Positions 1 through 64,000 of a stretch of 64,000 nt of DNA are shown piece after piece. The notes beneath the pieces are model-generated. The model was not told where the DNA came from and ran no database searches. It worked only from the letters and a program-made list of their open reading frames with translations. The translations under genes and the position numbers were made by a program. Source of the stretch: Agrococcus jejuensis (GTDB taxonomy: Bacteria > Actinomycetota > Actinomycetes > Actinomycetales > Microbacteriaceae); NCBI RefSeq assembly GCF_900099705.1, contig NZ_LT629695.1:2542001-2606000 (forward strand), given 5' to 3'. Position 1 is the first letter of the stretch; each line of letters begins with the position of its first letter.

Positions 1-204
1 GACTACCTCGAGTGGATGCGGGCATCCACCGTGATCTCGGCGACGGGATGCCCCGCGATCTCCGTGCCGATCGGCGTCACGCCCGAGGGGCTGCCGGTGG
101 GCGTGCAGCTCGTCGCGGCACCCGGTCGCGACGTCGCGCTGCTGCTCGCGGCGCAGGCGCTCGAGGAGGTCGCGGGCGTCGCGGGGCTGCGGCCGACGCT
201 CTAG
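1..204 (+). CDS. Amidase, C-terminal end (partial)
   Basis: Only the last 67 codons are present, and the reading frame is open from the first base. The visible segment matches the end of amidase-signature hydrolases: a CPAISVPIG strand, then EGLPVGVQL and a terminal helix before the TAG stop. In that family this region closes the active-site fold, while the Ser-Ser-Lys triad lies upstream outside the window. The substrate cannot be told from this piece. The gene converges with the nucleoside hydrolase, leaving only 6 bases between the stops. Confidence 0.8.
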   Translation, partial: DYLEWMRASTVISATGCPAISVPIGVTPEGLPVGVQLVAAPGRDVALLLAAQALEEVAGVAGLRPTL

Positions 205-210
205 CGAGCG

Positions 211-1143
211 TCAGGCGAGGCGCGTGAGCGCGTCGACGACGTGCGCCCACATGCGCGGGGCGTCGAGGCCCAGCGCGACCGACGTCGTGCAGCCCTCGGG
301 CGCCGCGTGGCGCAGGTCGACGACGGTCTGGCCCGTCGTGAGCTCGCCGTGCAGCTCGACCGCGATGGGCGCGCGCCGCACCGTCATGCAGCCGGGATCG
401 ACGACGTAGGCGACGGCGCACGCGTCGTGCACGGGCGGCCACTCGAAGCCCTGGTCCCGATACGTGCCGCGGAAGAACTCGAGCAGCTCGAGCGTGAACG
501 ACGCCGGGCGACCGGGCACCGAGGCGATGGCGTCGAGCACGGCCTGGTCGGCGAGCGCCTGATGCGTGAGGTCGAGCCCCACCATGACGACCGGGCAGCC
601 CGCATCCAGCACGATCTGCGCGGCCTCGGGGTCGATCGCCGCGTTGTACTCGGCGACGGGGGAGTAGTTGCCGCCGGCCGCGGCGCCGCCCATCCACACG
701 ACCTCGCGCACACGCTCGGCGATGCGCGGCTCGCGCCGCACCGCGAGGGCGAGGTTGGTGAGCGCGCCCGTCGGCACGAGCGTGATCGTGCCCGGCTCGG
801 CGGCCATGACGGTCTCGACGATGACGTCGACGGCGTGCCGAGGGTCGAGTGCGATCGTGGGCTCGGGCAGCTCGGGCCCGTCGAGCCCCGACTCGCCGTG
901 GTACTCGGGCGCCACGACCTGCTCGCGCACCAGCGGCCGATCCGCTCCCGCCGCGAACGGCACGCCGACCAGGCCCGCGATCGTGCCGACGGCGAGCGCG
1001 TTGCGCGTGACCTTGTCGAGCGTCTGGTTGCCCGCGACCGTCGTGACGGCCACGAGCTCGACCTCGGGCGACCCTGCGGCGAGCAGCAGCGCGATCGCAT
1101 CGTCGTGGCCGGGATCGCAGTCGAGGATGATGCGGCGGGGCAT
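211..1143 (-). CDS. Inosine/uridine-preferring nucleoside hydrolase family protein
   Basis: 310 aa, a usual length for the family that cleaves the N-glycosidic bond of ribonucleosides to give base and ribose. The N-terminal calcium-binding signature DCDPGHDDA (residues 8-16) is intact. A TNLA motif follows near the middle, and an NAAIDPEAA segment with a late HDACAVAY block supplies the remaining metal and ribose contacts. It diverges from adenosine deaminase, so both probably serve nucleoside salvage. A TACGCT box 6 bases before the ATG suggests a leaderless transcript. Purine versus pyrimidine preference cannot be read from the sequence. Confidence 0.9.
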   Translation of the reverse strand: MPRRIILDCDPGHDDAIALLLAAGSPEVELVAVTTVAGNQTLDKVTRNALAVGTIAGLVGVPFAAGADRPLVREQVVAPEYHGESGLDGPELPEPTIALDPRHAVDVIVETVMAAEPGTITLVPTGALTNLALAVRREPRIAERVREVVWMGGAAAGGNYSPVAEYNAAIDPEAAQIVLDAGCPVVMVGLDLTHQALADQAVLDAIASVPGRPASFTLELLEFFRGTYRDQGFEWPPVHDACAVAYVVDPGCMTVRRAPIAVELHGELTTGQTVVDLRHAAPEGCTTSVALGLDAPRMWAHVVDALTRLA

Positions 1144-1149
1144 GCTCTC

Positions 1150-1155
1150 AGCGTA
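1150..1155 (-). promoter_or_regulatory. -10-like box of the nucleoside hydrolase gene
   Basis: TACGCT on the minus strand, separated by 6 bases from the ATG at 1143, with no Shine-Dalgarno between them. This is the leaderless geometry seen at about a dozen genes in the window. No convincing -35 is visible. Confidence 0.45.
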
Positions 1156-1203
1156 GGTGTGCGGGAAGACACGCCTGCAACCGCATGCAGCGTGCGGAGT
1201 CCG

Positions 1204-1209
1204 TAGGAT
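1204..1209 (+). promoter_or_regulatory. -10-like box upstream of adenosine deaminase
   Basis: TAGGAT lies 26 bases before the GTG start at 1236. A purine-rich GGGAGG ribosome-binding site at 1225-1230 sits between box and start, so this gene would have a short leader. Confidence 0.4.
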
Positions 1210-1235
1210 CGAGGGGACGGATCTGGGAGGACGAC

Positions 1236-2339
1236 GTGGACCGCATCCTGCTCGACGGCGTGGACATCGGCGCGCTGCCGAAGGTGAGCCTGCACGACCA
1301 CCTCGACGGTGGCCTCAGGCCGCAGACGATCATCGAGATCGCCGACGAGATCGGCCTCGAGCTCCCCGCGAAGGACGCCGACGCGCTCGGCGACTGGTTC
1401 GCCGAGTCCGCCGACTCCGGCTCGCTCGTCGACTACCTCAAGACGTTCGACGTCACGACGGCCGTCATGCAGACCGAGGGCGCGCTCGTGCGCATCGCCC
1501 GCGAGTTCGTGCTCGACCTCGCCGACGACGGCGTCGTGCACGGCGAGATCCGCTGGGCGCCCGAGCAGCACCTCACGCGCGGCCTGTCGCTCGACGCCGC
1601 CGTCGAGGCGGTGCAGGCGGGCCTCGACGAGGGCGTCGCGCTCGTGCGCTCGCGCGGCCGCCGCATCCAGGTCGGGCAGCTCGTGTCGGCCATGCGCCAC
1701 CTCGACCGCTGGACCGAGATCGCCGAGCTCGCCATCCGCCACCGCGACCGCGGCGTCGTCGGCTTCGACATCGCCGGCCCCGAGGACGGCTTCCCGCCCT
1801 CGCGCCACTCGGAGGCGTTCGACCTGCTGTCGCGCGCCCACATGCCCGTCACGGTGCACGCCGGCGAGGCCGCTGGCATCGACTCCATCCGCGACGCGCT
1901 CTTCGCCGGCCGCACGCTGCGCCTCGGCCACGGCGTGCGCATCGCGGAGGACATCACGGTCGACGACCGCGGCGACGACCTGCTCGTCGAGCTCGGCGCG
2001 ACCGCCGAGTGGGTGCGCTCGCGGCAGATCCCGCTCGAGCTCAGCCCCTCGTCGAACCTGCAGACCGGTGCGATCGCGGCGTTCGGCGACCAGCTCGACG
2101 ACCACCCGTTCGACCTGCTGTACCAGCTCGGGTTCCGCGTCACGGTGAACACCGACAACCGCCTGCAGTCCGACACGTCGCTCACGAACGAGCTCGCGCT
2201 GCTCGCGGAGACGTTCGAGTACGACCTCGACGACCTCGAGCAGCTGCAGGTCAACGCGGCCCGGTCGACGTTCCTGCCCGTCGAGGAGCGCGACGACCTC
2301 GTCGAGCACATCACGGACGTCTTCGACGAGCTGCGATGA
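1236..2339 (+). CDS. add: Adenosine deaminase
   Basis: 367 aa, converting adenosine or deoxyadenosine to inosine or deoxyinosine in the cytoplasm. The zinc-binding HDHLDGG motif is at residues 20-26, the HAGE segment carries the catalytic Glu, and LGHGVRI plus NTDNRL supply the remaining metal and base contacts in the form usual in actinobacteria. The GTG at 1236 is chosen because GGGAGG lies 5 bases upstream and the protein then begins just before the first beta strand. An ATG at 1185 would add 17 residues of non-conserved sequence. Its stop overlaps the next start (ATGA), coupling it to a PTS EIIA gene, an odd partner. Its product inosine could feed the phosphorylase encoded at 10457-11290. 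Confidence 0.93.
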   Translation: MDRILLDGVDIGALPKVSLHDHLDGGLRPQTIIEIADEIGLELPAKDADALGDWFAESADSGSLVDYLKTFDVTTAVMQTEGALVRIAREFVLDLADDGVVHGEIRWAPEQHLTRGLSLDAAVEAVQAGLDEGVALVRSRGRRIQVGQLVSAMRHLDRWTEIAELAIRHRDRGVVGFDIAGPEDGFPPSRHSEAFDLLSRAHMPVTVHAGEAAGIDSIRDALFAGRTLRLGHGVRIAEDITVDDRGDDLLVELGATAEWVRSRQIPLELSPSSNLQTGAIAAFGDQLDDHPFDLLYQLGFRVTVNTDNRLQSDTSLTNELALLAETFEYDLDDLEQLQVNAARSTFLPVEERDDLVEHITDVFDELR

Positions 2340-2785
2340 CGGAGTCCGTCCTCGCCGACGCGACCTTCTCGCCCGGCGTCGCCGCCGCGTCGTGGGAGGA
2401 CGCCGTGCGCGCCGCCGGCCGTGACCTCGTGAGCGCACGCGCCGTCGGCCCCGCGTACGTCGACGAGATGGTGCAGCTCATCGACGACGGCGGCCCGTGG
2501 TGCGTCATCGCCCCCGGCATCGCCCTGCCGCACGCGCGGCCGAGCGCGCTCGTGCGCCGGGATGCCGCCGCGATCGTGACGCTGCGGGAGCCCGTCGAGT
2601 TCGGCCACGCGCACAACGACCCCGTGCGGGTCGTCGTGGCGCTCGCGTCGACGACGCAGGCCGAGCACATCCGGTCGCTCGCCGCGATCGCGGTGCAGCT
2701 CGACCGGGCCGGCGTCGTGGACGCCGTGGCCGAGGCGACGACGCGGGCGGATGCGATCGCCGCGATCGAGGGGCGCGCGGCATGA
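2336..2785 (+). CDS. PTS sugar transporter subunit IIA (mannitol/fructose/ascorbate fold)
   Basis: 149 aa, matching a stand-alone EIIA domain that accepts phosphate from HPr and passes it to EIIB. The phosphorylated histidine is in the ALPHARP motif (His66), and the VEFGHAHNDPVRVV and HIRSLAAIA segments are typical of the family. It overlaps adenosine deaminase by 4 nt at its start and EIIB by 4 nt at its end, so the three genes are one translational unit. No membrane EIIC follows. The sugar is unknown; the closest resemblance by eye is the ascorbate (UlaC/SgaA) branch. Confidence 0.85.
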   Translation: MTESVLADATFSPGVAAASWEDAVRAAGRDLVSARAVGPAYVDEMVQLIDDGGPWCVIAPGIALPHARPSALVRRDAAAIVTLREPVEFGHAHNDPVRVVVALASTTQAEHIRSLAAIAVQLDRAGVVDAVAEATTRADAIAAIEGRAA

Positions 2786-3057
2786 GGATCGTGACGGTGT
2801 GCGGCGCCGGCGTCGGCACGAGCGCGATCCTCGCCACGACCGTGCGCCGCGCCCTCGCACGGCTCGACGTCGAGGCCGACGTCGCGCCGTCGAGCACCGA
2901 CGACGTCGCCCGCGACGCCGCCGACGCGCAGCTCGTGCTCACGACGCCCGAGTGGTTCACGCGCGTGCGCGCCGAGGCCGGCACGGCGCACGTCGCGGTC
3001 GTCGACCGCATCATGGACCTCGACGCGGTGACGAGCGTGCTGGAGCGGGAGCTCTAG
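2782..3057 (+). CDS. PTS sugar transporter subunit IIB (ascorbate/lactose-type)
   Basis: 91 aa, the normal size of a free EIIB. The phosphocysteine is Cys7 in VCGAGVGTS, the P-loop form found in ascorbate-type (UlaB/SgaB) and galactitol-type EIIB. It normally phosphorylates sugar bound to an EIIC permease, but no EIIC gene is in this window. Immediately downstream base composition falls and the restriction operon begins, so an EIIC gene may have been displaced or lost. The ATG overlaps the EIIA stop. Confidence 0.85.
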   Translation: MRIVTVCGAGVGTSAILATTVRRALARLDVEADVAPSSTDDVARDAADAQLVLTTPEWFTRVRAEAGTAHVAVVDRIMDLDAVTSVLEREL

Positions 3058-3133
3058 AGCGCGAACGGCCCGCATATTCACCGCTATGAGCGGTCCTAAC
3101 AAAATTGCTCCCGGTACCCAGCGTGGCGCGGGC

Positions 3134-4630
3134 TCACACCGATCCTTCGTTTGCGCGAGACTCAAGCGCAGCAGCGACGGCCTCGAACTCCGCGAGGGCT
3201 GCAGCTAGGTCGTCGACAACCTCGCGTGCGATCACCTCAGGCGCTGGCAGGTCGTCCGGGTCGTCGAGAGACTCGTCGCGAAGCCAGGTGATATCGAGGT
3301 TGGTTTTCGAACGTGCGATCAGCTCGTCGTATGAGAACGACTTCCACCGACCGCCCTCGACCGCCTCGACGCGCTCGCTTCGGGGCTCACCGGGGAGATA
3401 GGACGAGATGAACTCGTCGAGGTCTGCGCGGCGGAGTGGACTCTGCTTGAGTGTGAAATGCATGTTGGTGCGCAGGTCATAGACCCAGAGCTTGCGCGTC
3501 CACGGTGTCTCGCTGGCGGGCTTCTTGTCAAAAAAGAGAACGTTGGCCTTGACCCCTTGGGCGTAGAAAATGCCCGTCGGCAGTCGGAGCATCGTGTGAA
3601 GATCGAAGTCGTTGAGAAGTTTGCGTCGCAGCACCTCGCCGGCGCCAGCTTCAAACAGCACGTTGTCGGGAAGCACGACGGCTGCCCGGCCATTGATGTC
3701 GAGCACAGTCATGATGTGCTGCAAGAAGTTGAGCTGCTTGTTCGACGTCGTTGTCACGAAGTCAGCGCGTTCGATTTCGGTATCTTCTCGCACCTCGCGC
3801 CCGTCTGCCCCGACCATCGTTAGCGATGACTTGCGACCAAACGGAGGGTTCGACAACACGACCGAGTAGCGCTCGTCGGGGTCCGTGATCAGAGCGTCTC
3901 GGACGTCAATGAGCGACTCTCCGTGGGAAGTCCCAATTCCGTGGAGCAGAAGGTTCATAGCCGCAAGACGTGCCGTGCCGTCGACAAGTTCGGTGCCGTG
4001 AGCGAATCCGTCGCGCAGATGTTCGCGTTGAGTTGGCGTTAGGTGTTCGGCTGAGCGCGACGCATAATCGTGGGCGACTAGCAGGAAGCCGGCGGTGCCG
4101 CACGCGGGGTCGAGCACAGTGTCGTCCGGCGAGGGGCGGACGGCATCGACGATGGCCTGGATCAGGACGCGTGGAGTGAAGTACTGGCCGGCCCCGGACC
4201 CCTTGTCGGACGCACCCTTCGCCAGCAACTGCTCGTAGGCATCGCCCTTGAGGTCGGTGCCGGACGCAGACCAATGCTCGCGATCGATCAAGTCGACGAT
4301 CAGGCGCTTGAGCTTCGCTGGATCCTGAATGCGATTCTGCGCCTTGCGAAAGATGACGCCTAGGGTGCCGGGTTGTTGAGATAGGCCGACGAGGATTCGT
4401 GTGTACTCGAACTCGAGTGCGGCCCCCTCGGCGTCGAGCAGCCGCTGCCAGGAGTACTCGTCAGGCACGATCCGATGAGGCCGGAGCTTCCGCGTGGCGC
4501 GCTCATGCGCCATCTTCAAGAAGAGCAGGAACGTGAGTTGCTCGATGTAGTCCAGTACTCCGACTCCGTCGTCGCGGAGCAGGTTGCGGAACGAGTCGAG
4601 CTTGTCGACCAAGCGACGAGAGGCGGTCAT
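3134..4630 (-). CDS. hsdM: Type I restriction-modification system, M subunit (N6-adenine methyltransferase)
   Basis: 498 aa. An N-terminal helical HsdM domain covers about residues 5-130. The methyltransferase domain then shows GAGQYFTPR (146-154), SAM-binding motif I DPACGTAGF (174-182) and the catalytic NPPF (261-264). With HsdS it methylates adenine in a bipartite site, and with HsdR it forms the restriction complex. It is the last gene of the hsdR-hsdS-hsdM operon, 52 bases after hsdS. The gene looks intact. Codon choice is clearly less G/C-biased than in neighbouring genes, for example frequent TCG/GTT/AAG mixtures, which suggests horizontal acquisition. Confidence 0.95.
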   Translation of the reverse strand: MTASRRLVDKLDSFRNLLRDDGVGVLDYIEQLTFLLFLKMAHERATRKLRPHRIVPDEYSWQRLLDAEGAALEFEYTRILVGLSQQPGTLGVIFRKAQNRIQDPAKLKRLIVDLIDREHWSASGTDLKGDAYEQLLAKGASDKGSGAGQYFTPRVLIQAIVDAVRPSPDDTVLDPACGTAGFLLVAHDYASRSAEHLTPTQREHLRDGFAHGTELVDGTARLAAMNLLLHGIGTSHGESLIDVRDALITDPDERYSVVLSNPPFGRKSSLTMVGADGREVREDTEIERADFVTTTSNKQLNFLQHIMTVLDINGRAAVVLPDNVLFEAGAGEVLRRKLLNDFDLHTMLRLPTGIFYAQGVKANVLFFDKKPASETPWTRKLWVYDLRTNMHFTLKQSPLRRADLDEFISSYLPGEPRSERVEAVEGGRWKSFSYDELIARSKTNLDITWLRDESLDDPDDLPAPEVIAREVVDDLAAALAEFEAVAAALESRANEGSV

Positions 4631-4682
4631 GCGGTCCTTTGGAACGGGTAGTCGAACAACGACTGAAGAGTGGTTTGGCTAG

Positions 4683-5906
4683 TCACGGGTTATGCGGCCG
4701 CGAGTCCAACAATTGACCTGAGAATGCGGCGCGAAGGAGCGAGCGGCGCAGAGAGACGGCTCTCGCTCTCGCTTGTCCGATTTGAGTGGCTAGCCGCTCA
4801 AGGACTTCGTTGGAGGCTGTGACAGCTTGCACAATCTGCCTTTGATCAGCGAGCGATGGCACGGGAACGGATATCCCGTTGAGGTCAGATTGGTTCACCT
4901 TGTAGATGCCAGCGCTAGTCCTCGCGACACGCTCGATCTGCTCGCGAACGACCCTTGAATTCCAGACCAAGGCGAGAAACTCGGGGTTGATGATCGTCTC
5001 GTTGGGTTGCGCTCGGATCAGCGTGTCGGGGTAGGCAACAACGTCTGGATCCTCGGACACCAGCCCGCCCAAGCCAACGAGTCGAATGCTGCCGTTTCCA
5101 CGGGCGATCATGAAATCGCCCTTCCGAACGAGATAGCGGGCAGCGTCCGTGGCGGTCCAAGCCCCCGGCTTCCGTTCGCGAAGGTCAATGCGGCCAGCGC
5201 GGATCGACGTCAGTCGAAGGACGGGGAAGCCACCTTCCAGCGTCGGTACCGATCTTCCATTGCTCAGCCCGGCTGTGATGACACGCGCGAGGGGCAACGC
5301 CCGTTGGGCTACGCGTGCGAGCTCGTTTCGGAGGATCGCAGTGCGTAGCGTCTCCTGTCGTCGCTGTGCCATGCCTACATAGCCCTCGGCGGTGTCGAGC
5401 CCGGAGAGCCGATCCTCCAGCGTCAAGAGGATTCGTTGCTGCTCCTCCAACGGCGGCACTGGAAGCTCGAAGGCGTGGAAGCGGGGCATCTCGATCGACG
5501 CGACTGTTGTACCGGACTTACGTGTTCCGCGAAGCAATTCCCGTTCAAACGCGCGGATGCCCCATGCGACCCATCGAGCGTCAACGCCCGTGCGTGGGAC
5601 GAGCGCCTTCATGTCCTGGTTCATCGTCGTTGCGAAGGGCACGTAAGCGACGGGCAGCGTGCGATCGAGGATGCCGGACCGCGTGACAACCGCGATCGAC
5701 CCAGCCGGTACGAGTTTCGTCGACGAGCCCAGTACGGCCGCCGCGGTCACATGGTCCTGAGTTCCGGCGAGCACCTCCGAGCGCATATCTTTCGGCGAAA
5801 GCCAGGGGATATCACCATCGGACCAGTACTCGGGCATTGACTTCGATGGGGTTCCGCCGCCATACCAGGTTCCGAGTTCTCCGAGCCTCACCCGCTCCCA
5901 CGTCAC
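4683..5906 (-). CDS. hsdS: Type I restriction-modification system, specificity subunit
   Basis: 407 aa with the duplicated HsdS layout. The first target-recognition domain is at about residues 1-150, followed by a conserved helix region starting PPLEEQQRI. A second recognition domain spans about 205-360 and ends in the matching helix PSLADQRQI. It starts with GTG inside the hsdR stop codon (GTGA), so translation is coupled. The two recognition domains differ, so the target should be an asymmetric bipartite sequence that cannot be predicted here. Base composition is low for the window. Confidence 0.93.
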   Translation of the reverse strand: MTWERVRLGELGTWYGGGTPSKSMPEYWSDGDIPWLSPKDMRSEVLAGTQDHVTAAAVLGSSTKLVPAGSIAVVTRSGILDRTLPVAYVPFATTMNQDMKALVPRTGVDARWVAWGIRAFERELLRGTRKSGTTVASIEMPRFHAFELPVPPLEEQQRILLTLEDRLSGLDTAEGYVGMAQRRQETLRTAILRNELARVAQRALPLARVITAGLSNGRSVPTLEGGFPVLRLTSIRAGRIDLRERKPGAWTATDAARYLVRKGDFMIARGNGSIRLVGLGGLVSEDPDVVAYPDTLIRAQPNETIINPEFLALVWNSRVVREQIERVARTSAGIYKVNQSDLNGISVPVPSLADQRQIVQAVTASNEVLERLATQIGQARARAVSLRRSLLRAAFSGQLLDSRPHNP

Positions 5907-8680
5907 GCCGTCAGCTCCCGGTTCAGTTCCTCTACCAACTCGCCGGCCGCATCGCCGAGGTCACGGAGGGCTCCGTCGACACCGCCGCGCTCGTCGAACG
6001 GAGCATTGTCGAGGTCTTCGGCCGTGATGCCCGCTGACACCGCGACGATCTGCATGATCTTGTCGAGCCACCACCGTTGGCTCACGTTGAACTCGACGCC
6101 CGACTGCGCTTGTCGAGCGAGCCAGTTCACATAACGCGACTTGACGAGATCCGCGTAAGGGATCAGCGCGTCATCGATGCCCGTCTCGTAGCGTAGTAGG
6201 GAGATGAGGTCGGTTGCAGTGTGACGGTTGCGCGTCTCGGCGAGGCCGCGATGTTCGACGCCGAGAGACAGGTATGCGCTCCAGATGTAGTCGACCGTCC
6301 AGTTGTGCGGCGGGCGTTTGATGCGTTCCGCAAGTTCGTTGACATGGCCGAACGCGATGCCGCGTCCCTTGACGTCGAACATCAACTGGATCGCGCTGAT
6401 CTCATCACGGTGCGCTGCAAGGTACGCCCTCCAAGAAGTGATCGTCTCCCGGGCCGCATCCGGGTCGACGACTCCGTGAGCGTCGATGAGCGAGTCGCGG
6501 CTGACCTCATCGATCACTTGGTCGTGCGCGCGCCGCAGCTCGATGATCCGCGTGCGAAGTTCCGGGTTCGACGCGAGCGGCCTGATCGCTACATCGAGCA
6601 ACTTCTGCACTACGTCGGACGGTGCACGGTTCGGGTCGGCGGCGATCGCCGCGGCCTGTGCATCTGGGTTCACGGCAGCGACCAGAGCTCTGACGATGCT
6701 GCGAAGGGACCGTCCTGCGACGGCGTCTAGTTCCGCGCGCTCTGGTTGCGTCACTTGTTGTTCGAGTGCCGCCAGCCGGTTTGCGAGCGTCGCTGTCTCG
6801 TCCTCTGAGAGGTTGAGCGTCGCCGCCCTGTCAAGCAGCTTCTTCAGACTCATGGTGCGATCGCGGTTGAGCGGCGGTTCCACGAACTCGTGCTCGGTAA
6901 CGCCGACAGCATCCACCAGCACGAAGCGCGTCTTGGCCTCGGCATCGTCCGTAACAGCGCGGAATGTGGCCGGATCGATGGTCCGCGCGCCGCGCCCCTT
7001 CATCTGCTCGAAGTAGTGAGCTGAGCGTACGTCACGCATAAACAGGACGCACTCGAGCGGCTTCACGTCGGTGCCGGTCGCGATCATGTCGACCGTGACG
7101 GCGATGCGCAGATTTGGGCTCGTGCGGAAGGCCTTCAGATGGCCCTTCGCATCCTTTGCGCTGTATGTGATCTTCGCCGCGAAGTCGTTGCCCCTGCCGA
7201 AGACCTCACGCACCGTCTGCACGATCTCCTCGGCGTGGTTGTCATCTTTGGCGAAGATCAGCGTCTTCGGCACGGTACGACGGCTGGGGAAGATCTCGGT
7301 GAATAGGCGGTCGCGAAACGTCTCGAGCACGAGGCGTATCTGATGCTTTGCGGTGACCGCGCGGTCGAGCTGGGGACTCGCGTAGTTGAGGTCCTCGTCG
7401 AGCTTCTCGATCCTTATCTCGCGCGTCTCGCGATTGACCTTCGGGACGAACGTCCCCGCCTCGATGGTCGACCCATTTTCGGTGATCTCGGTCTTGATTC
7501 GGTAGATGTCGAAGTCGACGTTCACGCCATCCGCGACGGATTCTGCGTAGGTGTACTCCGAGACAAGGTTCTGCTGGAAGAAGCCGAACGTCTGCTTTCC
7601 TGGCGTAGCAGTGAGCCCGACGACGTGAGCATCGAAGTATTCCAGCACGCCACGCCAGACCCCATAGATGCTCCGGTGCGCTTCATCAACGACGACGAGA
7701 TCGAAGGCTTCCGGCGGGAGATCGGGGTTGTACGTCACGTCGACTGGCGACTCCGGAGCGAACTCATCGAGGCCCGGATCGTCGTCGTCGGGCACGTTCT
7801 CGTTCTGGATTGCCTTGAATACTCGCTGGATGGTCGAGATCGCGACCTTCGTCGAGTCGGGCATCCGGCCCCGAGTCAGCTTCGTCACGTTGTACAGCTC
7901 AGTGAATCGGCGACCGTCGTCAGGGGTGCGGTAGTTCTGGAACTCACCGAGGGTCTGATCTGCAAGGTTGTTGCGGTCGACGAGGAACAGCACCCGGCCG
8001 AACCCGCCCCACTTCAGGAGCCGATACGCCTCGGTCACCGCGGTGTACGTCTTACCCGCCCCGGTCGCCATCTGGACGAGCGAACGGCTGAACTGCTGCT
8101 CGCGTAGGCTCCGCTCGATTCCATGGATCGCATCGATCTGGGCGGGTCGCAGATGTCCCTCTTCAAGCGTCGGCAGACTGCCGACGCGGCCGCGCCAGGT
8201 AAGCGCTTCCTGGGGATGCTCGCTCGCCGCACGAACAATGCGACCGAGGGCCTCGGGCTTCGGGAAGTGGAAGATGCGCCGTGCTCTCGGCGCTGGGTCG
8301 AAGCCGTTGGTGAAGTGGGTCTCGGTACCGGATGCCTCGAAGACGAATGGTAGCCGGCCTCCGGCATCAAGCGCTCGCTTTCGAACGTCCCCGGGCAGAC
8401 CAGCCGCATACATGGCTGACTGCCATTCGACTCCCGACAAGGGCGTGCCCACCGGCTTGGCTTCGATGACGCCAACGACTGCCTTCTCGACATAGAGCAA
8501 GTAGTCCACACGTCCGTGACCGGGCTTCATGATGACTTCGCGCAACGCCACGCCAGAACCAGCAAAGAGATTGAGAGCTCCGCGGTCCTGCACGCTCCAA
8601 CCCGCGGCTTCAAGCTGTCGGTCGATGAGCACGCGTGCGCGCTGTTCCGCCGCCAGGCGATCGTCCTCAATAGGGGGCAT
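5903..8680 (-). CDS. hsdR: Type I restriction endonuclease, R subunit (ATP-dependent translocase/nuclease)
   Basis: 925 aa from the ATG at 8680. The N-terminal nuclease domain carries a PD-(D/E)XK pattern with Asp59, Glu73 and Lys75 (VDY and IEAK). The SF2 motor follows, with Walker A ATGAGKT at 205-211, DEAH at 332-335 and LTATPG shortly after. A C-terminal assembly domain completes the protein. The length is normal and no frameshift is seen, so restriction is probably active. The open frame extends 76 codons further upstream, but that segment is arginine/serine-rich with no family similarity. The ATG chosen lies 7 bases after a TAGGAT box. First gene of the hsd operon. Confidence 0.93.
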   Translation of the reverse strand: MPPIEDDRLAAEQRARVLIDRQLEAAGWSVQDRGALNLFAGSGVALREVIMKPGHGRVDYLLYVEKAVVGVIEAKPVGTPLSGVEWQSAMYAAGLPGDVRKRALDAGGRLPFVFEASGTETHFTNGFDPAPRARRIFHFPKPEALGRIVRAASEHPQEALTWRGRVGSLPTLEEGHLRPAQIDAIHGIERSLREQQFSRSLVQMATGAGKTYTAVTEAYRLLKWGGFGRVLFLVDRNNLADQTLGEFQNYRTPDDGRRFTELYNVTKLTRGRMPDSTKVAISTIQRVFKAIQNENVPDDDDPGLDEFAPESPVDVTYNPDLPPEAFDLVVVDEAHRSIYGVWRGVLEYFDAHVVGLTATPGKQTFGFFQQNLVSEYTYAESVADGVNVDFDIYRIKTEITENGSTIEAGTFVPKVNRETREIRIEKLDEDLNYASPQLDRAVTAKHQIRLVLETFRDRLFTEIFPSRRTVPKTLIFAKDDNHAEEIVQTVREVFGRGNDFAAKITYSAKDAKGHLKAFRTSPNLRIAVTVDMIATGTDVKPLECVLFMRDVRSAHYFEQMKGRGARTIDPATFRAVTDDAEAKTRFVLVDAVGVTEHEFVEPPLNRDRTMSLKKLLDRAATLNLSEDETATLANRLAALEQQVTQPERAELDAVAGRSLRSIVRALVAAVNPDAQAAAIAADPNRAPSDVVQKLLDVAIRPLASNPELRTRIIELRRAHDQVIDEVSRDSLIDAHGVVDPDAARETITSWRAYLAAHRDEISAIQLMFDVKGRGIAFGHVNELAERIKRPPHNWTVDYIWSAYLSLGVEHRGLAETRNRHTATDLISLLRYETGIDDALIPYADLVKSRYVNWLARQAQSGVEFNVSQRWWLDKIMQIVAVSAGITAEDLDNAPFDERGGVDGALRDLGDAAGELVEELNRELTA

Positions 8681-8687
8681 CGCCCGA

Positions 8688-8693
8688 ATCCTA
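8688..8693 (-). promoter_or_regulatory. -10-like box of the hsdR-hsdS-hsdM operon
   Basis: TAGGAT on the minus strand, 7 bases from the hsdR ATG at 8680, with no Shine-Dalgarno between them. It lies in the 130-base gap (8681-8810) that marks the right edge of the restriction island. Nothing else was recognised in that gap. Confidence 0.4.
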
Positions 8694-8810
8694 GCCGTCG
8701 GCCGCCGAGAGGCCGAGGGCGCACGCGTAGGCCAGGGTTGACCCGAGGCTGCCACCGATCGCTCCAATGGATGGCTCGAGGAGTCGCCACGTTTGAGACG
8801 ACGCCGCCGC

Positions 8811-10460
8811 TCAGCCGAGCAGCGGGCGCATCGCCTCCTTGAGGGCCTCGACGCGCTGCTCGGCGGCGTGGATGCGCTCGTGCGGCGAGCCGTGCGTCGA
8901 CACCGCATCGACGTAGACCTTGACCTTGGGCTCGGTGCCCGACGGGCGGATCATGACGCGGGCACCGTCGGCGAGCGTGAGGCGCAGGATGTCGCCGACC
9001 TCGCCGTGCTCGGGCGCCGCCAGGTCGTCGGCGGCGACGACGTCGCTGCCCGCGAGCTGCGCGGGCGGCGCATCCTTGAGCCCCTGCACGATCGCGGGGA
9101 TGCGGCTGCGGTCGCTCACGCGCAGGCTCACCTGGCCGCTCGCGAAGCCGCCGAACTCGGCGGCGAGGGCGATGAGCTCGTCGGCGAGCGACGAGCCGCG
9201 CGCGTGCAGGTCGTTCGCGAGCGTCAGCACGCGCAGCAGCGACGAGATGCCGTCCTTGTCGCGCACGGTGCCGGGGTTCACGAGGTAGCCGAGCGCCTCC
9301 TCGTAGCCGTAGACGAGGCCGGGCACGCGCGAGATCCACTTGAAGCCCGTCGCGGTCGTCGAGAAGTCGAGGCCGTGCGCCTCGGCGATGACCTGCAGGC
9401 CCGGCGACGAGACGATGGATGCGGCGAGCGCGCCCTGCCCGTGCGCCGAGCGGGCCGCGTCCCAGCCGAGCAGCAGCCCGACCTCGTTGCCGGTGAGCTG
9501 GCGCCAGCCGCCCTCGCGGTCGGGGTCGGGGATCGCGACCGAGAGGCGGTCGGCGTCGGGGTCGTTGACGAGCACGAGGTCGGCGCCCGCGGCGTCGGCG
9601 GCCGCGTACGCGAGGTCCATCGCGCCCGGCTCCTCGGGGTTCGGGAAGGCGACGGTGGGGAAGCGACCGTCGGGCTCGGCCTGCTCGGGCACCTCGACCA
9701 CGGCGGGGAAGCCCGCGGCCGCCACGACGGCGCGCACGGTGGCGCTGCCGACGCCGTGCATCGCCGAGTAGACGACCGTCGGTGGCTCGGCGGCGGGCGT
9801 GCCCGCGATGGCTGCGGTCGCGCGCACGTACGCCTGCTCGACCTCGTCGCCCGCCATCGCGAAGTCCGCGCGCGGCAGGTCGTCGAACGACGTGGATGCC
9901 GCGACGTCGGCGATGCGGTCGGCGATCGCTGCGTCGACGGGCGGCACGATCTGGCTGCCGTCGTCGTCGCCGCCGAGGTACACCTTGTAGCCGTTGTCGC
10001 GCGGCGGGTTGTGGCTCGCGGTGACCATGACGCCGGCGCTCGCGCCGAGGTGGCGCACGGCGAAGGCGAGCACGGGTGTGGGCAGCGCGCGCGGCAGCAG
10101 CGTGGCGGCGACGCCTGCGCCGGCCATGATGGCGGCGACGTCGCGCGCGAACACGTCGGAGTTCGTGCGGCCGTCGAAGCCGACGACGATCGTCGGGGCG
10201 TCCTCGCGCTCGGCGAGGAAGCGGGCGAAGCCCGCGGTCGCCTGGCCCACGAGCACGCGGTTCATGCGGTTCGGGCCGGCGCCGAGCTCGCCGCGCAGCC
10301 CGGCGGTGCCGAACTGCAGGCGCGCGCCGAACGCATCCGCGATCGCCGCCTGCGCATCCGCGTCGCCGGCCTCGGCCTGCGCGATGCGCTGCTCGAGCTC
10401 GGCACGCGTGACGGGGTCGGGGTCCTGCGCGAGCCAGGCGCGCGCCGCGTCGAGCGTCAC
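8811..10460 (-). CDS. Phospho-sugar mutase (phosphoglucomutase/phosphomannomutase family)
   Basis: 549 aa. All four family loops are visible: the phosphoserine loop TASHNP (Ser149), the metal loop DPDADR, the sugar-specificity loop EEALGY, and the phosphate-binding loop RPSGTEPK near the C-terminus. The enzyme moves phosphate between the C1 and C6 (or C5) hydroxyls of a sugar. It starts with GTG overlapping the stop of the purine nucleoside phosphorylase gene, so it is probably made with it. That pairing suggests it may act as a phosphopentomutase on ribose-1-phosphate released by the phosphorylase. Glucose- or mannose-phosphate isomerisation remains possible. Confidence 0.88.
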   Translation of the reverse strand: MTLDAARAWLAQDPDPVTRAELEQRIAQAEAGDADAQAAIADAFGARLQFGTAGLRGELGAGPNRMNRVLVGQATAGFARFLAEREDAPTIVVGFDGRTNSDVFARDVAAIMAGAGVAATLLPRALPTPVLAFAVRHLGASAGVMVTASHNPPRDNGYKVYLGGDDDGSQIVPPVDAAIADRIADVAASTSFDDLPRADFAMAGDEVEQAYVRATAAIAGTPAAEPPTVVYSAMHGVGSATVRAVVAAAGFPAVVEVPEQAEPDGRFPTVAFPNPEEPGAMDLAYAAADAAGADLVLVNDPDADRLSVAIPDPDREGGWRQLTGNEVGLLLGWDAARSAHGQGALAASIVSSPGLQVIAEAHGLDFSTTATGFKWISRVPGLVYGYEEALGYLVNPGTVRDKDGISSLLRVLTLANDLHARGSSLADELIALAAEFGGFASGQVSLRVSDRSRIPAIVQGLKDAPPAQLAGSDVVAADDLAAPEHGEVGDILRLTLADGARVMIRPSGTEPKVKVYVDAVSTHGSPHERIHAAEQRVEALKEAMRPLLG

Positions 10461-11290
10461 GCGCGGCCGATCGCTGCGACGACGTCGGCGAGCAGGCGCG
10501 AGATCACGGGCTCGGCGGTGCGGCCGGCCTCGATGACCTCCTCGTGGCTCAGCGGCGTCTGCTGGATGCCGGCGGCGAGGTTCGTGACGAGCGAGAAGCC
10601 CAGCACCTCCATGCCGGCCTCGCGGGCCGCGATCGCCTCGAGCGCCGTCGACATGCCCACGATGTGGCCGCCGATCGCCTTCGCCATCTGCACCTCGGCG
10701 GGCGTCTCGTAGTGCGGGCCGCGGAACTGGCAGTACACGCCCTCGTCGAGCGACGCGTCGACCGAGCGGGCGACGTCGCGCAGGCGCGACGAGTACAGGT
10801 CGGTGAGGTCGACGAACGTCGCGCCCTCGAGCGGCGAGTCGGCCGTGAGGTTGATGTGGTCGGAGATGAGCACGGGCTGGCCGGGCGTCCACGTCTCGCG
10901 GATGCCGCCCGCGCCGTTCGTGAGCACCATGATCGACGCACCGGTCTGCGCGGCGGTGCGCACCGAGTGCACGACGCGGCGCACGCCGTGGCCCTCGTAG
11001 TAGTGCGTGCGTGCGCCGATGACGAGGGCGCGGCGGCCGTCGGCGAGCAGCACCGAGCGGATCGTGCCCGAGTGGCCCTCGAGGGCGGGCTTCGAGAAGC
11101 CCGTCACCTCGGTCGGGTCGATCGTGTGCGTCGTCTCGCCGACGAGGTCGGCGGCCTTCGCCCATCCCGAGCCCAGGGTGAGGGCGATGTCGTGGCGGTC
11201 GACGCCCGTGATGCGGCGGATGTCGTCGGCTGCTGCGCGGGCGACCTGGATCGGGTCGGCTCCCGCGGCGTCGAGGGGGTGCTGGGTCAT
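10457..11290 (-). CDS. punA: Purine-nucleoside phosphorylase (trimeric class)
   Basis: 277 aa, the length of trimeric PNPs that split inosine or guanosine with phosphate into base and (deoxy)ribose-1-phosphate. Visible signatures are GSGW near residue 37, the phosphate-contacting GHSG, THYYEGH, LTNGAGG, and the substrate segment CQFRGPHYETPAE followed by VGMSTALE. It is the first gene of a two-gene unit with the phospho-sugar mutase (GTGA overlap). It complements the adenosine deaminase and nucleoside hydrolase at the left of the window. Confidence 0.93.
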   Translation of the reverse strand: MTQHPLDAAGADPIQVARAAADDIRRITGVDRHDIALTLGSGWAKAADLVGETTHTIDPTEVTGFSKPALEGHSGTIRSVLLADGRRALVIGARTHYYEGHGVRRVVHSVRTAAQTGASIMVLTNGAGGIRETWTPGQPVLISDHINLTADSPLEGATFVDLTDLYSSRLRDVARSVDASLDEGVYCQFRGPHYETPAEVQMAKAIGGHIVGMSTALEAIAAREAGMEVLGFSLVTNLAAGIQQTPLSHEEVIEAGRTAEPVISRLLADVVAAIGRA

Positions 11291-11377
11291 GCAGCCACGA
11301 TAGGCGATCCGCGCGGGTGGAATCCCGTGCCGCAGCACGCCGCGCGAGCGCGGGCCGGATGCTGCGAGGATGGGGGC

Positions 11378-12808
11378 GTGAGCGTGTTCGAGCGGCAGCA
11401 GCGGGTGGTCATCGTCGGTGGCGGACCCGGCGGGTACGAGGCGGCCCTCGCGGGTGCGCAGCAGGGCGCCGACGTCACGCTCATCGAGCGCGTCGGCGTG
11501 GGCGGCTCGGCCGTGCTCACCGACGTCGTGCCATCGAAGTCGCTCATCGCGACCGCCGAGTCGGCCGCCGCCATCCGCGACGCGTCGAGCCTCGGCGTGC
11601 AGTTCTTCGCCCGCGGCGAGACGGGGCGCCCGTCGAAGCCCGAGGTCGCCGTCAACCTGCGCGCCGTCAACCGTCGCCTGCTGGCGCTCGCGGCGCAGCA
11701 GTCGCTCGACATGGCCGCCGACCTCGAGCGCGCAGGCGTGCACATCGTGCAGGGCGAGGGGCGTCTCGTGTCGCCGACGCGCGTGTCGGTGTCGACGGGC
11801 CGCAAGGGCGCCGACTTCGACGAGGTCGAGGCCGACACCATCGTCATCTCCGTGGGCGCGAGCCCGCGCATGCTGCCGTCGGCGATGCCCGACGGCGAGC
11901 GCATCCTCACGTGGACGCAGCTGTACGGGCTCGAGGACGTGCCCGAGCACCTCATCGTCGTGGGCTCGGGCGTCACGGGCGCGGAGTTCGCCAGCGCCTA
12001 CTCGAACATGGGCTCGAAGGTCACGCTCGTGTCGAGCCGCGACCAGGTGCTGCCCGGCGAGGACGCGGATGCCGCGGCCGTGATCGAGGACGTGTTCACG
12101 CGCCAGGGCATGACGCTGCTCGCGAAGTCGCGGGCCGACAAGGTCGAGCGCTCCGACGACGGGGTCGTCGTCACGCTCTCCGACGGCCGCACCGTCGAGG
12201 GCTCGCACTGCCTCATGGCCGTCGGCTCCATCCCGAACACCGCCGGGATCGGGCTGCAGGAGGCGGGCGTGCAGCTCACCGAGTCGGGCCACATCCTCGT
12301 GAACCGCGTCGCGCGCACGAACCTGCCGAGCGTCTACGCCGTCGGCGACTGCTCGAACGCGCTGCCGCTCGCGTCGGTCGCATCGATGCAGGGCCGCACG
12401 GCCATGTTCCACGCGCTCGGCGACGCCGTGCACCCCATCTCGATGCGCACGGTCGCGTCGAACATCTTCACGCAGCCCGAGATCGCGACCGTCGGCTGGA
12501 CGGCGAAGGAGATCGAGGACGGCATCGCGCAGGGCGAGATCCACGAGGTGCACCTGTCGACGAACCCGCGCGCGAAGATGATGGGCATCCAGGACGGCTT
12601 CGTGAAGCTCTTCGCCCGTACGGGCTCCGGCACCGTCATCGGCGGCGTCGTCGTGGCGCCGAAGGCCTCGGAGCTCATCTACCCGATCGCGATGGCCGCC
12701 GAGCACCGCCTCACGGTCGACATGGTCGCGCGCGTCTTCCCCGTCTACCCGTCGCTCACGGGCTCCATCGCCGACGCCGCGCGCGCGATGCACCGCGTCG
12801 CCGACTGA
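11378..12808 (+). CDS. lpdA: LpdA-like NAD(P)H flavoprotein (quinone reductase-type), lacking the redox disulfide
   Basis: 476 aa with the flavoprotein disulfide reductase fold: FAD-binding GGGPGGYEAA at the N-terminus, NAD(P)-binding VVGSGVTGAEFAS, a second FAD motif VYAVGDCSN, and a C-terminal dimerisation domain. Where lipoamide dehydrogenases have CxxxxC, this protein reads VGGSAVLTDVVPSK, so both cysteines are missing. The same loss is known in mycobacterial LpdA (Rv3303c), which acts as a quinone reductase, so lipoamide dehydrogenase activity is unlikely. The GTG start at 11378 follows GAGGATGGGGGC. An upstream open frame continues but is shadow sequence over punA. Confidence 0.85.
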   Translation: MSVFERQQRVVIVGGGPGGYEAALAGAQQGADVTLIERVGVGGSAVLTDVVPSKSLIATAESAAAIRDASSLGVQFFARGETGRPSKPEVAVNLRAVNRRLLALAAQQSLDMAADLERAGVHIVQGEGRLVSPTRVSVSTGRKGADFDEVEADTIVISVGASPRMLPSAMPDGERILTWTQLYGLEDVPEHLIVVGSGVTGAEFASAYSNMGSKVTLVSSRDQVLPGEDADAAAVIEDVFTRQGMTLLAKSRADKVERSDDGVVVTLSDGRTVEGSHCLMAVGSIPNTAGIGLQEAGVQLTESGHILVNRVARTNLPSVYAVGDCSNALPLASVASMQGRTAMFHALGDAVHPISMRTVASNIFTQPEIATVGWTAKEIEDGIAQGEIHEVHLSTNPRAKMMGIQDGFVKLFARTGSGTVIGGVVVAPKASELIYPIAMAAEHRLTVDMVARVFPVYPSLTGSIADAARAMHRVAD

Positions 12809-12826
12809 CCCCGCGGCGCCCGCACG

Positions 12827-13363
12827 TCAGACGACGTCGAGCGCCTCGTGCGCGCCATCGGGCAGCTCGACGACGATCGCATCGTCGGGCCGCACGACGC
12901 CGCCGGCGACGACGATCGCCATGACGCCCGTCTTGCGCACGACCGCGCCGTCGGCATCCGTGTGCACGACCTCCTTCAGCAGGCCGGGCTCGAACCGCTC
13001 GATCTGCACGCACGGGTTGCGCAGCCCCGTGACCTCGACGACGGCCTCGTCGCCGAGCCGCAGCCGCGTGCCGCGCGGCAGGTCGAGCAGCACGATGCCC
13101 TCGGTCGTCACGTTCTCGCCGAGGTCGCCGGGCGCGACGTCGGCCGTGAGCTCGTCGAAGAGCTCGCGGTGGATGAGGTGCACCTGCCGCAGGTTGGGCG
13201 TGGTCGGGTCGCGGCGCATGCGCGACACGTGCTGCACCGTGGCGCCCGCGTGCGCGTCGCCCTCGACGCCGTGGCCGGCGACGAGGGTGATCGACGCGCG
13301 CGGCGGCTTCGAGAAGCGGTGCCGATCGTCGCGGCTGACGGAGACGACGCGTGCGGAGGTCAT
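12827..13363 (-). CDS. MOSC domain-containing protein
   Basis: 178 aa, matching stand-alone MOSC domains (the C-terminal domain of molybdenum cofactor sulfurases). Visible are an HGVEGDAHAG block near residue 30, a QVHLIH strand, the GENVTTEGI segment, and a conserved cysteine in LRNPCVQIERF that in family members carries sulfur. Such proteins are linked to molybdenum cofactor or N-hydroxylated substrate chemistry, but the role here is not defined. It lies tail-to-tail with lpdA, 18 bases apart. Confidence 0.85.
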   Translation of the reverse strand: MTSARVVSVSRDDRHRFSKPPRASITLVAGHGVEGDAHAGATVQHVSRMRRDPTTPNLRQVHLIHRELFDELTADVAPGDLGENVTTEGIVLLDLPRGTRLRLGDEAVVEVTGLRNPCVQIERFEPGLLKEVVHTDADGAVVRKTGVMAIVVAGGVVRPDDAIVVELPDGAHEALDVV

Positions 13364-13391
13364 GGTCCGAGTCTGCCGCGCGCGCTGCGCC

Positions 13392-14492
13392 CTACGCCAC
13401 AGGCGCGGGCGCCGTCGGCAGCTCGACCGTGACGCGCAGGCCGCCGTCGGGCCTCGCGCGCAGCAGCAGCACGCCGTCGTGCGCCTCGACGATGCTGCGC
13501 ACGATCGCGAGGCCGAGCCCCACGCCGGGGCGATCGCGGTCGTGGGTGCGCCCGGCGCCGCGGCGGAACGGCTCGGCGAGCGTCACGGCCTCCTCGGGGG
13601 CGATGCGCGCGCCCGTGCTCTCGACCGCGAGCCACGCGACGCCGCCGCGCTCGCCCGTCTCGACGTGGATGCGCCCGCTGGCGTCGAGGTTGTGCACGAT
13701 CGCGTTGTCGACGAGGTTCGTCGCGAGCTGGTGCAGCAGCGCCGGGGCGCCCACGACGACCGCGGCCGCCGTCGACGCCTCCACGGCGATGCCGCGCGCC
13801 TCGGCCCGCGGCAGCAGCGTCTCGACGGCATCCTCGGCCGCGAGCGACAGGTCGACGCGCTCGCGAGCGAACGCCCGACCGTCGGCGCGGGCGAGCAGCA
13901 GCAGCGACTCCGTGAGGTCGATCGCTCGCGCGTTGACGGCGTGCAGCCGCGTCAGCAGGGCAGGCACGTCGTCGGGCGGCGTCGCCCGCGCCACGTCGAG
14001 CAGCGCCTGCATCGTCGCGAGCGGCGTGCGCAGCTCGTGCGACGCGTTCGCCGCGAACCGCTGCTGCTCGGCGACGTGCGCCTCGAGCCGATCGAGCATG
14101 CCGTCGAACGCGTCGGCGAGGTCGCGCAGCTCGTCGCGACGACCCGGCAGGCGGATGCGGTGGGCGAGCGAGCCCTGCGTCACGAGCCGCGCGGCGTCGC
14201 CGATGCGGTCGAGCGGGGCGAGCATGCGGCCGGCGAGCAGCCACCCGCCGACGACGCCCACGACGAGCAGCACGCCCATCGCCAGCGCAGCGGCAGGCGT
14301 GAACGCGCGCGCGAGGTCGCCGCGGTTGGGGATGAAGCCGTTCGCCGAGTCGATCGGCCCCGCGGGCACGTAGCGCAGCAGGAAGACGTAGACGACGGCG
14401 AGCAGCAGCGCGCCCGCCACCACGACGACCGCCGCGTAGCTGAGGGCGAGCCGCAGGCGCACGCTCACGCCCTCACGCCTGGGGGTCGGCAT
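13392..14492 (-). CDS. Sensor histidine kinase (VanS-like)
   Basis: 366 aa from the ATG at 14492, which overlaps the response regulator by 20 nt; a GTG at 14468, 4 bases after that stop, is equally possible. Two membrane helices lie at about residues 15-39 and 66-88, with an outside loop of only about 27 residues. A HAMP segment follows, then the H-box ASHELRTP with His152, an NLVDNAI N-box and a GVGLGLAIV G-box. The small external loop suggests sensing at or within the membrane. It is co-transcribed with the response regulator and divergent from a D,D-carboxypeptidase gene, which points to cell-wall stress sensing. Confidence 0.9.
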   Translation of the reverse strand: MPTPRREGVSVRLRLALSYAAVVVVAGALLLAVVYVFLLRYVPAGPIDSANGFIPNRGDLARAFTPAAALAMGVLLVVGVVGGWLLAGRMLAPLDRIGDAARLVTQGSLAHRIRLPGRRDELRDLADAFDGMLDRLEAHVAEQQRFAANASHELRTPLATMQALLDVARATPPDDVPALLTRLHAVNARAIDLTESLLLLARADGRAFARERVDLSLAAEDAVETLLPRAEARGIAVEASTAAAVVVGAPALLHQLATNLVDNAIVHNLDASGRIHVETGERGGVAWLAVESTGARIAPEEAVTLAEPFRRGAGRTHDRDRPGVGLGLAIVRSIVEAHDGVLLLRARPDGGLRVTVELPTAPAPVA

Positions 14493-15198
14493 CCGCTGCT
14501 CCCGCCTGCGCCTCGGTCGGCTCGTCGTGCTCGTCGTCGTCGCTCGCGATGCGGTAGCCGACGCCAGGCACCGTGCGCACGATCCACGGCTCGCCGAGCC
14601 GCTTGCGCAGCGTCGACACCGTGATGCGCACCGCGTTCGTGAAGGGGTCGGCGTGCTCGTCCCATGCGCGCTCGAGCAGCGTCTCGGCGCTCACGACGCC
14701 CCCGGCCGCATCCACGAGCACCTCGAGCACCGCGAACTGCTTGCGCGTGAGCGCGACGTAGCGGCCGTCGCGGTGCACCTCGCGGCGGAACGGGTCGAGG
14801 CGCAGCCCCGCGATCTCCCGCACGGGCGGCCGCGGCCGCGCACGCCGGCGGTCGAGGGCGCGCAGCCGCAGCACGAGCTCGCGCATCGCGAACGGCTTCG
14901 TGACGTAGTCGTCGGCGCCGACCTCGAACCCCGACGCCTTGTCGTCGAGCCGATCGGCGGCCGTGAGCATGAGGATGGGCGTGCCCGAGCCGTCCGCGAC
15001 GATGCTGCGGGCGATCTCGTCGCCCGCGACGCCGGGCACGTCGCGGTCGAGCACCGCCGCGTCGTACGTCGTGAGGGCGAGCAGCTCGAGCGCGCTGTCG
15101 CCGTCGAGCGCGACGTCGGCGGCGATGGCCTCGAGCCGCAGGCCGTCGCGAATGGCCTCCGCCAGCAGCGGCTCGTCCTCGACCACCAGCACGCGCAC
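14473..15198 (-). CDS. OmpR/PhoB-type response regulator (VanR-like)
   Basis: 241 aa from the GTG at 15198. The receiver domain has the acidic pair near residues 7-9, phosphoacceptor Asp51 in VLDRDVPG and the conserved YVTKPF lysine. A winged-helix output domain ends in VRTVPGVGYRI, followed by a 20-residue acidic tail. The start is set by a TACGAT box 7 bases upstream and by the conserved VRVLVVEDE beginning. The stop lies inside the kinase gene start region. It probably binds the 11-bp tandem repeat at 15221-15239 and so could control both its own operon and the divergent carboxypeptidase. Confidence 0.92.
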   Translation of the reverse strand: MRVLVVEDEPLLAEAIRDGLRLEAIAADVALDGDSALELLALTTYDAAVLDRDVPGVAGDEIARSIVADGSGTPILMLTAADRLDDKASGFEVGADDYVTKPFAMRELVLRLRALDRRRARPRPPVREIAGLRLDPFRREVHRDGRYVALTRKQFAVLEVLVDAAGGVVSAETLLERAWDEHADPFTNAVRITVSTLRKRLGEPWIVRTVPGVGYRIASDDDEHDEPTEAQAGAADADPQA

Positions 15199-15205
15199 GC
15201 CTCCG

Positions 15206-15211
15206 ATCGTA
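15206..15211 (-). promoter_or_regulatory. -10-like box of the response regulator-kinase operon
   Basis: TACGAT on the minus strand, 7 bases before the GTG at 15198. The tandem repeat at 15221-15239 lies directly upstream, reaching into where the -35 would be, as expected for an OmpR-family activator site. Confidence 0.45.
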
Positions 15212-15220
15212 CGGAGCGCC

Positions 15221-15239
15221 GCGTATCGCGGGCGTATCG
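15221..15239. promoter_or_regulatory. Tandem GCGTATCG direct repeat, candidate response-regulator site
   Basis: GCGTATCG occurs at 15221-15228 and again at 15232-15239, an 11-bp period matching one helical turn. OmpR/PhoB-type regulators bind such head-to-tail half-sites as dimers. It is placed between the divergent two-component operon and the VanY-type gene, so one site could serve both. Binding is inferred from architecture only. Confidence 0.5.
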
Positions 15240-15286
15240 AGAATCGCAGACGCTCTCGCAACGCCGCCCCCGCTTGCCTGGCAGGC

Positions 15287-15913
15287 ATGACCACCGCCGC
15301 TGCACCCCCGCACCGCCGCCGTCGCGCGCTCGTCGCCGTCGGCCTCGTCGCCGCCGCGCTCGCGACCATCGCCGTGCCCACCGCGCTCGAGCGAGCGCTC
15401 GATGCGCTCGCGTCGGGCGGCTCGGTCGTCGAGCTCTCGCGCGTGCTGCCGATCGGCGACGCCGCCGAGCCGGGCGTCGACGACGGGCTGCTGCCCGACG
15501 GACCCGTGTCGCCGTACGCCGACGTGCCCGCCATCACGGGCCTCGCACCCGACCTGCTCGCGGCGCTGCGCGCCGCATCCGACGCCGCGGCCGCCGACGG
15601 CGTCGAGGTCGTCGTCAACTCGGGCTGGCGCTCGGCCGCGCTGCAGCAGGCGATGCTCGACGAGGCCATCGTCACCTACGGCTCGGCCGAGGAGGCCGCG
15701 CGCTGGGTGTCGACCCCCGACGAGTCGGCGCACGTCACGGGCGACGCCGTCGACGTCGGCGGCTGGGACGGCGCCGACTGGATGGGGCGTCACGGATGGG
15801 CGTGGGGCCTCTGCCAGACGTACGCGAACGAGTCGTGGCACTTCGAGCTGCGGCCGGAGGCCGTCGACGGCGCGTGCCCGCCCATGGCGTCGGACCCGAC
15901 CGCGGCGCACTGA
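15287..15913 (+). CDS. VanY-type D-alanyl-D-alanine carboxypeptidase, membrane-anchored
   Basis: 208 aa. A single hydrophobic helix at about residues 13-31 anchors or exports it. The zinc peptidase core shows NSGWRS near 111, the metal motif SAHVTGDAVD with His149 and Asp156, and WHFEL with His185. These are the VanY/DacB ligands for removing the terminal D-Ala from peptidoglycan stem peptides outside the cell. It diverges from a VanRS-like pair and lies 2 kb from a VanZ-like gene, recalling the accessory genes of glycopeptide-resistance clusters. No vanH, vanA or vanX is present, so true vancomycin resistance is not implied. Confidence 0.87.
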   Translation: MTTAAAPPHRRRRALVAVGLVAAALATIAVPTALERALDALASGGSVVELSRVLPIGDAAEPGVDDGLLPDGPVSPYADVPAITGLAPDLLAALRAASDAAAADGVEVVVNSGWRSAALQQAMLDEAIVTYGSAEEAARWVSTPDESAHVTGDAVDVGGWDGADWMGRHGWAWGLCQTYANESWHFELRPEAVDGACPPMASDPTAAH

Positions 15914-15969
15914 GCGAGCGCGCCGCCGGCCGGGCGCGACACGCCCGGGATGCGCATCCCGCGCCAGCG

Positions 15970-15996
15970 TGTCGAATCCTGCGCGCCCCATCCGTC
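15970..15996 (+). promoter_or_regulatory. Candidate ECF42-type sigma promoter (TGTCGA-N17-CGTC)
   Basis: TGTCGA at 15970-15975 and CGTC at 15993-15996, spaced by 17 bases, 44 bases before the DGPF/YCII gene. From memory, the motif reported for ECF42 sigma factors is TGTCGA at -35 and CGA/TC at -10, in front of DGPF genes. The sigma gene lies next door at 16648-17916. This is a pattern match, not shown experimentally. Confidence 0.65.
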
Positions 15997-16028
15997 TCCC
16001 AGGTGTGGCACCGTGCCACCAGGAGACG
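15993..16028 (+). promoter_or_regulatory. Palindrome/hairpin over the leader and ribosome-binding site of the DGPF gene
   Basis: GTGGCAC (16005-16011) and GTGCCAC (16013-16019) form a perfect 7-bp inverted repeat around one base. An outer pair, CGTCTCC (15993-15999) with GGAGACG (16022-16028), could extend the stem and cover the GGAGACGAGGAG ribosome-binding region. It could be an operator or an RNA structure limiting translation of the gene starting at 16041. Confidence 0.45.
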
Positions 16029-16040
16029 AGGAGAGTCACC

Positions 16041-16424
16041 ATGACGACGTACGCGTACTTCATCCACGAGTCCGACTGGGACAGCGACGCCTACATGCCC
16101 GCCGATGGCAGCAAGGCCGACGGGCTCAGCGAGGACTTCGGCGAGTTCGGTGCGTTCGAGGAGCGCGTGCGCGAGCTCGGCGGCACGATCGTGGGCGGCC
16201 AGGCGCTGCAGAACGCGCGCTACGGCGGCCGCGTGACGCCCGGCGGCGAGGGGCGTCGCGAGGAGGACGCCGTCTTCACCGACGGTGCGAACCCCGAGCT
16301 CACCGAGGTCGTCAGCGGCTTCTACCTCATCGACGTCGACGACGAGGACGTCGCGCGTCGCATCGCTGCCTACGTGCCCACGGGTGGGCACATCGAGTGG
16401 CGCCGCGTCTTCCCGATGGAGTGA
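16041..16424 (+). CDS. DGPF/YCII-related domain protein
   Basis: 127 aa. A compact alpha/beta protein related to the YCII/DGPF family: an N-terminal MTTYAYFIHESDW strand, a central region ELGGTIVGGQAL, and a C-terminal AYVPTGGHIEWRRVF strand. Strong AGGAGACGAGGAG ribosome-binding sequence precedes the ATG. Family members sit beside ECF42 sigma factors in many actinobacteria and proteobacteria; their biochemical role is unsettled. The upstream TGTCGA...CGTC promoter suggests it is the direct target of the neighbouring sigma factor. Confidence 0.82.
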   Translation: MTTYAYFIHESDWDSDAYMPADGSKADGLSEDFGEFGAFEERVRELGGTIVGGQALQNARYGGRVTPGGEGRREEDAVFTDGANPELTEVVSGFYLIDVDDEDVARRIAAYVPTGGHIEWRRVFPME

Positions 16425-16443
16425 CGCGGGCCCGCGGCGTCGG

Positions 16444-16599
16444 TCAGTCGGCGCGGCCGGTGAGCGCGGCGCCCACGACGGCGACGAGGCCCACCATCGC
16501 GACCGTGACGAGGCCGCACGCCACGAGGATGACCGCCGTGAACGGGTCGGCGGGCGAGACGGTGGCGTCGAGGTGCGAGGCTTCGGCGACGAGGTGCAT
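16444..16599 (-). CDS. Small membrane protein, 51 aa (unrecognised)
   Basis: An ATG at 16599 opens a 51-codon frame ending TGA at 16444-16446, lying antisense in the gap between the DGPF gene and the sigma gene. The protein has a short polar, acidic N-terminus (about 20 residues) and then one long hydrophobic stretch of Val/Ala/Leu/Gly from about residue 21 to 46, a single transmembrane helix. A TAGGCT box lies 6 bases before the ATG, matching the leaderless promoters elsewhere here. No family is recognised. It could be a small regulator of the sigma factor or an unrelated peptide. Confidence 0.6.
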   Translation of the reverse strand: MHLVAEASHLDATVSPADPFTAVILVACGLVTVAMVGLVAVVGAALTGRAD

Positions 16600-16605
16600 G
16601 CGCCC

Positions 16606-16611
16606 AGCCTA
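16606..16611 (-). promoter_or_regulatory. -10-like box of the 51-aa membrane protein
   Basis: TAGGCT on the minus strand, 6 bases from the ATG at 16599 with no Shine-Dalgarno. It supports the small frame being expressed. Confidence 0.4.
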
Positions 16612-16647
16612 CCCGCGCCGCGCAGGCGAGCCTGGGACGATGCGGGC

Positions 16648-17916
16648 GTGACGAGCGCCCGCATCGACTCCGCTGCGTTCCAGGACGCATGGCCGCAGGT
16701 CGTGCGCGCCCTCGCGGCCGCGACCGGGTCGATCGACGAGGGCGAGGAGCTCGCCGCCGAGGCGTTCGCGCGCGCGTCCGCGCTGGCCGAGGCGCCCGCA
16801 TCCCTCGTCGGCTGGTGCATCGCCGTGGGGCGGCGCGCCGCGATCGACGCCGCTCGGCGCCGCGCCACCGAGCGCGGCGCGCTGCCGGCGCTGCACGACG
16901 AGTCGACGGGAGGTGCGCGCATGTCGGCGATCGACGACCGCGTCGCGCTGCTCGTCGTCGCGTGCGACGAGCTGCTGGCGCCCGCGTCGCGCATGGTGCT
17001 CGCGATGCGGCTCGTGCTCGGCATCGACGTCGACGCCATCGCCGCGCACCTCGGGCTCGAGCGCGGCGCTGCCGCCGCCCGGCTCACGCGAGCGAAGCGG
17101 CAGCTCGCGTCGCAGCGCGGGGCCTTCGCGGTGCCGACGGGGGACGAGCGAGCGCGCCGCATGCCCGTGGTGCTCGACTGCGTGCACGGTCTCGTCGCGA
17201 TCGGGCAGCGGCTCGCGATCGACCCCGACGACGCGCTCGGCGACCTCGTCGGGCACGCCGAGTCGCTCGCCGAGGCGCTCGTGCGCGAACGACCGCGCGA
17301 CGCCGAGGCCCGCGCCGTGCTCGCCATCGCGCGCCTCGCCCTCGCGCGGCGGCCCGGCCGCGTCGTCGACGGCGTCGCCGTGCCGCCCGAGGAGGTGGAT
17401 CGCCGCAGGTGGGATGCGCGCAGGCTCGGCCTGGGCGTCGACGACGCGCTCGCCGCCGCGGGGCTCGCGGGCGACGACCCCGGCCGCTTCGCGCTCGAGG
17501 CCCGGATCGCCGCGCTGCACTCCGCGGCGCCGACCGCGTGGGATGTGCCGTGGGCGCTCGTCGCCCGCCTGCACGGCGCCGTCGAGGCGCGCTGGCCCGC
17601 GCGGTCGGCGACCCTCTCCCGCCTCGTCGCGGAGGCGTACGCGCTGCTCGTCGAGGCGGGGCTGCCGACCGCGCCCGGCGGTCGGCTGCCGTCCGCGCCC
17701 GACGGGCTCGAGCGCATCCTCGCCGACGTCGCCGCCCTCGACGACGGCGCTCGCGCCACGCGCCGCGACGTCGCGCTCGTCGCCGCGGACCTCGCGTGGC
17801 GCACCTCGGCGCCCGACGCCGTCGACCGCTACCGCGCGCTCGCGGCGCTGCTCGCCGACGACGCCATCGCATCCGACCCGATCCGAGCCTTCTGCGAGCG
17901 ACGCGCCCACGGGTGA
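16648..17916 (+). CDS. ECF sigma factor, ECF42-like with long C-terminal extension
   Basis: 422 aa. Sigma region 2 covers about residues 1-75 with the LVGWCIAVGRRAAIDAARRR helix end. Sigma region 4 (about 100-150) has a helix-turn-helix around DAIAAHLGLERGAAAARLTRAK. A roughly 270-residue alanine-rich helical extension follows, as in ECF42 factors, where a TPR-like tail replaces an anti-sigma factor. The GTG at 16648 is taken because sigma region 2 begins right after it. The adjacent DGPF gene and its TGTCGA-type promoter support the group assignment. Confidence 0.83.
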   Translation: MTSARIDSAAFQDAWPQVVRALAAATGSIDEGEELAAEAFARASALAEAPASLVGWCIAVGRRAAIDAARRRATERGALPALHDESTGGARMSAIDDRVALLVVACDELLAPASRMVLAMRLVLGIDVDAIAAHLGLERGAAAARLTRAKRQLASQRGAFAVPTGDERARRMPVVLDCVHGLVAIGQRLAIDPDDALGDLVGHAESLAEALVRERPRDAEARAVLAIARLALARRPGRVVDGVAVPPEEVDRRRWDARRLGLGVDDALAAAGLAGDDPGRFALEARIAALHSAAPTAWDVPWALVARLHGAVEARWPARSATLSRLVAEAYALLVEAGLPTAPGGRLPSAPDGLERILADVAALDDGARATRRDVALVAADLAWRTSAPDAVDRYRALAALLADDAIASDPIRAFCERRAHG

Positions 17917-17964
17917 GAGAGATTCACGCGCGCCCGTCGATAGCGTCGAGGCAGGGGGACGCGC

Positions 17965-19044
17965 ATGGGGTTCGGATCGACGCCGGCGCTCACGGCGATC
18001 GCGGTCGCGGTGGGGGTCACGGTGCTCGTCTGGGTGCCCGCATCCATCCTGCTGCTGCGTCGGCGGGGACGGCTCGACTGGCGCACGGCGTCGCTGTCGA
18101 TCGGCGCGCTCGCCTACGCGTGCGCCGTGATCGTCGCGACGCTCTTCCCCACGGGCGCGTGCTATCTGCCCTTCACGGCGCAGCTCGTGCCGGGTGCATC
18201 GGTGCTCGACGTGCTCGAGCAGGGCGGCATCGCGCTGTCGAACCCCGCGCTGCGGCAGATGCTGCTCACGGTGCTGCTGTTCGTGCCGCTCGGCATGCTC
18301 GTGCGGCGCCGCGGCCGGCCGGGCATCGTCGCGACCGTCGCGATCGGCCTCGGCGTCGCGGCGCTCGTCGAGGTGACGCAGCTCACCGGCACGTTCGGCC
18401 TCGCCGCCTGCCAGTACCGGCTGTTCGACGTCGACGACGTGCTGCTCGGTGGCGTGGGCGCGCTCGTCGGCGGCCTCGCGGCGCCGCTCGTGCGGCGGCT
18501 GCCCGGGCAGTCCGACGCGCGACTCCACGCGCTGCCGCAGCCGCTCACGGCGCGGCGCCGGCTCGGCGCGATGGCGATCGACGTCGGCGTCTCGATCGGC
18601 ATCGGCGGCGCCGTCATGGTGCTGGGGATCGGCGGCGTCGGCCTCGTGGTGCTGCTGACGTCGGGCTCGGAGCGCGAGGCGCCCGTCGCGCTCGTCAACG
18701 CGATCGGTGTCGTGGTCGGCGCATCCGGGGCCCTCGCCGCCGCGATCGTGCACCTGCTCGTCGTGCTGCGCACGGGTCGCACCGTCGGCGAGCTCGCCGG
18801 CTCGCTCGATGCGCGCCGCGAGACGGGGGAGCCCGCCGGCATCGGCCGCCGCGCCGCCCGCTGGGCGCTCGGCATCGGCGGCTGGACCCTCCTGTCGGCG
18901 TTCGCCTTCGACCCGGTGACGCAGTCACTCGCCGTCCTCTGGGCGGCGGCGGCGATCGTGCTGGCCTTCCGCTCCCGCGCCCACTCGGGCCTCCCCCTCC
19001 GCCTCACGCGCCAGCTCGCGAGGGACGCGCGCGACCCCCGCTGA
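17965..19044 (+). CDS. VanZ-like and RDD two-domain membrane protein
   Basis: 359 aa, rich in membrane helices. Residues about 1-175 resemble VanZ: a helix, a loop with FPTGACYLPFTAQL, then LLFVPLGMLVRRR, and the VEVTQLTG...CQYRLFDVDDVLLG signature. Residues about 190-325 form an RDD domain, starting with an Arg/Asp-containing helix (ARRRLGAMAIDVG) and the RTVGELAGSL segment. VanZ proteins are linked to teicoplanin or lipoglycopeptide tolerance, while RDD domains occur in transporters and unknown membrane proteins. A GCAGGGGGA ribosome-binding region precedes the ATG. The function of the fusion is not known. Confidence 0.82.
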   Translation: MGFGSTPALTAIAVAVGVTVLVWVPASILLLRRRGRLDWRTASLSIGALAYACAVIVATLFPTGACYLPFTAQLVPGASVLDVLEQGGIALSNPALRQMLLTVLLFVPLGMLVRRRGRPGIVATVAIGLGVAALVEVTQLTGTFGLAACQYRLFDVDDVLLGGVGALVGGLAAPLVRRLPGQSDARLHALPQPLTARRRLGAMAIDVGVSIGIGGAVMVLGIGGVGLVVLLTSGSEREAPVALVNAIGVVVGASGALAAAIVHLLVVLRTGRTVGELAGSLDARRETGEPAGIGRRAARWALGIGGWTLLSAFAFDPVTQSLAVLWAAAAIVLAFRSRAHSGLPLRLTRQLARDARDPR

Positions 19045-19065
19045 CCCCTCCCGTCTGCTGGCCGC

Positions 19066-19140
19066 TTGCGTTTTGCAGGCGATCAGGGGTGGCAGAGGGG
19101 TATCTTCCCTCTGCCCATGCTGATCGCCTGCAAAACGCAA
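19066..19140. repeat. Hairpin repeat, copy 1 (left of the DUF559 gene)
   Basis: 75 nt. The outer arms 19066-19086 and 19120-19140 are a perfect 21-bp inverted repeat beginning TTGCGTTTTGCAGGCG. After a 4x4 internal loop, a second perfect 9-bp stem (GGCAGAGGG 19091-19099 with CCCTCTGCC 19107-19115) closes on a 7-nt loop. It begins 22 bases after the VanZ-RDD stop. The same sequence recurs at 20128-20199 with a single difference over 72 nt. There is no U-run as in an intrinsic terminator. Confidence 0.9.
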
Positions 19141-19238
19141 TGGAGTCGCGGTTCCACAGGTCGGTGAGGTCGTGAGTCGTCCACAGCTGCGCCCAGGGCG
19201 ACGGCTGACCGTGGTCGGTCCGAGGCATCCTCCGCGAC

Positions 19239-20111
19239 ATGGAAGTGGAGCAGGCGCTCGAGTCGTTGGGCGGCATCGCGAGCCTCGAGCAGATGCGTGC
19301 CCGAGGGATCGGCCGTGCCGAGATCCTCGAGGCGCGGCGCAGGGCGACGGTGTTCAAGGTGCGGCGCGGATGGTGCGCCCTCCGCACCGCGGATGCGCAG
19401 CTCGTCGCGGCCGTGCGCATCCGTGGCCAGGCGACGTGCATCACCGCGACCCGCGCGCTCGGGCTCTGGACCTTCGACGATGGTCGGTTGCACGTCGCGG
19501 TGCCGGGCAACGGATCTCGACTGAACCCTCGCGTCGAGGGCGCACCGCCCGCGCATCTCGACGCATCCGTGCTCGTGCACTGGCGTGCGCGTACCGCCGC
19601 GCCGACGATGGCGCGTCAGCCCCTGCGCGAGGTGGTGCAGCACGTCGTCGAATGCCAACCGCCGGAGCTCGCGCTCGCGGTGCTCGACTCGGCAGTGCAT
19701 GAGGGCAGGTGCTCGCTCGACTGGCTCCGGCGCACCCTCGATGGCACGGCTCGGGGGCGGATGCTCGCCGCCGAGGTCGATCCCGGCGCGGGTGCTGGTG
19801 GCGAGAGCATCGTGCGGTGGCGCCTGCGCCAGGAGGGCATCCGGGTGCGGACGCAGGTCTGGATCGACGGGCTGGGCCCGCGGGACTTCGTCGTCGGAGA
19901 CCGTCTGGTCGTCGAGATCGACGGCCGCGAGCATCACGCGCTCGTCGAAGGCTTCGCGCGCGACCGATGGCTCGACAGGGAGCTGCAGCTGCGGGGCTAC
20001 GACGTCCTGCGCTTCACGTACGCGGAGGTGCTGCACGACTGGCCGCGCGTGCTCGCCGACATCCGACGCATGGTCAGCGTCGACCGCCATCGCACGCGCG
20101 CCGGCCGCTGA
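19239..20111 (+). CDS. DUF559 (Vsr-like PD-(D/E)XK) nuclease-type protein with AbiEi-like N-terminus
   Basis: 290 aa. Residues about 5-50 look like the winged-helix start of AbiEi-type proteins (GGIASLEQM...ATVFKVRRGWCAL). Residues about 185-280 match DUF559, related to the very-short-patch endonuclease fold: Glu189, then GPRDFVV (Asp216), VVEIDGREHH (Glu226, Asp228), RDRWLDRELQLRGYDVLRF. The middle has no recognised domain. Codon use is somewhat less biased than in neighbours. Two near-identical hairpin repeats lie 98 bases upstream and 16 bases downstream. It may be a self-mobilising or repeat-processing nuclease; a defence or regulatory role is also possible. Confidence 0.8.
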   Translation: MEVEQALESLGGIASLEQMRARGIGRAEILEARRRATVFKVRRGWCALRTADAQLVAAVRIRGQATCITATRALGLWTFDDGRLHVAVPGNGSRLNPRVEGAPPAHLDASVLVHWRARTAAPTMARQPLREVVQHVVECQPPELALAVLDSAVHEGRCSLDWLRRTLDGTARGRMLAAEVDPGAGAGGESIVRWRLRQEGIRVRTQVWIDGLGPRDFVVGDRLVVEIDGREHHALVEGFARDRWLDRELQLRGYDVLRFTYAEVLHDWPRVLADIRRMVSVDRHRTRAGR

Positions 20112-20127
20112 CCGACGGCGATGGGGT

Positions 20128-20199
20128 TTGCGTTCTGCAGGCGATCAGGGGTGGCAGAGGGGTATCTTCCCTCTGCCCATGCTGATCGCCTGCAAAACG
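20128..20199. repeat. Hairpin repeat, copy 2 (right of the DUF559 gene)
   Basis: 72 nt, same orientation as copy 1 and identical except for one base in the left arm (C for T at 20135). Outer arms and the inner 9-bp stem are conserved; the last three bases of the right arm diverge (TAG instead of CAA). It starts 16 bases after the nuclease stop and ends 14 bases before the stop of the convergent carboxylase gene. Confidence 0.9.
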
Positions 20200-20213
20200 T
20201 AGAACCGTCAGGG

Positions 20214-21983
20214 TCAGGCGGCGTCGGCGTCGGCGATCACCAGCAGGCGGTGGCCGCTCGAGATCGTCGTGCCGATGGGGGCGTCGAGGCCCGTCACGAC
20301 GCCGTCGCGCGGCGCCTGGATCGGCTGCTCCATCTTCATGGCCTCGAGCACGACGAGCAGGTCGCCGGCGACGACGTGCTGGCCCTCCTCGACGGCGACC
20401 TTCACGACCGTGGCCTGCATGGGGGATGCGATGGTGCCGCCGGTCGCGCCGCCGGCGGCCGCGATGCGCGTGCGGCGCGGGGCAGGGCCCTTGGTGGCGA
20501 CGGTCTCGGGGAAGAGGCGGGCGGGCATCGACACGGCGATGCGCTTGCCGTCGGCCTCGACGACGACCTCGCGGCGCGCCTCGGGGCCGCCGAGCTCGCC
20601 GGCCTCGCCACCCCAGCGCGGGATGTCGTTGACGAACTCCGACTCGATCCACGACGTGTAGATCGAGAACGGCTCGCCGTCGGCGGGCGCGAAGGCCGGG
20701 TCGTCGACGACGACGCGGTGGAAGGGCAGCACGGTCGGCAGACCCTCGACGCGGAACTCCGCGAGTGCGCGGCGCGAGCGCTCGAGCGCCTCCTCGCGCG
20801 TCGCGCCGGTCACGATGAGCTTCGCGAGCAGCGAGTCGAACTGGCCGCCGATGACGTCGCCCGAGACGACGCCGGAGTCGACGCGCACGCCGGGGCCGGT
20901 GGCGGGCACGAACTGGTGCACGGGGCCGGGCGCGGGGATGAAGCCGGCGCCGGCATCCTCGCCGTTGATGCGGAACTCGAACGAGTGGCCCTGCACGACG
21001 GGGTCCGGGTAGTCGAGCACGCCGCCTGCGGCGAGGCGGAACTGCTCGCGCACGAGGTCGATGCCCGTGACCTCCTCGGACACGGGGTGCTCGACCTGGA
21101 GGCGCGTGTTGACCTCGAGGAACGAGATGGTGCCGTCGCGGCCGACGAGGAACTCGCACGTGCCGGCGCCGACGTAGCCGACCTCCTTGAGGATGGCCTT
21201 CGACGACTCGTAGAGGCGCGCGACCTGGTCGTCGGTGAGGAAGGGCGCGGGCGCCTCCTCGACGAGCTTCTGGTGGCGGCGCTGCAGCGAGCAGTCGCGC
21301 GTCGACACGACGACGACGTTGCCGTGCGCGTCGGCGAGGCACTGCGTCTCGACGTGGCGGGGGCGGTCGAGGTACTTCTCGACGAAGCACTCGCCGCGGC
21401 CGAACGCCGCGATGGCCTCGCGCGTCGCGGAGTCGAAGAGCTCGGGGATCTCCTCGCGCGTGCGGGCGACCTTGAGTCCGCGGCCGCCGCCGCCGAACGC
21501 CGCCTTGATGGCGACGGGCAGGCCCACCTCGTCGGCGAACGCGACGACCTCGTCCGCGGTCTCGACGGGGTTGAGCGTGCCGGGGGCGAGGGGAGCGCCG
21601 ACCTTCTCGGCGATGTGGCGGGCCGAGACCTTGTCGCCGAGCTGCTCGATGGCGTCGGGGCTCGGGCCGATCCAGGTGATGCCGGCGTCGATGACGGCCC
21701 GGGCGAAGTCGGCGTTCTCGGCGAGGAAGCCGTAGCCGGGGTGCACGGCGTCGGCGCCGGAGCGGCGGGCGACCGAGAGGATCTTCTCGATCACGAGGTA
21801 CGACTCGGCGCTCGTCGACCCGTGCAGCGAGTAGGCCTCGTCGGCGAGCTGCACGTGCTGCGCGTCGCGGTCGGGCTCTGCGTAGACGGCGACGCTGCCG
21901 ATCCCCGCATCCCGGGCTGCTCGGACGACTCGGACGGCGATCTCGCCACGATTGGCGACGAGGACCTTCGTGATGGGGGGCAT
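20214..21983 (-). CDS. accA3: Acyl-CoA carboxylase alpha chain (biotin carboxylase plus biotin carrier)
   Basis: 589 aa. The biotin carboxylase part (about 1-450) shows [12 protein letters not shown] at the start, an ATP-grasp glycine loop [11 protein letters not shown], and the [12 protein letters not shown] active-site segment. A linker leads to a C-terminal biotinyl domain with EAMKMEQ, the biotinylated lysine being Lys550. The enzyme carboxylates biotin for transfer by beta subunits to acetyl- or propionyl-CoA, feeding fatty-acid synthesis. Its likely partners AccD and AccE and the biotin ligase are encoded about 14-18 kb away. The ATG at 21983 is 8 bases from a TAGGCT box. Confidence 0.93.
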
Positions 21984-21991
21984 GAAGATCG

Positions 21992-21997
21992 AGCCTA
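21992..21997 (-). promoter_or_regulatory. -10-like box of the carboxylase alpha gene
   Basis: TAGGCT on the minus strand, 8 bases from the ATG at 21983, with no Shine-Dalgarno. Divergent from the TetR promoter about 100 bases away. Confidence 0.4.
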
Positions 21998-22096
21998 CGC
22001 GAGCGCGGATGCGTGCTCTCGGCGGACACCGACAACGCGCGGGGCGGATCCGTTGCCGATCTCCACAGGCGCGGCGGATGGTGAGGACCACCTGCG

Positions 22097-22125
22097 TTGC
22101 GGAGTGAGTGCTCACTCAGTAGCAT
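22097..22125 (+). promoter_or_regulatory. Promoter of the TetR-ABC exporter operon
   Basis: TTGCGG (22097-22102), a 17-base spacer, then TAGCAT (22120-22125), 8 bases before the GTG at 22134. The -35/-10 spacing is canonical and the spacer is filled by a palindromic operator, so repression by steric block is expected. Confidence 0.6.
22102..22117. promoter_or_regulatory. TetR-type operator palindrome
   Basis: GAGTGAG (22102-22108), a 2-base centre TG, then CTCACTC (22111-22117): a perfect 7-bp inverted repeat lying between the -35 and -10 boxes of the regulator gene. TGAGTG/CACTCA half-sites are common for TetR regulators of ABC exporters. Confidence 0.65.
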
Positions 22126-22133
22126 CGAGCACC

Positions 22134-22715
22134 GTGGCCCCACCGACTCGCATGACGCTCGAGGACCGCCAGGTGCAGATCCTCGACGCCATCGTCCCCG
22201 TCGTGCTCGAGCACGGCGCGGCGATCACCTCCCGCCAGCTCGCCGACGCCGCAGGCGTCGCCGAGGGCACCCTGTTCCGCTCGTTCGGCGACAAGGACTC
22301 GCTGCTGCGCGCCCTGTTCGACCGCACGGCCGAGGTCGCCTACGACCTCGCCGACCTCGAGGATCTCGCCGATGCGACCCTCGAGACCACCGTCAGCGCG
22401 ATCGCCGGCGTGCTCACCGTGCGCTTCTCGGCCATCTTCCAGATGGCGATCGCGCTCGGCCCCATCCTGCTCGCCGAGGGCAAGCGCGACGACCCCCGCT
22501 TCGACGAGCTGCGCGACCGCATCGCCGCGCTGCTCGCCGAGCACGCCGACGAGCTCGCCGTCGCCCCTCCCGTCGCGGCCGACGCGCTGCGCACGCTGAC
22601 GTTCGCCGCCGCGACGGGCTGGGGCGACCGCAGCGCCATGGACATGTCAGACGTCACCGGCATCCTCTTGCACGGGATCGCCCGCACCGACACCCGGAAG
22701 GAGAGCCGCGCATGA
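22134..22715 (+). CDS. TetR-family transcriptional regulator
   Basis: 193 aa. The N-terminal helix-turn-helix (about residues 10-57) contains TSRQLADAAGVAEGTLFRSFGDKDSL, described here by its TSRQLADAAGV and LFRSFGDK parts. The C-terminal ligand domain has no assigned ligand. The GTG at 22134 is preferred because the promoter places transcription start there; an ATG at 22152 is the alternative. Its stop overlaps the first exporter gene (ATGA), so it almost certainly controls the exporter and itself through the operator at 22102-22117. Confidence 0.88.
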   Translation: MAPPTRMTLEDRQVQILDAIVPVVLEHGAAITSRQLADAAGVAEGTLFRSFGDKDSLLRALFDRTAEVAYDLADLEDLADATLETTVSAIAGVLTVRFSAIFQMAIALGPILLAEGKRDDPRFDELRDRIAALLAEHADELAVAPPVAADALRTLTFAAATGWGDRSAMDMSDVTGILLHGIARTDTRKESRA

Positions 22716-24442
22716 AGCTGTGGAGGCTCATCACCGCCGCGATCCGCACCTCGTGGCTCGCATTCATCCTCGTCGTCGTCTTCCAGATGACGCAGGCCCT
22801 GCTGTCGCTCATGCTGCCCACGATCAACGCGGACATCATCGACGAGGGCGTGCTGCAGGGCGACACCGACACCATCTGGAGGCTCGGCGGCGAGATGCTG
22901 CTCATGAGCCTCGGGCAGGTGATCGCGAACGCGCTCGCGATCCTGTTCGGCGCCCGCCTCGCGATGACGGCCGGCCGCGACCTGCGCGCCCGCATCTTCG
23001 CGCGCGTCTCGTCGTTCTCCGAGCGCGACGTGCAGCGCTTCGGCCCCGCGTCGCTCATCACGCGCAACACCAACGACGTGCAGCAGGTGCAGATGCTCGT
23101 GCTCATGGGCTGCACCATGCTCATGTCGGCGCCGATGCTCGCGATCGGCGGCGTCGTCATGGCGATCCGCGCCGACGCCGAGCTCTCGCGCCTCATCTGG
23201 ATCATCGTGCCGCTCATGGTGCTCGTCATGGGCGTGATCGTGTCGCGCCTCGTGCCGATCTTCGTGCTGCTGCAGGACCGCATCGACCGCATCAACCAGG
23301 TCATGCGTGAGCAGCTCACGGGCATCCGCGTCGTGCGCGCCTTCGTGCAGGAGCGGCGCGAGCGCGCCCGCTTCCAGCAGGCGAACGACGGCGTGACGGA
23401 TGCGATGCTGCGCACGGGCAACCTGTTCGTGCTCACGTTCCCGCTCGTCATGCTCATCGTGAACGCGTCGAGCGTCGCGGTGATCTGGTTCGGCGCCCAG
23501 CTCGTCGACGACGGCACGCTCGAGGTCGGCACGATGATGGCGTTCCTGCAGTACCTCATGCAGATCCTGTTCGGCGTCATGATGGCGACGTTCCTCACGA
23601 TGATGATCCCGAGGGCCGCCGTCGGCGCCCGCCGCATCACCGAGGTGCTCGAGGCCGAGCCGACCGTCGCGACGTCGACGACGGCGCGACCCGACCAGCC
23701 CGAGCCCGGCCGCATCGTCTTCGACGACGTCACCTTCACGTACCCGGGCGCCGAGACGCCCGTGCTGCAGGGGGTGTCGTTCACGGCGGAGCCCGGCGAG
23801 ACCGTCGCGATCATCGGCTCGACCGGTGCAGGCAAGACGACGATCGTCAACCTCGTGCCGCGCCTGTTCGACGTGTCGAGCGGCACGGTGACGGTGGGCG
23901 GCGTGGATGTGCGCGACGCCGACGAGCAGGCGCTGTGGGCGTCGATCGGCCTCGTGCCGCAGAAGCCGTACCTCTTCTCGGGCACGATCGCGTCGAACCT
24001 CCGCTACGGCAAGGAGGACGCGACCGACGACGAGCTGTGGGCGGCGCTCGAGACGGCGCAGGCCGCCGACTTCGTGCGCGCGAAGGACAAGGGGCTCGAG
24101 AGCCCCATCGCGCAGGGCGGCACGAACGTGTCCGGTGGCCAGCGCCAGCGGCTCGCGATCGCGCGTGCGCTCGTGAAGCGTCCGCCGATCCTCGTCTTCG
24201 ACGACTCGTTCAGCGCCCTCGACCTCGGCACCGACGCCCGCCTGCGCGCGGCGCTCGAGACCGACGTCGTCGGCACGACGCGCCTCGTCGTCGCCCAGCG
24301 CGTCTCGACGATCGTCGAGGCCGACCGCATCGTCGTGCTCGACGACGGCAGGGTCGTGGGCCTCGGCACCCACGACGAGCTGCTCGCATCCAACGACACG
24401 TACCGCGAGATCGTCGACTCGCAGATGGCCGTGGAGGTCTGA
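22712..24442 (+). CDS. ABC exporter half-transporter with degenerate nucleotide site
   Basis: 576 aa: six-helix membrane domain (about 1-320) then an ATPase domain. Walker A STGAGKT and signature VSGGQ are canonical. After the Walker B aspartate, however, the catalytic Glu is Asp (VFDDSFSALD), and the switch His is Gln (LVVAQRVSTI). These changes are the hallmark of the inactive-site half of heterodimeric exporters such as TmrAB and BmrCD. It overlaps the TetR stop and is followed after 2 bases by its partner gene. Export of drugs or lipids is likely; the substrate is unknown. Confidence 0.9.
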   Translation: MKLWRLITAAIRTSWLAFILVVVFQMTQALLSLMLPTINADIIDEGVLQGDTDTIWRLGGEMLLMSLGQVIANALAILFGARLAMTAGRDLRARIFARVSSFSERDVQRFGPASLITRNTNDVQQVQMLVLMGCTMLMSAPMLAIGGVVMAIRADAELSRLIWIIVPLMVLVMGVIVSRLVPIFVLLQDRIDRINQVMREQLTGIRVVRAFVQERRERARFQQANDGVTDAMLRTGNLFVLTFPLVMLIVNASSVAVIWFGAQLVDDGTLEVGTMMAFLQYLMQILFGVMMATFLTMMIPRAAVGARRITEVLEAEPTVATSTTARPDQPEPGRIVFDDVTFTYPGAETPVLQGVSFTAEPGETVAIIGSTGAGKTTIVNLVPRLFDVSSGTVTVGGVDVRDADEQALWASIGLVPQKPYLFSGTIASNLRYGKEDATDDELWAALETAQAADFVRAKDKGLESPIAQGGTNVSGGQRQRLAIARALVKRPPILVFDDSFSALDLGTDARLRAALETDVVGTTRLVVAQRVSTIVEADRIVVLDDGRVVGLGTHDELLASNDTYREIVDSQMAVEV

Positions 24443-24444
24443 CG

Positions 24445-26517
24445 ATGGCACGCAAGCAGAGGGAGCCCGTGGTGGAGCGGGAGCTCACCGAGGAGGAGCG
24501 CCTCGAGGCCGAGATGGCCGAGGCCGCGCGTCGCGGCGCCGACGACTGGGAGGCCCCTCCCGGCAAGGCGAAGGCGCTGCTGCCCACGCTCAAGCGACTG
24601 CTCGGGATGCTCGCGCCGTTCAAGGTGCTGCTCGCGATCGTGTTCGTGGTCGGCACGGCTGGCATCGTGCTCAACGTCATCGCCCCGCGCGTGCTCGCCG
24701 AGGCGACGAACCTCATCGTGCAGGGCCTCGTGCAGACGGCGCTCGGCGCGCAGGGCGTGCCCGCGGGCACGTCGCAGGCCGACGTCGTCGAGCTGCTGCG
24801 CCAGGGCGGGCAGGACGACTTCGCGAACATCATCCAGGCGATGGACGGCTTCACGGTCGGCGCCGGCATCGACTTCGCGGCGCTGAGCCAGGTGCTCATG
24901 CTCGTGCTGGCGCTGTACGTCGTCGCGAGCCTGTTCCAGTGGGTGCAGGGCTACTTCGTGAACCGCGTCGTGCAGCGCACGGTCGCGAGCCTGCGCGCCG
25001 CGGTCGAGGACAAGGTGCACCGTCTGCCGCTGAAGTACTACGACTCGATGCAGCGCGGCGAGCTGCTGTCGCGCGTCACGAACGACCTCGACAACGTGGG
25101 CCAGTCGATGAGCCAGACGCTGTCGCAGATCGTGACGGGCGTGCTGACGATCGTCGGCGTGCTCGTGATGATGCTCACGATCAACGTGTGGCTCGCGCTC
25201 ATCGCGCTCATCTCCGTGCCGCTCACGGGCATCATCCTCGGTCTCGTCATGGGCAGGGCGCAGGGCCTGTTCGCCGAGCAGTGGAAGCGCACGGGCCGCC
25301 TCAACGGCCTCGTCGAGGAGTCGTTCACGGGCCACGCGCTCGTGAAGGTCTTCGGCAAGGAGCGCGTCGTGCGCGAGCAGTTCCAGGAGGAGAACGAGGC
25401 CGTGTTCCAGGCGTCGTTCAAGGCCCAGTTCCTCTCGGGCCTCGTCTTCCCGCTCATGACGTTCGTCGGCAACGTCGGCTACGTGCTCGTGGCCGTCGCC
25501 GGTGGCCTGTTCGTGGCCAACGGCTCGATCCGCGTCGGCGACGTGCAGGCGTTCATCCAGTACTCGCAGCAGTTCTCGCAGAACCTCGGCCAGCTGGGCC
25601 AGACGTTCACGATGGTGCAGTCGGGTGCCGCGAGCGCCGAGCGCGTCTTCGAGCTGCTCGACGCCGACGAGGAGGAGTCCGACGCCGACGGCGGCACGAT
25701 CGAGGCGACGAGCGGTGCCGTGGCGTTCGAGCACGTCGCGTTCGCCTACGACCCGGCGCAGCCGCTCATCACCGACCTGTCGCTGACGGTCGCACCCGGG
25801 CAGACGGTCGCGATCGTCGGCCCGACCGGTGCGGGCAAGACGACGCTCGTGAACCTGCTCATGCGGTTCTACGAGATCGACGGCGGCCGCATCACGCTCG
25901 ACGGCGTCGACACCCGCACGCTCACGCGCGACGCGCTGCGCGAGCAGACGGGCATGGTGCTGCAGGACACGTGGCTCTTCGGCGGCACGATCCGCGACAA
26001 CATCGCCTACGGCAACCCGGATGCGACCGAGGAGCAGATCCACGAGGCGGCGCGGGCGACGTTCGTCGACCGCTTCGTGCAGTCGCTGCCCGACGGCTAC
26101 GACACCGTCCTCGACGAGGAGGCCTCGAACCTCTCGGCAGGCGAGAAGCAGCTCGTGACCATCGCGCGCGCCTTCCTGGCGCAGCCGTCGGTGCTCATCC
26201 TCGACGAGGCCACGTCGAGCGTCGACACCCGCACCGAGCTGCTGCTGCAGCAGGCGATGGCGGCGCTGCGGCAGGACCGCACGTCGTTCGTCATCGCGCA
26301 CCGCCTGTCGACGATCCGCGACGCCGACCTCATCCTCGTGATGGAGCACGGCGACATCGTCGAGCAGGGCTCGCACGTCGAGCTGCTCGAGCGGCACGGC
26401 GCGTACCGCAGGCTGTACGACGCGCAGTTCCAGCAGGCGGCGGTCGACCTCGACCTCGAGGATGCGATCGACGGGCACACGCCCACGGGGTCGGTGGCCA
26501 CGCAGCCGCAGACCTGA
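24445..26517 (+). CDS. ABC exporter half-transporter with canonical catalytic site
   Basis: 690 aa. A charged cytoplasmic N-terminus of about 55 residues precedes six membrane helices; the loop between the first two is unusually long (about 55 residues). The ATPase domain has Walker A PTGAGKT, catalytic [10 protein letters not shown] and switch IAHRLSTI, all canonical, but its signature is LSAGE rather than LSGGQ. This pairs exactly with the degenerate half upstream: the poor signature faces the inactive site. Ends shortly before a strong terminator hairpin. Confidence 0.92.
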
Positions 26518-26525
26518 TCCGCCCA

Positions 26526-26576
26526 CGAACGCCGACGGCGGCTCGACCATCGAGGTCGAGCCGCCGTCGGCGTTCG
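26526..26576. terminator. Bidirectional transcription terminator hairpin
   Basis: A perfect 23-bp inverted repeat (26526-26548 with 26554-26576) around a 5-base loop, 8 bases after the exporter stop and 10 bases before the stop of the convergent ATPase gene. It can serve both strands. No clear U-run on either side, as usual in high-G+C genomes. Confidence 0.8.
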
Positions 26577-26586
26577 CGGCTCGTGG

Positions 26587-27336
26587 TCAGCCGCGGCGCA
26601 CGTCGTCGGCGATGCGGCCCTCGGCCACGCGCACGCGGCGGTCGGCGCGCTCGGCGAGCGCCCGGTCGTGCGTCACGAGCACGAGCGTGACGTCGTGCTC
26701 GGCGCGCAGGCGCTCGAGCAGGCCGATGATCTCGTCGCGCGTCGACTCGTCGAGGGCGCCGGTCGGCTCGTCGGCGAGCAGCACGCTGGGTCGCTTCACG
26801 ATGGCGCGGGCGATGGCGACGCGCTGCTGCTGGCCGCCCGAGAGCTCGGTGGGCAGGTGATCGGCGCGGTCGCCGAGGCCGACCTGCTCGAGCGTCGCCC
26901 GCGCCCGCTCCGCACGCTCGGCGGCGGGGACGCCGAGCGGCACGAGCGCCGTCTCGACGTTCTCCTGCGCCGTGAGCGTGGGGATGAGGTTGGCAGCCTG
27001 GAACACGAAGCCGATGCGCTCGGCGCGCGCCTTGGCGAGGCGTGCGCCGTTCGCGCCCGACAGCGCGAGCTCGCCGAGCCGCACGGTGCCCGACGTGGGG
27101 GCGTCGAGCCCGCCGAGCAGCAGCATGAGCGTGGACTTGCCGCCGCCCGTCGGTCCCTGGATGGCGACGTACTCGCCGGCGTCGATCTGCAGGTCGATGC
27201 CGCGCAGCGCCTGCACGTCGTGGCGCTTGGCGCCCGTCGCACGGTAGGTGCGGGTGAGGCCTGCGAGGGCGTAGCCGGCGGCGCGGCGGGCGTCGCTCGC
27301 GGTGGTGATGATGGGCGTGGAGCCGGTGAGGGTCAT
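26587..27336 (-). CDS. ABC transporter ATP-binding protein (MacB/LolD type)
   Basis: 249 aa. Walker [10 protein letters not shown], a Q-loop [19 protein letters not shown], signature [14 protein letters not shown] and Walker [12 protein letters not shown] are all intact; the Q-loop and ADEPTGALD forms mark the LolD/MacB group. The ATG at 27336 has an AGGAGG site close upstream. It follows the permease gene by 38 bases and forms a transporter with it. Such mechanotransmission complexes extract lipoproteins or export peptides and antibiotics. About 20 extra residues precede the domain. Confidence 0.9.
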
Positions 27337-27374
27337 GGCGTCCTCCTGGAGGTCGTGGTGGGTCGGTGGACGGG

Positions 27375-28862
27375 TCAGTGCACGCTGCGCAGGGCGACGG
27401 CGGGCTGGAGGCGCGCGGCGCGCCAGCCGCCGACGAGGCCGGCGAGCACGCTGCCGAGCGCGGCGAGGCCGATGGCGCCCGCGACGATCGCGAGGCTCAC
27501 GGGGGCCTGCAGCGCGATGGCCTGCGCGGCGGCGCCGAGGCCGTCGGGCATGCCGCCCATGCCGCCGGGTCCGCCCTGCGTCGCGGGGTCGGTCGCGCCG
27601 GCGAGCGTGGGCTCGGGGGCGATGGCGGTGACGACGAGGCATGCGGCGACGCCGAGGATCGCGCCGCCGACGGCGCCGATGAGGCCCTGCGCGAGCGACT
27701 CGGCGGCGATCTGGCGCACGATGCGCGCATTCGACCATCCGATGGCCTTGAGGGTGCCGAGCTCGCGGGTGCGGCGCGTGACCGACTGCACCGTGAAGAG
27801 CGCGGCGAGCGCGAAGGCGACGGCGAGCACGATCACGGCGAGCCACAGGCCGAGCGTCGCCATGAGCGACGACGCCGACTGCAGCGAGCCGGAGACGGTG
27901 GAGGCGAGCTCCTCCTGCGTCGACACGGTCGCGTCGGGCAGTGCCTGCTGCAGGTCGGTCGCGAGGCCCGAGATGGCACCGGCGTCGGTGGCCTGCACGA
28001 CGACGCTCGTGACGAGGCCCTCCTGGCTCGAGAGCGACTGGGCGACGTCGAGCGGGATCGTGACGTCGGCGGAGGTCGACGAGGCGCCACCGGACGCGGT
28101 GACGATGCCGACGACCTCGAGGTCCGAGCCGGCGAGCGCGATGGTGTCGCCGACGGCGACCTCCTCGGTCGAGGCGTACGTGTCGCTGACGACGGCGACG
28201 AGCGCGCCTGCGTCGGACGCCTCGAGCAGGCGGCCGTCGACGAGGGTCGTGGCGGTGAGCGGGCCGAGCGTGGCGGCGGGGTCGACGCCGTCGACGGTCG
28301 TGGAGGCGACGTCGAAGCTCGACGGTCCGAATCCCTCGCCGCCCGCGGGCGCCTCGGGCATGCCGGTGGGCGCGGTGCCCTCGGCGGTCGTGCCGTCGGT
28401 CGTGCCCGTGCCGACGTCGGTCGGCGGCTGCATGATCTGCCCCGAGAACGACGTCGCCTCGAGCGAGAGCACGCCGGTGGCGGCTGCGACGCCGTCGGTC
28501 GCGGCGACGGTGTCGACCGTGGAGGCGTCGAGCGTGCCGGTGCCGCGGGAGACCGAGAGCACCTCCGACTCGAGCGTCGTCGTGCCGTCGGCGTCGGTGG
28601 TGCCCGCGCCGTCGTCGAACGAGAAGCCCGGTCCGCCCTCGCCGGGCTCGCCGGATCCGGGGCCCGCGGGGGTGGCGGTGACGGCGAGGTCGGTGCCGAC
28701 GCCGTAGACGCCGTCGAGGGCGTCGGCCTGGGCGCTGCGGAAGCCGGCGCTCAGCGCCGAGACGACGATGACGAGGGCGACGGCGACGGCCATGCCGATC
28801 GCGACGGTGATGGTCTGCCTGCGACGAGTCGAGAGCTCGCGGCGGAGGTACGTGAGGAGCAT
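27375..28862 (-). CDS. FtsX/MacB-like ABC transporter permease
   Basis: 495 aa. A first membrane helix at about 17-38 is followed by a roughly 270-residue outside domain rich in Gly, Thr, Ser and Val, containing low-complexity runs of GTT and DG. Three membrane helices cluster in the C-terminal third, with the family's TVQSVTRRTRELGTLKAIGWSN motif between the first two. This is the MacB/FtsX topology. It is the first gene of the permease-ATPase pair; the low-complexity outer domain is longer than usual and may be a wall-spanning tether. Confidence 0.85.
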   Translation of the reverse strand: MLLTYLRRELSTRRRQTITVAIGMAVAVALVIVVSALSAGFRSAQADALDGVYGVGTDLAVTATPAGPGSGEPGEGGPGFSFDDGAGTTDADGTTTLESEVLSVSRGTGTLDASTVDTVAATDGVAAATGVLSLEATSFSGQIMQPPTDVGTGTTDGTTAEGTAPTGMPEAPAGGEGFGPSSFDVASTTVDGVDPAATLGPLTATTLVDGRLLEASDAGALVAVVSDTYASTEEVAVGDTIALAGSDLEVVGIVTASGGASSTSADVTIPLDVAQSLSSQEGLVTSVVVQATDAGAISGLATDLQQALPDATVSTQEELASTVSGSLQSASSLMATLGLWLAVIVLAVAFALAALFTVQSVTRRTRELGTLKAIGWSNARIVRQIAAESLAQGLIGAVGGAILGVAACLVVTAIAPEPTLAGATDPATQGGPGGMGGMPDGLGAAAQAIALQAPVSLAIVAGAIGLAALGSVLAGLVGGWRAARLQPAVALRSVH

Positions 28863-28986
28863 GCCTCGGACGCTAGGTGCGCGTCATCGGGCGTGGTCCA
28901 TGGCGCGCATTCACGAACGCCAAGAGCGCGCACTTCGACTGGCGTCATCGTGTCGCGTGTCGCAGGTGCGAAGTCGAGCAATCCTC

Positions 28987-28992
28987 TATGCT
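28987..28992 (+). promoter_or_regulatory. -10-like box of the CWB2 protein gene
   Basis: TATGCT, 6 bases before the ATG at 28999 with no Shine-Dalgarno, indicating a leaderless message. Confidence 0.4.
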
Positions 28993-28998
28993 CGCCCA

Positions 28999-30273
28999 AT
29001 GCGCAGTCCCTCCCGCCGCTCCGCCGCGTTCCTCGTCGCTGTCGCCGCGATGGTCCTCGGTGGGCTCGTCGCACCCGCACCCGCGCCAGCCGCCACGGCC
29101 CAGGCCGACCGGCGCATCTGCTACGGCATGGGCACGTACGTCGAGGCGGTCTCGGCCTCGTCGGTGACGCTCCAGCCCGGGTCGGCGGGATACCCGCGAG
29201 AGTACGAGCTCGACGGCATCGTGCAGCGGAGCGCTGGTGAGCCCGTCGTCTTCGATGGCCTGACGTCCGGCGAGCATCGAGTGACCGTCCGTCTGTTCCA
29301 GGGCGCCACCGTCTCCGCGACCGCCGACGTCCCCGTCATGGTCGGCGACGCACGGGTCGGTGGCGTCGACCGCTTCTCGACCGCCGCCCAGATCGCCTCG
29401 GCATCCCGCGGCGCCGACTGCACGCCTGCCACGGCGTACATCGCGAGCGGCACGAGCTTCCCCGATGCGCTCTCGGCGGCGGCGGTGGCAGGCAACCCCA
29501 GGTCGATGCTGCTGCTCTCGGACCGTGACCGGCTGTCGGCCTCGGCGGCGGAGCAGCTCGTCGCAGCAGACGTGCAGCGTGTGCGGCTCATCGGCGGCCC
29601 CGACCGACTCTCGGACGCGCTGTGCGAGCAGGTCCGTGCGCTCGGCATCACGGAGTGCACTCGGATCGCCGGCGCCAACCGGTACGCGACGTCGATGGCC
29701 GTCGCCGAGGAGATGGGGCCGCCCGATCGGATGCGGTCGACATGGCGGCATGTCGTGGTGGTGACGGGCGAGAACTACCCTGACGCCGTGACGGCCGGCA
29801 CGTGGGCGGCGACGCAGGGCGCGCCCATCATCCTCGTTCCGGGCAGCGCGTCTCGGCTGCCGGACGACCTCTACGACCTCCTCGCTCAGGGCGTGACCGA
29901 GCAGATCACGATCGTCGGCGGCGCGCCGAGCGTGAGTGCGGGCATCGAGGCCGAGCTCCGCGCGATGCACGTGCGCGTGCAACGGTTCGCCGGTGCCGAC
30001 CGCTACGCGACGAACGCGGCGCTCAACGCGCACATCGCGACCATCAGCCCGGGTTCGAGCCCATACGCCGTCGTCGCGACCGGCAGGAACTTCCCCGACG
30101 CGCTCACGGGAAGCATGCTGGCCGTGGCCTCGGGCTCATCCCTCGTGCTGTCGGAGCCGACGTGCATGCCCGCATCGGTGCGCGCGGTGGTCGAGCGGCG
30201 ATCGGTCGGTGCGCTCGTGCTCCTTGGAGGACCTCAGACGCTCTCGGAGTCTGTGCGCACCACCACCTGCTAG
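28999..30273 (+). CDS. Secreted cell wall-binding repeat 2 (CWB2) protein
   Basis: 424 aa. A signal peptide (Arg-rich start, hydrophobic core, AAATAQA near 30-36) is followed by a domain of about 80 residues (37-118) of predicted beta character with no recognised family. Three CWB2 repeats then fill 119-424, each with the GxDRFxTA start and a SFPDALSA/NYPDAVTA/NFPDALTG segment. In clostridia CWB2 triplets bind the anionic wall polymer. Here it probably anchors the protein to the envelope, with the novel N-terminal domain as the working part. Low cysteine content, three pairs possible. Confidence 0.88.
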   Translation: MRSPSRRSAAFLVAVAAMVLGGLVAPAPAPAATAQADRRICYGMGTYVEAVSASSVTLQPGSAGYPREYELDGIVQRSAGEPVVFDGLTSGEHRVTVRLFQGATVSATADVPVMVGDARVGGVDRFSTAAQIASASRGADCTPATAYIASGTSFPDALSAAAVAGNPRSMLLLSDRDRLSASAAEQLVAADVQRVRLIGGPDRLSDALCEQVRALGITECTRIAGANRYATSMAVAEEMGPPDRMRSTWRHVVVVTGENYPDAVTAGTWAATQGAPIILVPGSASRLPDDLYDLLAQGVTEQITIVGGAPSVSAGIEAELRAMHVRVQRFAGADRYATNAALNAHIATISPGSSPYAVVATGRNFPDALTGSMLAVASGSSLVLSEPTCMPASVRAVVERRSVGALVLLGGPQTLSESVRTTTC

Positions 30274-30288
30274 CGGAGCAGCGCGGAC

Positions 30289-30924
30289 TCAGCGGTTCCA
30301 GAGCTCCTGCCAGGCGACGCCGAGCTCGCGGGCCATGCGGCGCACGGTGGGGATGCTCATGCCGATGACCGTCGACGGATCGCCGTGGATCTCGTCGATG
30401 AACGCGGAGCCGAGCGAGTCGATCGTGAAGGCGCCGGCGACCTCGAGCGGCTCGCCCGTGGCGACGTAGGCGTCGATCTCGTCGTCGGCGAGGTCGGCGA
30501 AGCGCAGGCGGGCGCCGACGGTGGCGCCGACGGCGCCGACGACGCGGCCCTCGTCGACGCGGATGAGCCAGTGGCCCGAGTGCAGCACGGCCTCGCGGCC
30601 GCGCTGCGCGAGCCAGCGCTCGCGGGCGCGCTCGGGCGTGTGCGGCTTGCCGAGCGTCTGCCCGTCGAGCTCGAGCGCCGAGTCGCCGCCGAACAGCAGC
30701 CCCGTCATCGCCCGTCCCTCGGGCTCGCGGCCCAGCACGGCCTCCGCCTTGGCGCGCGCGAGCAGCTGCACGACCTGCGTCGTCGTCGCGGGCCCGTGCT
30801 CGGCCTCCCACGCCTCGACGGCGAGGTCCTCGTCGACCTCGCTCGCGAGCAGCACGGGCTCGATGCCGGCCTGCCGCATGAGCATGAGGCGGGCGGGGGA
30901 GGTGGAGGCGAGGTGGAAGCGCAT
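30289..30924 (-). CDS. maf: Maf-family nucleoside triphosphate pyrophosphatase
   Basis: 211 aa, the usual Maf length. The N-terminal ASTSPAR substrate loop, the catalytic GGDSALEL aspartate region and a GKPHTPE segment are visible. Maf enzymes hydrolyse non-canonical or modified nucleoside triphosphates to monophosphates and affect septum formation. The ATG at 30924 lies 8 bases from a TAGCCT box. It converges with the CWB2 gene and diverges from the oxidoreductase gene. Confidence 0.9.
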   Translation of the reverse strand: MRFHLASTSPARLMLMRQAGIEPVLLASEVDEDLAVEAWEAEHGPATTTQVVQLLARAKAEAVLGREPEGRAMTGLLFGGDSALELDGQTLGKPHTPERARERWLAQRGREAVLHSGHWLIRVDEGRVVGAVGATVGARLRFADLADDEIDAYVATGEPLEVAGAFTIDSLGSAFIDEIHGDPSTVIGMSIPTVRRMARELGVAWQELWNR

Positions 30925-30932
30925 CGCCAGCC

Positions 30933-30938
30933 AGGCTA
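30933..30938 (-). promoter_or_regulatory. -10-like box of maf
   Basis: TAGCCT on the minus strand, 8 bases from the maf ATG. It is back-to-back with a box for the oxidoreductase gene within a 63-base divergent gap. Confidence 0.4.
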
Positions 30939-30975
30939 GCCGCGCAACCGGTCGCGCCGGCGACCCGCCTGCTCG

Positions 30976-30981
30976 TAGCGT
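30976..30981 (+). promoter_or_regulatory. -10-like box of the oxidoreductase gene
   Basis: TAGCGT, 6 bases before the ATG at 30988, with no Shine-Dalgarno. Confidence 0.4.
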
Positions 30982-30987
30982 GAGCGC

Positions 30988-32415
30988 ATGGCAGCCTCCG
31001 CATCCGAGCCCACGCACGACGTCATCGTGATCGGCGGTGGGCCGGTCGGCGAGAACGCGGCGCAGTACGCCATCCAGGGCTCCGATCGCACGGCGGCGCT
31101 CGTCGAGGCCGAGCTCGTGGGCGGCGAGTGCTCGTACTGGGCGTGCATGCCGTCGAAGGCGCTGCTCGTGCCGGCGGCGGTGCGGTCGCTCGCGCAGCAC
31201 ATGCCGGGCCTCGGGGAGCAGGCGCCGCTCGACGTCGATGCGGTGCTCGCGCGCCGCGACGCGTTCACGTCGGGCTGGGACGACGCCGGCCAGGTCGCGT
31301 GGGCGGAGGGCGTGGGCATCGAGGTCGTGCGCGGTCGCGCGCGGCTCGCGGGGGAGCGCACGGTCGTCGTCGGCGATCGCACGCTCGTCGCGCGCCACGC
31401 GGTCGTGCTCGCCACGGGATCCGTGCCGGCGGAGCCGCCGATCGACGGGCTCGCGGATGCGCTGCCGTGGGGCTCGCGCGACGCGACCGCGATGCACGAG
31501 GTGCCGGGCTCGATCCTCGTCGTGGGCGGCGGCGTCGTGGCGTGCGAGGCGGCGACGTGGCTCGCGGCGCTCGGCGCGCACGTGACGCTCGCCGCGCGCG
31601 GCGGGCTGCTCGCGCGGCTCGAGCCCGAGGCCGCTGCCGCGGTGGAGCAGGGGCTGCGGGATGCGGGCGTCGACGTGCGCCTGCATGCCGACGTGCAGCG
31701 CGTGCGCCGCGAGGCACCCGCGGCGACCGGCACGGGCCACGTGCACGGCGGCGCCGTGACGACGACGATCGACGGCGTCGACGTGACGACCGACGAGATC
31801 CTCGTCGCCACGGGCCGGCGCCCCGCGACCGGCGACCTCGGGCTCGAGACCGTGGGCCTCGACGCGGTCGCGGTCGACGGCAGGCAGCGCGTCGCGGGCG
31901 TCGACGGCTGGCTGTACGCGGCCGGCGACGTCGCGGGCCGCTGGCAGCTGACGCACATGGGCAAGCACGAGGCGCGCATCGCGGGCGAGGTCATCGGCCG
32001 CATCGCCGACGGCGGGCACGCGCACGACGTCGTGGGCGTCGACGAGGATCCGCTGACGCAGGTCGTCTTCACGGATCCCGAGGTCGCCGCGGTCGGGATC
32101 ACGCAGGCGGAGGCCGAGGATGCGGGCATCCGCGTCGAGCGCGTCGCGATCGACCTCGCCGTCGCGGGCACGTCGCTCGCGCGCGACGACGCCGGCGGCA
32201 CGGTGATCGCGATCGTCGACGCCGACCGCGACGTGCTCGTGGGCGTCACGCTCGTCGGCCACGGCGTCGCCGAGCTGCTGCACGCCGCGACGGTCGCGGT
32301 CGCGGCGCGCGTGCCCATCCCGCGCCTGTGGCATGCCGTGCCGGCGTATCCGACGGCGAGCGAGATCTGGCTGCGGGTCGTCGAGGACCTGCGCAGGCAG
32401 CGACGCGCGGACTGA
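30988..32415 (+). CDS. Pyridine nucleotide-disulfide oxidoreductase (dihydrolipoamide dehydrogenase-like)
   Basis: 475 aa. FAD-binding GGGPVGENAA at the N-terminus, the redox disulfide in CSYWACMPSK (a CX4C pair at about residues 48-53), NAD(P)-binding VVGGGVVACEAA, a second FAD motif LYAAGDVAG, and a C-terminal dimerisation domain ending with the active-site-base region AVPAYPTASE. In contrast to the LpdA-like protein at 11378, the cysteines are present. The YW inside the CX4C pair differs from classical E3 enzymes, so its substrate (lipoamide, mycothione or a metal) is open. It lies alone, not in a dehydrogenase operon. Confidence 0.85.
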   Translation: MAASASEPTHDVIVIGGGPVGENAAQYAIQGSDRTAALVEAELVGGECSYWACMPSKALLVPAAVRSLAQHMPGLGEQAPLDVDAVLARRDAFTSGWDDAGQVAWAEGVGIEVVRGRARLAGERTVVVGDRTLVARHAVVLATGSVPAEPPIDGLADALPWGSRDATAMHEVPGSILVVGGGVVACEAATWLAALGAHVTLAARGGLLARLEPEAAAAVEQGLRDAGVDVRLHADVQRVRREAPAATGTGHVHGGAVTTTIDGVDVTTDEILVATGRRPATGDLGLETVGLDAVAVDGRQRVAGVDGWLYAAGDVAGRWQLTHMGKHEARIAGEVIGRIADGGHAHDVVGVDEDPLTQVVFTDPEVAAVGITQAEAEDAGIRVERVAIDLAVAGTSLARDDAGGTVIAIVDADRDVLVGVTLVGHGVAELLHAATVAVAARVPIPRLWHAVPAYPTASEIWLRVVEDLRRQRRAD

Positions 32416-32442
32416 GCGCCCGCCGCGTGGGAGACTCGGGGG

Positions 32443-33687
32443 ATGCCCATCCAGCGCGGAGACGAGCTCGCCCTCACGATCGACAACGTCGCCCACGGCG
32501 GCGTCTTCGTCGGCAGGAACGAGGGCCGCGTGCTCTTCGTGCCCGACACCCTGCCGGGGGAGACGGTGCGCGTGCGCGTCACCGACCTCAGGAAGTCGTT
32601 CGGCCGCGGCGAGACGCTCGAGGTGCTCGAGGCGTCGCCCGACCGCGTCGAGCACGTGTGGCCCGAGGCGAGCATCGAGCGCGCGCCCGAGCGCCGCGCC
32701 GGCGGTGCCGAGCTCGGCCACGTGCGCCTCGCGGCGCAGCGTGCGCTGAAGCAGCGCGTGATCGAGGATGCGCTGCGCCGCACGGGCCGCATCGAGCGCG
32801 ACGTGCGCGTGCAGGCGGCGCCGGGCGACGACGGCCGCGGCGGCCTCGGCTGGCGCACCCGCGTGACGCTGCACGTCGACGAGCAGGGCCGCCAGGGCCC
32901 GTTCGCCGCGCGCAGCCACACGGTCGTGCCCGTCGAGACCCTGCCGCTCGCCACCGACGCCATCCAGGACCAGGCGCAGCTCGACATGCGCCTGCCGGGT
33001 GCGTCGAGCGTCGACTACGTGCAGCGCGCCGACGGCTCCGTCGACGTCATCGCCACCGAGGGCGACCCCGTGCGCGGTCGCACCGACACGATCCTCGAGC
33101 GCGTGGGCGACCGCGAGCTGCGCGTCGACCGCTCCGGCTTCTGGCAGGTGCACCGCGAGGCGCCGGGCGTGCTCGTCGACGCCGTGCGTCGCGCGATCGA
33201 CGTCGACCGCATCGACCCGAAGGCTGCGAACCTCGACCTGTACGGCGGCGTCGGCCTGCTCGCGACGGCGCTCGGCGACGTGCTGGGCCCGCAGGCGCGC
33301 ATGATGAGCGTCGAGTCCGACGAGGTCGCGACCGACCACGCGAGCGAGAACCTCGCCGAGTGGCTCGGTGCCATGGCGATCACGGCGAAGGTCGACCGCT
33401 TCCTGCGCGACGCGATCCAGGATGCGTCGGCCAGCGAGCGCGACCGGCTGCGCGCCGCGACGGTCGTGCTCGACCCGCCGCGCGCCGGCGCGGGCGGCGA
33501 GACCATCGCGTCGCTCGTGGAGCTCGCACCGCAGCAGATCGTCTACGTCGCGTGCGACCCCGTGGCGTTCGCGCGCGACGCGCGCCTGCTCGTCGACGGC
33601 GGCTACGACCTGGGCCCGCTCGAGGCGTTCGACCTCTTCCCGCACACGCACCACGTGGAGTGCGTCGCCCGCTTCACGCGCGGCTGA
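32443..33687 (+). CDS. TRAM-domain class I RNA 5-methyluridine methyltransferase (RumA/TrmA family)
   Basis: 414 aa. An N-terminal TRAM RNA-binding domain (about 1-60) with NVAHGGVFVGR and VLFVPDTLPGE is followed by a central insertion and a Rossmann methyltransferase domain. LDLYGGVG is the SAM site, DPPRAGAG the catalytic-base motif, VACDP carries the catalytic Cys, and HVECVARF closes the protein. It should methylate uridine C5 in rRNA or tRNA. No iron-sulfur cysteine cluster of the RumA type is evident, as in other actinobacterial members. It follows the oxidoreductase gene by 27 bases. Confidence 0.9.
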   Translation: MPIQRGDELALTIDNVAHGGVFVGRNEGRVLFVPDTLPGETVRVRVTDLRKSFGRGETLEVLEASPDRVEHVWPEASIERAPERRAGGAELGHVRLAAQRALKQRVIEDALRRTGRIERDVRVQAAPGDDGRGGLGWRTRVTLHVDEQGRQGPFAARSHTVVPVETLPLATDAIQDQAQLDMRLPGASSVDYVQRADGSVDVIATEGDPVRGRTDTILERVGDRELRVDRSGFWQVHREAPGVLVDAVRRAIDVDRIDPKAANLDLYGGVGLLATALGDVLGPQARMMSVESDEVATDHASENLAEWLGAMAITAKVDRFLRDAIQDASASERDRLRAATVVLDPPRAGAGGETIASLVELAPQQIVYVACDPVAFARDARLLVDGGYDLGPLEAFDLFPHTHHVECVARFTRG

Positions 33688-33736
33688 CGACGCCTGCTGG
33701 GTTCCGCCGCGGATGCCTCGGCGGGAGGATGGGCGC

Positions 33737-34570
33737 GTGACCGACCTCGACGCCATCGCCGCCGAGCTGCTCGCGACGCCGCCCGGGGCGTTCACCGCAG
33801 CGCGGGATGCGCGCGCGAAGGCTGAGCCCGATCGCGAGCTCGCGCGCGGCATCGCTGCGCTCCGGCGCCCGACGGTCGCGGCCTGGGCCGTGGATGCGCT
33901 CGCGCGCGACCGGGCCGACGACGTGGAGCGCATGCTCGAGCTCGCTGCATCGCTCCGCGATGCGCAGGACGACCTCGACGGCGCCGAGCTGCGCGCGCTG
34001 TCGGCGCAGCGCCGCCAGCTCGTCGGTCGGCTCGTGGCCGAGGCCGTCGCCGTCGCAGAGGCGGCCGGCGTCCGCGTGAGCGCCGCGGCTCGCGAGGACG
34101 TCGATCGCACCCTCACGGCCGCGATGCTCGATGCGGATGCGGGGCAGGCGGTCGCGAGCGGCAGGCTCGTGCGCGCGCTCGAGGCCGTGGGACTCGAAGG
34201 CGTCGACCTCGATGGCGCGCTGGCCGGGGGAGCGCCGCCACCGCGCGCACCGCGAGCCAGTCGCGACGAGGTCGCCGAGCGCCGCGCGCGCAAGGCGGCG
34301 GAGCGTGCGGCTCGCGATGCCGAGCAGGAGGCGACGGCCGCCGCCCGCGCGCTGCACCGCGCCGAGTCCGCCGAGTCGACGGCCCGCGAGCGTGCCGAGC
34401 ACCTCGAGCAGCGCATCGCCGAGCTGCAGCGCGACGTCGCCCGGCTCGGGCACGAGCTCGACGCCGCCCGGGCCGACGAGCGCGCGGCGGCCGACGATCG
34501 TGCGGACGCCGAGCGCCGCGTCAGCGGGGCCGAGGGACGCGCCGCCGAGGCACGCGACGCCCTCGACTGA
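33737..34570 (+). CDS. Conserved hypothetical coiled-coil protein
   Basis: 277 aa, no catalytic family recognised. The N-terminal half (about 1-160) is alanine-rich and helical with a RRPTVAAWAVD motif. After a proline-rich break (GGAPPPRAPRAS near 170-180) the rest is a long, highly charged helix of Ala, Glu and Arg typical of a coiled coil. No signal peptide or membrane segment, so cytoplasmic. The GTG at 33737 follows GGAGGATGGGCGC, like several other starts here. It converges with the topoisomerase gene. A structural or nucleoid-associated role is conceivable but unsupported. Confidence 0.75.
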   Translation: MTDLDAIAAELLATPPGAFTAARDARAKAEPDRELARGIAALRRPTVAAWAVDALARDRADDVERMLELAASLRDAQDDLDGAELRALSAQRRQLVGRLVAEAVAVAEAAGVRVSAAAREDVDRTLTAAMLDADAGQAVASGRLVRALEAVGLEGVDLDGALAGGAPPPRAPRASRDEVAERRARKAAERAARDAEQEATAAARALHRAESAESTARERAEHLEQRIAELQRDVARLGHELDAARADERAAADDRADAERRVSGAEGRAAEARDALD

Positions 34571-34579
34571 CGGCGCGGC

Positions 34580-35539
34580 TCAGCGCAGCAACGCCAGGAG
34601 CGCCCGCTCGCGCGCGCCGCGCAGGGCGACGACCTCGCCGGCCTCGAAGCGCTCGAACACCTCGGGGTCGATGTACGACGCCTTCGCGACGCTCGGGGTG
34701 TTGCCGAGCGCCTCCGACGTGTCGACGACCGCCTGCCGCGCGGCCTTCGCGCGCTCGCGCTGCGTGCCGACGTCGCGGGCGCGGGCGAGCGAGTCGGCGG
34801 CGACGATCGTGCCGTGCAGCGTGCGGAAGTCCTTCGCCGTGAACTCGCCGCCCGTCGCCTCCTTCACGGCCGCGTTGAGGTCGCTGTCGCGCAGCGCGCG
34901 CCGCGTGCCGGCGTCGTCCCACGCGAACAGGCGCGACCGAGCCGACCGCGACGAGAGCTCGGCGATGCACGCCGCGAGCGGCGCATCCTCGACCGTCACG
35001 TCGAACTTCTGGCCCGACTTGGCGGGGAAGCGCAGGCGCACGGCGTCGCCGTCGACCGACGCGTGCCGCACGAGCAGCGTCATGAGGCCGCGGCTGCCGT
35101 TGTCCTCGGCGTAGGCGTCGCCGCCCGCGCGGATCGCGACGACGTCGAGCAGGCGCATCGCCGCGGCCAGCACGCGCTCGCGCGGCAGCCCGTCGGCGCC
35201 GAGCTCCGACGTGATGCGTCGGCGGGCGGCCGGCAGCGCCTCGGCGAGGTCGAGCGCCCGCTCGAACTTCACCCGGTCGCGCTTCGCCGACCAGTCGTCG
35301 TGGTACCGGTACTGCGTGCGGCCCGCGTCGTCGACGCCCGTCGCCTGGATGTGCGCGAGCGGGTCGGCCGCGATCCACACGTCGGTCCATGCAGGCGGCA
35401 GCACGAGCGCCGCCGCGCGATCGCGATCGGCGGCCGAGACCTTGCGTCCGGAGTCGTGCGTGAACGTCCAACCCTTGCCGGCCCGCCGTCGGCGGATGCC
35501 CGGGTCGTCGCCGGGATGCGCGCGCCGCAGCCGAGGCAC
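34580..35539 (-). CDS. DNA topoisomerase IB (poxvirus-like)
   Basis: 319 aa from the GTG at 35539. Near the N-terminus is the beta-rich GKGWTFTHDSG segment, then VLPPAWTDVWI and QATGVDDAGRTQYRYH. The catalytic core follows, with LRDSDLNA/FTAKDFRTLHGT, and the active-site tyrosine is Tyr289 in SYIDPEVF close to the C-terminus. The enzyme relaxes supercoils through a 3'-phosphotyrosine intermediate. It lies 14 bases after the carboxylase epsilon gene, so it may be co-transcribed with accD-accE, an unusual association. An open frame continues upstream, but that part is shadow over accE. Confidence 0.87.
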   Translation of the reverse strand: MPRLRRAHPGDDPGIRRRRAGKGWTFTHDSGRKVSAADRDRAAALVLPPAWTDVWIAADPLAHIQATGVDDAGRTQYRYHDDWSAKRDRVKFERALDLAEALPAARRRITSELGADGLPRERVLAAAMRLLDVVAIRAGGDAYAEDNGSRGLMTLLVRHASVDGDAVRLRFPAKSGQKFDVTVEDAPLAACIAELSSRSARSRLFAWDDAGTRRALRDSDLNAAVKEATGGEFTAKDFRTLHGTIVAADSLARARDVGTQRERAKAARQAVVDTSEALGNTPSVAKASYIDPEVFERFEAGEVVALRGARERALLALLR

Positions 35540-35553
35540 GGGCGTCGTACCGC

Positions 35554-35775
35554 TCAGACGCCCGACGAGGTGGATGCGAGCGAGCCGTCGCCCGGGCGCG
35601 TGCCCGCGATCCAGCCCGTCGGCGCGTCGAGCACCTTGCGGTGCTTCGTCTGCGCCCATTCGGTGCCGAGCTCCGCGAGCACGGCGTGGATGGCGGCCTG
35701 CTCCTCGGCCGTCGGCGAGCCCTGCAGCACCACCATGTCGGTCTCGCCGGGCTCCGGCTTCCACGTCTCGGTCAT
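35554..35775 (-). CDS. accE: Acyl-CoA carboxylase epsilon subunit
   Basis: 73 aa. Small actinobacterial epsilon subunits share a strand like MVVLQGSPTAEEQAAI followed by a helix and a tryptophan-containing tail; the residues VLQGSPTAEE (about 16-25) and GWIAG (about 54-58) fit that pattern. It tightens association of alpha and beta carboxylase subunits. It lies 61 bases downstream of accD in the same orientation, the normal position for this gene. Confidence 0.8.
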   Translation of the reverse strand: MTETWKPEPGETDMVVLQGSPTAEEQAAIHAVLAELGTEWAQTKHRKVLDAPTGWIAGTRPGDGSLASTSSGV

Positions 35776-35836
35776 GCGTCCACCATCCCGATCGTCGCGC
35801 GTGCGGCGCGAGGGGTTGCGCCCGTCGTCCGCAGCA

Positions 35837-37420
35837 TCACAGGGGGATGTTGCCGTGCTTGCGCTCGGGGCGCGCGACCTTCTTCGTGCGCAGCGCGCGG
35901 AAGGCCTTCGTGATGGCCACGCGGGTCTCGGCCGGCTCGATGATGCCGTCGATCTCGCCGCGCTCGGCCGCGAGGAACGGGCTCGTCACGTTGTACGTGT
36001 AGTCGTTCGCGAGCTGCTGGCGCACGGCGGCGACGTCGCGGCCCTCCTCCTCGGCCTGCTTGATCTCCGAGCGGTAGAGGATGTTCACGGCGCCCTGGCC
36101 GCCCATGACGGCGATCTCGGCGGTCGGCCACGCGATGTTGATGTCGGCGCCGAGCTGCTTCGAGCCCATGACGATGTACGCGCCGCCGTAGGCCTTGCGC
36201 GTGATGACCGTCACCATCGGCACCGTCGCCTCCGCGTACGCGTAGATAAGCTTCGCGCCGCGGCGGATGACGCCCGTCCACTCCTGGTCGGTGCCGGGCA
36301 GGTAGCCGGGCACGTCGACGAGCGTGAGGATCGGGATCGAGAACGAGTCGCAGAAGCGCACGAAGCGTGCGGCCTTCTCGCCGGCCTCGATGTTGAGCGT
36401 GCCGGCCATCTGCTTCGGCTGGTTGGCGATGATGCCGATCGTGCGGCCCTCGAGGCGACCGAAGCCGATGACGATGTTCGGCGCGTAGAGCGGCTGCACC
36501 TCGAGGAACTCGCGGTCGTCGACGAGCACCTCGATGATGTCGAGCACGTCGTACGGCTGGTTGGGCGAGTCGGGGATGACGCGGTTGAGCGTCTGGTCGA
36601 GGTCGTTGACCACGCGGTGCGCCTGGTGGTCGTACGCGGGCACCTCCGACTGGTTGTTGTCGGGCAGGAACGCGAGCAGCGCGCGCACGTAGTCGAGCGC
36701 ATCCGCCTCGTCTGCTGCGAGGTAGTGGCTGACGCCCGAGATGGAGTTGTGGGTGAGGCCGCCGCCGAGCTCCTCGAAGCCGACCTCCTCGCCCGTGACG
36801 GTCTTGATGACGTCGGGGCCCGTGACGAACATGTGGCTCGTCTTGTCGACCATGACGACGAAGTCGGTGAGCGCGGGGCCGTAGACGGCGCCACCGGCCG
36901 CGGGGCCCATGACGATGGAGATCTGCGGGATGACGCCGGACGCGGCGGTCGTGCGCTTGAAGATCTCGCCGTACTTGCCCAGGGCGACGACGCCCTCCTG
37001 GATGCGCGCGCCGCCCGAGTCGAGCATGCCGACGATGGGCACGCCCACGCGGGTCGCGTAGTCCATGATCTTCACGATCTTCTCGCCGGCGACCTCGCCG
37101 AGCGAGCCGCCGAACGTCGTGAAGTCCTGCGAGTACACGGCGATGCGGCGGCCGTGCACCGTCGCGATGCCCGTCACGACGGCGTCGCCGTACGGGCGCT
37201 TCTCGTCCATGCCGAACGCGGTCGTGCGGTGGCGCACGTAGGCGTCGAACTCGACGAACGTGCCCGGGTCGACGAACGTCTCGATGCGCTCGCGAGCGGA
37301 CTGCTTGCCCTTGGAGTGCTGGCGCTCGCGGGCGGCGCGCTCCTTGGCGACGATCGTCTCCTCGTTGCGCTGTCGGAGCTGCTCGATGCGGCCTGCGGTC
37401 GTCGATTCGGCGTTGGTCAC
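35837..37420 (-). CDS. accD: Acyl-CoA carboxylase beta subunit (propionyl/acetyl-CoA carboxyltransferase)
   Basis: 527 aa, the standard length. Two crotonase-like halves are evident: the N-terminal one with SQDFTTFGGSLGE and a GPAAGGAVYGPAL oxyanion segment, the C-terminal one with DVPGYLPGTDQE and KAYGGAYIVMGSK. It transfers carboxyl from biotin to acetyl- or propionyl-CoA, giving malonyl- or methylmalonyl-CoA. It starts with GTG at 37420. accE follows, the alpha chain is at 20214-21983, and the divergent gene encodes the biotin ligase that activates that alpha chain. Confidence 0.95.
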   Translation of the reverse strand: MTNAESTTAGRIEQLRQRNEETIVAKERAARERQHSKGKQSARERIETFVDPGTFVEFDAYVRHRTTAFGMDEKRPYGDAVVTGIATVHGRRIAVYSQDFTTFGGSLGEVAGEKIVKIMDYATRVGVPIVGMLDSGGARIQEGVVALGKYGEIFKRTTAASGVIPQISIVMGPAAGGAVYGPALTDFVVMVDKTSHMFVTGPDVIKTVTGEEVGFEELGGGLTHNSISGVSHYLAADEADALDYVRALLAFLPDNNQSEVPAYDHQAHRVVNDLDQTLNRVIPDSPNQPYDVLDIIEVLVDDREFLEVQPLYAPNIVIGFGRLEGRTIGIIANQPKQMAGTLNIEAGEKAARFVRFCDSFSIPILTLVDVPGYLPGTDQEWTGVIRRGAKLIYAYAEATVPMVTVITRKAYGGAYIVMGSKQLGADINIAWPTAEIAVMGGQGAVNILYRSEIKQAEEEGRDVAAVRQQLANDYTYNVTSPFLAAERGEIDGIIEPAETRVAITKAFRALRTKKVARPERKHGNIPL

Positions 37421-37564
37421 CCGTCCACCCTAGACGGCGGTGGATGCCCAGCCCTGGTGGCATCCCACGACGTCTTCGCCCGATCCGTCGTGGATTCCTC
37501 CAACGCCCCGCGTGCGCGTGCGCAGCGCCTCGCGCGCGTGCGCGTCGCGGGTACGGTTGGGCGC

Positions 37565-38290
37565 GTGCCCTTCGAGTCCGCGCGCGCCATCGCCCCCGTG
37601 ACGGCCCTGTCGTCGGTGGGCAGCACCTTCGACGTCGTCGACGCCGCGGCCCCGCCGCTCAGCACGTGGGCGACGCTCGACCAGCGCGCCGGCCGCGGCC
37701 GTCTGGGCCGCGAGTGGGTCGCGCCCGCGGGCCGCTGCCTCGCGGCGAGCATCGTCGTGCGCCCGTCGGCGTCGGCGGATGCGTGGGGCTGGCTGCCGCT
37801 CGCCGTGGGCCTCGCGCTCGCCGAGGCGATCGACCCGCTCGTGCCGGCCGCGACCGTGGGCGTGAAGTGGCCGAACGACGTGCTCGTCGACGGCAGGAAG
37901 GTCGCGGGCATCCTCTGCGAGCGCCGCGGCGACGCCGTGATCGTCGGCGTGGGCGTGAACCTCGTGCTCGAGCCGCACGAGCTGCCGACCGATCGCGCGA
38001 CGTCGCTGCGCATCGCGGGCGCCGAGGGCGACGCGGATGCGCTGGCGGACGCCGTGCTCGCGGGCGTGCTGCGCGGCATCCAGGGCGCCGCCGACCTCGA
38101 CGACGCCGACCTGCACGCGCGCATCGCGGCGCGCTGCGCGACGATCGGCGAGCACGTGCGCGTGCTGCTGCCCGGCGACCGCACGCTCGTCGGCACCGTC
38201 ACGGGCCTCGGGCCGGCCGGCGAGCTCGACGTCGACGTCGACGGCCGCGTCGAGCGGGTGTCGGCGGGTGACGTCACGCACGTGCGCTGA
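37565..38290 (+). CDS. birA: Biotin-[acetyl-CoA-carboxylase] ligase
   Basis: 241 aa, a monofunctional ligase without the DNA-binding domain of E. coli BirA. The biotin/ATP loop reads AGRGRLGREW, followed by KWPNDVLV and GILCE, the usual KxPNDI and active-site strands. A short C-terminal SH3-like domain ends the protein. It should biotinylate Lys550 of the carboxylase alpha chain. GTG start at 37565. It diverges from accD across 144 bases, in which a shared control region is likely though no motif stands out. Confidence 0.9.
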   Translation: MPFESARAIAPVTALSSVGSTFDVVDAAAPPLSTWATLDQRAGRGRLGREWVAPAGRCLAASIVVRPSASADAWGWLPLAVGLALAEAIDPLVPAATVGVKWPNDVLVDGRKVAGILCERRGDAVIVGVGVNLVLEPHELPTDRATSLRIAGAEGDADALADAVLAGVLRGIQGAADLDDADLHARIAARCATIGEHVRVLLPGDRTLVGTVTGLGPAGELDVDVDGRVERVSAGDVTHVR

Positions 38291-38308
38291 GGCTGCGAGG
38301 ATGGTGCC

Positions 38309-38821
38309 ATGAGCGATCCGGAGCGCGTCGTCGTGCGCCTGCGGTCGCACGGCAGGGCCCTCGTGCTGCCCGCGCTGCTGCTGTGCGGCATCGCCTTCGG
38401 CACGACGTTCGCGCTCGGTCGCGTCGCGTGGCCGCTGTGGGATCTCGTCGTGTGGACGCTCGCGCTCGTGCTCGTCGTCGTGCTGTGCCTCGTGCCGACG
38501 CTCGCGTGGCTCTCGAGACGTGTCGTCGTGACGTCGCGCCGCGTCATCGTGCGCAGCGCGTTCGGCGGCTCGAAGCGCGACGTGCCGCTGTCGCGCATCC
38601 ACGACGTCACGCTGCGCCGGCAGGGCCTGCAGGCGGTGCTCGGCTCGGGCGACGTGCTGCTGTCGACGGGCGGCGAGCAGCCCGTCACGCTCGCCGACGT
38701 GCCGAGCGCGTCGCTCGTGCAGCGCACCCTCACCGATCTCGTGGCGACGACGCCCGGCATGCCCAGGACGGAGGACGCGTTCCGCGTCGACTCCGCACCA
38801 CGACTGGAGGACCTCGCATGA
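38309..38821 (+). CDS. PH (bacterial pleckstrin-like) domain membrane protein
   Basis: 170 aa. Two hydrophobic helices (about residues 17-37 and 43-67) are followed by a bPH2-type domain: RRVVVTSRRVIVRSAFGGSK, then PLSRIHDVTLRRQGL and a GDVLLSTGG strand. Such proteins are common small membrane proteins of unknown role. Its TGA overlaps the start of UDP-glucose dehydrogenase. GAGGATGG lies just before the ATG, the same element seen before several other starts. Confidence 0.85.
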   Translation: MSDPERVVVRLRSHGRALVLPALLLCGIAFGTTFALGRVAWPLWDLVVWTLALVLVVVLCLVPTLAWLSRRVVVTSRRVIVRSAFGGSKRDVPLSRIHDVTLRRQGLQAVLGSGDVLLSTGGEQPVTLADVPSASLVQRTLTDLVATTPGMPRTEDAFRVDSAPRLEDLA

Positions 38822-40164
38822 CCGCTCCCCGCATCGCCGTCGTCGGCTGCGGCTACCTCGGCGCCGTGCACGCCGCAGGCATGGCCTCCCTCGGCTTCGA
38901 CACCGTCGGGATCGACGTCGACGCCGCGAAGGTCGAGGCGCTCGCCGCGGGCTCGGCGCCGTTCTTCGAGCCGGGCCTCGACGCCATGCTGCGCGGCGCG
39001 CTCGACGCGGGCACGCTGCGCTTCCAGACCGACGCGGCAGGCGTGGACGCCGACGTGTGGTTCGTGTGCGTCGGCACGCCGCAGCAGCCGGGCTCGAACG
39101 CCGCCGACCTCACGTACGTCGACGCGGCCGTCGCGGCGCTCGTGCCGCACCTGCGCGAGGGCATGCTCGTCGTCGGCAAGTCGACGGTGCCGGTCGGCAC
39201 GGCCGAGCGGCTCGCCGCGATCGTCGAGCCGACGGGCGCACGCCTCGCGTGGAACCCCGAGTTCCTGCGCGAGGGCCTCGCCGTCACCGACACCCTCGCG
39301 CCCGACCGGCTCGTCTACGGCGTGCGCGACGGCGACGATGCGTCCGTCGCCGCCCTCGACGCCGTGTACGCGTCGATCCTCGAGCGCGACACCCCGCGCA
39401 TCGTCACCGACTACGCGACCGCCGAGCTCGTGAAGGTGAGCGCGAACGCGTTCCTCGCGACGAAGATCTCGTTCATCAACGCCATCGCCGAGGTGGCGGA
39501 GGCATCGGGCGCCGACGTCGTGCAGCTCGCGGATGCGATCGGCATCGACGCGCGCATCGGACGCCGCTTCCTCAACTCGGGCATCGGGTTCGGCGGCGGC
39601 TGCCTGCCGAAGGACATCCGCGCGTTCCGCGCCCGCTCGATCGAGCTCGGCGCCGACGAGGCGCTCGGCTTCCTCGACGAGGTCGACCGCGTGAACCAGC
39701 GCCGCCGCGACCGCATGGTCGCGCTCGTCGAGCGCGAGCTCGTCGCCGCGGGTGGGGGATCGGTCGCGATGCTGGGCCTCGCGTTCAAGCCCGACAGCGA
39801 CGACGTGCGCGACTCCGCGGCGCTCGAGGTCGCGATGCGCCTCGCCGCGACGCACGACGTCGTCGCCTACGACCCCGAGGCGTCCGCGCCCGCCGCCCGT
39901 CGCGCGCCCGAGCTGCGCATCGCCGACTCGCTCGACGCCGCCCTCGCCGACGCATCCGTCGTCGCGCTCGGCACCGAGTGGCGCGAGTTCCGCGACCTCG
40001 ACCCCGCCGACGTCGCGACCCGCACGGCCGCGCGGGTCGTCGTCGACGGTCGCAACGTGCTCGACCGCGACGCGTGGAGCGCCGCAGGATTCCGGGTCGT
40101 CGCGATCGGCAGGCCCGACCGCGACCCCGTCACCACCGCATCGCACCAGGAGGCAACCGCATGA
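38818..40164 (+). CDS. UDP-glucose/GDP-mannose dehydrogenase family protein
   Basis: 448 aa. NAD-binding VVGCGYLGAVHA at the N-terminus, VCVGTPQQPGS, KSTVPVGTAE, NPEFLREG, and the catalytic cysteine in GIGFGGGCLPKD. The C-terminal UDP-binding domain has LGLAFKPDSDDVRDS. It performs the two-step oxidation of a sugar nucleotide to its uronate, most probably UDP-glucose to UDP-glucuronate. It is overlapped by 4 nt on both sides (PH gene and purK), an unusual mixture. The polysaccharide locus starting at 43259 is a plausible user of the product. Confidence 0.92.
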   Translation: MTAPRIAVVGCGYLGAVHAAGMASLGFDTVGIDVDAAKVEALAAGSAPFFEPGLDAMLRGALDAGTLRFQTDAAGVDADVWFVCVGTPQQPGSNAADLTYVDAAVAALVPHLREGMLVVGKSTVPVGTAERLAAIVEPTGARLAWNPEFLREGLAVTDTLAPDRLVYGVRDGDDASVAALDAVYASILERDTPRIVTDYATAELVKVSANAFLATKISFINAIAEVAEASGADVVQLADAIGIDARIGRRFLNSGIGFGGGCLPKDIRAFRARSIELGADEALGFLDEVDRVNQRRRDRMVALVERELVAAGGGSVAMLGLAFKPDSDDVRDSAALEVAMRLAATHDVVAYDPEASAPAARRAPELRIADSLDAALADASVVALGTEWREFRDLDPADVATRTAARVVVDGRNVLDRDAWSAAGFRVVAIGRPDRDPVTTASHQEATA

Positions 40165-41279
40165 TCGTCGGCGTCGTCGGAGGCGGGCAGCTGGCCCGCA
40201 TGATGATCCCTCCCGCCGTGGCGCTCGGCGTCGAGCTGCGCGTGCTCGCGGAGTCCGAGGGCATGTCGGCGGCGCTCGCCGCGACCGCCGTGGGCGACTA
40301 CCGCGACGCCGAGACGGTGCTTGCGTTCGCGAAGGACGTCGACGTCGTGACGTTCGACCACGAGCACGTGCCGCAGGACGTGCTGCAGCAGCTCGTGGAT
40401 GCGGGCGTCGCCGTGCACCCGGGGCCGCATGCGCTGCGCTTCGCGCAGGACAAGCGCCAGATGCGCCAGCGCATGGCCGAGCTCGGCGTCGCGCAGCCCG
40501 ACTGGGCGCCGATCGACACGGCCGACGAGCTGCAGGCGTTCCTCGACGAGCACGGCGGCGCCGCGATCGTGAAGACGGCGACGGGCGGCTACGACGGGAA
40601 GGGCGTGCGCGTCGTGCGCGGGATCGACGACGTCGCCGACTGGCTGCAGGGTGCCGCCGACGGCGGCCCGCAGCTGCTCGCCGAGGAGCTCGTCGCGTTC
40701 CGCCGCGAGCTCGCGCAGCAGGTCGCGCGCCGCCCCTCGGGCGAGATCGTCGCGTGGCCGCTCGCGCAGACCGTGCAGCGCGACGGCATCTGCGCCGAGG
40801 TCGTCGTGCCCGCGCCGCACGCGGGCCGCATGGGCGCGGTCGCCGAGGACATGGCGGTGCGCATCGCCGAGGGCCTCGACGTCACCGGTGCCCTCGCGGT
40901 CGAGCTGTTCGAGACCGAGGACGGCCGCCTGCTCGTCAACGAGCTCGCGATGCGTCCTCACAACTCGGGCCACTGGTCGATCGACGGCTCGATCACGAGC
41001 CAGTTCGAGCAGCACCTGCGCGCCGTGCTCGACCTGCCGCTCGGCTCGAGCGCCATGCTCGCGCCAGCCGCCGTCATGATCAACGTCATCGGCGGCCCTG
41101 CCGAGGGCCGCATGGAGGCGCGCTACGCCAAGGCGCTCGCGGCGCAGCCGAGCGCCAAGGTGCACTCGTACTCCAAGACCGCGCGGCCCGGCCGCAAGGT
41201 CGGCCACGTGACGGTCGTCGGCGACGAGCTCGACGAGGTCGTCTACCAGGCGAGGGCTGCCGCGGCGACCTTCGAGTGA
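40161..41279 (+). CDS. purK: N5-carboxyaminoimidazole ribonucleotide synthase
   Basis: 372 aa ATP-grasp enzyme that converts AIR, ATP and bicarbonate into N5-CAIR in purine synthesis. Visible motifs are [10 protein letters not shown] at the start, [18 protein letters not shown] in the ATP-grasp domain, and [14 protein letters not shown]. The ATG overlaps the dehydrogenase stop. Its partner purE follows after a 67-base gap with its own promoter-like box. Confidence 0.95.
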
Positions 41280-41333
41280 CCCGCTGACGCGCGGCACGCC
41301 GCGCGCGCACACGCCGTCCATGGGCGACGCGCC

Positions 41334-41339
41334 TACCCT
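41334..41339 (+). promoter_or_regulatory. -10-like box of purE
   Basis: TACCCT, 7 bases before the GTG at 41347. It favours that GTG as a leaderless start over the in-frame ATG at 41320. Confidence 0.4.
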
Positions 41340-41346
41340 GTACTCC

Positions 41347-41859
41347 GTGGCAGTGCAGGTGAGCGTCATCATGGGGTCCGACTCGGACTGGCGGGTGATG
41401 CAGGATGCGGCGACCGCGCTCGACGAGCTCGGCATCGCCTACGAGGTCGACGTCGTCTCGGCGCATCGCACGCCCGACAAGATGACGACGTTCGCGCGCG
41501 CGGCAGCAGACCGCGGCGTGCGGGTCATCATCGCGGGTGCAGGCGGCGCCGCCCACCTGCCCGGCATGGTCGCGTCGATGACGCGTCTGCCGGTCATCGG
41601 CGTGCCCGTGCCGCTCGAGCGCCTCGACGGCCTCGACTCGCTGCTCTCCATCGTGCAGATGCCCGCGGGCATCCCGGTCGCGACCGTCTCCATCGGCGGC
41701 GCCCGCAACGCGGGCCTGCTCGCCGCGCGCATCCTCGGCACGACCGACGCCGACGTCGCCGCACGCCTCGACGCGTTCGCCGCGAGCCTCGAGGAGGCCG
41801 TCGAGCGCAAGGCGCAGGCGCTGCAGGAGCGCGTCGGCCAGGGCGAGGAGCGCGCATGA
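41347..41859 (+). CDS. purE: N5-carboxyaminoimidazole ribonucleotide mutase
   Basis: 170 aa from the GTG at 41347, the normal PurE size. [17 protein letters not shown] with the catalytic His, and the [11 protein letters not shown] loop are intact. It converts N5-CAIR to CAIR. Its TGA overlaps the ATG of an LCP-family wall protein gene, linking purine synthesis and cell-wall assembly transcription. Confidence 0.93.
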
Positions 41860-43235
41860 CGGTGCTGCTCGCTCCGAGGGCGTCGCTGCGGACGCCCGAC
41901 GCCGGATCCGAGCAGCTCATGACGCGGCGCGCCTGGTGGCTCGTCGTCGCCGGCTTCCTGCTGCCAGGCAGCGCGCAGGTGCTCGCCGGCAACAAGAGGC
42001 TGGGCCGCGTCGGCATCGTCGCGACGCTCGTGCTGCTGGCGCTGCTCGTCGTCGGCGGCATCCTCTGGCTCGTCGCGGACGTCTTCGTGCAGACCATCGT
42101 CCTGAACGCCGTCGGCCTGCTCGTGCTCGAGGTGCTCGCGTTCGCCTACGCCGTGCTGTGGCTCGTGCTCGGGCTCGACACCCTGCGCATCGCGCGCATC
42201 ACGAAGGCGACGCCGCGCATCCGCGCCGCCATCGCGGCGCTCGCGGTCGTCGTCACCGTCGTGCCCGCGGGCGCGGCCGCATACGGTGGCACGCTGCTCG
42301 ACGCCGGCCGCGGGCTCGTGTCGAGCGTCTTCGCGTTCGGCGGCCCGACCGTCGAACCCATCGACGGCCAGTACACGTTCATGCTGCTCGGTGGCGACGC
42401 CGGCGCCGACCGCGTCGGCCTGCGCCCCGACTCCATCACCGTCGTGTCGGTGAACGCCGAGACGGGCGCCGCGACGATGATCGGCGTGCCCCGCAACCTG
42501 GAGCGCGTGCCGTTCCCCGAGGGCTCGATCATGGCGTCGCAGTACCCGGACGGCTTCATCTGCGCCGACGGCGACCCCGCGTTCTGCTACATCAACGCCG
42601 CGTACACGTACGGCGAGAGCAACCCCGAGCTGTTCCCCGACGCGGAGGCGGAGGGCTCGAGCCCCGGTATCGAGGCGACGCGCGAGGCGGTCGAGGGCGC
42701 GACGGGCATCCCCATCCAGTTCTTCGTCATCGTCGACATGCAGGGCTTCGACGACCTCGTCGACGCGCTCGGCGGCATCACGATCGACATCCCCTACGAC
42801 GTGCCGATCGCCATCGAGGGCGGCCCCGTCGAGGAGTGGATCCGCGCGGGACAGGGCGTGAGGCTCGACGGCTACCACGCGCTCTGGTACGCCCGCAGTC
42901 GCGCGGGTGCGAACGACTACGAGCGCATGGAGCGGCAGCGCGTCGTGCAGGAGGCCGTCATCGCCCAGTTCACGCCGCAGACGCTGCTCACGCAGTACGC
43001 CGCGCTGTCGACGGCCGGCCAGGACCTCGTGCAGACCGACATCCCGCAGTCGATGATCGGCACGCTCACCGACCTCGCCGAGCGCACGCGCACGCTGCCG
43101 ATCACGAACCTCGAGCTCGTGCCACCGCAGGTCGTGACGTACGACCCCGACTTCCCGGCCGTGCACGCCATGGTGGCCGAGGCGATCGCGACGGCCGCGA
43201 CCGTCGACGATCCGAGCCCGTCGCCGACGCCGTAG
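41856..43235 (+). CDS. LytR-CpsA-Psr (LCP) family wall-polymer ligase with extra membrane helices
   Basis: 459 aa. The LCP domain (about 170-400) has [18 protein letters not shown], the [12 protein letters not shown] arginine motif, [14 protein letters not shown] and [17 protein letters not shown], as in enzymes that move teichoic acid or other glycans from lipid carriers to peptidoglycan. Most LCP proteins have one membrane helix; here about 150 residues ahead of the domain contain roughly four helices (near 27-45, 52-75, 77-105, 122-145). Acidic/proline tail SPSPTP. It borders the polysaccharide locus and may attach its product to the wall. Confidence 0.88.
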
Positions 43236-43246
43236 CGTCGGCGACG
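43219..43246. terminator. Hairpin terminator between the LCP and pyruvyltransferase genes
   Basis: Perfect 12-bp inverted repeat (43219-43230 with 43235-43246) around a 4-base loop, including the LCP stop codon TAG at 43233-43235. It sits between convergent genes and can act on both strands. Confidence 0.65.
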
Positions 43247-43258
43247 AGGCCCTCGCGG

Positions 43259-44956
43259 TCAGCGCCCGCGCATCGCGCGGTACGCGCGGCGTGCGCCGCT
43301 CGTCCAGCGCATCATGCGCGTGCTGAGGACGGCTGCGAGCTCGGCCTCCATGAGGTTGCGCTGCACGAACGCCTCGTCGCGCTGCGCGATGGCGTAGGCG
43401 AGCTCCTCGCCGGGCAGGTGACGGCGCGAGCGAGTCTGCGCCCACATGCGCTCGATGACGGGCTCCGCGACGTCGCCGAGCCGCTCGTGCGCCGCCGTGA
43501 GCGCCTGCTCGTGCTCCTGGGCGCGCAGCACCGCCTCGACGCGAGCGGCCTCTGCCTCGCCCAGCGCGTTCTCGAGCACGCGCACGCGCTCGGTGTGGCG
43601 AGCGAGCACCCGCTCGAGGTCGTCGGCGATGAGCAGCGAGCCGACGAGCGCCTGCGACTGGTGCCGCTGCCACGCGGCGAGGCGGTCGACCTCGGCGCGC
43701 AGCGCCTCGTCGACGACCGGCAGGTGCTCGGCGTACGCGATCGACGGGGCGGGCACGTCCTCCGTCGCGGTCGCGGCGACCGCATCCCACCAGCGCTCCA
43801 TCTCGGCGCGGGCGTGCTCGCCGCGGGCGACGAGCTCGGCGCGGTCGATGGCCATGGCGGCGTCGACGATCGCGGCGGCGTCGCCCGTCGCGGCGGCGAT
43901 GACGGGCACCGTGAGGTCGCCGAGGCCGTGCGCCTCGAGGGCGCCGGCGATCTTCGTCTCGGTGTACTCGTCGACCGTGACGCCCACCGAGGGGATGCCG
44001 GAGGCGAGGCCGAAGACGACGGGGTGGTAGCGGGCCGACACCACGAGGCTCGACGCGGCGACGACCGCGGCGGTCTGCGCGGGCTCGACGGGGCCGAGCG
44101 AGGTCACGCGCTGCGCGTGCCGCATGGCGCCGACGACGTCGGCGTGCGTCGCGGCGTCGGCGTCGAGCGATCCGTCGAGCGGTGCGACGTGCGGCACGAG
44201 CACGACGTCGAGGTCGTGGCGCTCGACGACGTGGTCGAGCAGGGCGGCCATGGCCTCGACGACGCGGTCGCGCGGCCACAGGCCCGTGCTGGGCGGCACG
44301 GTCGCGGCGCAGAAGCGCTCGGGGAGCCCCGCGGGCGCCTCGCCCGCGATGGCCAGGGCGTCGTCGTACGTCGCGGCGGGCGCGAGTGCGTCGTCGAGGC
44401 GGGCGAGGAGCGCGGCGGATGCGGCCTCGCGCACGCCGACGAGGCGCGCGGCGCGCAGCATCTCGCGCACGAGCGCGCCGTGGCGCTCGGAGAGCGTGGG
44501 GCCGACGGTCTGGCCCGAGACGACGACGGGGCGCGACAGCGCCGTGGCGATGCGCACGATCGCCGCGCGCTCGTAGACGTGGTGCGGCCAGAGCGACGAC
44601 AGGTTGCCGGCGCCGGCGACGACGACGAGGTCGCACGTCGCGACGGCGTCGAGCACCGCGTGCGCCGGGTCGTCGCGCTGCAGCGCGCCGCGCTCGCCCT
44701 CGCCGGCACGCGTGAGCGCGTCGAGGCGAGCCTCGAGCTGCGTCTCGTCGGCCTGGCGCGCGAGCGAGAAGCCGAGCCTCGGCAGGGCGACGACGCCGTA
44801 GCGGGCGGCGGTGTCGTCGGGCGTCGACGACACCGCGAGCACCTCGGTCGCGCCGCGGGCGCGCAGCTGGCGCACGGCCTCCGCGAGCATCGCCTCGTCG
44901 CCGGCATGCAGCGCGCCATCCTGCACGCCGACGTCGCCGATGATCAGGACCCTCAT
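43259..44956 (-). CDS. Polysaccharide pyruvyl transferase family protein with C-terminal coiled coil
   Basis: 565 aa. Residues about 1-365 match the pyruvyltransferase family (CsaB/WcaK): MRVLIIGDVGVQDGALHAGDEAM at the start, in pieces GDVGVQDG and HAGDEAM, then VVVAGAGNLSS, VVSGQTVGP and SARYHPVVFGLASGIP. Residues about 425-530 form a long charged helix, probably a coiled coil. Family members add pyruvate ketals to wall glycans, or act as related sugar transferases. The ATG overlaps the stop of the upstream glycosyltransferase gene. Confidence 0.8.
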   Translation of the reverse strand: MRVLIIGDVGVQDGALHAGDEAMLAEAVRQLRARGATEVLAVSSTPDDTAARYGVVALPRLGFSLARQADETQLEARLDALTRAGEGERGALQRDDPAHAVLDAVATCDLVVVAGAGNLSSLWPHHVYERAAIVRIATALSRPVVVSGQTVGPTLSERHGALVREMLRAARLVGVREAASAALLARLDDALAPAATYDDALAIAGEAPAGLPERFCAATVPPSTGLWPRDRVVEAMAALLDHVVERHDLDVVLVPHVAPLDGSLDADAATHADVVGAMRHAQRVTSLGPVEPAQTAAVVAASSLVVSARYHPVVFGLASGIPSVGVTVDEYTETKIAGALEAHGLGDLTVPVIAAATGDAAAIVDAAMAIDRAELVARGEHARAEMERWWDAVAATATEDVPAPSIAYAEHLPVVDEALRAEVDRLAAWQRHQSQALVGSLLIADDLERVLARHTERVRVLENALGEAEAARVEAVLRAQEHEQALTAAHERLGDVAEPVIERMWAQTRSRRHLPGEELAYAIAQRDEAFVQRNLMEAELAAVLSTRMMRWTSGARRAYRAMRGR

Positions 44957-47310
44957 GTCGTCTCCTCGCCGAGCAGCAGCGAGGCGATGGTCGCCGCGCT
45001 CCGCTCGAGTCCGTGGTTCGCTCGGATGTCGTCGATCGCACGCTGCGCGATCGACGTCTGCAGGCTGCGGTCGTCGAAGAGCCTGCGCATCGCAGCCGAG
45101 GCGGCCGCGACGTCGGGATCGGCCCAGACGGCCGTCGGCGAGTACGGGTCGGCGCCGCGGCCCACCTCGCGCAGCTCGTACGGCACCAGCAGCGCCGTCT
45201 CGTCGGTCTGGAAGTCCATGTTGCCGGAGTAGGCCGTCGCGATCACGGGGGTGCGGCGCGCCATGGCGTCGGCGAGGTTGAGGCCGTAGCCCTCGGCACG
45301 GTGCAGCGAGACGTAGCAGTCGGCGAGCTCGAGCATGCCGAGCATCTGCGCCGACGACAGGTAGCCGTCGACGAACAGCACGTCCTTGCGGCCGCGCGCA
45401 TGGGCGCGCACCCGTTCGGCGGCGTCGGGCTGCAGGGCGCCGTTGATCGACTTCACGATGAGCGCGGCACCATCGTCGGGGCCGAAGGCGTCGACGTACG
45501 CGTCGATGACGGCCGTCGGGTTCTTGCGCTCGGGCACCGAGAGGTAGTCGAAGCTCGCGAGCAGCACGAAGCGGTCGTCGGGCATGCCGAGCACGCGTCG
45601 CGTGAACGACGTGGGCTCGTCGGGCACGGGGATCGCGAGGGGCGCGACGTGCACGGGGAGGTCGGTCACGGCGGCGATGGCGTCGCGCGTGAACGTCGTG
45701 GCCGTCCAGATCTCGTCGACCGCCGTGAGGCCCGGCGCATCCTCGGGGAACTCCGCGAGCTCCCAGAACCAGTAGCCGATGTGCTTGCCCTCGATGCGCT
45801 CGAGCTGCAGGCGATCCGAGAGCATCGCGACCTGGTCGGCGTTGACGCACGTGATGACGTTCTCGAACCCGCGATCGCGGCGCACGGTCGCGCGCGGCAC
45901 GTGCTTGCGGCGGGATGCGCTGCCGAACGACGTCGCGATGAGCTCGGTGGGCAGGCCCGTCGCGCGCATCGACGCCGACACGCGCCTGCCGGCCTCGCCG
46001 ACGCCGAGCTCCGACGCCGCGTAGGCGACGACGCTCCAGCCGAAGCGCCGCAGCGACTCCTCGACCGTCGCGACGGGCGTCTGGCCCTGCGCGATGTCGC
46101 GCAGGCGCTCGGCCGTCGCCGGGTCGTGCTGGCACCAGCTCGAGAACGCCTCGGCGTCGCGGCCGAGCACGTCGGGGAACGCTGCCTGCAGGTCGACGCG
46201 CACGCTCCACGTCGCATGCGCCGCCCGCGACAGGCGCACGGGGCCGTCGCCGATCTCGGGCTCCGAGAGCCACGCACGGAACGCGGTGGGGTCGCTGAAC
46301 GGCATGGGCACGCCGCCCCACTCGTCGCCGCGCGCGATGGCGTCGATCCACGTCGAGCGCACGAGCCTGCGCAGCACGGGGTCGAGGCGCAGGCCGTCGG
46401 GCAGCTCGTCGAGCCCGTACGCCTGCGTGCGGGTCTCGAGGTGGCCGACCTCGCGCAGCTCGTCGCCGTACGCCGTGCAGAGCTCGTGGAGCTCGGGATG
46501 CGCGCTCAGCAGCGTGCGCGGTCGGTCGCCCATGTGCTTCGACAGCATCCAGCCGCGCGTCGGGTCGTAGCCCGAGAAGTGGTAGAACCGCAGTCGGTCG
46601 GGGCCGGCGTGCCAGACGCCGTCGACGCGGTGGATCGGGCGCTCGTGCACGTTCCAGTAGGCGGCGTTGAGGCCGCGGTCCTTGAGGATGACGTGGCCGA
46701 AGAGCGACGGGGCCCAGTCCATCCACCGCTGGTCGGTGAAGAGCGCGTTCGCGAGGTCGACGACGGCGTCGGTGCGCAGTCGCTCGTGCCACCACGACGT
46801 CGCCGCGAGGGCGCGGGCGCCGATGCACACGAAGCCGAGGTTGTAGATGCCCGACACCATGATGTCGCGCTCGTCGAGCCTGCGGCCGTCGCGCGGCATG
46901 GGGTCGAGCGTGTGGGGCGTGAGGGCGATGCCCTCGCGCTCGGCGGCCTCGAAGACGTCGTCGATCGCGTCGTAGAAGCGGATGTCGGGGTCGATGTACG
47001 CAGCGGAGCGCGCGCCGCCGCGCAGCAGCATTCTGAGCGTCGCGGGCTTGAGCGCCGTCGCGAGCTCCATGACGTCGTAGATCGTCTGCATGAGCTCGAG
47101 CTCGCGCGGATCGAGGCCGATGTCGACGGGCAGCAGCACGTCGCCGACGCCCTGCAGGTCGCGATCGCGCTCCTCGCCGTCGATGACGAGGGTCGAGAAC
47201 CCGACGTCGGGATGGTGCTCCTGGAACGATCGGGCGAGCACGCGAGCCTGGCCCGTGTAGTTCCTCGCGACGATCGTCACGGCATGGCGACGAGGGGGGC
47301 GACCGGGCAT
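44953..47310 (-). CDS. Two-domain glycosyltransferase (nucleotide-sugar transferase plus GT4)
   Basis: 785 aa. The N-terminal part (about 10-330) resembles a nucleotide-diphospho-sugar transferase, with IVARNYTGQARVLARSF and a YIDPDIRFY metal-type motif near residues 109-117. The C-terminal part (about 440-785) is a GT-B enzyme of the GT4 kind: GYWFWELAEFP, LASFDYLSVPERKNP, and the donor-site HRAEGYGLNLADAMA. Two catalytic domains in one chain suggest two successive sugar additions. TAGGGT 6 bases before the ATG gives a leaderless start. Coupled to the pyruvyltransferase gene by a 4-nt overlap. Confidence 0.85.
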   Translation of the reverse strand: MPGRPPRRHAVTIVARNYTGQARVLARSFQEHHPDVGFSTLVIDGEERDRDLQGVGDVLLPVDIGLDPRELELMQTIYDVMELATALKPATLRMLLRGGARSAAYIDPDIRFYDAIDDVFEAAEREGIALTPHTLDPMPRDGRRLDERDIMVSGIYNLGFVCIGARALAATSWWHERLRTDAVVDLANALFTDQRWMDWAPSLFGHVILKDRGLNAAYWNVHERPIHRVDGVWHAGPDRLRFYHFSGYDPTRGWMLSKHMGDRPRTLLSAHPELHELCTAYGDELREVGHLETRTQAYGLDELPDGLRLDPVLRRLVRSTWIDAIARGDEWGGVPMPFSDPTAFRAWLSEPEIGDGPVRLSRAAHATWSVRVDLQAAFPDVLGRDAEAFSSWCQHDPATAERLRDIAQGQTPVATVEESLRRFGWSVVAYAASELGVGEAGRRVSASMRATGLPTELIATSFGSASRRKHVPRATVRRDRGFENVITCVNADQVAMLSDRLQLERIEGKHIGYWFWELAEFPEDAPGLTAVDEIWTATTFTRDAIAAVTDLPVHVAPLAIPVPDEPTSFTRRVLGMPDDRFVLLASFDYLSVPERKNPTAVIDAYVDAFGPDDGAALIVKSINGALQPDAAERVRAHARGRKDVLFVDGYLSSAQMLGMLELADCYVSLHRAEGYGLNLADAMARRTPVIATAYSGNMDFQTDETALLVPYELREVGRGADPYSPTAVWADPDVAAASAAMRRLFDDRSLQTSIAQRAIDDIRANHGLERSAATIASLLLGEETT

Positions 47311-47316
47311 CCTTGT

Positions 47317-47322
47317 ACCCTA
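47317..47322 (-). promoter_or_regulatory. -10-like box of the two-domain glycosyltransferase gene
   Basis: TAGGGT on the minus strand, 6 bases from the ATG at 47310, lying across the stop codon of the upstream GT2 gene. It would start a separate transcript inside the minus-strand run. Confidence 0.4.
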
Positions 47323-48294
47323 CTCAGCGCTTCCTGGGCGATCCCTACGCTCGAGGAGGTCTCGGGCGACGTCGAGCGTGCCGCGCGACAGGCGGGCGTA
47401 CCGGCCGCGCGCGACGCCGGCGAGGATGCGCGGGATGCGCAGCGCGCGAGCGCGCGGCAGCCCGGCGCGCAGGCGCTCGTGCTCGGCCTTCTCGTCGAGG
47501 ATGCGGCGCTGCTCGGGGGTGCCGAGCCCGCGCTCGTGCGCGACCCGAGCGAGCGACTCGGCGCGGCGCGCCTTGCGGTCGTGCGAGCCGTCGTCGTCGG
47601 CCAGCAGTCGGCCGACCTTCTGCGCGAGGCCGAGCCTGCGCACGCCGATCTGGTTCGCGCCGTGCTGGCGGTAGTCGATCGTCGCGTCGGGCACGAGACG
47701 CACGCCGCCGCCGATCGCCGCCGTCATGGCGAGCCACTCGTCGTGGATCCAGCCGTCGGGCACCGGCAGGGCCGCGACGGCGGCGGAGCGGCGCACGATC
47801 GTCGTCGCGCCCGTGACGAGGTTGCGGCGCAGCAGCGCCTCGAACGCGCCGCCGTGCGCCATCCGCTCGCGCTCCCACGGCGAGGCCTCGAGCGAGTCGA
47901 GCAGCGTCGCGCCGGTCGGGCGACCGTCGGCGTCGACGAGCCTGGCGTCGGAGTGCACGAGGTCGACGCCGTCGAGCGCGGCGACGAGCGTCGCGATGCG
48001 GTCGGGGTGCCACACGTCGTCCTGGTCGCTCAGCGCGACGACGTCGCCCGTCGTGCGGGCGATGGCGTCGGCGAAGTTCGCGGCCACGCCGAGCGGCGGG
48101 TCGTGCCGCACGACGGCGACGGGCACGTCGGTCTCGGCGGCGATGCGCTCGATCGTCGCGATCGTGCCGTCGGTCGACGCGTCGTCGCCGACGACGATCT
48201 CGGCCACGGGATGCGTCTGGGCGAGGATGCTGCGCAGCTGCTCCTCGACGTACCGCTCGCCCTCGTGCGTGCAGAGCGCGACGCTGACGCGCAT
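47320..48294 (-). CDS. Glycosyltransferase family 2
   Basis: 324 aa GT-A enzyme. It begins VSVALCTHEGERYVEEQLRSI in the family form (key parts ALCTHEG and EQLRSIL), then VGDDASTDGT, VALSDQDDVWHPD as the metal-binding DxD region, and a late YRQHGANQIG motif as in rhamnosyl- and galactosyl-transferases. A basic C-terminal helix region may touch the membrane. Its ATG shares one base with the stop of the next gene upstream (TGATG). A second protein of the same type is encoded at 54757-55668. Confidence 0.88.
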   Translation of the reverse strand: MRVSVALCTHEGERYVEEQLRSILAQTHPVAEIVVGDDASTDGTIATIERIAAETDVPVAVVRHDPPLGVAANFADAIARTTGDVVALSDQDDVWHPDRIATLVAALDGVDLVHSDARLVDADGRPTGATLLDSLEASPWERERMAHGGAFEALLRRNLVTGATTIVRRSAAVAALPVPDGWIHDEWLAMTAAIGGGVRLVPDATIDYRQHGANQIGVRRLGLAQKVGRLLADDDGSHDRKARRAESLARVAHERGLGTPEQRRILDEKAEHERLRAGLPRARALRIPRILAGVARGRYARLSRGTLDVARDLLERRDRPGSAE

Positions 48295-49412
48295 CAGAGG
48301 TCTGCGTGCAGCCGCCAGAGCTGCGACGCGGTCGTCGTCCAGTCGAAGGCGCGCGCCCGGTCCTGGCCGAGCAGCGCGAGCCGCGCGCGGAGGTCGTCGT
48401 GCTCGACGAGGTGCGCGAGCGCGTGGGCGAGCCGATCGGGGTCGGAGTCGTCGCCCGTGAGGGTCACGGCGAGCGAGGCCTCGGCGGCGATCTCGTCGGA
48501 CGCCGCGGTCGAGGGGTGCACGACGGGCGTGCCGTGCGCGAAGGCCTCGAGCATCGGCAGGGCGAAGCCGAGCTCCTCGCCGACGAGCAGCAGCGCGTCG
48601 GCGCGCGAGACGACGACGGCGCGGTCGGCGGCGTCGAGCTCGCCGAGCGGCACGATGCGCGACGGCGGCAGGCCCGCCTCGACGGCCATCTGCGCGAGCG
48701 TGACGTCGCCCCAGGCGACGGGACCCGCGACGACGATCGGGAGGTCGGGCATCGCCCCGCTCGCGACCGTCGCGACGAGCCGGTCGGCGCGTGCTCGGCG
48801 GCCGCGGTCGGTCGTGGCGAGCAGGTATCGGGCGGGCAGCCCCAGCCGCGTCGCACGCGCGTCGGCGTCGGCGGGCACGACCGACGCCGGGTCGACGCCC
48901 GCTCCGACGACGCGGATGCGGTCGCCGAGGTCGTGCAGCTCCTGCAGCCGCGCGGCGGTGGCGTGCGTGGGCACGACGACGGCGTCGGCATGCTTCCACG
49001 CGCGGCGCAGCGCGCGGCGGAACCAGCGGGCCGTTCGCGAGTCGCGCTCGAGCGCCTCGAGCCCGTGCACCGTCACGACGACCTGCCTGCCGGCCTCGCG
49101 GTCGTCGCCGCGCATGGGCGCGAGCAGGCTCGAGCCGTGCAGCAGGCCGTCGAACGCGGTCGTCGAGAACGAGTGCAGCCACGCCTCGCGCAGCTCGCGC
49201 CTGGGCATGCGGGCGAACTCGACGCCGTCGAGCCGCTCGAGCGTCGTCGTCACGTGCGCGCGCGCCTCGGCATCCGAGCCCGCGGCGAACGCGACGACGT
49301 CGATGCCGCGCGGTGCCGTCGCATGCATCGCCTGCGCGAGCTGCAGACCGTACCTGCCGACGCTCGAGGCCTGCTCGCCGACCCCGTCGAGGACGACGCG
49401 CAGCGTGGTCAT
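48294..49412 (-). CDS. Glycosyltransferase family 4
   Basis: 372 aa GT-B fold. N-terminal LDGVGEQASSVGRYGLQLAQAM is the acceptor-side glycine motif in parts (EQASSVGRYG), VVVTVHGLEAL follows, and the donor domain shows VVPTHATAARL, VVGAGVDP, LLVGEELGFALPMLEAFAHGTPVV with the E(x7)E arrangement. The donor sugar is unknown. It overlaps rmlD upstream by 4 nt, within the minus-strand rmlB-rmlD-GT4-GT2 run. Confidence 0.87.
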   Translation of the reverse strand: MTTLRVVLDGVGEQASSVGRYGLQLAQAMHATAPRGIDVVAFAAGSDAEARAHVTTTLERLDGVEFARMPRRELREAWLHSFSTTAFDGLLHGSSLLAPMRGDDREAGRQVVVTVHGLEALERDSRTARWFRRALRRAWKHADAVVVPTHATAARLQELHDLGDRIRVVGAGVDPASVVPADADARATRLGLPARYLLATTDRGRRARADRLVATVASGAMPDLPIVVAGPVAWGDVTLAQMAVEAGLPPSRIVPLGELDAADRAVVVSRADALLLVGEELGFALPMLEAFAHGTPVVHPSTAASDEIAAEASLAVTLTGDDSDPDRLAHALAHLVEHDDLRARLALLGQDRARAFDWTTTASQLWRLHADL

Positions 49413-50254
49413 GCGTGCAGATCCCCGCGTGCGACGGCGTCGGCGAGCGCCTCGCGCCAGTCGCGGATGGGGGAGAGGCCGTGCGCGGCCCACGCGTCGT
49501 GGCCGAGCACCGAGTAGGTGGGGCGCGGCGCCGGGCGCTGGAACGCCGTGGAGTCGGTCGGCAGCACGCGCTCGGGGTCGAGGCCCGCCTCCTCGAAGAT
49601 CGCGCGAGCGAAGCCGAACCAGGTCGTCTCGCCCGACGACGTGCCGTGCAGCACGGCGCGCTCGACGCCCGCGTCGATCACGGCGGCGATCTGCTCGGCG
49701 AGGTCGCGCGTGTACGTCGGCTGGCCGCGCTGGTCGTCGACGACCTGCAGGGTGTCGCGCTCGCCCGCGAGGCGCAGCATCGTGCTGGCGAAGCTCGAGC
49801 CGTTGCGGCCGTAGAGCCACGCCGTGCGCACGACGACCGTCTTGTGGTTCGCGGCGAGCGCGCGCACCTCGCCGTCGGCCTTCGAGCGGCCGTAGGCGGA
49901 GAGCGGGTTGCGCGGCGCGTCCTCGGGGTAGGGGCTCGTGGCGGTGCCGTCGAAGACGTAGTCGGTCGACACGTGCACGAGGCGCGCACCGGCGGCGGCG
50001 GCCGCGAGCGCGAGGTGCTCGGGGCCGTCGCCGTTCACGGCGCGGGCGCTCGTGTCGTCGGCCTCGGCGGCGTCGACGCCGTTCTCGGCGCTCGCGTTGA
50101 CGATGACGTCGAAGCCCTCGGCGGCGGTGACGCACGCGGCGGCGTCGCGCACGTCGAGCTCACGGCTGCCGACGGGCACGACGTCGTGGTGCTCGAGCGC
50201 GCCACGGAGGTCGTGGCCGAGCATGCCGTTCGCGCCGACGAGGAGGATCCTCAT
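49409..50254 (-). CDS. rmlD: dTDP-4-dehydrorhamnose reductase
   Basis: 281 aa short-chain dehydrogenase that makes dTDP-L-rhamnose in the last step of the pathway. NAD(P)-binding GANGMLG at residues 8-14, STDYVFDG, and the catalytic YGRSK are present. It follows rmlB by one base and overlaps the GT4 gene. No epimerase (rmlC) domain is fused to it. Confidence 0.93.
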   Translation of the reverse strand: MRILLVGANGMLGHDLRGALEHHDVVPVGSRELDVRDAAACVTAAEGFDVIVNASAENGVDAAEADDTSARAVNGDGPEHLALAAAAAGARLVHVSTDYVFDGTATSPYPEDAPRNPLSAYGRSKADGEVRALAANHKTVVVRTAWLYGRNGSSFASTMLRLAGERDTLQVVDDQRGQPTYTRDLAEQIAAVIDAGVERAVLHGTSSGETTWFGFARAIFEEAGLDPERVLPTDSTAFQRPAPRPTYSVLGHDAWAAHGLSPIRDWREALADAVARGDLHA

Positions 50255-50255
50255 C

Positions 50256-51239
50256 TCAGAGGGCCGCCCGCTCCTTGAGCGGCTCCCACCATGCGCGGTT
50301 GTCGCGGTACCACTGCACGACGTCGGCGAGGCCCTGCTCGAACGGCACCTGGGGCTCGTAGCCGAGCTCGGCGCGGATCTTCGAGATGTCGACCGAGTAG
50401 CGCAGGTCGTGGCCGAGGCGGTCGGCGACGCGGTCGACGTACGACCAGTCCTTGCCCGTCGCGTCGAGCAGCAGCTGCGTGAGCTCCTTGTTCGTCAGCT
50501 CGGTGCCGCCACCGATGTTGTAGATCTCGCCGGCGCGGCCCTTGACGAGCACCATCGCGATGCCGCGGCAGTGGTCGTCGACGTGCAGCCAGTCGCGGAT
50601 GTTGTTGCCCTCGCCGTAGAGGGGCACGTGCTTGTCGTCGATGAGGTTCGTGACGAAGAGCGGGATGACCTTCTCGGGGAAGTGGTACGGGCCGTAGTTG
50701 TTGCTGCAGCGCGTGATCGACACGTTGAGGCCGTGCGTGCGGTGGTACGAGCGTGCGAGCAGGTCGGAGCCCGCCTTCGACGCCGAGTACGGGCTGTTGG
50801 GCTCGAGCGGGCGCTCCTCGTCCCACGAGCCCTCGGCGATCGAGCCGTAGACCTCGTCGGTCGACACGTGCACGAAGCGCTGCAGGTCGTGGCGCAGGGC
50901 GGCGTCGAGCAGGCGCTGCGTGCCGACGACGTTCGTCTCGACGAACACCGAGGCGTCGCGCACCGAGCGGTCGACGTGGCTCTCGGCGGCGAAGTGCACG
51001 ACGGCGTCGACGGTGGGGATGAGGCGGTCGAGCAGCGCGTTGTCGCGGATGTCGCCGTGCACGAACTCGAGGCGCGGGCTGTCGGCGACCGGCGCGAGGT
51101 TGGCCTGGTTGCCCGAGTACGTCAGCGCGTCGAGGACGACGACCTCGGCACCCTCGAGCCCCTCGTACTGGTCCTGGAGCGTGCGACGGACGAAGTTGGA
51201 GCCGATGAATCCGGCTCCGCCGGTGACGAGGATCTTCAC
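50256..51239 (-). CDS. rmlB: dTDP-glucose 4,6-dehydratase
   Basis: 327 aa extended SDR. GGAGFIGSNF binds NAD, VSTDEVYG carries the catalytic Thr-Asp-Glu, and YSASKAGSD the Tyr-Lys pair; NNYGPYHFPEK follows. It converts dTDP-glucose into dTDP-4-keto-6-deoxyglucose. GTG start at 51239. First gene of the minus-strand rmlB-rmlD-GT run, preceded at 51294-51299 by TAGACT with a leader of about 50 bases. Confidence 0.95.
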   Translation of the reverse strand: MKILVTGGAGFIGSNFVRRTLQDQYEGLEGAEVVVLDALTYSGNQANLAPVADSPRLEFVHGDIRDNALLDRLIPTVDAVVHFAAESHVDRSVRDASVFVETNVVGTQRLLDAALRHDLQRFVHVSTDEVYGSIAEGSWDEERPLEPNSPYSASKAGSDLLARSYHRTHGLNVSITRCSNNYGPYHFPEKVIPLFVTNLIDDKHVPLYGEGNNIRDWLHVDDHCRGIAMVLVKGRAGEIYNIGGGTELTNKELTQLLLDATGKDWSYVDRVADRLGHDLRYSVDISKIRAELGYEPQVPFEQGLADVVQWYRDNRAWWEPLKERAAL

Positions 51240-51293
51240 TGCTGCTGGTCTCTTTCGTGGTCCGGGCGCGCCGCATCGACGGGCGCCTGCGAG

Positions 51294-51299
51294 AGTCTA
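51294..51299 (-). promoter_or_regulatory. -10-like box upstream of rmlB
   Basis: TAGACT followed by CTC on the minus strand, about 54 bases before the GTG at 51239. The same nine bases TAGACTCTC occur upstream of rmlA at 53767-53775, suggesting similar promoters for the two dTDP-rhamnose genes. Confidence 0.4.
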
Positions 51300-51333
51300 C
51301 CGATCCGCGCGCCGGGCACGGCCCTCCGGTCGG

Positions 51334-52725
51334 TCAGCCGCCGAAGTTCTGCGTCCAGTACCAGCGGCCGTCGGTGCCCTGCGCGATGCCGACGCCGATG
51401 TACGTGAGGTTCGGGTTCAGGATGTTGTTGCGGTGGCCCTCGGAGTTCATCCACGCGTTCATGACGCCGCTCGCGCTGGGGCTGCCGGTGCGGGCGATGT
51501 TCTCGGCGCAGCGGCGGAAGCCCATCTGGAACGTCTGGTCGCAGAACGTCGTCGAGTGCACCATCTGCTGCTGCGACGCCATCTGCTGGCTCCACGAGCC
51601 CGCCATGGACATGAGGCCGCCGTGGGCGGTGAGGGCGCCGACGCCGGCAGCGGCGCGCTGCTGGTTGACGAGGCTCACGAGCTCCCACTGGATGGCGCCC
51701 AGATCGGGGCAGCGCTCGAGCTGCGCCGAGATGTTCGTGACGGTGCCGGTGCCGCCGATCACGGTGGTGTCGCGGATGCCGAGGCGCGAGGCCTCGCTCT
51801 GCACGCCGCCGTCGAAGTGGCACGCGCGCGGCACGAGGTAGAGGGGGTAGCCCTGTCGGCCGGCCAGCACGCTGGCGACGAGGCCGTCGGGGAACGTCTC
51901 GCCGCTCGCGAGCAGCATCCGGTTGCTCGTGGCCCACCCGGTGAACGCCGAGTTGATGACGACGGACGTGGCGAAGCGGTTCGCGCCGGCGTAGCGCACG
52001 GTCGAGACGAGGCTCGAGGCGAGCTGCTCGACGTCGGTGCCGACCGACGACGGGCCGCCTGCGATGTCGATGCGGTTCACGCCGCCGAGGCGCTCGCGCA
52101 GCATCTGCGCGAAGGCGGGATCGGCGCCGTTCGTCAGCACGATGCCGTGGCGCAGTCGCGCGGCGACCGCTCCTGCGGCGAGCGCGTCGGGGAACGAGGA
52201 GGCGCTGACGATCCACACGTGCGTGGGCTGCGTCGTGCGGCGCAGGCGGTCGAGCAGCAGCATCGACGTCTCGATGCGGTTGCCGCCCGCGATGCGCGTC
52301 ACGGTGCCCGCGAGCGATGCGGCCTCGGCGCGCACGGCGTCGTCGAGCGTCGACTCGCCGCCGACGATGACGATCTCGCGCGGGGCGACGCGACGGATCT
52401 CGGCCGCGATGACGTCGGGGATGTCGTTCGGCTGCGAGAGCAGGAGCCTGCCCGACTCTGCGGCCGCGACAGGGGCGGCGGCGAGCGCGTCGGGGAACGA
52501 GAGGCCGCTTGCGAGGAACACGACGCCGCCGGAGCTCGTCGGCAGCGCACGCGACACCTGCACGGCGGTCGCGAAGCGGTCGGCGCCCGCCATGCGGTCG
52601 ATGGCCGCCTCGGCGGCGGGTGGCTGCTGCACGGCGACGAGCGTCGTGGCGATCGACGCGATGGCGATCGCGAGGCCGGCGATGCGGCGGTGGCCGCGAC
52701 GGTGCTGCTGCGTGTGCTGATGCAC
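51334..52725 (-). CDS. Secreted CWB2-CAP (SCP/PR1-like) protein
   Basis: 463 aa from the GTG at 52725 (GGGGAG lies 7 bases upstream). A signal peptide with a His/Arg-rich start and hydrophobic core ends near residue 40 (AEA). Three CWB2 repeats (about 42-330) show GADRFATA, GGNRIETS and GANRFATS starts. A CAP domain (345-463) has MVHSTTF, CAENIARTG and SEGHRNNILNPNLTYIGVG, with the histidines of the CAP pocket. CAP domains act on lipids, peptidoglycan or unknown targets. Sitting between rmlB and a glycosyltransferase gene, it may bind the glycan made here. Confidence 0.9.
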   Translation of the reverse strand: MHQHTQQHRRGHRRIAGLAIAIASIATTLVAVQQPPAAEAAIDRMAGADRFATAVQVSRALPTSSGGVVFLASGLSFPDALAAAPVAAAESGRLLLSQPNDIPDVIAAEIRRVAPREIVIVGGESTLDDAVRAEAASLAGTVTRIAGGNRIETSMLLLDRLRRTTQPTHVWIVSASSFPDALAAGAVAARLRHGIVLTNGADPAFAQMLRERLGGVNRIDIAGGPSSVGTDVEQLASSLVSTVRYAGANRFATSVVINSAFTGWATSNRMLLASGETFPDGLVASVLAGRQGYPLYLVPRACHFDGGVQSEASRLGIRDTTVIGGTGTVTNISAQLERCPDLGAIQWELVSLVNQQRAAAGVGALTAHGGLMSMAGSWSQQMASQQQMVHSTTFCDQTFQMGFRRCAENIARTGSPSASGVMNAWMNSEGHRNNILNPNLTYIGVGIAQGTDGRWYWTQNFGG

Positions 52726-52826
52726 GGCGTGCTCCCCAAGGTCGAGCGCAGGGCCCGGTCCTCGGCGGTTCCTGAGCGCGTTCGTACCCCATGCATAGCC
52801 GGTCTGGGGTACAGGAGCAAGCCCCC

Positions 52827-52832
52827 TAGGCT
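52827..52832 (+). promoter_or_regulatory. -10-like box of the glycosyltransferase gene at 52840
   Basis: TAGGCT, 7 bases before the GTG at 52840, with no Shine-Dalgarno. Confidence 0.4.
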
Positions 52833-52839
52833 TTCTGGC

Positions 52840-53769
52840 GTGGACCTGCTCGATCGCCTCGGACGTGCCGTCGGTCGATCCGCTCGCCGCATCCGCACCG
52901 CGGTGGCGCGCAGGAGACACGGCGACGCCTTCCGCTACGACGACGCCCCGAACCCCGAGGTCGTCGCCCGCATCGACTGGCTGCGCCGTCGCAACCGCAC
53001 GTCGCACGAGCCGGTCGTCGACGCCGCATCCGACGTCACCGTCACCATGACGACGTTCGGCAGGCGCCTGCGCACGGCGTGGACGTCGCTCGAGGCCATC
53101 GCCGACGGCGACGTGCTGCCCGGGCGTCTCGTGCTCGCCCTCGGCCCCGCCGACGCCTCCCGACTGCCCGCGAGCATCCGCAGGCTGCAGCGACGGGGCC
53201 TCGAGGTGCTCGTCGTCGAGCGCGAGCAGGAGCTGCGCGTGCACACGAAGTGGTACCCCGTCGCGCAGACGATCGCCGGGCCGCTCGTCACGAGCGACGA
53301 CGACCAGGTCTACCCGCGCGAGTGGCTCGCCGACCTCGTGCGTGCGCACGCAGCGCATCCCGACGACGTCATCGCGCACCGCGCCCATCGTGTGGGCATG
53401 GACGACGGCGTGCTGCGGCCCTACACGCACTGGATGCCGTGCATCACGACCGAGCCGAGCGCCCAGCACTTCGGCACGTCGGTGTCCGGCCAGCTGCTGC
53501 CGCTCGCGGTCGTGCAGGAGGCGACGGCGCACGGCACGCGCTTCCTCGAGGTCGCCCCGACGGCCGACGACGTGTGGCTGCACCGGTCGGCGCTCGCGGT
53601 CGGCGCCTCGGTGCGGCAGGTCGGCGACGCCCCGCAGAACTACCCGTTCGTGCCCGACACGCAGGACGGCGGGCTCTACCAGGTGAACGTCATGGGTGGG
53701 CGCAACGACGAGCAGATCGTCGCCACCTACGACGGCCTCGCACTGCAGCGCCTGCTCGCCGGGCCCTAG
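52840..53769 (+). CDS. Glycosyltransferase-like protein (GT-A fold)
   Basis: 309 aa. After a basic N-terminal 40 residues, VTVTMTTFGRRLRTAW begins a GT-A-like domain (key part TMTTFGRR), followed by a segment LRVHTKWYPVAQTIAGPLVTSDDDQVYP, whose SDDDQVYP is a DxD-type nucleotide-sugar/metal site. WMPCITTEPS and TADDVWLHRSA follow. Similar proteins occur in polysaccharide loci and are often listed only as glycosyltransferases. It starts with GTG and is followed 72 bases later by rmlA. Confidence 0.75.
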   Translation: MDLLDRLGRAVGRSARRIRTAVARRRHGDAFRYDDAPNPEVVARIDWLRRRNRTSHEPVVDAASDVTVTMTTFGRRLRTAWTSLEAIADGDVLPGRLVLALGPADASRLPASIRRLQRRGLEVLVVEREQELRVHTKWYPVAQTIAGPLVTSDDDQVYPREWLADLVRAHAAHPDDVIAHRAHRVGMDDGVLRPYTHWMPCITTEPSAQHFGTSVSGQLLPLAVVQEATAHGTRFLEVAPTADDVWLHRSALAVGASVRQVGDAPQNYPFVPDTQDGGLYQVNVMGGRNDEQIVATYDGLALQRLLAGP

Positions 53770-53772
53770 ACT
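53767..53772 (+). promoter_or_regulatory. -10-like box upstream of rmlA
   Basis: TAGACT (then CTC) overlapping the stop of the preceding gene, 69 bases before the rmlA ATG. It shares TAGACTCTC with the rmlB upstream region. Confidence 0.35.
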
Positions 53773-53841
53773 CTCCTGTCGGCGCGGCTCCGCACGACGG
53801 GCGCCCGCCTGCAGCACGTACGCGACAGAAGACGAGGGACC

Positions 53842-54705
53842 ATGCGCGGCATCATCCTGGCCGGTGGCTCGGGCACGAGGCTCTGGCCCATCACCAAGGG
53901 CATCTCGAAGCAGCTCATGCCCATCTACGACAAGCCGATGGTCTACTACCCGCTGTCGACGCTCATGATGGCCGGCATCCGCGAGGTGCTCATCATCACG
54001 ACGCCCGAGTACAACGACCAGTTCCGCGCGCTCCTCGGCGACGGCAGCGAGCTCGGCATGGACATCCAGTACGCCGTGCAGCCGAGCCCCGACGGCCTCG
54101 CGCAGGCCTTCATCATCGGCGAGGAGTTCATCGGCGACGAGTCGGTCGCGCTCGTGCTCGGCGACAACATCTTCCACGGCGTCGGCCTCGGTGCGAGCCT
54201 GCGCGCCAACGGCGAGATCCAGGGCGGCCTCGTCTTCGCGTACCACGTGGCCAACCCGAAGGCCTACGGCGTCGTCGAGTTCGACGCCGACATGCGCGCC
54301 ATCTCCATCGAGGAGAAGCCGACGCAGCCGAAGAGCAACTACGCGGTGCCCGGCCTCTACTTCTACGACAACGACGTCATCGAGATCGCGAAGTCGATCC
54401 GCCCGAGCGCGCGCGGCGAGCTCGAGATCTCGACGGTCAACGAGCGCTACCTCGCGGCGGGCCGCCTGCAGGTGCAGATGCTCGACCGCGGCGTCGCCTG
54501 GCTCGACACCGGCACCTTCGAGTCGATGATGCAGGCGAGCGAGTACGTGCGCGTCATCGAGGACCGTCAGGGCTTCAAGATCGGCTGCATCGAGGAGATC
54601 GCCTGGCGTGCCGGCTGGATCGACGACGCCCAGCTCGCGCAGCTCGCCGCACCGCTCGTGAAGAGCGGCTACGGCGCCTACCTGCAGAGCCTGCTCGAGG
54701 GCTGA
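53842..54705 (+). CDS. rmlA: Glucose-1-phosphate thymidylyltransferase
   Basis: 287 aa. The nucleotidyltransferase signature [11 protein letters not shown] with [10 protein letters not shown] is at the N-terminus, followed by [18 protein letters not shown] and GLYFYDND. It makes dTDP-glucose, the first step towards dTDP-rhamnose. GACGAGGGA precedes the ATG. It is separated from rmlB/rmlD by two genes on opposite strands, so supply of the three enzymes is split over at least two transcripts. Confidence 0.95.
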
Positions 54706-54718
54706 CGCCCCCGTCGAT

Positions 54719-54751
54719 CGAAGGCTCCGTCGCGCTGCGGCGGGGCCTTCG
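54719..54751. terminator. Hairpin terminator between rmlA and the convergent GT2 gene
   Basis: 15-bp stem (54719-54733 with 54737-54751, two G-T wobble positions) and a 3-base loop, 13 bases after the rmlA stop and 5 bases before the stop of the convergent gene. Probably bidirectional. Confidence 0.7.
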
Positions 54752-54756
54752 CCGTG

Positions 54757-55668
54757 CTACCAGCCGCCCGTGAGCAGCAGCGCGCGCAGCGCGATCCGGT
54801 CGCGCGCGCTCCTGCGCAGCTGCGGCACGCGCGCGGCGAGCGCGCGGCGGGATGCGGGGGATCCGTCGCCCAGCAGGTGCGCGAGCGCGAGCAGCTCGTC
54901 GCGCCGCCCGTCGTCGGCGACGCGCGCCGCGATCCTCGTGATGTGCGCCGCCTGCCTGCGGAACTCGCCGCTGCGCAGCTCGCCGAGCCGCGCCGACGCC
55001 TCGCGCACGCCCACGTTGGCGCCGCGCACGTTGGCGCCGTGCTGCCGGTAGTCGACGAGCGACGCCGAGTCGATGTGCCACGTTCGGCCGCTCGCGCGCA
55101 CGAGGGCGTAGATGAGCCAGTCGTGGATCGCGGCGTCGACGACCTCGGGGTCGTGGTCGACGACGTCGCGCACGAACGCGAACGTCGACGCGCTGAGCAC
55201 GAACGTCGAGCCGGGCCCCGCCGACTCGAGCACGAAGTCGAAGTCGCGCTGCGGCTGCGCCTTGTCGATGCGCACGCGCCGCGAGCCGAAGACGGCCGTG
55301 ACGTTGCCCGAGACGGCGTCGTACCGGTCGAGCTGCGCGAGCTGGCGCGCGAGCCTGCCGGGCGTCCACACGTCGTCCTGGTCGGAGAAGCCGATCGCGT
55401 CGGCGCCGTCGACGGGCGCGTCGCGCACGAGGCGCAGGAAGTTGGCGTGCGCGCTGCCGTGCACGCCGGCGGGCAGCAGCACGATGCGCGCGTCGTCGGC
55501 GGCGCGGCGCTCGAGCAGCGCGAGCGTGCCGTCGGTCGACCGATCGTCGGAGACGACGAGGCGCACGTCGACGCCCTCCTGGTCGAGGATCGAGTCGATC
55601 TGCGCGTCGAGGAAGGCGGCTCCGTCGTGGGTCGCCATGAGCACGGCGACCACGGCGCGATCGGTCAC
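54757..55668 (-). CDS. Glycosyltransferase family 2
   Basis: 303 aa. The start VVAVLMATHDGAAFLDAQIDSI gives the family signature (ATHDGAAFL), then VVSDDRSTDGT, IGFSDQDDVWTPG, and a C-terminal YRQHGANVRG motif shared with the enzyme at 47320-48294. That layout is frequent in rhamnosyltransferases of wall polysaccharide loci. It is a single-gene unit, converging with rmlA and diverging from the rhamnan-synthesis gene. Confidence 0.87.
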   Translation of the reverse strand: MTDRAVVAVLMATHDGAAFLDAQIDSILDQEGVDVRLVVSDDRSTDGTLALLERRAADDARIVLLPAGVHGSAHANFLRLVRDAPVDGADAIGFSDQDDVWTPGRLARQLAQLDRYDAVSGNVTAVFGSRRVRIDKAQPQRDFDFVLESAGPGSTFVLSASTFAFVRDVVDHDPEVVDAAIHDWLIYALVRASGRTWHIDSASLVDYRQHGANVRGANVGVREASARLGELRSGEFRRQAAHITRIAARVADDGRRDELLALAHLLGDGSPASRRALAARVPQLRRSARDRIALRALLLTGGW

Positions 55669-55730
55669 GCGTCCTCCCTCGACTGACGATCCAGGCTACC
55701 CCGGCGTCGAGGTGCGCCGCGGCGGGCCGG

Positions 55731-55736
55731 TACGCT
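55731..55736 (+). promoter_or_regulatory. -10-like box upstream of the rhamnan synthesis F operon
   Basis: TACGCT, 64 bases before the ATG at 55801. The transcript would carry a leader containing the hairpin at 55751-55781 and a GAAGGGACAGCGAGGG ribosome-binding region. Confidence 0.35.
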
Positions 55737-55750
55737 GTCATGCGGTCGCG

Positions 55751-55781
55751 GCTCGTCCGTGACCATCGGACGTGGACGAGC
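55751..55781 (+). promoter_or_regulatory. Leader hairpin before the rhamnan synthesis F gene
   Basis: GCTCGTCC (55751-55758) and GGACGAGC (55774-55781) are an exact 8-bp inverted repeat enclosing 15 bases, ending 19 bases before the start codon. It may be an RNA stem in the leader or an operator. No known riboswitch is recognised. Confidence 0.4.
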
Positions 55782-55800
55782 AGCGAAGGGACAGCGAGGG

Positions 55801-57636
55801 ATGCGTCGAGCCGTCTTCTATCTCGTCTACGACGGGGCGGGCGAGGTCGGCGACTACGCGCTGCACCACCTGCGCGCGATCCGCGACCACGCGGACCACG
55901 TGTTCGTCGTGTCGAACTCGCCGCTGTCGCCCGGCTCGCGCGTCGCGCTCGAGCGCGTCGCCGACACCGTGTGGGAGCGCGAGAACGTCGGCTTCGACGT
56001 CTTCGCCTACCGCGACGCGCTGCGGCACTTCGGGCAGGCGCGCCTCGAGGACTTCGACGAGATCATCCTCATGAACTACACGTTCTACGGACCGATCGGC
56101 TCGTACGCCCCGCTCTTCGAGCGCATGGACGCGCAGCAGGTCGACTTCTGGGGCGTCACCGACCACGCCGAGATCCGTCCGAACCCGTACACGCACACCG
56201 GCGTCATGCACCGCCACATCCAGTCGCACTGGATCGCCGTGCGCCGCCCCATGGTGCGCAGCGCCGAGTGGAAGGCGTACTGGGACGACATGCCGCCCGT
56301 GCGCTCGTACGCCGACTCGATCCAGCTGCACGAGTCGCGCTTCACGCACCACTTCGAGCAGGCGGGCTTCTCGTCGGCGACGGCGTTCCCCGCCGCCGAC
56401 TACCCCGCGGTGCACCCGATCTTCGACCTGCCGGCCCGACTCCTCGACGAGGGGCTGCCGATCATCAAGCGGCGCCTCTTCTTCCACGACCCGCTGTACC
56501 ACGACGCCCACGCGATCGTGGCGCGCGACGTCGAGGACCGGATGCACGACGCCGGGTATCCGATGCAGATGCTGTACGACGACCTGTCGCGCTCGGCGAA
56601 GCCCCGCGACCTCAACGCCGTGCTGTCGATGATGGAGATCCTCCCCGACGTCTCGGTCGGCGACGAGGACGTCAGCCACCTGCGCGTCGGCATCCTCGCC
56701 CACGTCTTCTACGACGACATGATCGACGAGATCGCCGACCTCGCAGAGGCGCTGCCGCAGGCGCGCCTCGTGATCACGACCGCCGACGAGGGGCGCAAGG
56801 CGCGCATCGAGGAGCGCCTCGCCGCGCGCGGCCGCGAGGCCGACGTGCGGGTGCTGCCCTCGAACCGCGGCCGCGACATCTCGGCCTTCCTGCTCGGCTG
56901 CCGCGACGTGCTGCTGTCCGGCGAGCTCGACCTCGTCGTGAAGCTGCACTCGAAGCGCAGCCCGCAGAACGGCTTCAGCGTCGGCCAGCACTTCAAGCGC
57001 CACCTGTACGAGAACCTGCTCGGCTCGCCCGGCTACGCCGAGAACCTGCTGCGCCTGTTCGTGCGGCACGAGACGCTCGGCATGGTCTTCCCGCCGATGA
57101 TCCACATGGGCCTGCCCACGATGGGTCGCGCGTGGTTCGCGAACCGCGAGCCCGCGAAGGAGATGCTCGCGCGCCTCGGCCTGCGCGTGCCGCTCGACGA
57201 CGTGAGCCCGCTCGCGCCGTTCGGCTCGATGCTCGTCGCCCGCCCCGAGGCGCTGCGGCCCCTGCTCGACGCCGACTTCCTCTGGGAGGAGTTCCCCGAC
57301 GAGGGCGGCTACGGCGACGGCGGCATGGCGCACGTGCTCGAGCGCATGTTCGCGTACTCGGCCATCGGCTCCGGCCACCACGTGCGCACCGTCATGACGA
57401 CGCGCAACGCGGCGATCTCGCACACGATGCTCGAGTACAAGCTCAACGCGATGGACGACGGCGTGCCCGGCGAGCAGCGCGAGCAGATCGCCTGGGTGCA
57501 GGACCGCGTCGCGGGCCGCATCGGCGTCGCGACCGTGAAGGCCGCGATCGTCGAGCGCAGCCCCGCGGCGGCGCGCGTGCTCAAGCCGATCTACGTCGTC
57601 GCCCGCGGCGTGCTCAGGAAGGTGCGCGGACGATGA
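55801..57636 (+). CDS. Rhamnan synthesis protein F (RgpF-like) glycosyltransferase
   Basis: 611 aa. The N-terminal part has AVFYLVYDGAGEVGDYALHHL (key part FYLVYDGAGEV) and ENVGFDVFAYRDAL, ILMNYTFYGPIG. The RgpF domain then shows FWGVTDH, HIQSHWIAVR, a second lobe with LPSNRGRDISAFLLG and KLHSKRSPQNG, then FGSMLVARPEAL. RgpF adds side-chain or primer sugars to rhamnose polysaccharide in streptococci. The ATG at 55801 follows GCGAGGG; a start at 55759 would add 14 residues. It overlaps the acyltransferase gene by 4 nt. Confidence 0.87.
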   Translation: MRRAVFYLVYDGAGEVGDYALHHLRAIRDHADHVFVVSNSPLSPGSRVALERVADTVWERENVGFDVFAYRDALRHFGQARLEDFDEIILMNYTFYGPIGSYAPLFERMDAQQVDFWGVTDHAEIRPNPYTHTGVMHRHIQSHWIAVRRPMVRSAEWKAYWDDMPPVRSYADSIQLHESRFTHHFEQAGFSSATAFPAADYPAVHPIFDLPARLLDEGLPIIKRRLFFHDPLYHDAHAIVARDVEDRMHDAGYPMQMLYDDLSRSAKPRDLNAVLSMMEILPDVSVGDEDVSHLRVGILAHVFYDDMIDEIADLAEALPQARLVITTADEGRKARIEERLAARGREADVRVLPSNRGRDISAFLLGCRDVLLSGELDLVVKLHSKRSPQNGFSVGQHFKRHLYENLLGSPGYAENLLRLFVRHETLGMVFPPMIHMGLPTMGRAWFANREPAKEMLARLGLRVPLDDVSPLAPFGSMLVARPEALRPLLDADFLWEEFPDEGGYGDGGMAHVLERMFAYSAIGSGHHVRTVMTTRNAAISHTMLEYKLNAMDDGVPGEQREQIAWVQDRVAGRIGVATVKAAIVERSPAAARVLKPIYVVARGVLRKVRGR

Positions 57637-58883
57637 GCGCCGCCGCCGTGCGCGTCGCGCCGCCGAAGGCGAGCATGCTCTCGGAGGTCTTCGACCCCCG
57701 TGCCAACAGCATCGGCTTCCTGCGCTGGCTCATGGCGTTCCTCGTGATCTTCAGCCACGCCGGCCCGCTCGCGGGCTTCTACGGCGGCGCCGACCTCGGC
57801 GTGCAGATCTCGAGCGAGCAGTCGATCGGCGGCGTCGCCGTCGCCGGCTTCTTCTTCTTCTCCGGCTTCCTCATCACGCAGTCGCGCATGGGGCGGTCGT
57901 CGATCTTCCGCTACTTCTGGCGCCGCGCGCTGCGCATCTTCCCCGCCTTCTGGGCGGCGCTGCTGCTCACGGCGTTCGTGCTCGCCCCCATCGCCTGGTG
58001 GCGCGAGACGGGATCGTGGGGCGGCTTCTGGTCGGCAGGCACCGACTCGCCGTGGACCTACTTCTCGAGCAACATGTGGCTCGAGCTCGGCCAGCGCAAC
58101 ATCGCCGAGATGGGGCAGTCGCTGCCGCTCGCGTCGCACGGCGGGTTCGACTGGAACGGCTCGGCGTGGACGCTGCGCTACGAGTTCCGCGCCTACATCC
58201 TCGTCGGCATCCTCGGCCTCGTCGGCGTGCTCGCGTACCGCTGGCTCACGACGGTCGTCGCGGTGGGCATCATCGTGCTCAACGCGCTGCAGTGGTCGGG
58301 CGCCGGTCAGGTGTCGACGTTCTTCCCGCGCCTGTTCGACGACCCGTTCATGCTCATGTTCCTGTCGCCCTTCGCGCTCGGCATGCTGTTCGCGATCTGG
58401 CAGGACCGCATCCCGATCGACGACCGGCTCGCGATCGCGGGCCTCGCGATCGCCGGCGCGACGTACGCGTTCGGCGGCTGGAACATCTGGGGCGTGTACG
58501 GCTTCTGCTACGTGCTCATGTGGTTCGCGATCCGCGCCACGCGCCTGCAGCACTGGGAGAAGCACGGCGACCTCTCGTACGGCGTGTACATCTTCGCCTG
58601 GCCGCTCATGCAGTTCGGGGCGTACTTCGACCTGCAGGGCGCGGGCTGGCTGGTCTACCACGTCGTCATCGTCGCGGGCGTGCACGTGCTCGCGTTCCTG
58701 TCGTGGCACGGCATCGAGAAGCCGGCCATGAGCCTCAAGGGATGGACGCCGCGCTGGCTCGCATACGTGTGGGATCGCGGCGTCCTGCCGACGTGGGACG
58801 CGGTCATGGACCGCGTCGTCGATCCGCGCTTCTCGTCGACGCGACGCGCGGCGGCGATGCGCGAGCGGAAGGCGGCATCGTGA
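57633..58883 (+). CDS. Acyltransferase 3 family membrane protein
   Basis: 416 aa with about ten membrane helices. The first helix segment IGFLRWLMAFLVIFSHAGPL contains the family histidine (FSHAGP), and FFFFSGFLITQSRMGR with FRYFWRRALRIFPAFW follow, as in O-acetylases of sugars. It moves acyl groups from cytoplasmic acyl-CoA across the membrane to glycans. It overlaps the next gene, an AlgX/SGNH-like protein, by 4 nt; acyltransferase-3 proteins often work with an SGNH partner outside. Confidence 0.88.
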   Translation: MSAAAVRVAPPKASMLSEVFDPRANSIGFLRWLMAFLVIFSHAGPLAGFYGGADLGVQISSEQSIGGVAVAGFFFFSGFLITQSRMGRSSIFRYFWRRALRIFPAFWAALLLTAFVLAPIAWWRETGSWGGFWSAGTDSPWTYFSSNMWLELGQRNIAEMGQSLPLASHGGFDWNGSAWTLRYEFRAYILVGILGLVGVLAYRWLTTVVAVGIIVLNALQWSGAGQVSTFFPRLFDDPFMLMFLSPFALGMLFAIWQDRIPIDDRLAIAGLAIAGATYAFGGWNIWGVYGFCYVLMWFAIRATRLQHWEKHGDLSYGVYIFAWPLMQFGAYFDLQGAGWLVYHVVIVAGVHVLAFLSWHGIEKPAMSLKGWTPRWLAYVWDRGVLPTWDAVMDRVVDPRFSSTRRAAAMRERKAAS

Positions 58884-60076
58884 GCGACTCCCTGCGCGAG
58901 CTGCCCCCGGACCAGGAGATCCGCGGCAGCCGCTGGAAGCGACTGCGGCTCGTGCCGCTGTCGATCCTCGTCGTGCTCGCCGTCGCCGCGGCCGCGGCCG
59001 GCGGCATCTGGCACGCGCAGCATCCGCTCGGCAGCGGCGTGCCCGTGTCGACGGGGGAGCCCGGCACGGGTCTGCCCGACGCGTGCACGCCCGCGTTCGA
59101 CCGCGCGCTGCCCGGCGGCGACCCGTGGGGCGCCGACGCCGACGCGTCCGAGGCCGTCTTCCAGAGCCACGCCGCCGAGGTCGAGGGCCCCGCGGTCGCC
59201 GGCCAGGACGGCCAGTGGTTCTTCGGCGATGCCAACTGGCACGACTTCTCGCAGTCGCTCGGCCGCGAGCCGCTCTCCGACGAGCGCATCGAGGCCTGGT
59301 ACGCCTACCTCAACAACATGCGCTCGGAGCTCGATGCGATCGACGTGCCGCTCTACGTCGTCGTCGCCCCGGCGAAGTGGGAGATCCTGCACGAGGACCT
59401 GCCCGAGTGGGCGCAGCCGCTGCGCGGCGAGGTGCGCATCGACCAGCTCATGCAGGCGCATCCCGACCTGCCGTTCGTCGACGTGCGCGCCGCGCTCGCC
59501 TCGGCGCAGCAGGAGACCGACACGTACACGCCGCTCAACAGCCACTGGACGCCGTTCGGCGCCTACGCGGCGTTCCAGACGGTCGCCGACTGCCTCGGTG
59601 CCGCCGACGAGCGCATGGACGCCATCCAGCCGCCGACGATCGAGGGCGTCACGTTCTCGAACGACTACGACGAGTTCGGCCCGCTCGGCCAGCAGGTCAC
59701 GGTGGGGCAGGACTGGACGACGCCCATCTACGCGGAGTCGCGCGGCGAGATGACGGCGACGCTGAACGACGGCTCGGTGCAGCAGCTGCCCGTCGAGTCG
59801 CCGCTCGACATGCTGCAGCTGCCCGCGACGACGCAGAACCCGAACGCGCAGGTCGACCTGTCGGCGCTCATGATCCGCGACTCCACGGGCAACGCCATGG
59901 GCCCGATGCTGCAGGATGCGTTCGCCGAGACGACGCAGATCCGCCACTTCCTCGACGAGCCGGCGAACATGCCCGACGTCGTGCAGGCGGCCACCGACTC
60001 GGGCGCCGACGTCGCGATCCTCGTGCTCACGGAGCGCTACCTCGACATCGTGCCCGGCGTGGGCATGGCGCCGTGA
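58880..60076 (+). CDS. AlgX/AlgJ-like extracytoplasmic SGNH-type protein
   Basis: 398 aa from a GTG overlapping the acyltransferase stop. One membrane helix at about 25-47, then an outside domain. GQWFFGDANWHD begins the domain, YVVVAPAKWEILHEDLP follows, and NSHWTPFGAYAAFQ is a match to the AlgX/AlgJ histidine motif (usually D-x-H-W with a following GAY); the late SALMIRDSTGNAMGPML looks like the serine-containing block. AlgX-type proteins O-acetylate exported polysaccharide. Coupling to the acyltransferase supports a two-component acyl transfer. Confidence 0.72.
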   Translation: MSDSLRELPPDQEIRGSRWKRLRLVPLSILVVLAVAAAAAGGIWHAQHPLGSGVPVSTGEPGTGLPDACTPAFDRALPGGDPWGADADASEAVFQSHAAEVEGPAVAGQDGQWFFGDANWHDFSQSLGREPLSDERIEAWYAYLNNMRSELDAIDVPLYVVVAPAKWEILHEDLPEWAQPLRGEVRIDQLMQAHPDLPFVDVRAALASAQQETDTYTPLNSHWTPFGAYAAFQTVADCLGAADERMDAIQPPTIEGVTFSNDYDEFGPLGQQVTVGQDWTTPIYAESRGEMTATLNDGSVQQLPVESPLDMLQLPATTQNPNAQVDLSALMIRDSTGNAMGPMLQDAFAETTQIRHFLDEPANMPDVVQAATDSGADVAILVLTERYLDIVPGVGMAP

Positions 60077-60152
60077 CGGTCGGAGCGCGGAGGACCTCGG
60101 TGGTACCGTCGGAGGCTGGCCGAGCGGCGTCGGACGACGCGGAGTGGGGATC

Positions 60153-61007
60153 ATGACGTCGACGAGACAGGAGCGGGCCGCCGAGCGCGCGGTGACGCTC
60201 AACCTGCTGAAGAACCTGACGCTGCGCGAGATCCGCTCGCAGTACAAGCGCACGGCGCTCGGCCGCATCTGGTCGCTCATCAACCCGCTCGCGCAGATCG
60301 CGATCTTCTCGCTGGTCTTCGGATTCCTGTTCCAGATCCCGGCCCCCGTCGGCACGAACTCGGGCCTCGAGATCTTCCCCGTGTGGATCGGCATCGGCGT
60401 CATCACGTGGGGCTTCGTGTCCGGTGCCATCTCGGCGGGCATGGGCAGCCTCGTCGACAACGCGGGCCTGCTCACCAAGGTGTACTTCCCGCGCTCGGTG
60501 CTCGTCACCTCGACCATCCTCTCGAGCGCCTTCACGTACGCGACGGAGCTGCTCGTGCTCGTCGCCGTCGTCGTGAGCGTCGGCGGGCCGCAGGTGCTGC
60601 TGTACGTGCTGCTGCTCGTGCCGCTGCTGGCCCTCACGGTCTGCTTCGTGCTCGGCATCGCGTTGCTGCTGTCGGTCGCGAGCGTCTACTTCCGCGACCT
60701 GCGCCACCTGTGGGGCATCTTCACGCAGGTGTGGATGTACGGCTCGGGCGTCATGTTCCCCGTCGCGCTCGTGCGCCAGGCCGAGGAGCGCATCGCCACC
60801 GAGCAGGGGCTGTCGATCCCGCTCGTGACGATCTTCGAGGCGAACCCCGCCGAGCGGTTCCTGTCTGCGTACCGCAACGTGCTCTACGACTTCCAGGTGC
60901 CGCCGCTCGACACGTGGATCACGATCATCCTGTGGGCGGCGATCGCCCTCGTGGGCGGCATGCTCGTGTTCCGCCGCCTGGCCCGCGACATCGTCGAGGA
61001 GATCTGA
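60153..61007 (+). CDS. wzm: Polysaccharide ABC transporter permease (Wzm-like, ABC-2)
   Basis: 284 aa with about six membrane helices. Cytoplasmic start LKNLTLREIRSQYKRTALGRIWSLINPLAQI (key part REIRSQYKRTALG), then FPVWIGIGVITWGFVSGAI and LTKVYFPRSVLV, which are typical of O-antigen and teichoic acid exporter permeases. It shares one base with the ATPase gene that follows. The transporter should export a lipid-linked glycan. Confidence 0.92.
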   Translation: MTSTRQERAAERAVTLNLLKNLTLREIRSQYKRTALGRIWSLINPLAQIAIFSLVFGFLFQIPAPVGTNSGLEIFPVWIGIGVITWGFVSGAISAGMGSLVDNAGLLTKVYFPRSVLVTSTILSSAFTYATELLVLVAVVVSVGGPQVLLYVLLLVPLLALTVCFVLGIALLLSVASVYFRDLRHLWGIFTQVWMYGSGVMFPVALVRQAEERIATEQGLSIPLVTIFEANPAERFLSAYRNVLYDFQVPPLDTWITIILWAAIALVGGMLVFRRLARDIVEEI

Positions 61008-62206
61008 TGACCGACCCCGCCGTGCGCGTCGATGACGTGTCGAAGTCGTTCCGCGTCTACCGCGACCGCAACCAGTCGCTCAAGGCCACGATCCTGCAGC
61101 GCCGTCGCGCGCAGTTCGAGGTCTTCGAGGCGCTCAAGGGCGTGTCGCTCGAGGTGCCGGAGGGCACGACGTTCGGCCTGCTGGGCCACAACGGCTCCGG
61201 CAAGTCGACGCTGCTCAAGGTCATGGCGCGCATCCTGCGCCCCACGTCGGGCAGCATCACGACGCGCGGCCGCGTCGCGGCGATGCTCGAGGTCGGCTCG
61301 GGCTTCCACCCCGAGCTCTCGGGTCGCGAGAACGTGTACCTCAACGCGTCGATCCTCGGCATGTCGCGCCAGGAGGTCGACCGCAAGTTCGACCAGATCG
61401 TCGACTTCTCGGGCGTCGAGGCGTTCATCGACCAGCCGGTGAAGAACTACTCGTCGGGCATGTACGTGCGCCTCGGCTTCGCCGTGTCGATCCACGTCGA
61501 GCCCGAGGTGCTGCTCGTCGACGAGGTGCTCGCTGTCGGCGACATGGAGTTCCAGGACAAGTGCCTCGACAAGTTCGCGCAGTTCCGCGACGAGGGCCGC
61601 ACCGTCGTCGTCGTGAGCCACGGCGTCGAGCAGATGAAGACGTTCTGCGACCAGGTCGCCTGGCTCGACCACGGCGTGCTGCAGGACGTCGGCGACGCGA
61701 CGAAGATCGTCGAGAAGTACACCGACGTCAGCCACGAGGCCGAGCAGGTCGAGGGCGGCGGCACGCGCTTCGGCACCGGCGAGGTGCGCATCGACCGCGT
61801 CGAGCTCGTCACGGCCGACGGTCGCGTCGTCGAGGAGGCCCGCACCGGCGAGGCCGTGCGCATCCGCATGCACTACGAGGCATCCGAGAGCGTCGAGCGC
61901 CCCATCTTCGGCCTCAGCGTCGCCACGGCGGGCGGCAAGCACGTGTGGAGCCAGGACGGCCGCGTCTCCGAGACCGTGCCCGACCGCATCCCCGCCGGCT
62001 TCGGCCACGTCGACGTGACGGTCGACCGCCTCATGCTCATGCCCGACCTGTGGGACGTGTCGGTGTCGGTCACCGACTTCCACAAGACGCGCGTGATCGA
62101 CAGCCACCAGCGGGCCATGCGCTTCGCCGTGCTGTCGGGTCACGAGAAGGCATCCGGGGGCTCGATCGTGCTCGACGCGCGCGTGCTCTCGCCCGTCGTC
62201 GACTGA
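61007..62206 (+). CDS. wzt: Polysaccharide ABC transporter ATPase with glycan-binding C-terminus (Wzt-like)
   Basis: 399 aa. The ATPase domain (about 1-240) has Walker A GHNGSGKST, a Q-loop region with GFHPELSGRENVYLNA, the shortened signature YSSGM and Walker B LLVDEVLAVGD. Residues about 255-399 form a separate beta-rich Wzt-C domain, beginning VRIDRVELVTADG. In E. coli O9a the equivalent domain binds the finished polymer end, so export may depend on a chain terminator such as a methyl, pyruvyl or acyl group. Its ATG overlaps the permease TGA. Confidence 0.92.
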   Translation: MTDPAVRVDDVSKSFRVYRDRNQSLKATILQRRRAQFEVFEALKGVSLEVPEGTTFGLLGHNGSGKSTLLKVMARILRPTSGSITTRGRVAAMLEVGSGFHPELSGRENVYLNASILGMSRQEVDRKFDQIVDFSGVEAFIDQPVKNYSSGMYVRLGFAVSIHVEPEVLLVDEVLAVGDMEFQDKCLDKFAQFRDEGRTVVVVSHGVEQMKTFCDQVAWLDHGVLQDVGDATKIVEKYTDVSHEAEQVEGGGTRFGTGEVRIDRVELVTADGRVVEEARTGEAVRIRMHYEASESVERPIFGLSVATAGGKHVWSQDGRVSETVPDRIPAGFGHVDVTVDRLMLMPDLWDVSVSVTDFHKTRVIDSHQRAMRFAVLSGHEKASGGSIVLDARVLSPVVD

Positions 62207-62302
62207 TCTCCGCATGCGACGCGTTGGCGCGGCGCACTCCGCTCTGCGCGAACTGTCTGTACCCTGAACCAGACCTGGATGGGTGACGGAGGGGATCGCA
62301 CC

Positions 62303-64000
62303 ATGGGCTGGATCCGACAGGACGGCCAGAGTCGTGCGCCCCGGCGTCGTGCGCCCCGGATCGCGGTCGCCGCCATGGCGGTGTTCGCGACGATGGCCTC
62401 GCTGCTCATGGTCGTCGCGTCGCCCGTCGTCGAGGAGGCCGAGGCCGCAGACGCGTCGGGCTTCCAGTCCGGGCTCATCGTCAGCGACGCGAACTTCTAC
62501 GACGGCGGCGCGATGTCGGCGTCGCAGGTGCAGTCGTTCCTCGACGGCCAGATGCGCCAGTGCGCCTCGGGCTACACGTGCCTGCGCGGCTACGCGCAGA
62601 GCACCCCCACCATGGCGGCGAACGCGTACTGCGGCGCCATCCAGGGTCAGGGGAGCGAGTCGGCGGCGAGCATCATCGCCCGCATCGGCGCAGCCTGCAA
62701 CATCTCGCAGCGCTTCCTGCTCGTGCTGCTGCAGAAGGAGCAGTCGCTCGTCACCTCCACGGCCCCCGTGCAGCGGCAGTACGACCGCGCGACGGGCTTC
62801 GCGTGCCCCGACACCGCACCCTGCGACTCGTCGTACGGCGGGTTCTTCTACCAGGTGTACTACGCGGCGCGGCAGTTCAACGTCTACAAGCGCTTCCCGA
62901 CGAGCTACAACCACCAGCCCGCCGCGTGGAACAACGTGCTGTTCCACCCCAACGCGGCGTGCGGCTCGTCGCGCGTCTACATCCAGAACAGCGCGACGGC
63001 TGGCCTCTACAACTACACGCCGTACCAGCCCAACGGCGCGGCGCTCGGCAACCTGTACGGCACGGGCGACGGCTGCTCGTCGTACGGCAACCGCAACACG
63101 TGGCGCATGTGGACCGACTGGTTCGGCGACCCGTCGCGCGCGCAGGCCGCGGCGTTCATGCGCAACGCGTCGACGGGGCAGATCTTCCTCGTCGCCAACG
63201 GCCGCAAGCACTACGTCGGCGACCCCTCGCTCTTCACCGACTTCGTGCCCCTCTACGTCATCGAGACGCGCGACGCCTCGTACCTCGACGCGCTGCCGAC
63301 GGGGGCGAACCTGTCGAACGTCGTGCGATCGACGTCGGGCGCGGTCTACCTCGTGCGCGCCGGCGTGCGGTACTACTTCCGCAGCTGCGCCGACATCCAG
63401 GCGTGGGGCTACTCGTGCGGCGACTCCGCGTACCTGAGCGACGACCAGATGACGCGCCTGCAGGCGGGCGGCGACGTCGAGATGACGGTGCGCGCCTCCG
63501 ACGGCACGAACTGGCTCGTCCAGAGCGGGTCGCGCCGCCAGCTCTCCGACCTCGACCTGCCGCCGCAGTTCGGCTACTCGACGCGGACGCTGGCGCTCGC
63601 GCCGAACGCGATCGCGCACCTGCCCGTCGGCGCCCCCGTCATCGGTCAGGGCGACGTCGTGCGCAGCGCCGACTACTCCCAGTACCGCCTGCAGGCGTCG
63701 ACCGGCACCTGGTCGGTGCCCGGCGCCACGATCGGCCTGCGCTTCCTGTGGTTCGCGCCCGTCTTCACGGCGGAGTCGCTGCGACTGCTGCCCGCGTCGG
63801 CAGGCACGCTGCCCATCCGCTTCGCCGACTCGTCGGGCGCGTACGTCATCGCCGACTCCGGCATCCTGCGCGTGCGCGAGTCCGAGTACGGCGGACTGCC
63901 CTTCACGCGCGTGCCCGACGGCACCGGCCAGTCGCTGCCCGCGACGTCGGCCGCGGCGACCGCGCCGCACTTCGCGACCGAGTACGGCGGCGACGGCCGC
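62303..64000 (+). CDS. Large secreted protein, 5' part (partial; function unknown)
   Basis: 566 codons are visible and the frame is open at the window end. A signal peptide has a basic start (RRRAPR), a hydrophobic core near 25-40 and an EAEAADA cleavage region near 50. Residues about 58-270 form a cysteine-containing domain with SFLDGQMRQC, GYTCLRGY, a helix ISQRFLLVLLQKEQSLVTS reminiscent of lysozyme-like glycosidases, and ending DWFGDPS. After this come beta-rich segments (NASTGQIFLV, STSGAVYLVRAG, DGTNWLVQSG) that look like irregular repeats. Similar proteins occur in actinobacteria without assigned function; a wall-degrading or surface-binding role is an inference. Confidence 0.75.
   Translation, partial: MGWIRQDGQSRAPRRRAPRIAVAAMAVFATMASLLMVVASPVVEEAEAADASGFQSGLIVSDANFYDGGAMSASQVQSFLDGQMRQCASGYTCLRGYAQSTPTMAANAYCGAIQGQGSESAASIIARIGAACNISQRFLLVLLQKEQSLVTSTAPVQRQYDRATGFACPDTAPCDSSYGGFFYQVYYAARQFNVYKRFPTSYNHQPAAWNNVLFHPNAACGSSRVYIQNSATAGLYNYTPYQPNGAALGNLYGTGDGCSSYGNRNTWRMWTDWFGDPSRAQAAAFMRNASTGQIFLVANGRKHYVGDPSLFTDFVPLYVIETRDASYLDALPTGANLSNVVRSTSGAVYLVRAGVRYYFRSCADIQAWGYSCGDSAYLSDDQMTRLQAGGDVEMTVRASDGTNWLVQSGSRRQLSDLDLPPQFGYSTRTLALAPNAIAHLPVGAPVIGQGDVVRSADYSQYRLQASTGTWSVPGATIGLRFLWFAPVFTAESLRLLPASAGTLPIRFADSSGAYVIADSGILRVRESEYGGLPFTRVPDGTGQSLPATSAAATAPHFATEYGGDGR

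Follow-up and report, generated by a model that had tools for sequence, protein, structure and literature searches.

The window, a 64,000-nt stretch of the Agrococcus jejuensis genome, contains a putative nuclease gene flanked on each side by a copy of a long palindrome. The features of this locus are as follows:

19066..19140: upstream palindrome, subtype A, with 34-nt arms and a 7-nt loop, ending 98 bp 5′ of the gene start
19239..20111, plus strand: AbiEi-like/DUF559 (EDxHD-Vsr fold) nuclease gene, an intact ORF of 290 aa with a DUF559 match and a predicted fold
19239..19781, plus strand: N-terminal AbiEi-like winged-helix half (residues 1-181)
19788..20093, plus strand: nuclease domain (residues 184-285)
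20128..20199: downstream palindrome, subtype A, 71/72 identical to the upstream copy, 16 bp 3′ of the stop codon

As the initial annotation had described, the segments 19066-19137 and 20128-20199 are direct repeats of 72 nt with one mismatch, and their starts are 1062 nt apart. Each copy is a near-perfect palindrome (arms 19066-19099 and 19107-19140 of 34 nt each, 88% complementary, with a 7-nt loop), and the element reaches about 75 nt when extended beyond 72 nt. Folding of the two flanks as single-stranded DNA gave z values of -10.1 and -9.0, with none of 200 shuffles equally stable. The flank-to-flank alignment of this gene scored 139, compared with at most 38 for the other genes predicted in the window (24 scored) and a median of 28 for all 25, based on a crude GC3-heuristic gene caller. 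The best result of an Rfam scan of 17500-22500 was a microRNA model, far under its gathering score (E 0.12).

The protein matched the DUF559 profile with 35.5 bits (cut-off 20.6) and AbiEi_4 below the cut-off (E 0.042). The DUF559/Vsr-like fold and AbiEi-like N-terminus first proposed from the sequence are supported by these matches and by the predicted structure, in which the gene product is shown as an AbiEi-like half fused to a nuclease domain of the EDxHD/Vsr type. The putative catalytic-type residues E189, D216, E226, D228, H233 and D242 are invariant across 28 Agrococcus-genus proteins, and the product is likely a DNA-cutting enzyme. According to a profile search, the gene is neighboured by those for a VanZ/RDD protein and a biotin carboxylase; no AbiEii nucleotidyltransferase was found at these two adjoining positions. 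The former neighbour (17965-19044, 359 aa) unites VanZ-like and RDD domains in one protein. The suggestion of a RAYT-like layout with a different enzyme is also supported: Y1_Tnp (PF01797), the Y1 class being the only one searched, was not found in the whole A. jejuensis genome and was present in 5 of 14 control genomes.

The palindrome is not confined to this locus. A DNA search of the A. jejuensis genome found 44 distinct places matching it (76 matches on both strands), and lone hairpins away from the gene are dispersed both in this genome and in those of relatives. In the window and the stretches fetched round the matches, at least 53 hairpins were counted at at least 39 sites, of which 25 were single and 14 were doublets; these are lower bounds, as the family model gives further places outside the stretches counted. 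Each of the 14 doublets pairs a subtype A with a subtype B hairpin, their starts being 83-94 nt apart. Based on a crude GC3-heuristic ORF caller, 31 of the 39 sites are intergenic, and the 35 sites with genes on both sides lie between convergent (16), tandem (13) or divergent (6) genes, so that 3′ ends are favoured. Conserved GTAG or CGTC columns were not found at the foot of the palindrome in the family alignment, where the unit is about 72 nt.

A DUF559 protein at least 58% identical to that of the window was found in 6 of 24 genus genomes, namely G000 (A. jejuensis itself), G009, G023, G001, G010 and G012; the remaining genus matches reached at most 39% identity, save one partial match of 92 residues at 43%. 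The six orthologues, from six species, adjoin the same biotin carboxylase gene. This gene is present in the other 18 genus genomes with no DUF559 match downstream (up to 1500 nt examined; 418 nt in G003). The six-genome distribution of the orthologue needs three changes on the biotin carboxylase tree, so that loss and gain are indistinguishable.

The near identity of the flanks had initially been explained by recent spread or gene conversion. Recent arrival of the window cassette is ruled out, because its orthologues share the biotin carboxylase neighbour in six species, and by this synteny the locus looks vertically inherited. The other part of the explanation fared differently. The window copies are mutual best matches (97.2% over the compared core, with 95.8% and 93.0% for the next best), and the median for 496 subtype A pairs in the stretches fetched is 85.9%. 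Because the same 97.2% is reached by two unlinked pairs, the near identity is weak evidence for concerted change at an old locus, with which it is compatible. At the same locus, both flanks are of subtype A in G000 and of subtype B in G009, as if the pair had changed together.

The repeat is tied to the gene: window-family hairpins lie on both sides of it in five of the six orthologues (G000, G009, G023, G001 and G012) and at none of 26 other genus DUF559 loci scanned. All five relatives that keep the gene have palindromes beside it. With the repeat dispersed, tied to the gene and retained beside it in relatives, none of the three results named in the initial annotation as contradicting its proposal was obtained. 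The G012 orthologue is frameshifted, and that of G001 is intact, its TGA being the natural stop. The G010 orthologue has a different palindrome on one side, with the same outermost seven bases, and a half copy at a contig end on the other. Ten places in the G010 genome (65% complete) match its own palindrome, the flank itself included. The comparison of the G010 and G001 palindromes suggests that the target may have changed together with its dispersed copies. The window-family model, with both strands searched and 150 candidates scored per genome, gave match counts, which are not copy numbers, of 123 in G000, 94 in G023, 76 in G009, 18 in G012, 14 in G015, 5 in G001, 2 each in G017, G008 and G010, and none in the 15 other genus genomes. 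The three match-richest genomes (G000, G023 and G009) all have an intact gene. Palindrome copy number does not strictly track gene intactness across the genus genomes: G001 has an intact orthologue and 5 matches, G015 has 14 and no orthologue, and G012 has 18 and a frameshifted gene. Orphan window-family hairpins were seen in genomes without the orthologue at L077 (G008), L071 (G017) and L072-L076 (G015). In G023, three loci (L063, L064 and L068) hold four or five such hairpins per ~500 nt, with subtypes A and B mixed.

Related species differ in whether a given intergenic site carries a cassette or a lone palindrome. Based on alignments, eight G000 sites lack a family hairpin in G009 (L024:5655, L031:2004, L033, L034, L037:5824, L039:12173, L045:1537 and L046), and L030, L033 and L034 lack one in G023. 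The doublets L028 and L042 are single in a relative, and the singles L022 and L035 are doubled in one. Two candidate empty sites, L041 (against G009) and L036 (against G023), were rejected since the alignment shows a diverged hairpin, and the apparent G000 hairpin at L027:100, within a conserved stretch, is likely false. The present/absent pairs, too diverged at their edges, showed neither a target-site duplication nor a sharp boundary of insertion.

Whole cassettes vary in the same way. One intergenic site holds a full paralogous cassette in G009, a lone window-family hairpin in G000 and, in G023, ~30 nt lacking both. The G000 cassette L017 has no counterpart at the syntenic site in either G009 or G023. 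The L120 cassette of G009 corresponds to a single related palindrome with no gene in G023 and to neither in G000; its upstream and downstream copies are 77% identical over 70 nt, and each is 80-84% identical to the G023 copy over 38-45 nt. Such a trace would be expected if the gene had been lost by recombination between the flanks, or gained when a cut lone palindrome was repaired. At another syntenic cassette (L271 in G009, L018 in G000), ~310 nt of the gene is missing in G009, and L271 is possibly a decay remnant. A different intergenic repeat, comprising CAGCTGGTCGAGGAG and a part with TCACGAGACCACGCGA, occupies L280 (G009) and L276 (G000), where relatives carry DUF559 cassettes; these sites seem open to several repeat families.

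Many relatives of the window gene likewise sit between copies of a long palindrome specific to the gene. Within the genus, many of the paralogues (31 loci, L086 left out) lie between matching palindromes, each set different, and some scores are low. A broad sample included 79 of 80 DUF559 loci from named genomes of Williamsia, Gordonia, Tsukamurella, Propionibacteriaceae, Microbacteriaceae and others, with one MAG labelled Acidobacteria (L118, identical to L117, was left out). The flank score was defined as the best alignment of 350 bp upstream with 350 bp downstream. It was at least 37 at 47 of the 79 loci, compared with 0.6% of 6162 mismatched pairs, and 32 loci fell under this cut. For the control gene, biotin carboxylase, the median over 24 genomes was 25 and the maximum 53, reached once. 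At 51 of 74 loci, one or both sides had, within 300 bp, a hairpin above the 95th percentile of 583 control blocks; at 22 loci both sides did (L110, L139, L148, L151 and L181 left out). Among the flank pairs listed, 18 of 24 align better as direct copies. Palindrome similarity and protein identity gave no signal of co-divergence among 348 non-syntenic Agrococcus pairs (Spearman 0.02, p 0.75).

In an independent sample of the phylum, DUF559 was present in 43 of 149 genomes, and 29 loci were tested (L294, from the A. jejuensis genome, left out). Nine loci scored at least 38, and none of 812 mismatched pairs exceeded 34. One of the nine, L290 (score 46), was set aside as a cassette, its repeat beside a short DUF559 protein being parS-like with TGTTTCACGTGAAACA, which we take to be the parS consensus. 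After its removal, 8 of 20 long proteins pass (the long L301 has 18 nt upstream) versus 0 of 8 other short ones, and on these counts the association with flanking palindromes therefore seems to belong to the long, fused DUF559 form. Only some of these loci have a shared repeat with clear self-complementarity: the score is at least 40 on at least one side for L292, L303, L308, L310 and L311, and below this for L304, L305 and L306. The DUF559 genes at L311 (G133) and L310 (G145) are flanked by short-repeat tandem arrays (CCGAAGTCTGGGACTTCGG and TGGCGTTCGCAGCCGA, respectively) and not by one long palindrome.

The palindrome of a cassette is also found elsewhere in most genomes searched, and in A. 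jejuensis mainly between genes. With 17 hairpins from 15 genomes searched against 18 genomes on both strands, up to a fixed number of candidates being scored (match counts are not copy numbers), 12 of the 15 source genomes had the hairpin also away from its gene among the matches listed. Distinct places, flanks included, numbered at least 14 in Propionicimonas, at least 13 for the A. jejuensis paralogue L017, at least 12 in Salinibacterium soli, at least 10 each in Amnibacterium and a Propionibacteriaceae MAG, at least 9 in G008 (with its own hairpin or that of the related G018), at least 8 in G017, at least 7 in Enemella, at least 6 in G018, at least 5 for the A. jejuensis paralogue L019, at least 4 in Williamsia serinedens, at least 3 in Williamsia faeni and at least 2 in Microbacterium SA39. 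In G022, at least 6 distinct places were matched by the hairpin of its relative G017. Among the matches listed, the two places in Gordonia hankookensis and the two in Agrococcus casei were the flanking pair alone, and the single place for the A. jejuensis paralogue L018 was its flank; Herbiconiux daphne had one place listed of four matches. Among the matches listed, hairpins from other genomes hit none of the genomes outside Agrococcus. A second search, in which a candidate subset was scored and G190 was set aside, found the palindrome away from the gene in five of seven genomes. For the phylum sample, this search gave 12 places in G139, 11 in G065, 10 in G148 and 8 regions in G133, tandem arrays included; G145 and G194 had copies beside the gene only.

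Based on the above results, we suggest that the locus is a palindrome–nuclease gene–palindrome cassette in which the palindrome is the recognition site of the enzyme, and cutting or nicking there leads to repair-driven spread (probability about 0.6). On this reading, the cassette would be self-mobilising. The palindrome would be a dyad-symmetric site bound by an enzyme dimer. A long dyad-symmetric palindrome fits dimer binding. For I-Bth0305I, a studied member of the fold family, a review (PMC3943268) reports dimerisation on a nearly 60-bp target, a length near that of the palindromes here. A cut or nick at the palindrome would be followed by recombination repair from another copy. Such repair could copy palindromes into cut sites, and now and then the gene too, with the flanking palindromes as homology arms. 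Repair from other copies would also help to hold the two flanks alike, and recombination between the flanks would delete the gene and leave a lone palindrome.

Other explanations account for parts of these data. The palindromes could be operators or nucleoid-binding sites, through which the AbiEi-like half regulates its own promoter and other sites, with the nuclease domain secondary or inactive. The winged helix and the mostly intergenic sites (31 of 39 by the crude ORF caller) agree with this; however, sites also lie 3′ of the gene and 3′ ends are favoured (16 convergent, 13 tandem and 6 divergent of 35), the catalytic-type residues are invariant in 28 proteins, and gain and loss of whole cassettes are not expected of operators, which makes this explanation unlikely. 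We consider it similarly doubtful that another agent moves the palindromes as MITE-like repeats, with repeats and DUF559 genes gathering at permissive intergenic sites. The same sites do hold different repeat families in different species, but the match of upstream and downstream flanks within loci and not between loci is left unexplained, as are the genomic copies of the gene's own palindrome, and a Y1 transposase, the class searched, is absent from the genome.

The similarity to AbiEi could also point to an AbiE-like defence or toxin-antitoxin unit whose palindromes mark self DNA, but the AbiEii partner is absent, the neighbours being VanZ/RDD and biotin carboxylase genes, and the paired flanking copies are unexplained; the chance of this is slim. 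It is slimmer still for transcription terminators or mRNA 3′ structures that were passively multiplied, to which the 3′-end location and strong folding would be suited, given that 18900-20400 contains no terminator-like sites with a T-run and that the hairpin sequence is gene-specific.

The cassette in full matches no known family considered, and its layout has a clear analogue in the REPtrons (RAYT/TnpA-REP with REPs/REPINs). As described in the literature (PMC3116915, PMC8266576, PMC3733652), REPtrons likewise have a nuclease gene between cognate palindromes. They too have many dispersed intergenic copies, often in doublets and favouring 3′ ends, and enzyme-palindrome pairs that differ between genomes. 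However, the REPtron enzyme is defined as a Y1/HUH tyrosine transposase, while the enzyme here combines AbiEi with the EDxHD/Vsr fold, and REPtron palindromes are 20-40 nt with a GTAG or CGTC foot, while that of the window is ~72-75 nt without such a tag. TIRtrons/TIRYTs, as described in PMC3733652, have a RAYT-like gene bracketed by longer repeats, some dispersed, as here; their enzyme is a tyrosine transposase and their repeats are long inverted ones, whereas every repeat of the cassettes is palindromic on its own, and most of the flank pairs listed align better in direct orientation.

Among enzymes of related fold, EDxHD homing endonucleases such as I-Bth0305I share the nuclease fold with the cassette protein by predicted structure. 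No intron or intein was seen around the cassette gene, whose product has the AbiEi-like half in addition. The gene of an EDxHD homing endonuclease interrupts its target; here, the palindrome, if it is the target, is intact on both sides of the gene. Compared with the Vsr mismatch endonuclease, the protein has an extra N-terminal half and the gene has flanking palindromes. The AbiEi antitoxin (type IV AbiE) differs in that here the AbiEii partner is not adjoining and a nuclease domain is fused. Thus, the lack of a full match follows from the REPtrons and AbiE each differing in a tested defining feature; the homing endonucleases may differ in how the gene lies to its target.

We lean slightly towards regarding AbiEi-DUF559 proteins as the enzymes of a second, independently evolved REPtron-like class across Actinomycetota, in which the nuclease seeds its palindromic target by cutting and repair and the target co-changes with its dispersed copies. 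The data suggest that the cassettes across Actinobacteria represent a kind of self-spreading DNA system not described so far; among the open-licence PMC papers listed, none was found to describe DUF559 or AbiEi-DUF559 together with palindromes. The common family DUF559 carries the label 'unknown function', and the palindrome partner gives it a testable substrate. If true, the problem presumed to be solved by RAYTs would have been answered a second time by an unrelated enzyme, and the multiplication of bacterial palindromic repeats would be testable by comparison. Pairs of a fast-evolving nuclease and a long target could be a source of new site-specific nucleases.

Two further observations concern individual loci. 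The palindrome of the paralogue L017 and the flanks of the G023 orthologue (L081) have the core GAGGGCGATCTTCCCTC in common and differ in their arms, so core and arms may evolve separately. In addition, one Agrococcus genome has a 4.8-kb locus with a DUF559 gene in two identical copies (L117 and L118), ~200 kb apart and in opposite orientation, which is a larger duplication and not one of the cassette alone.
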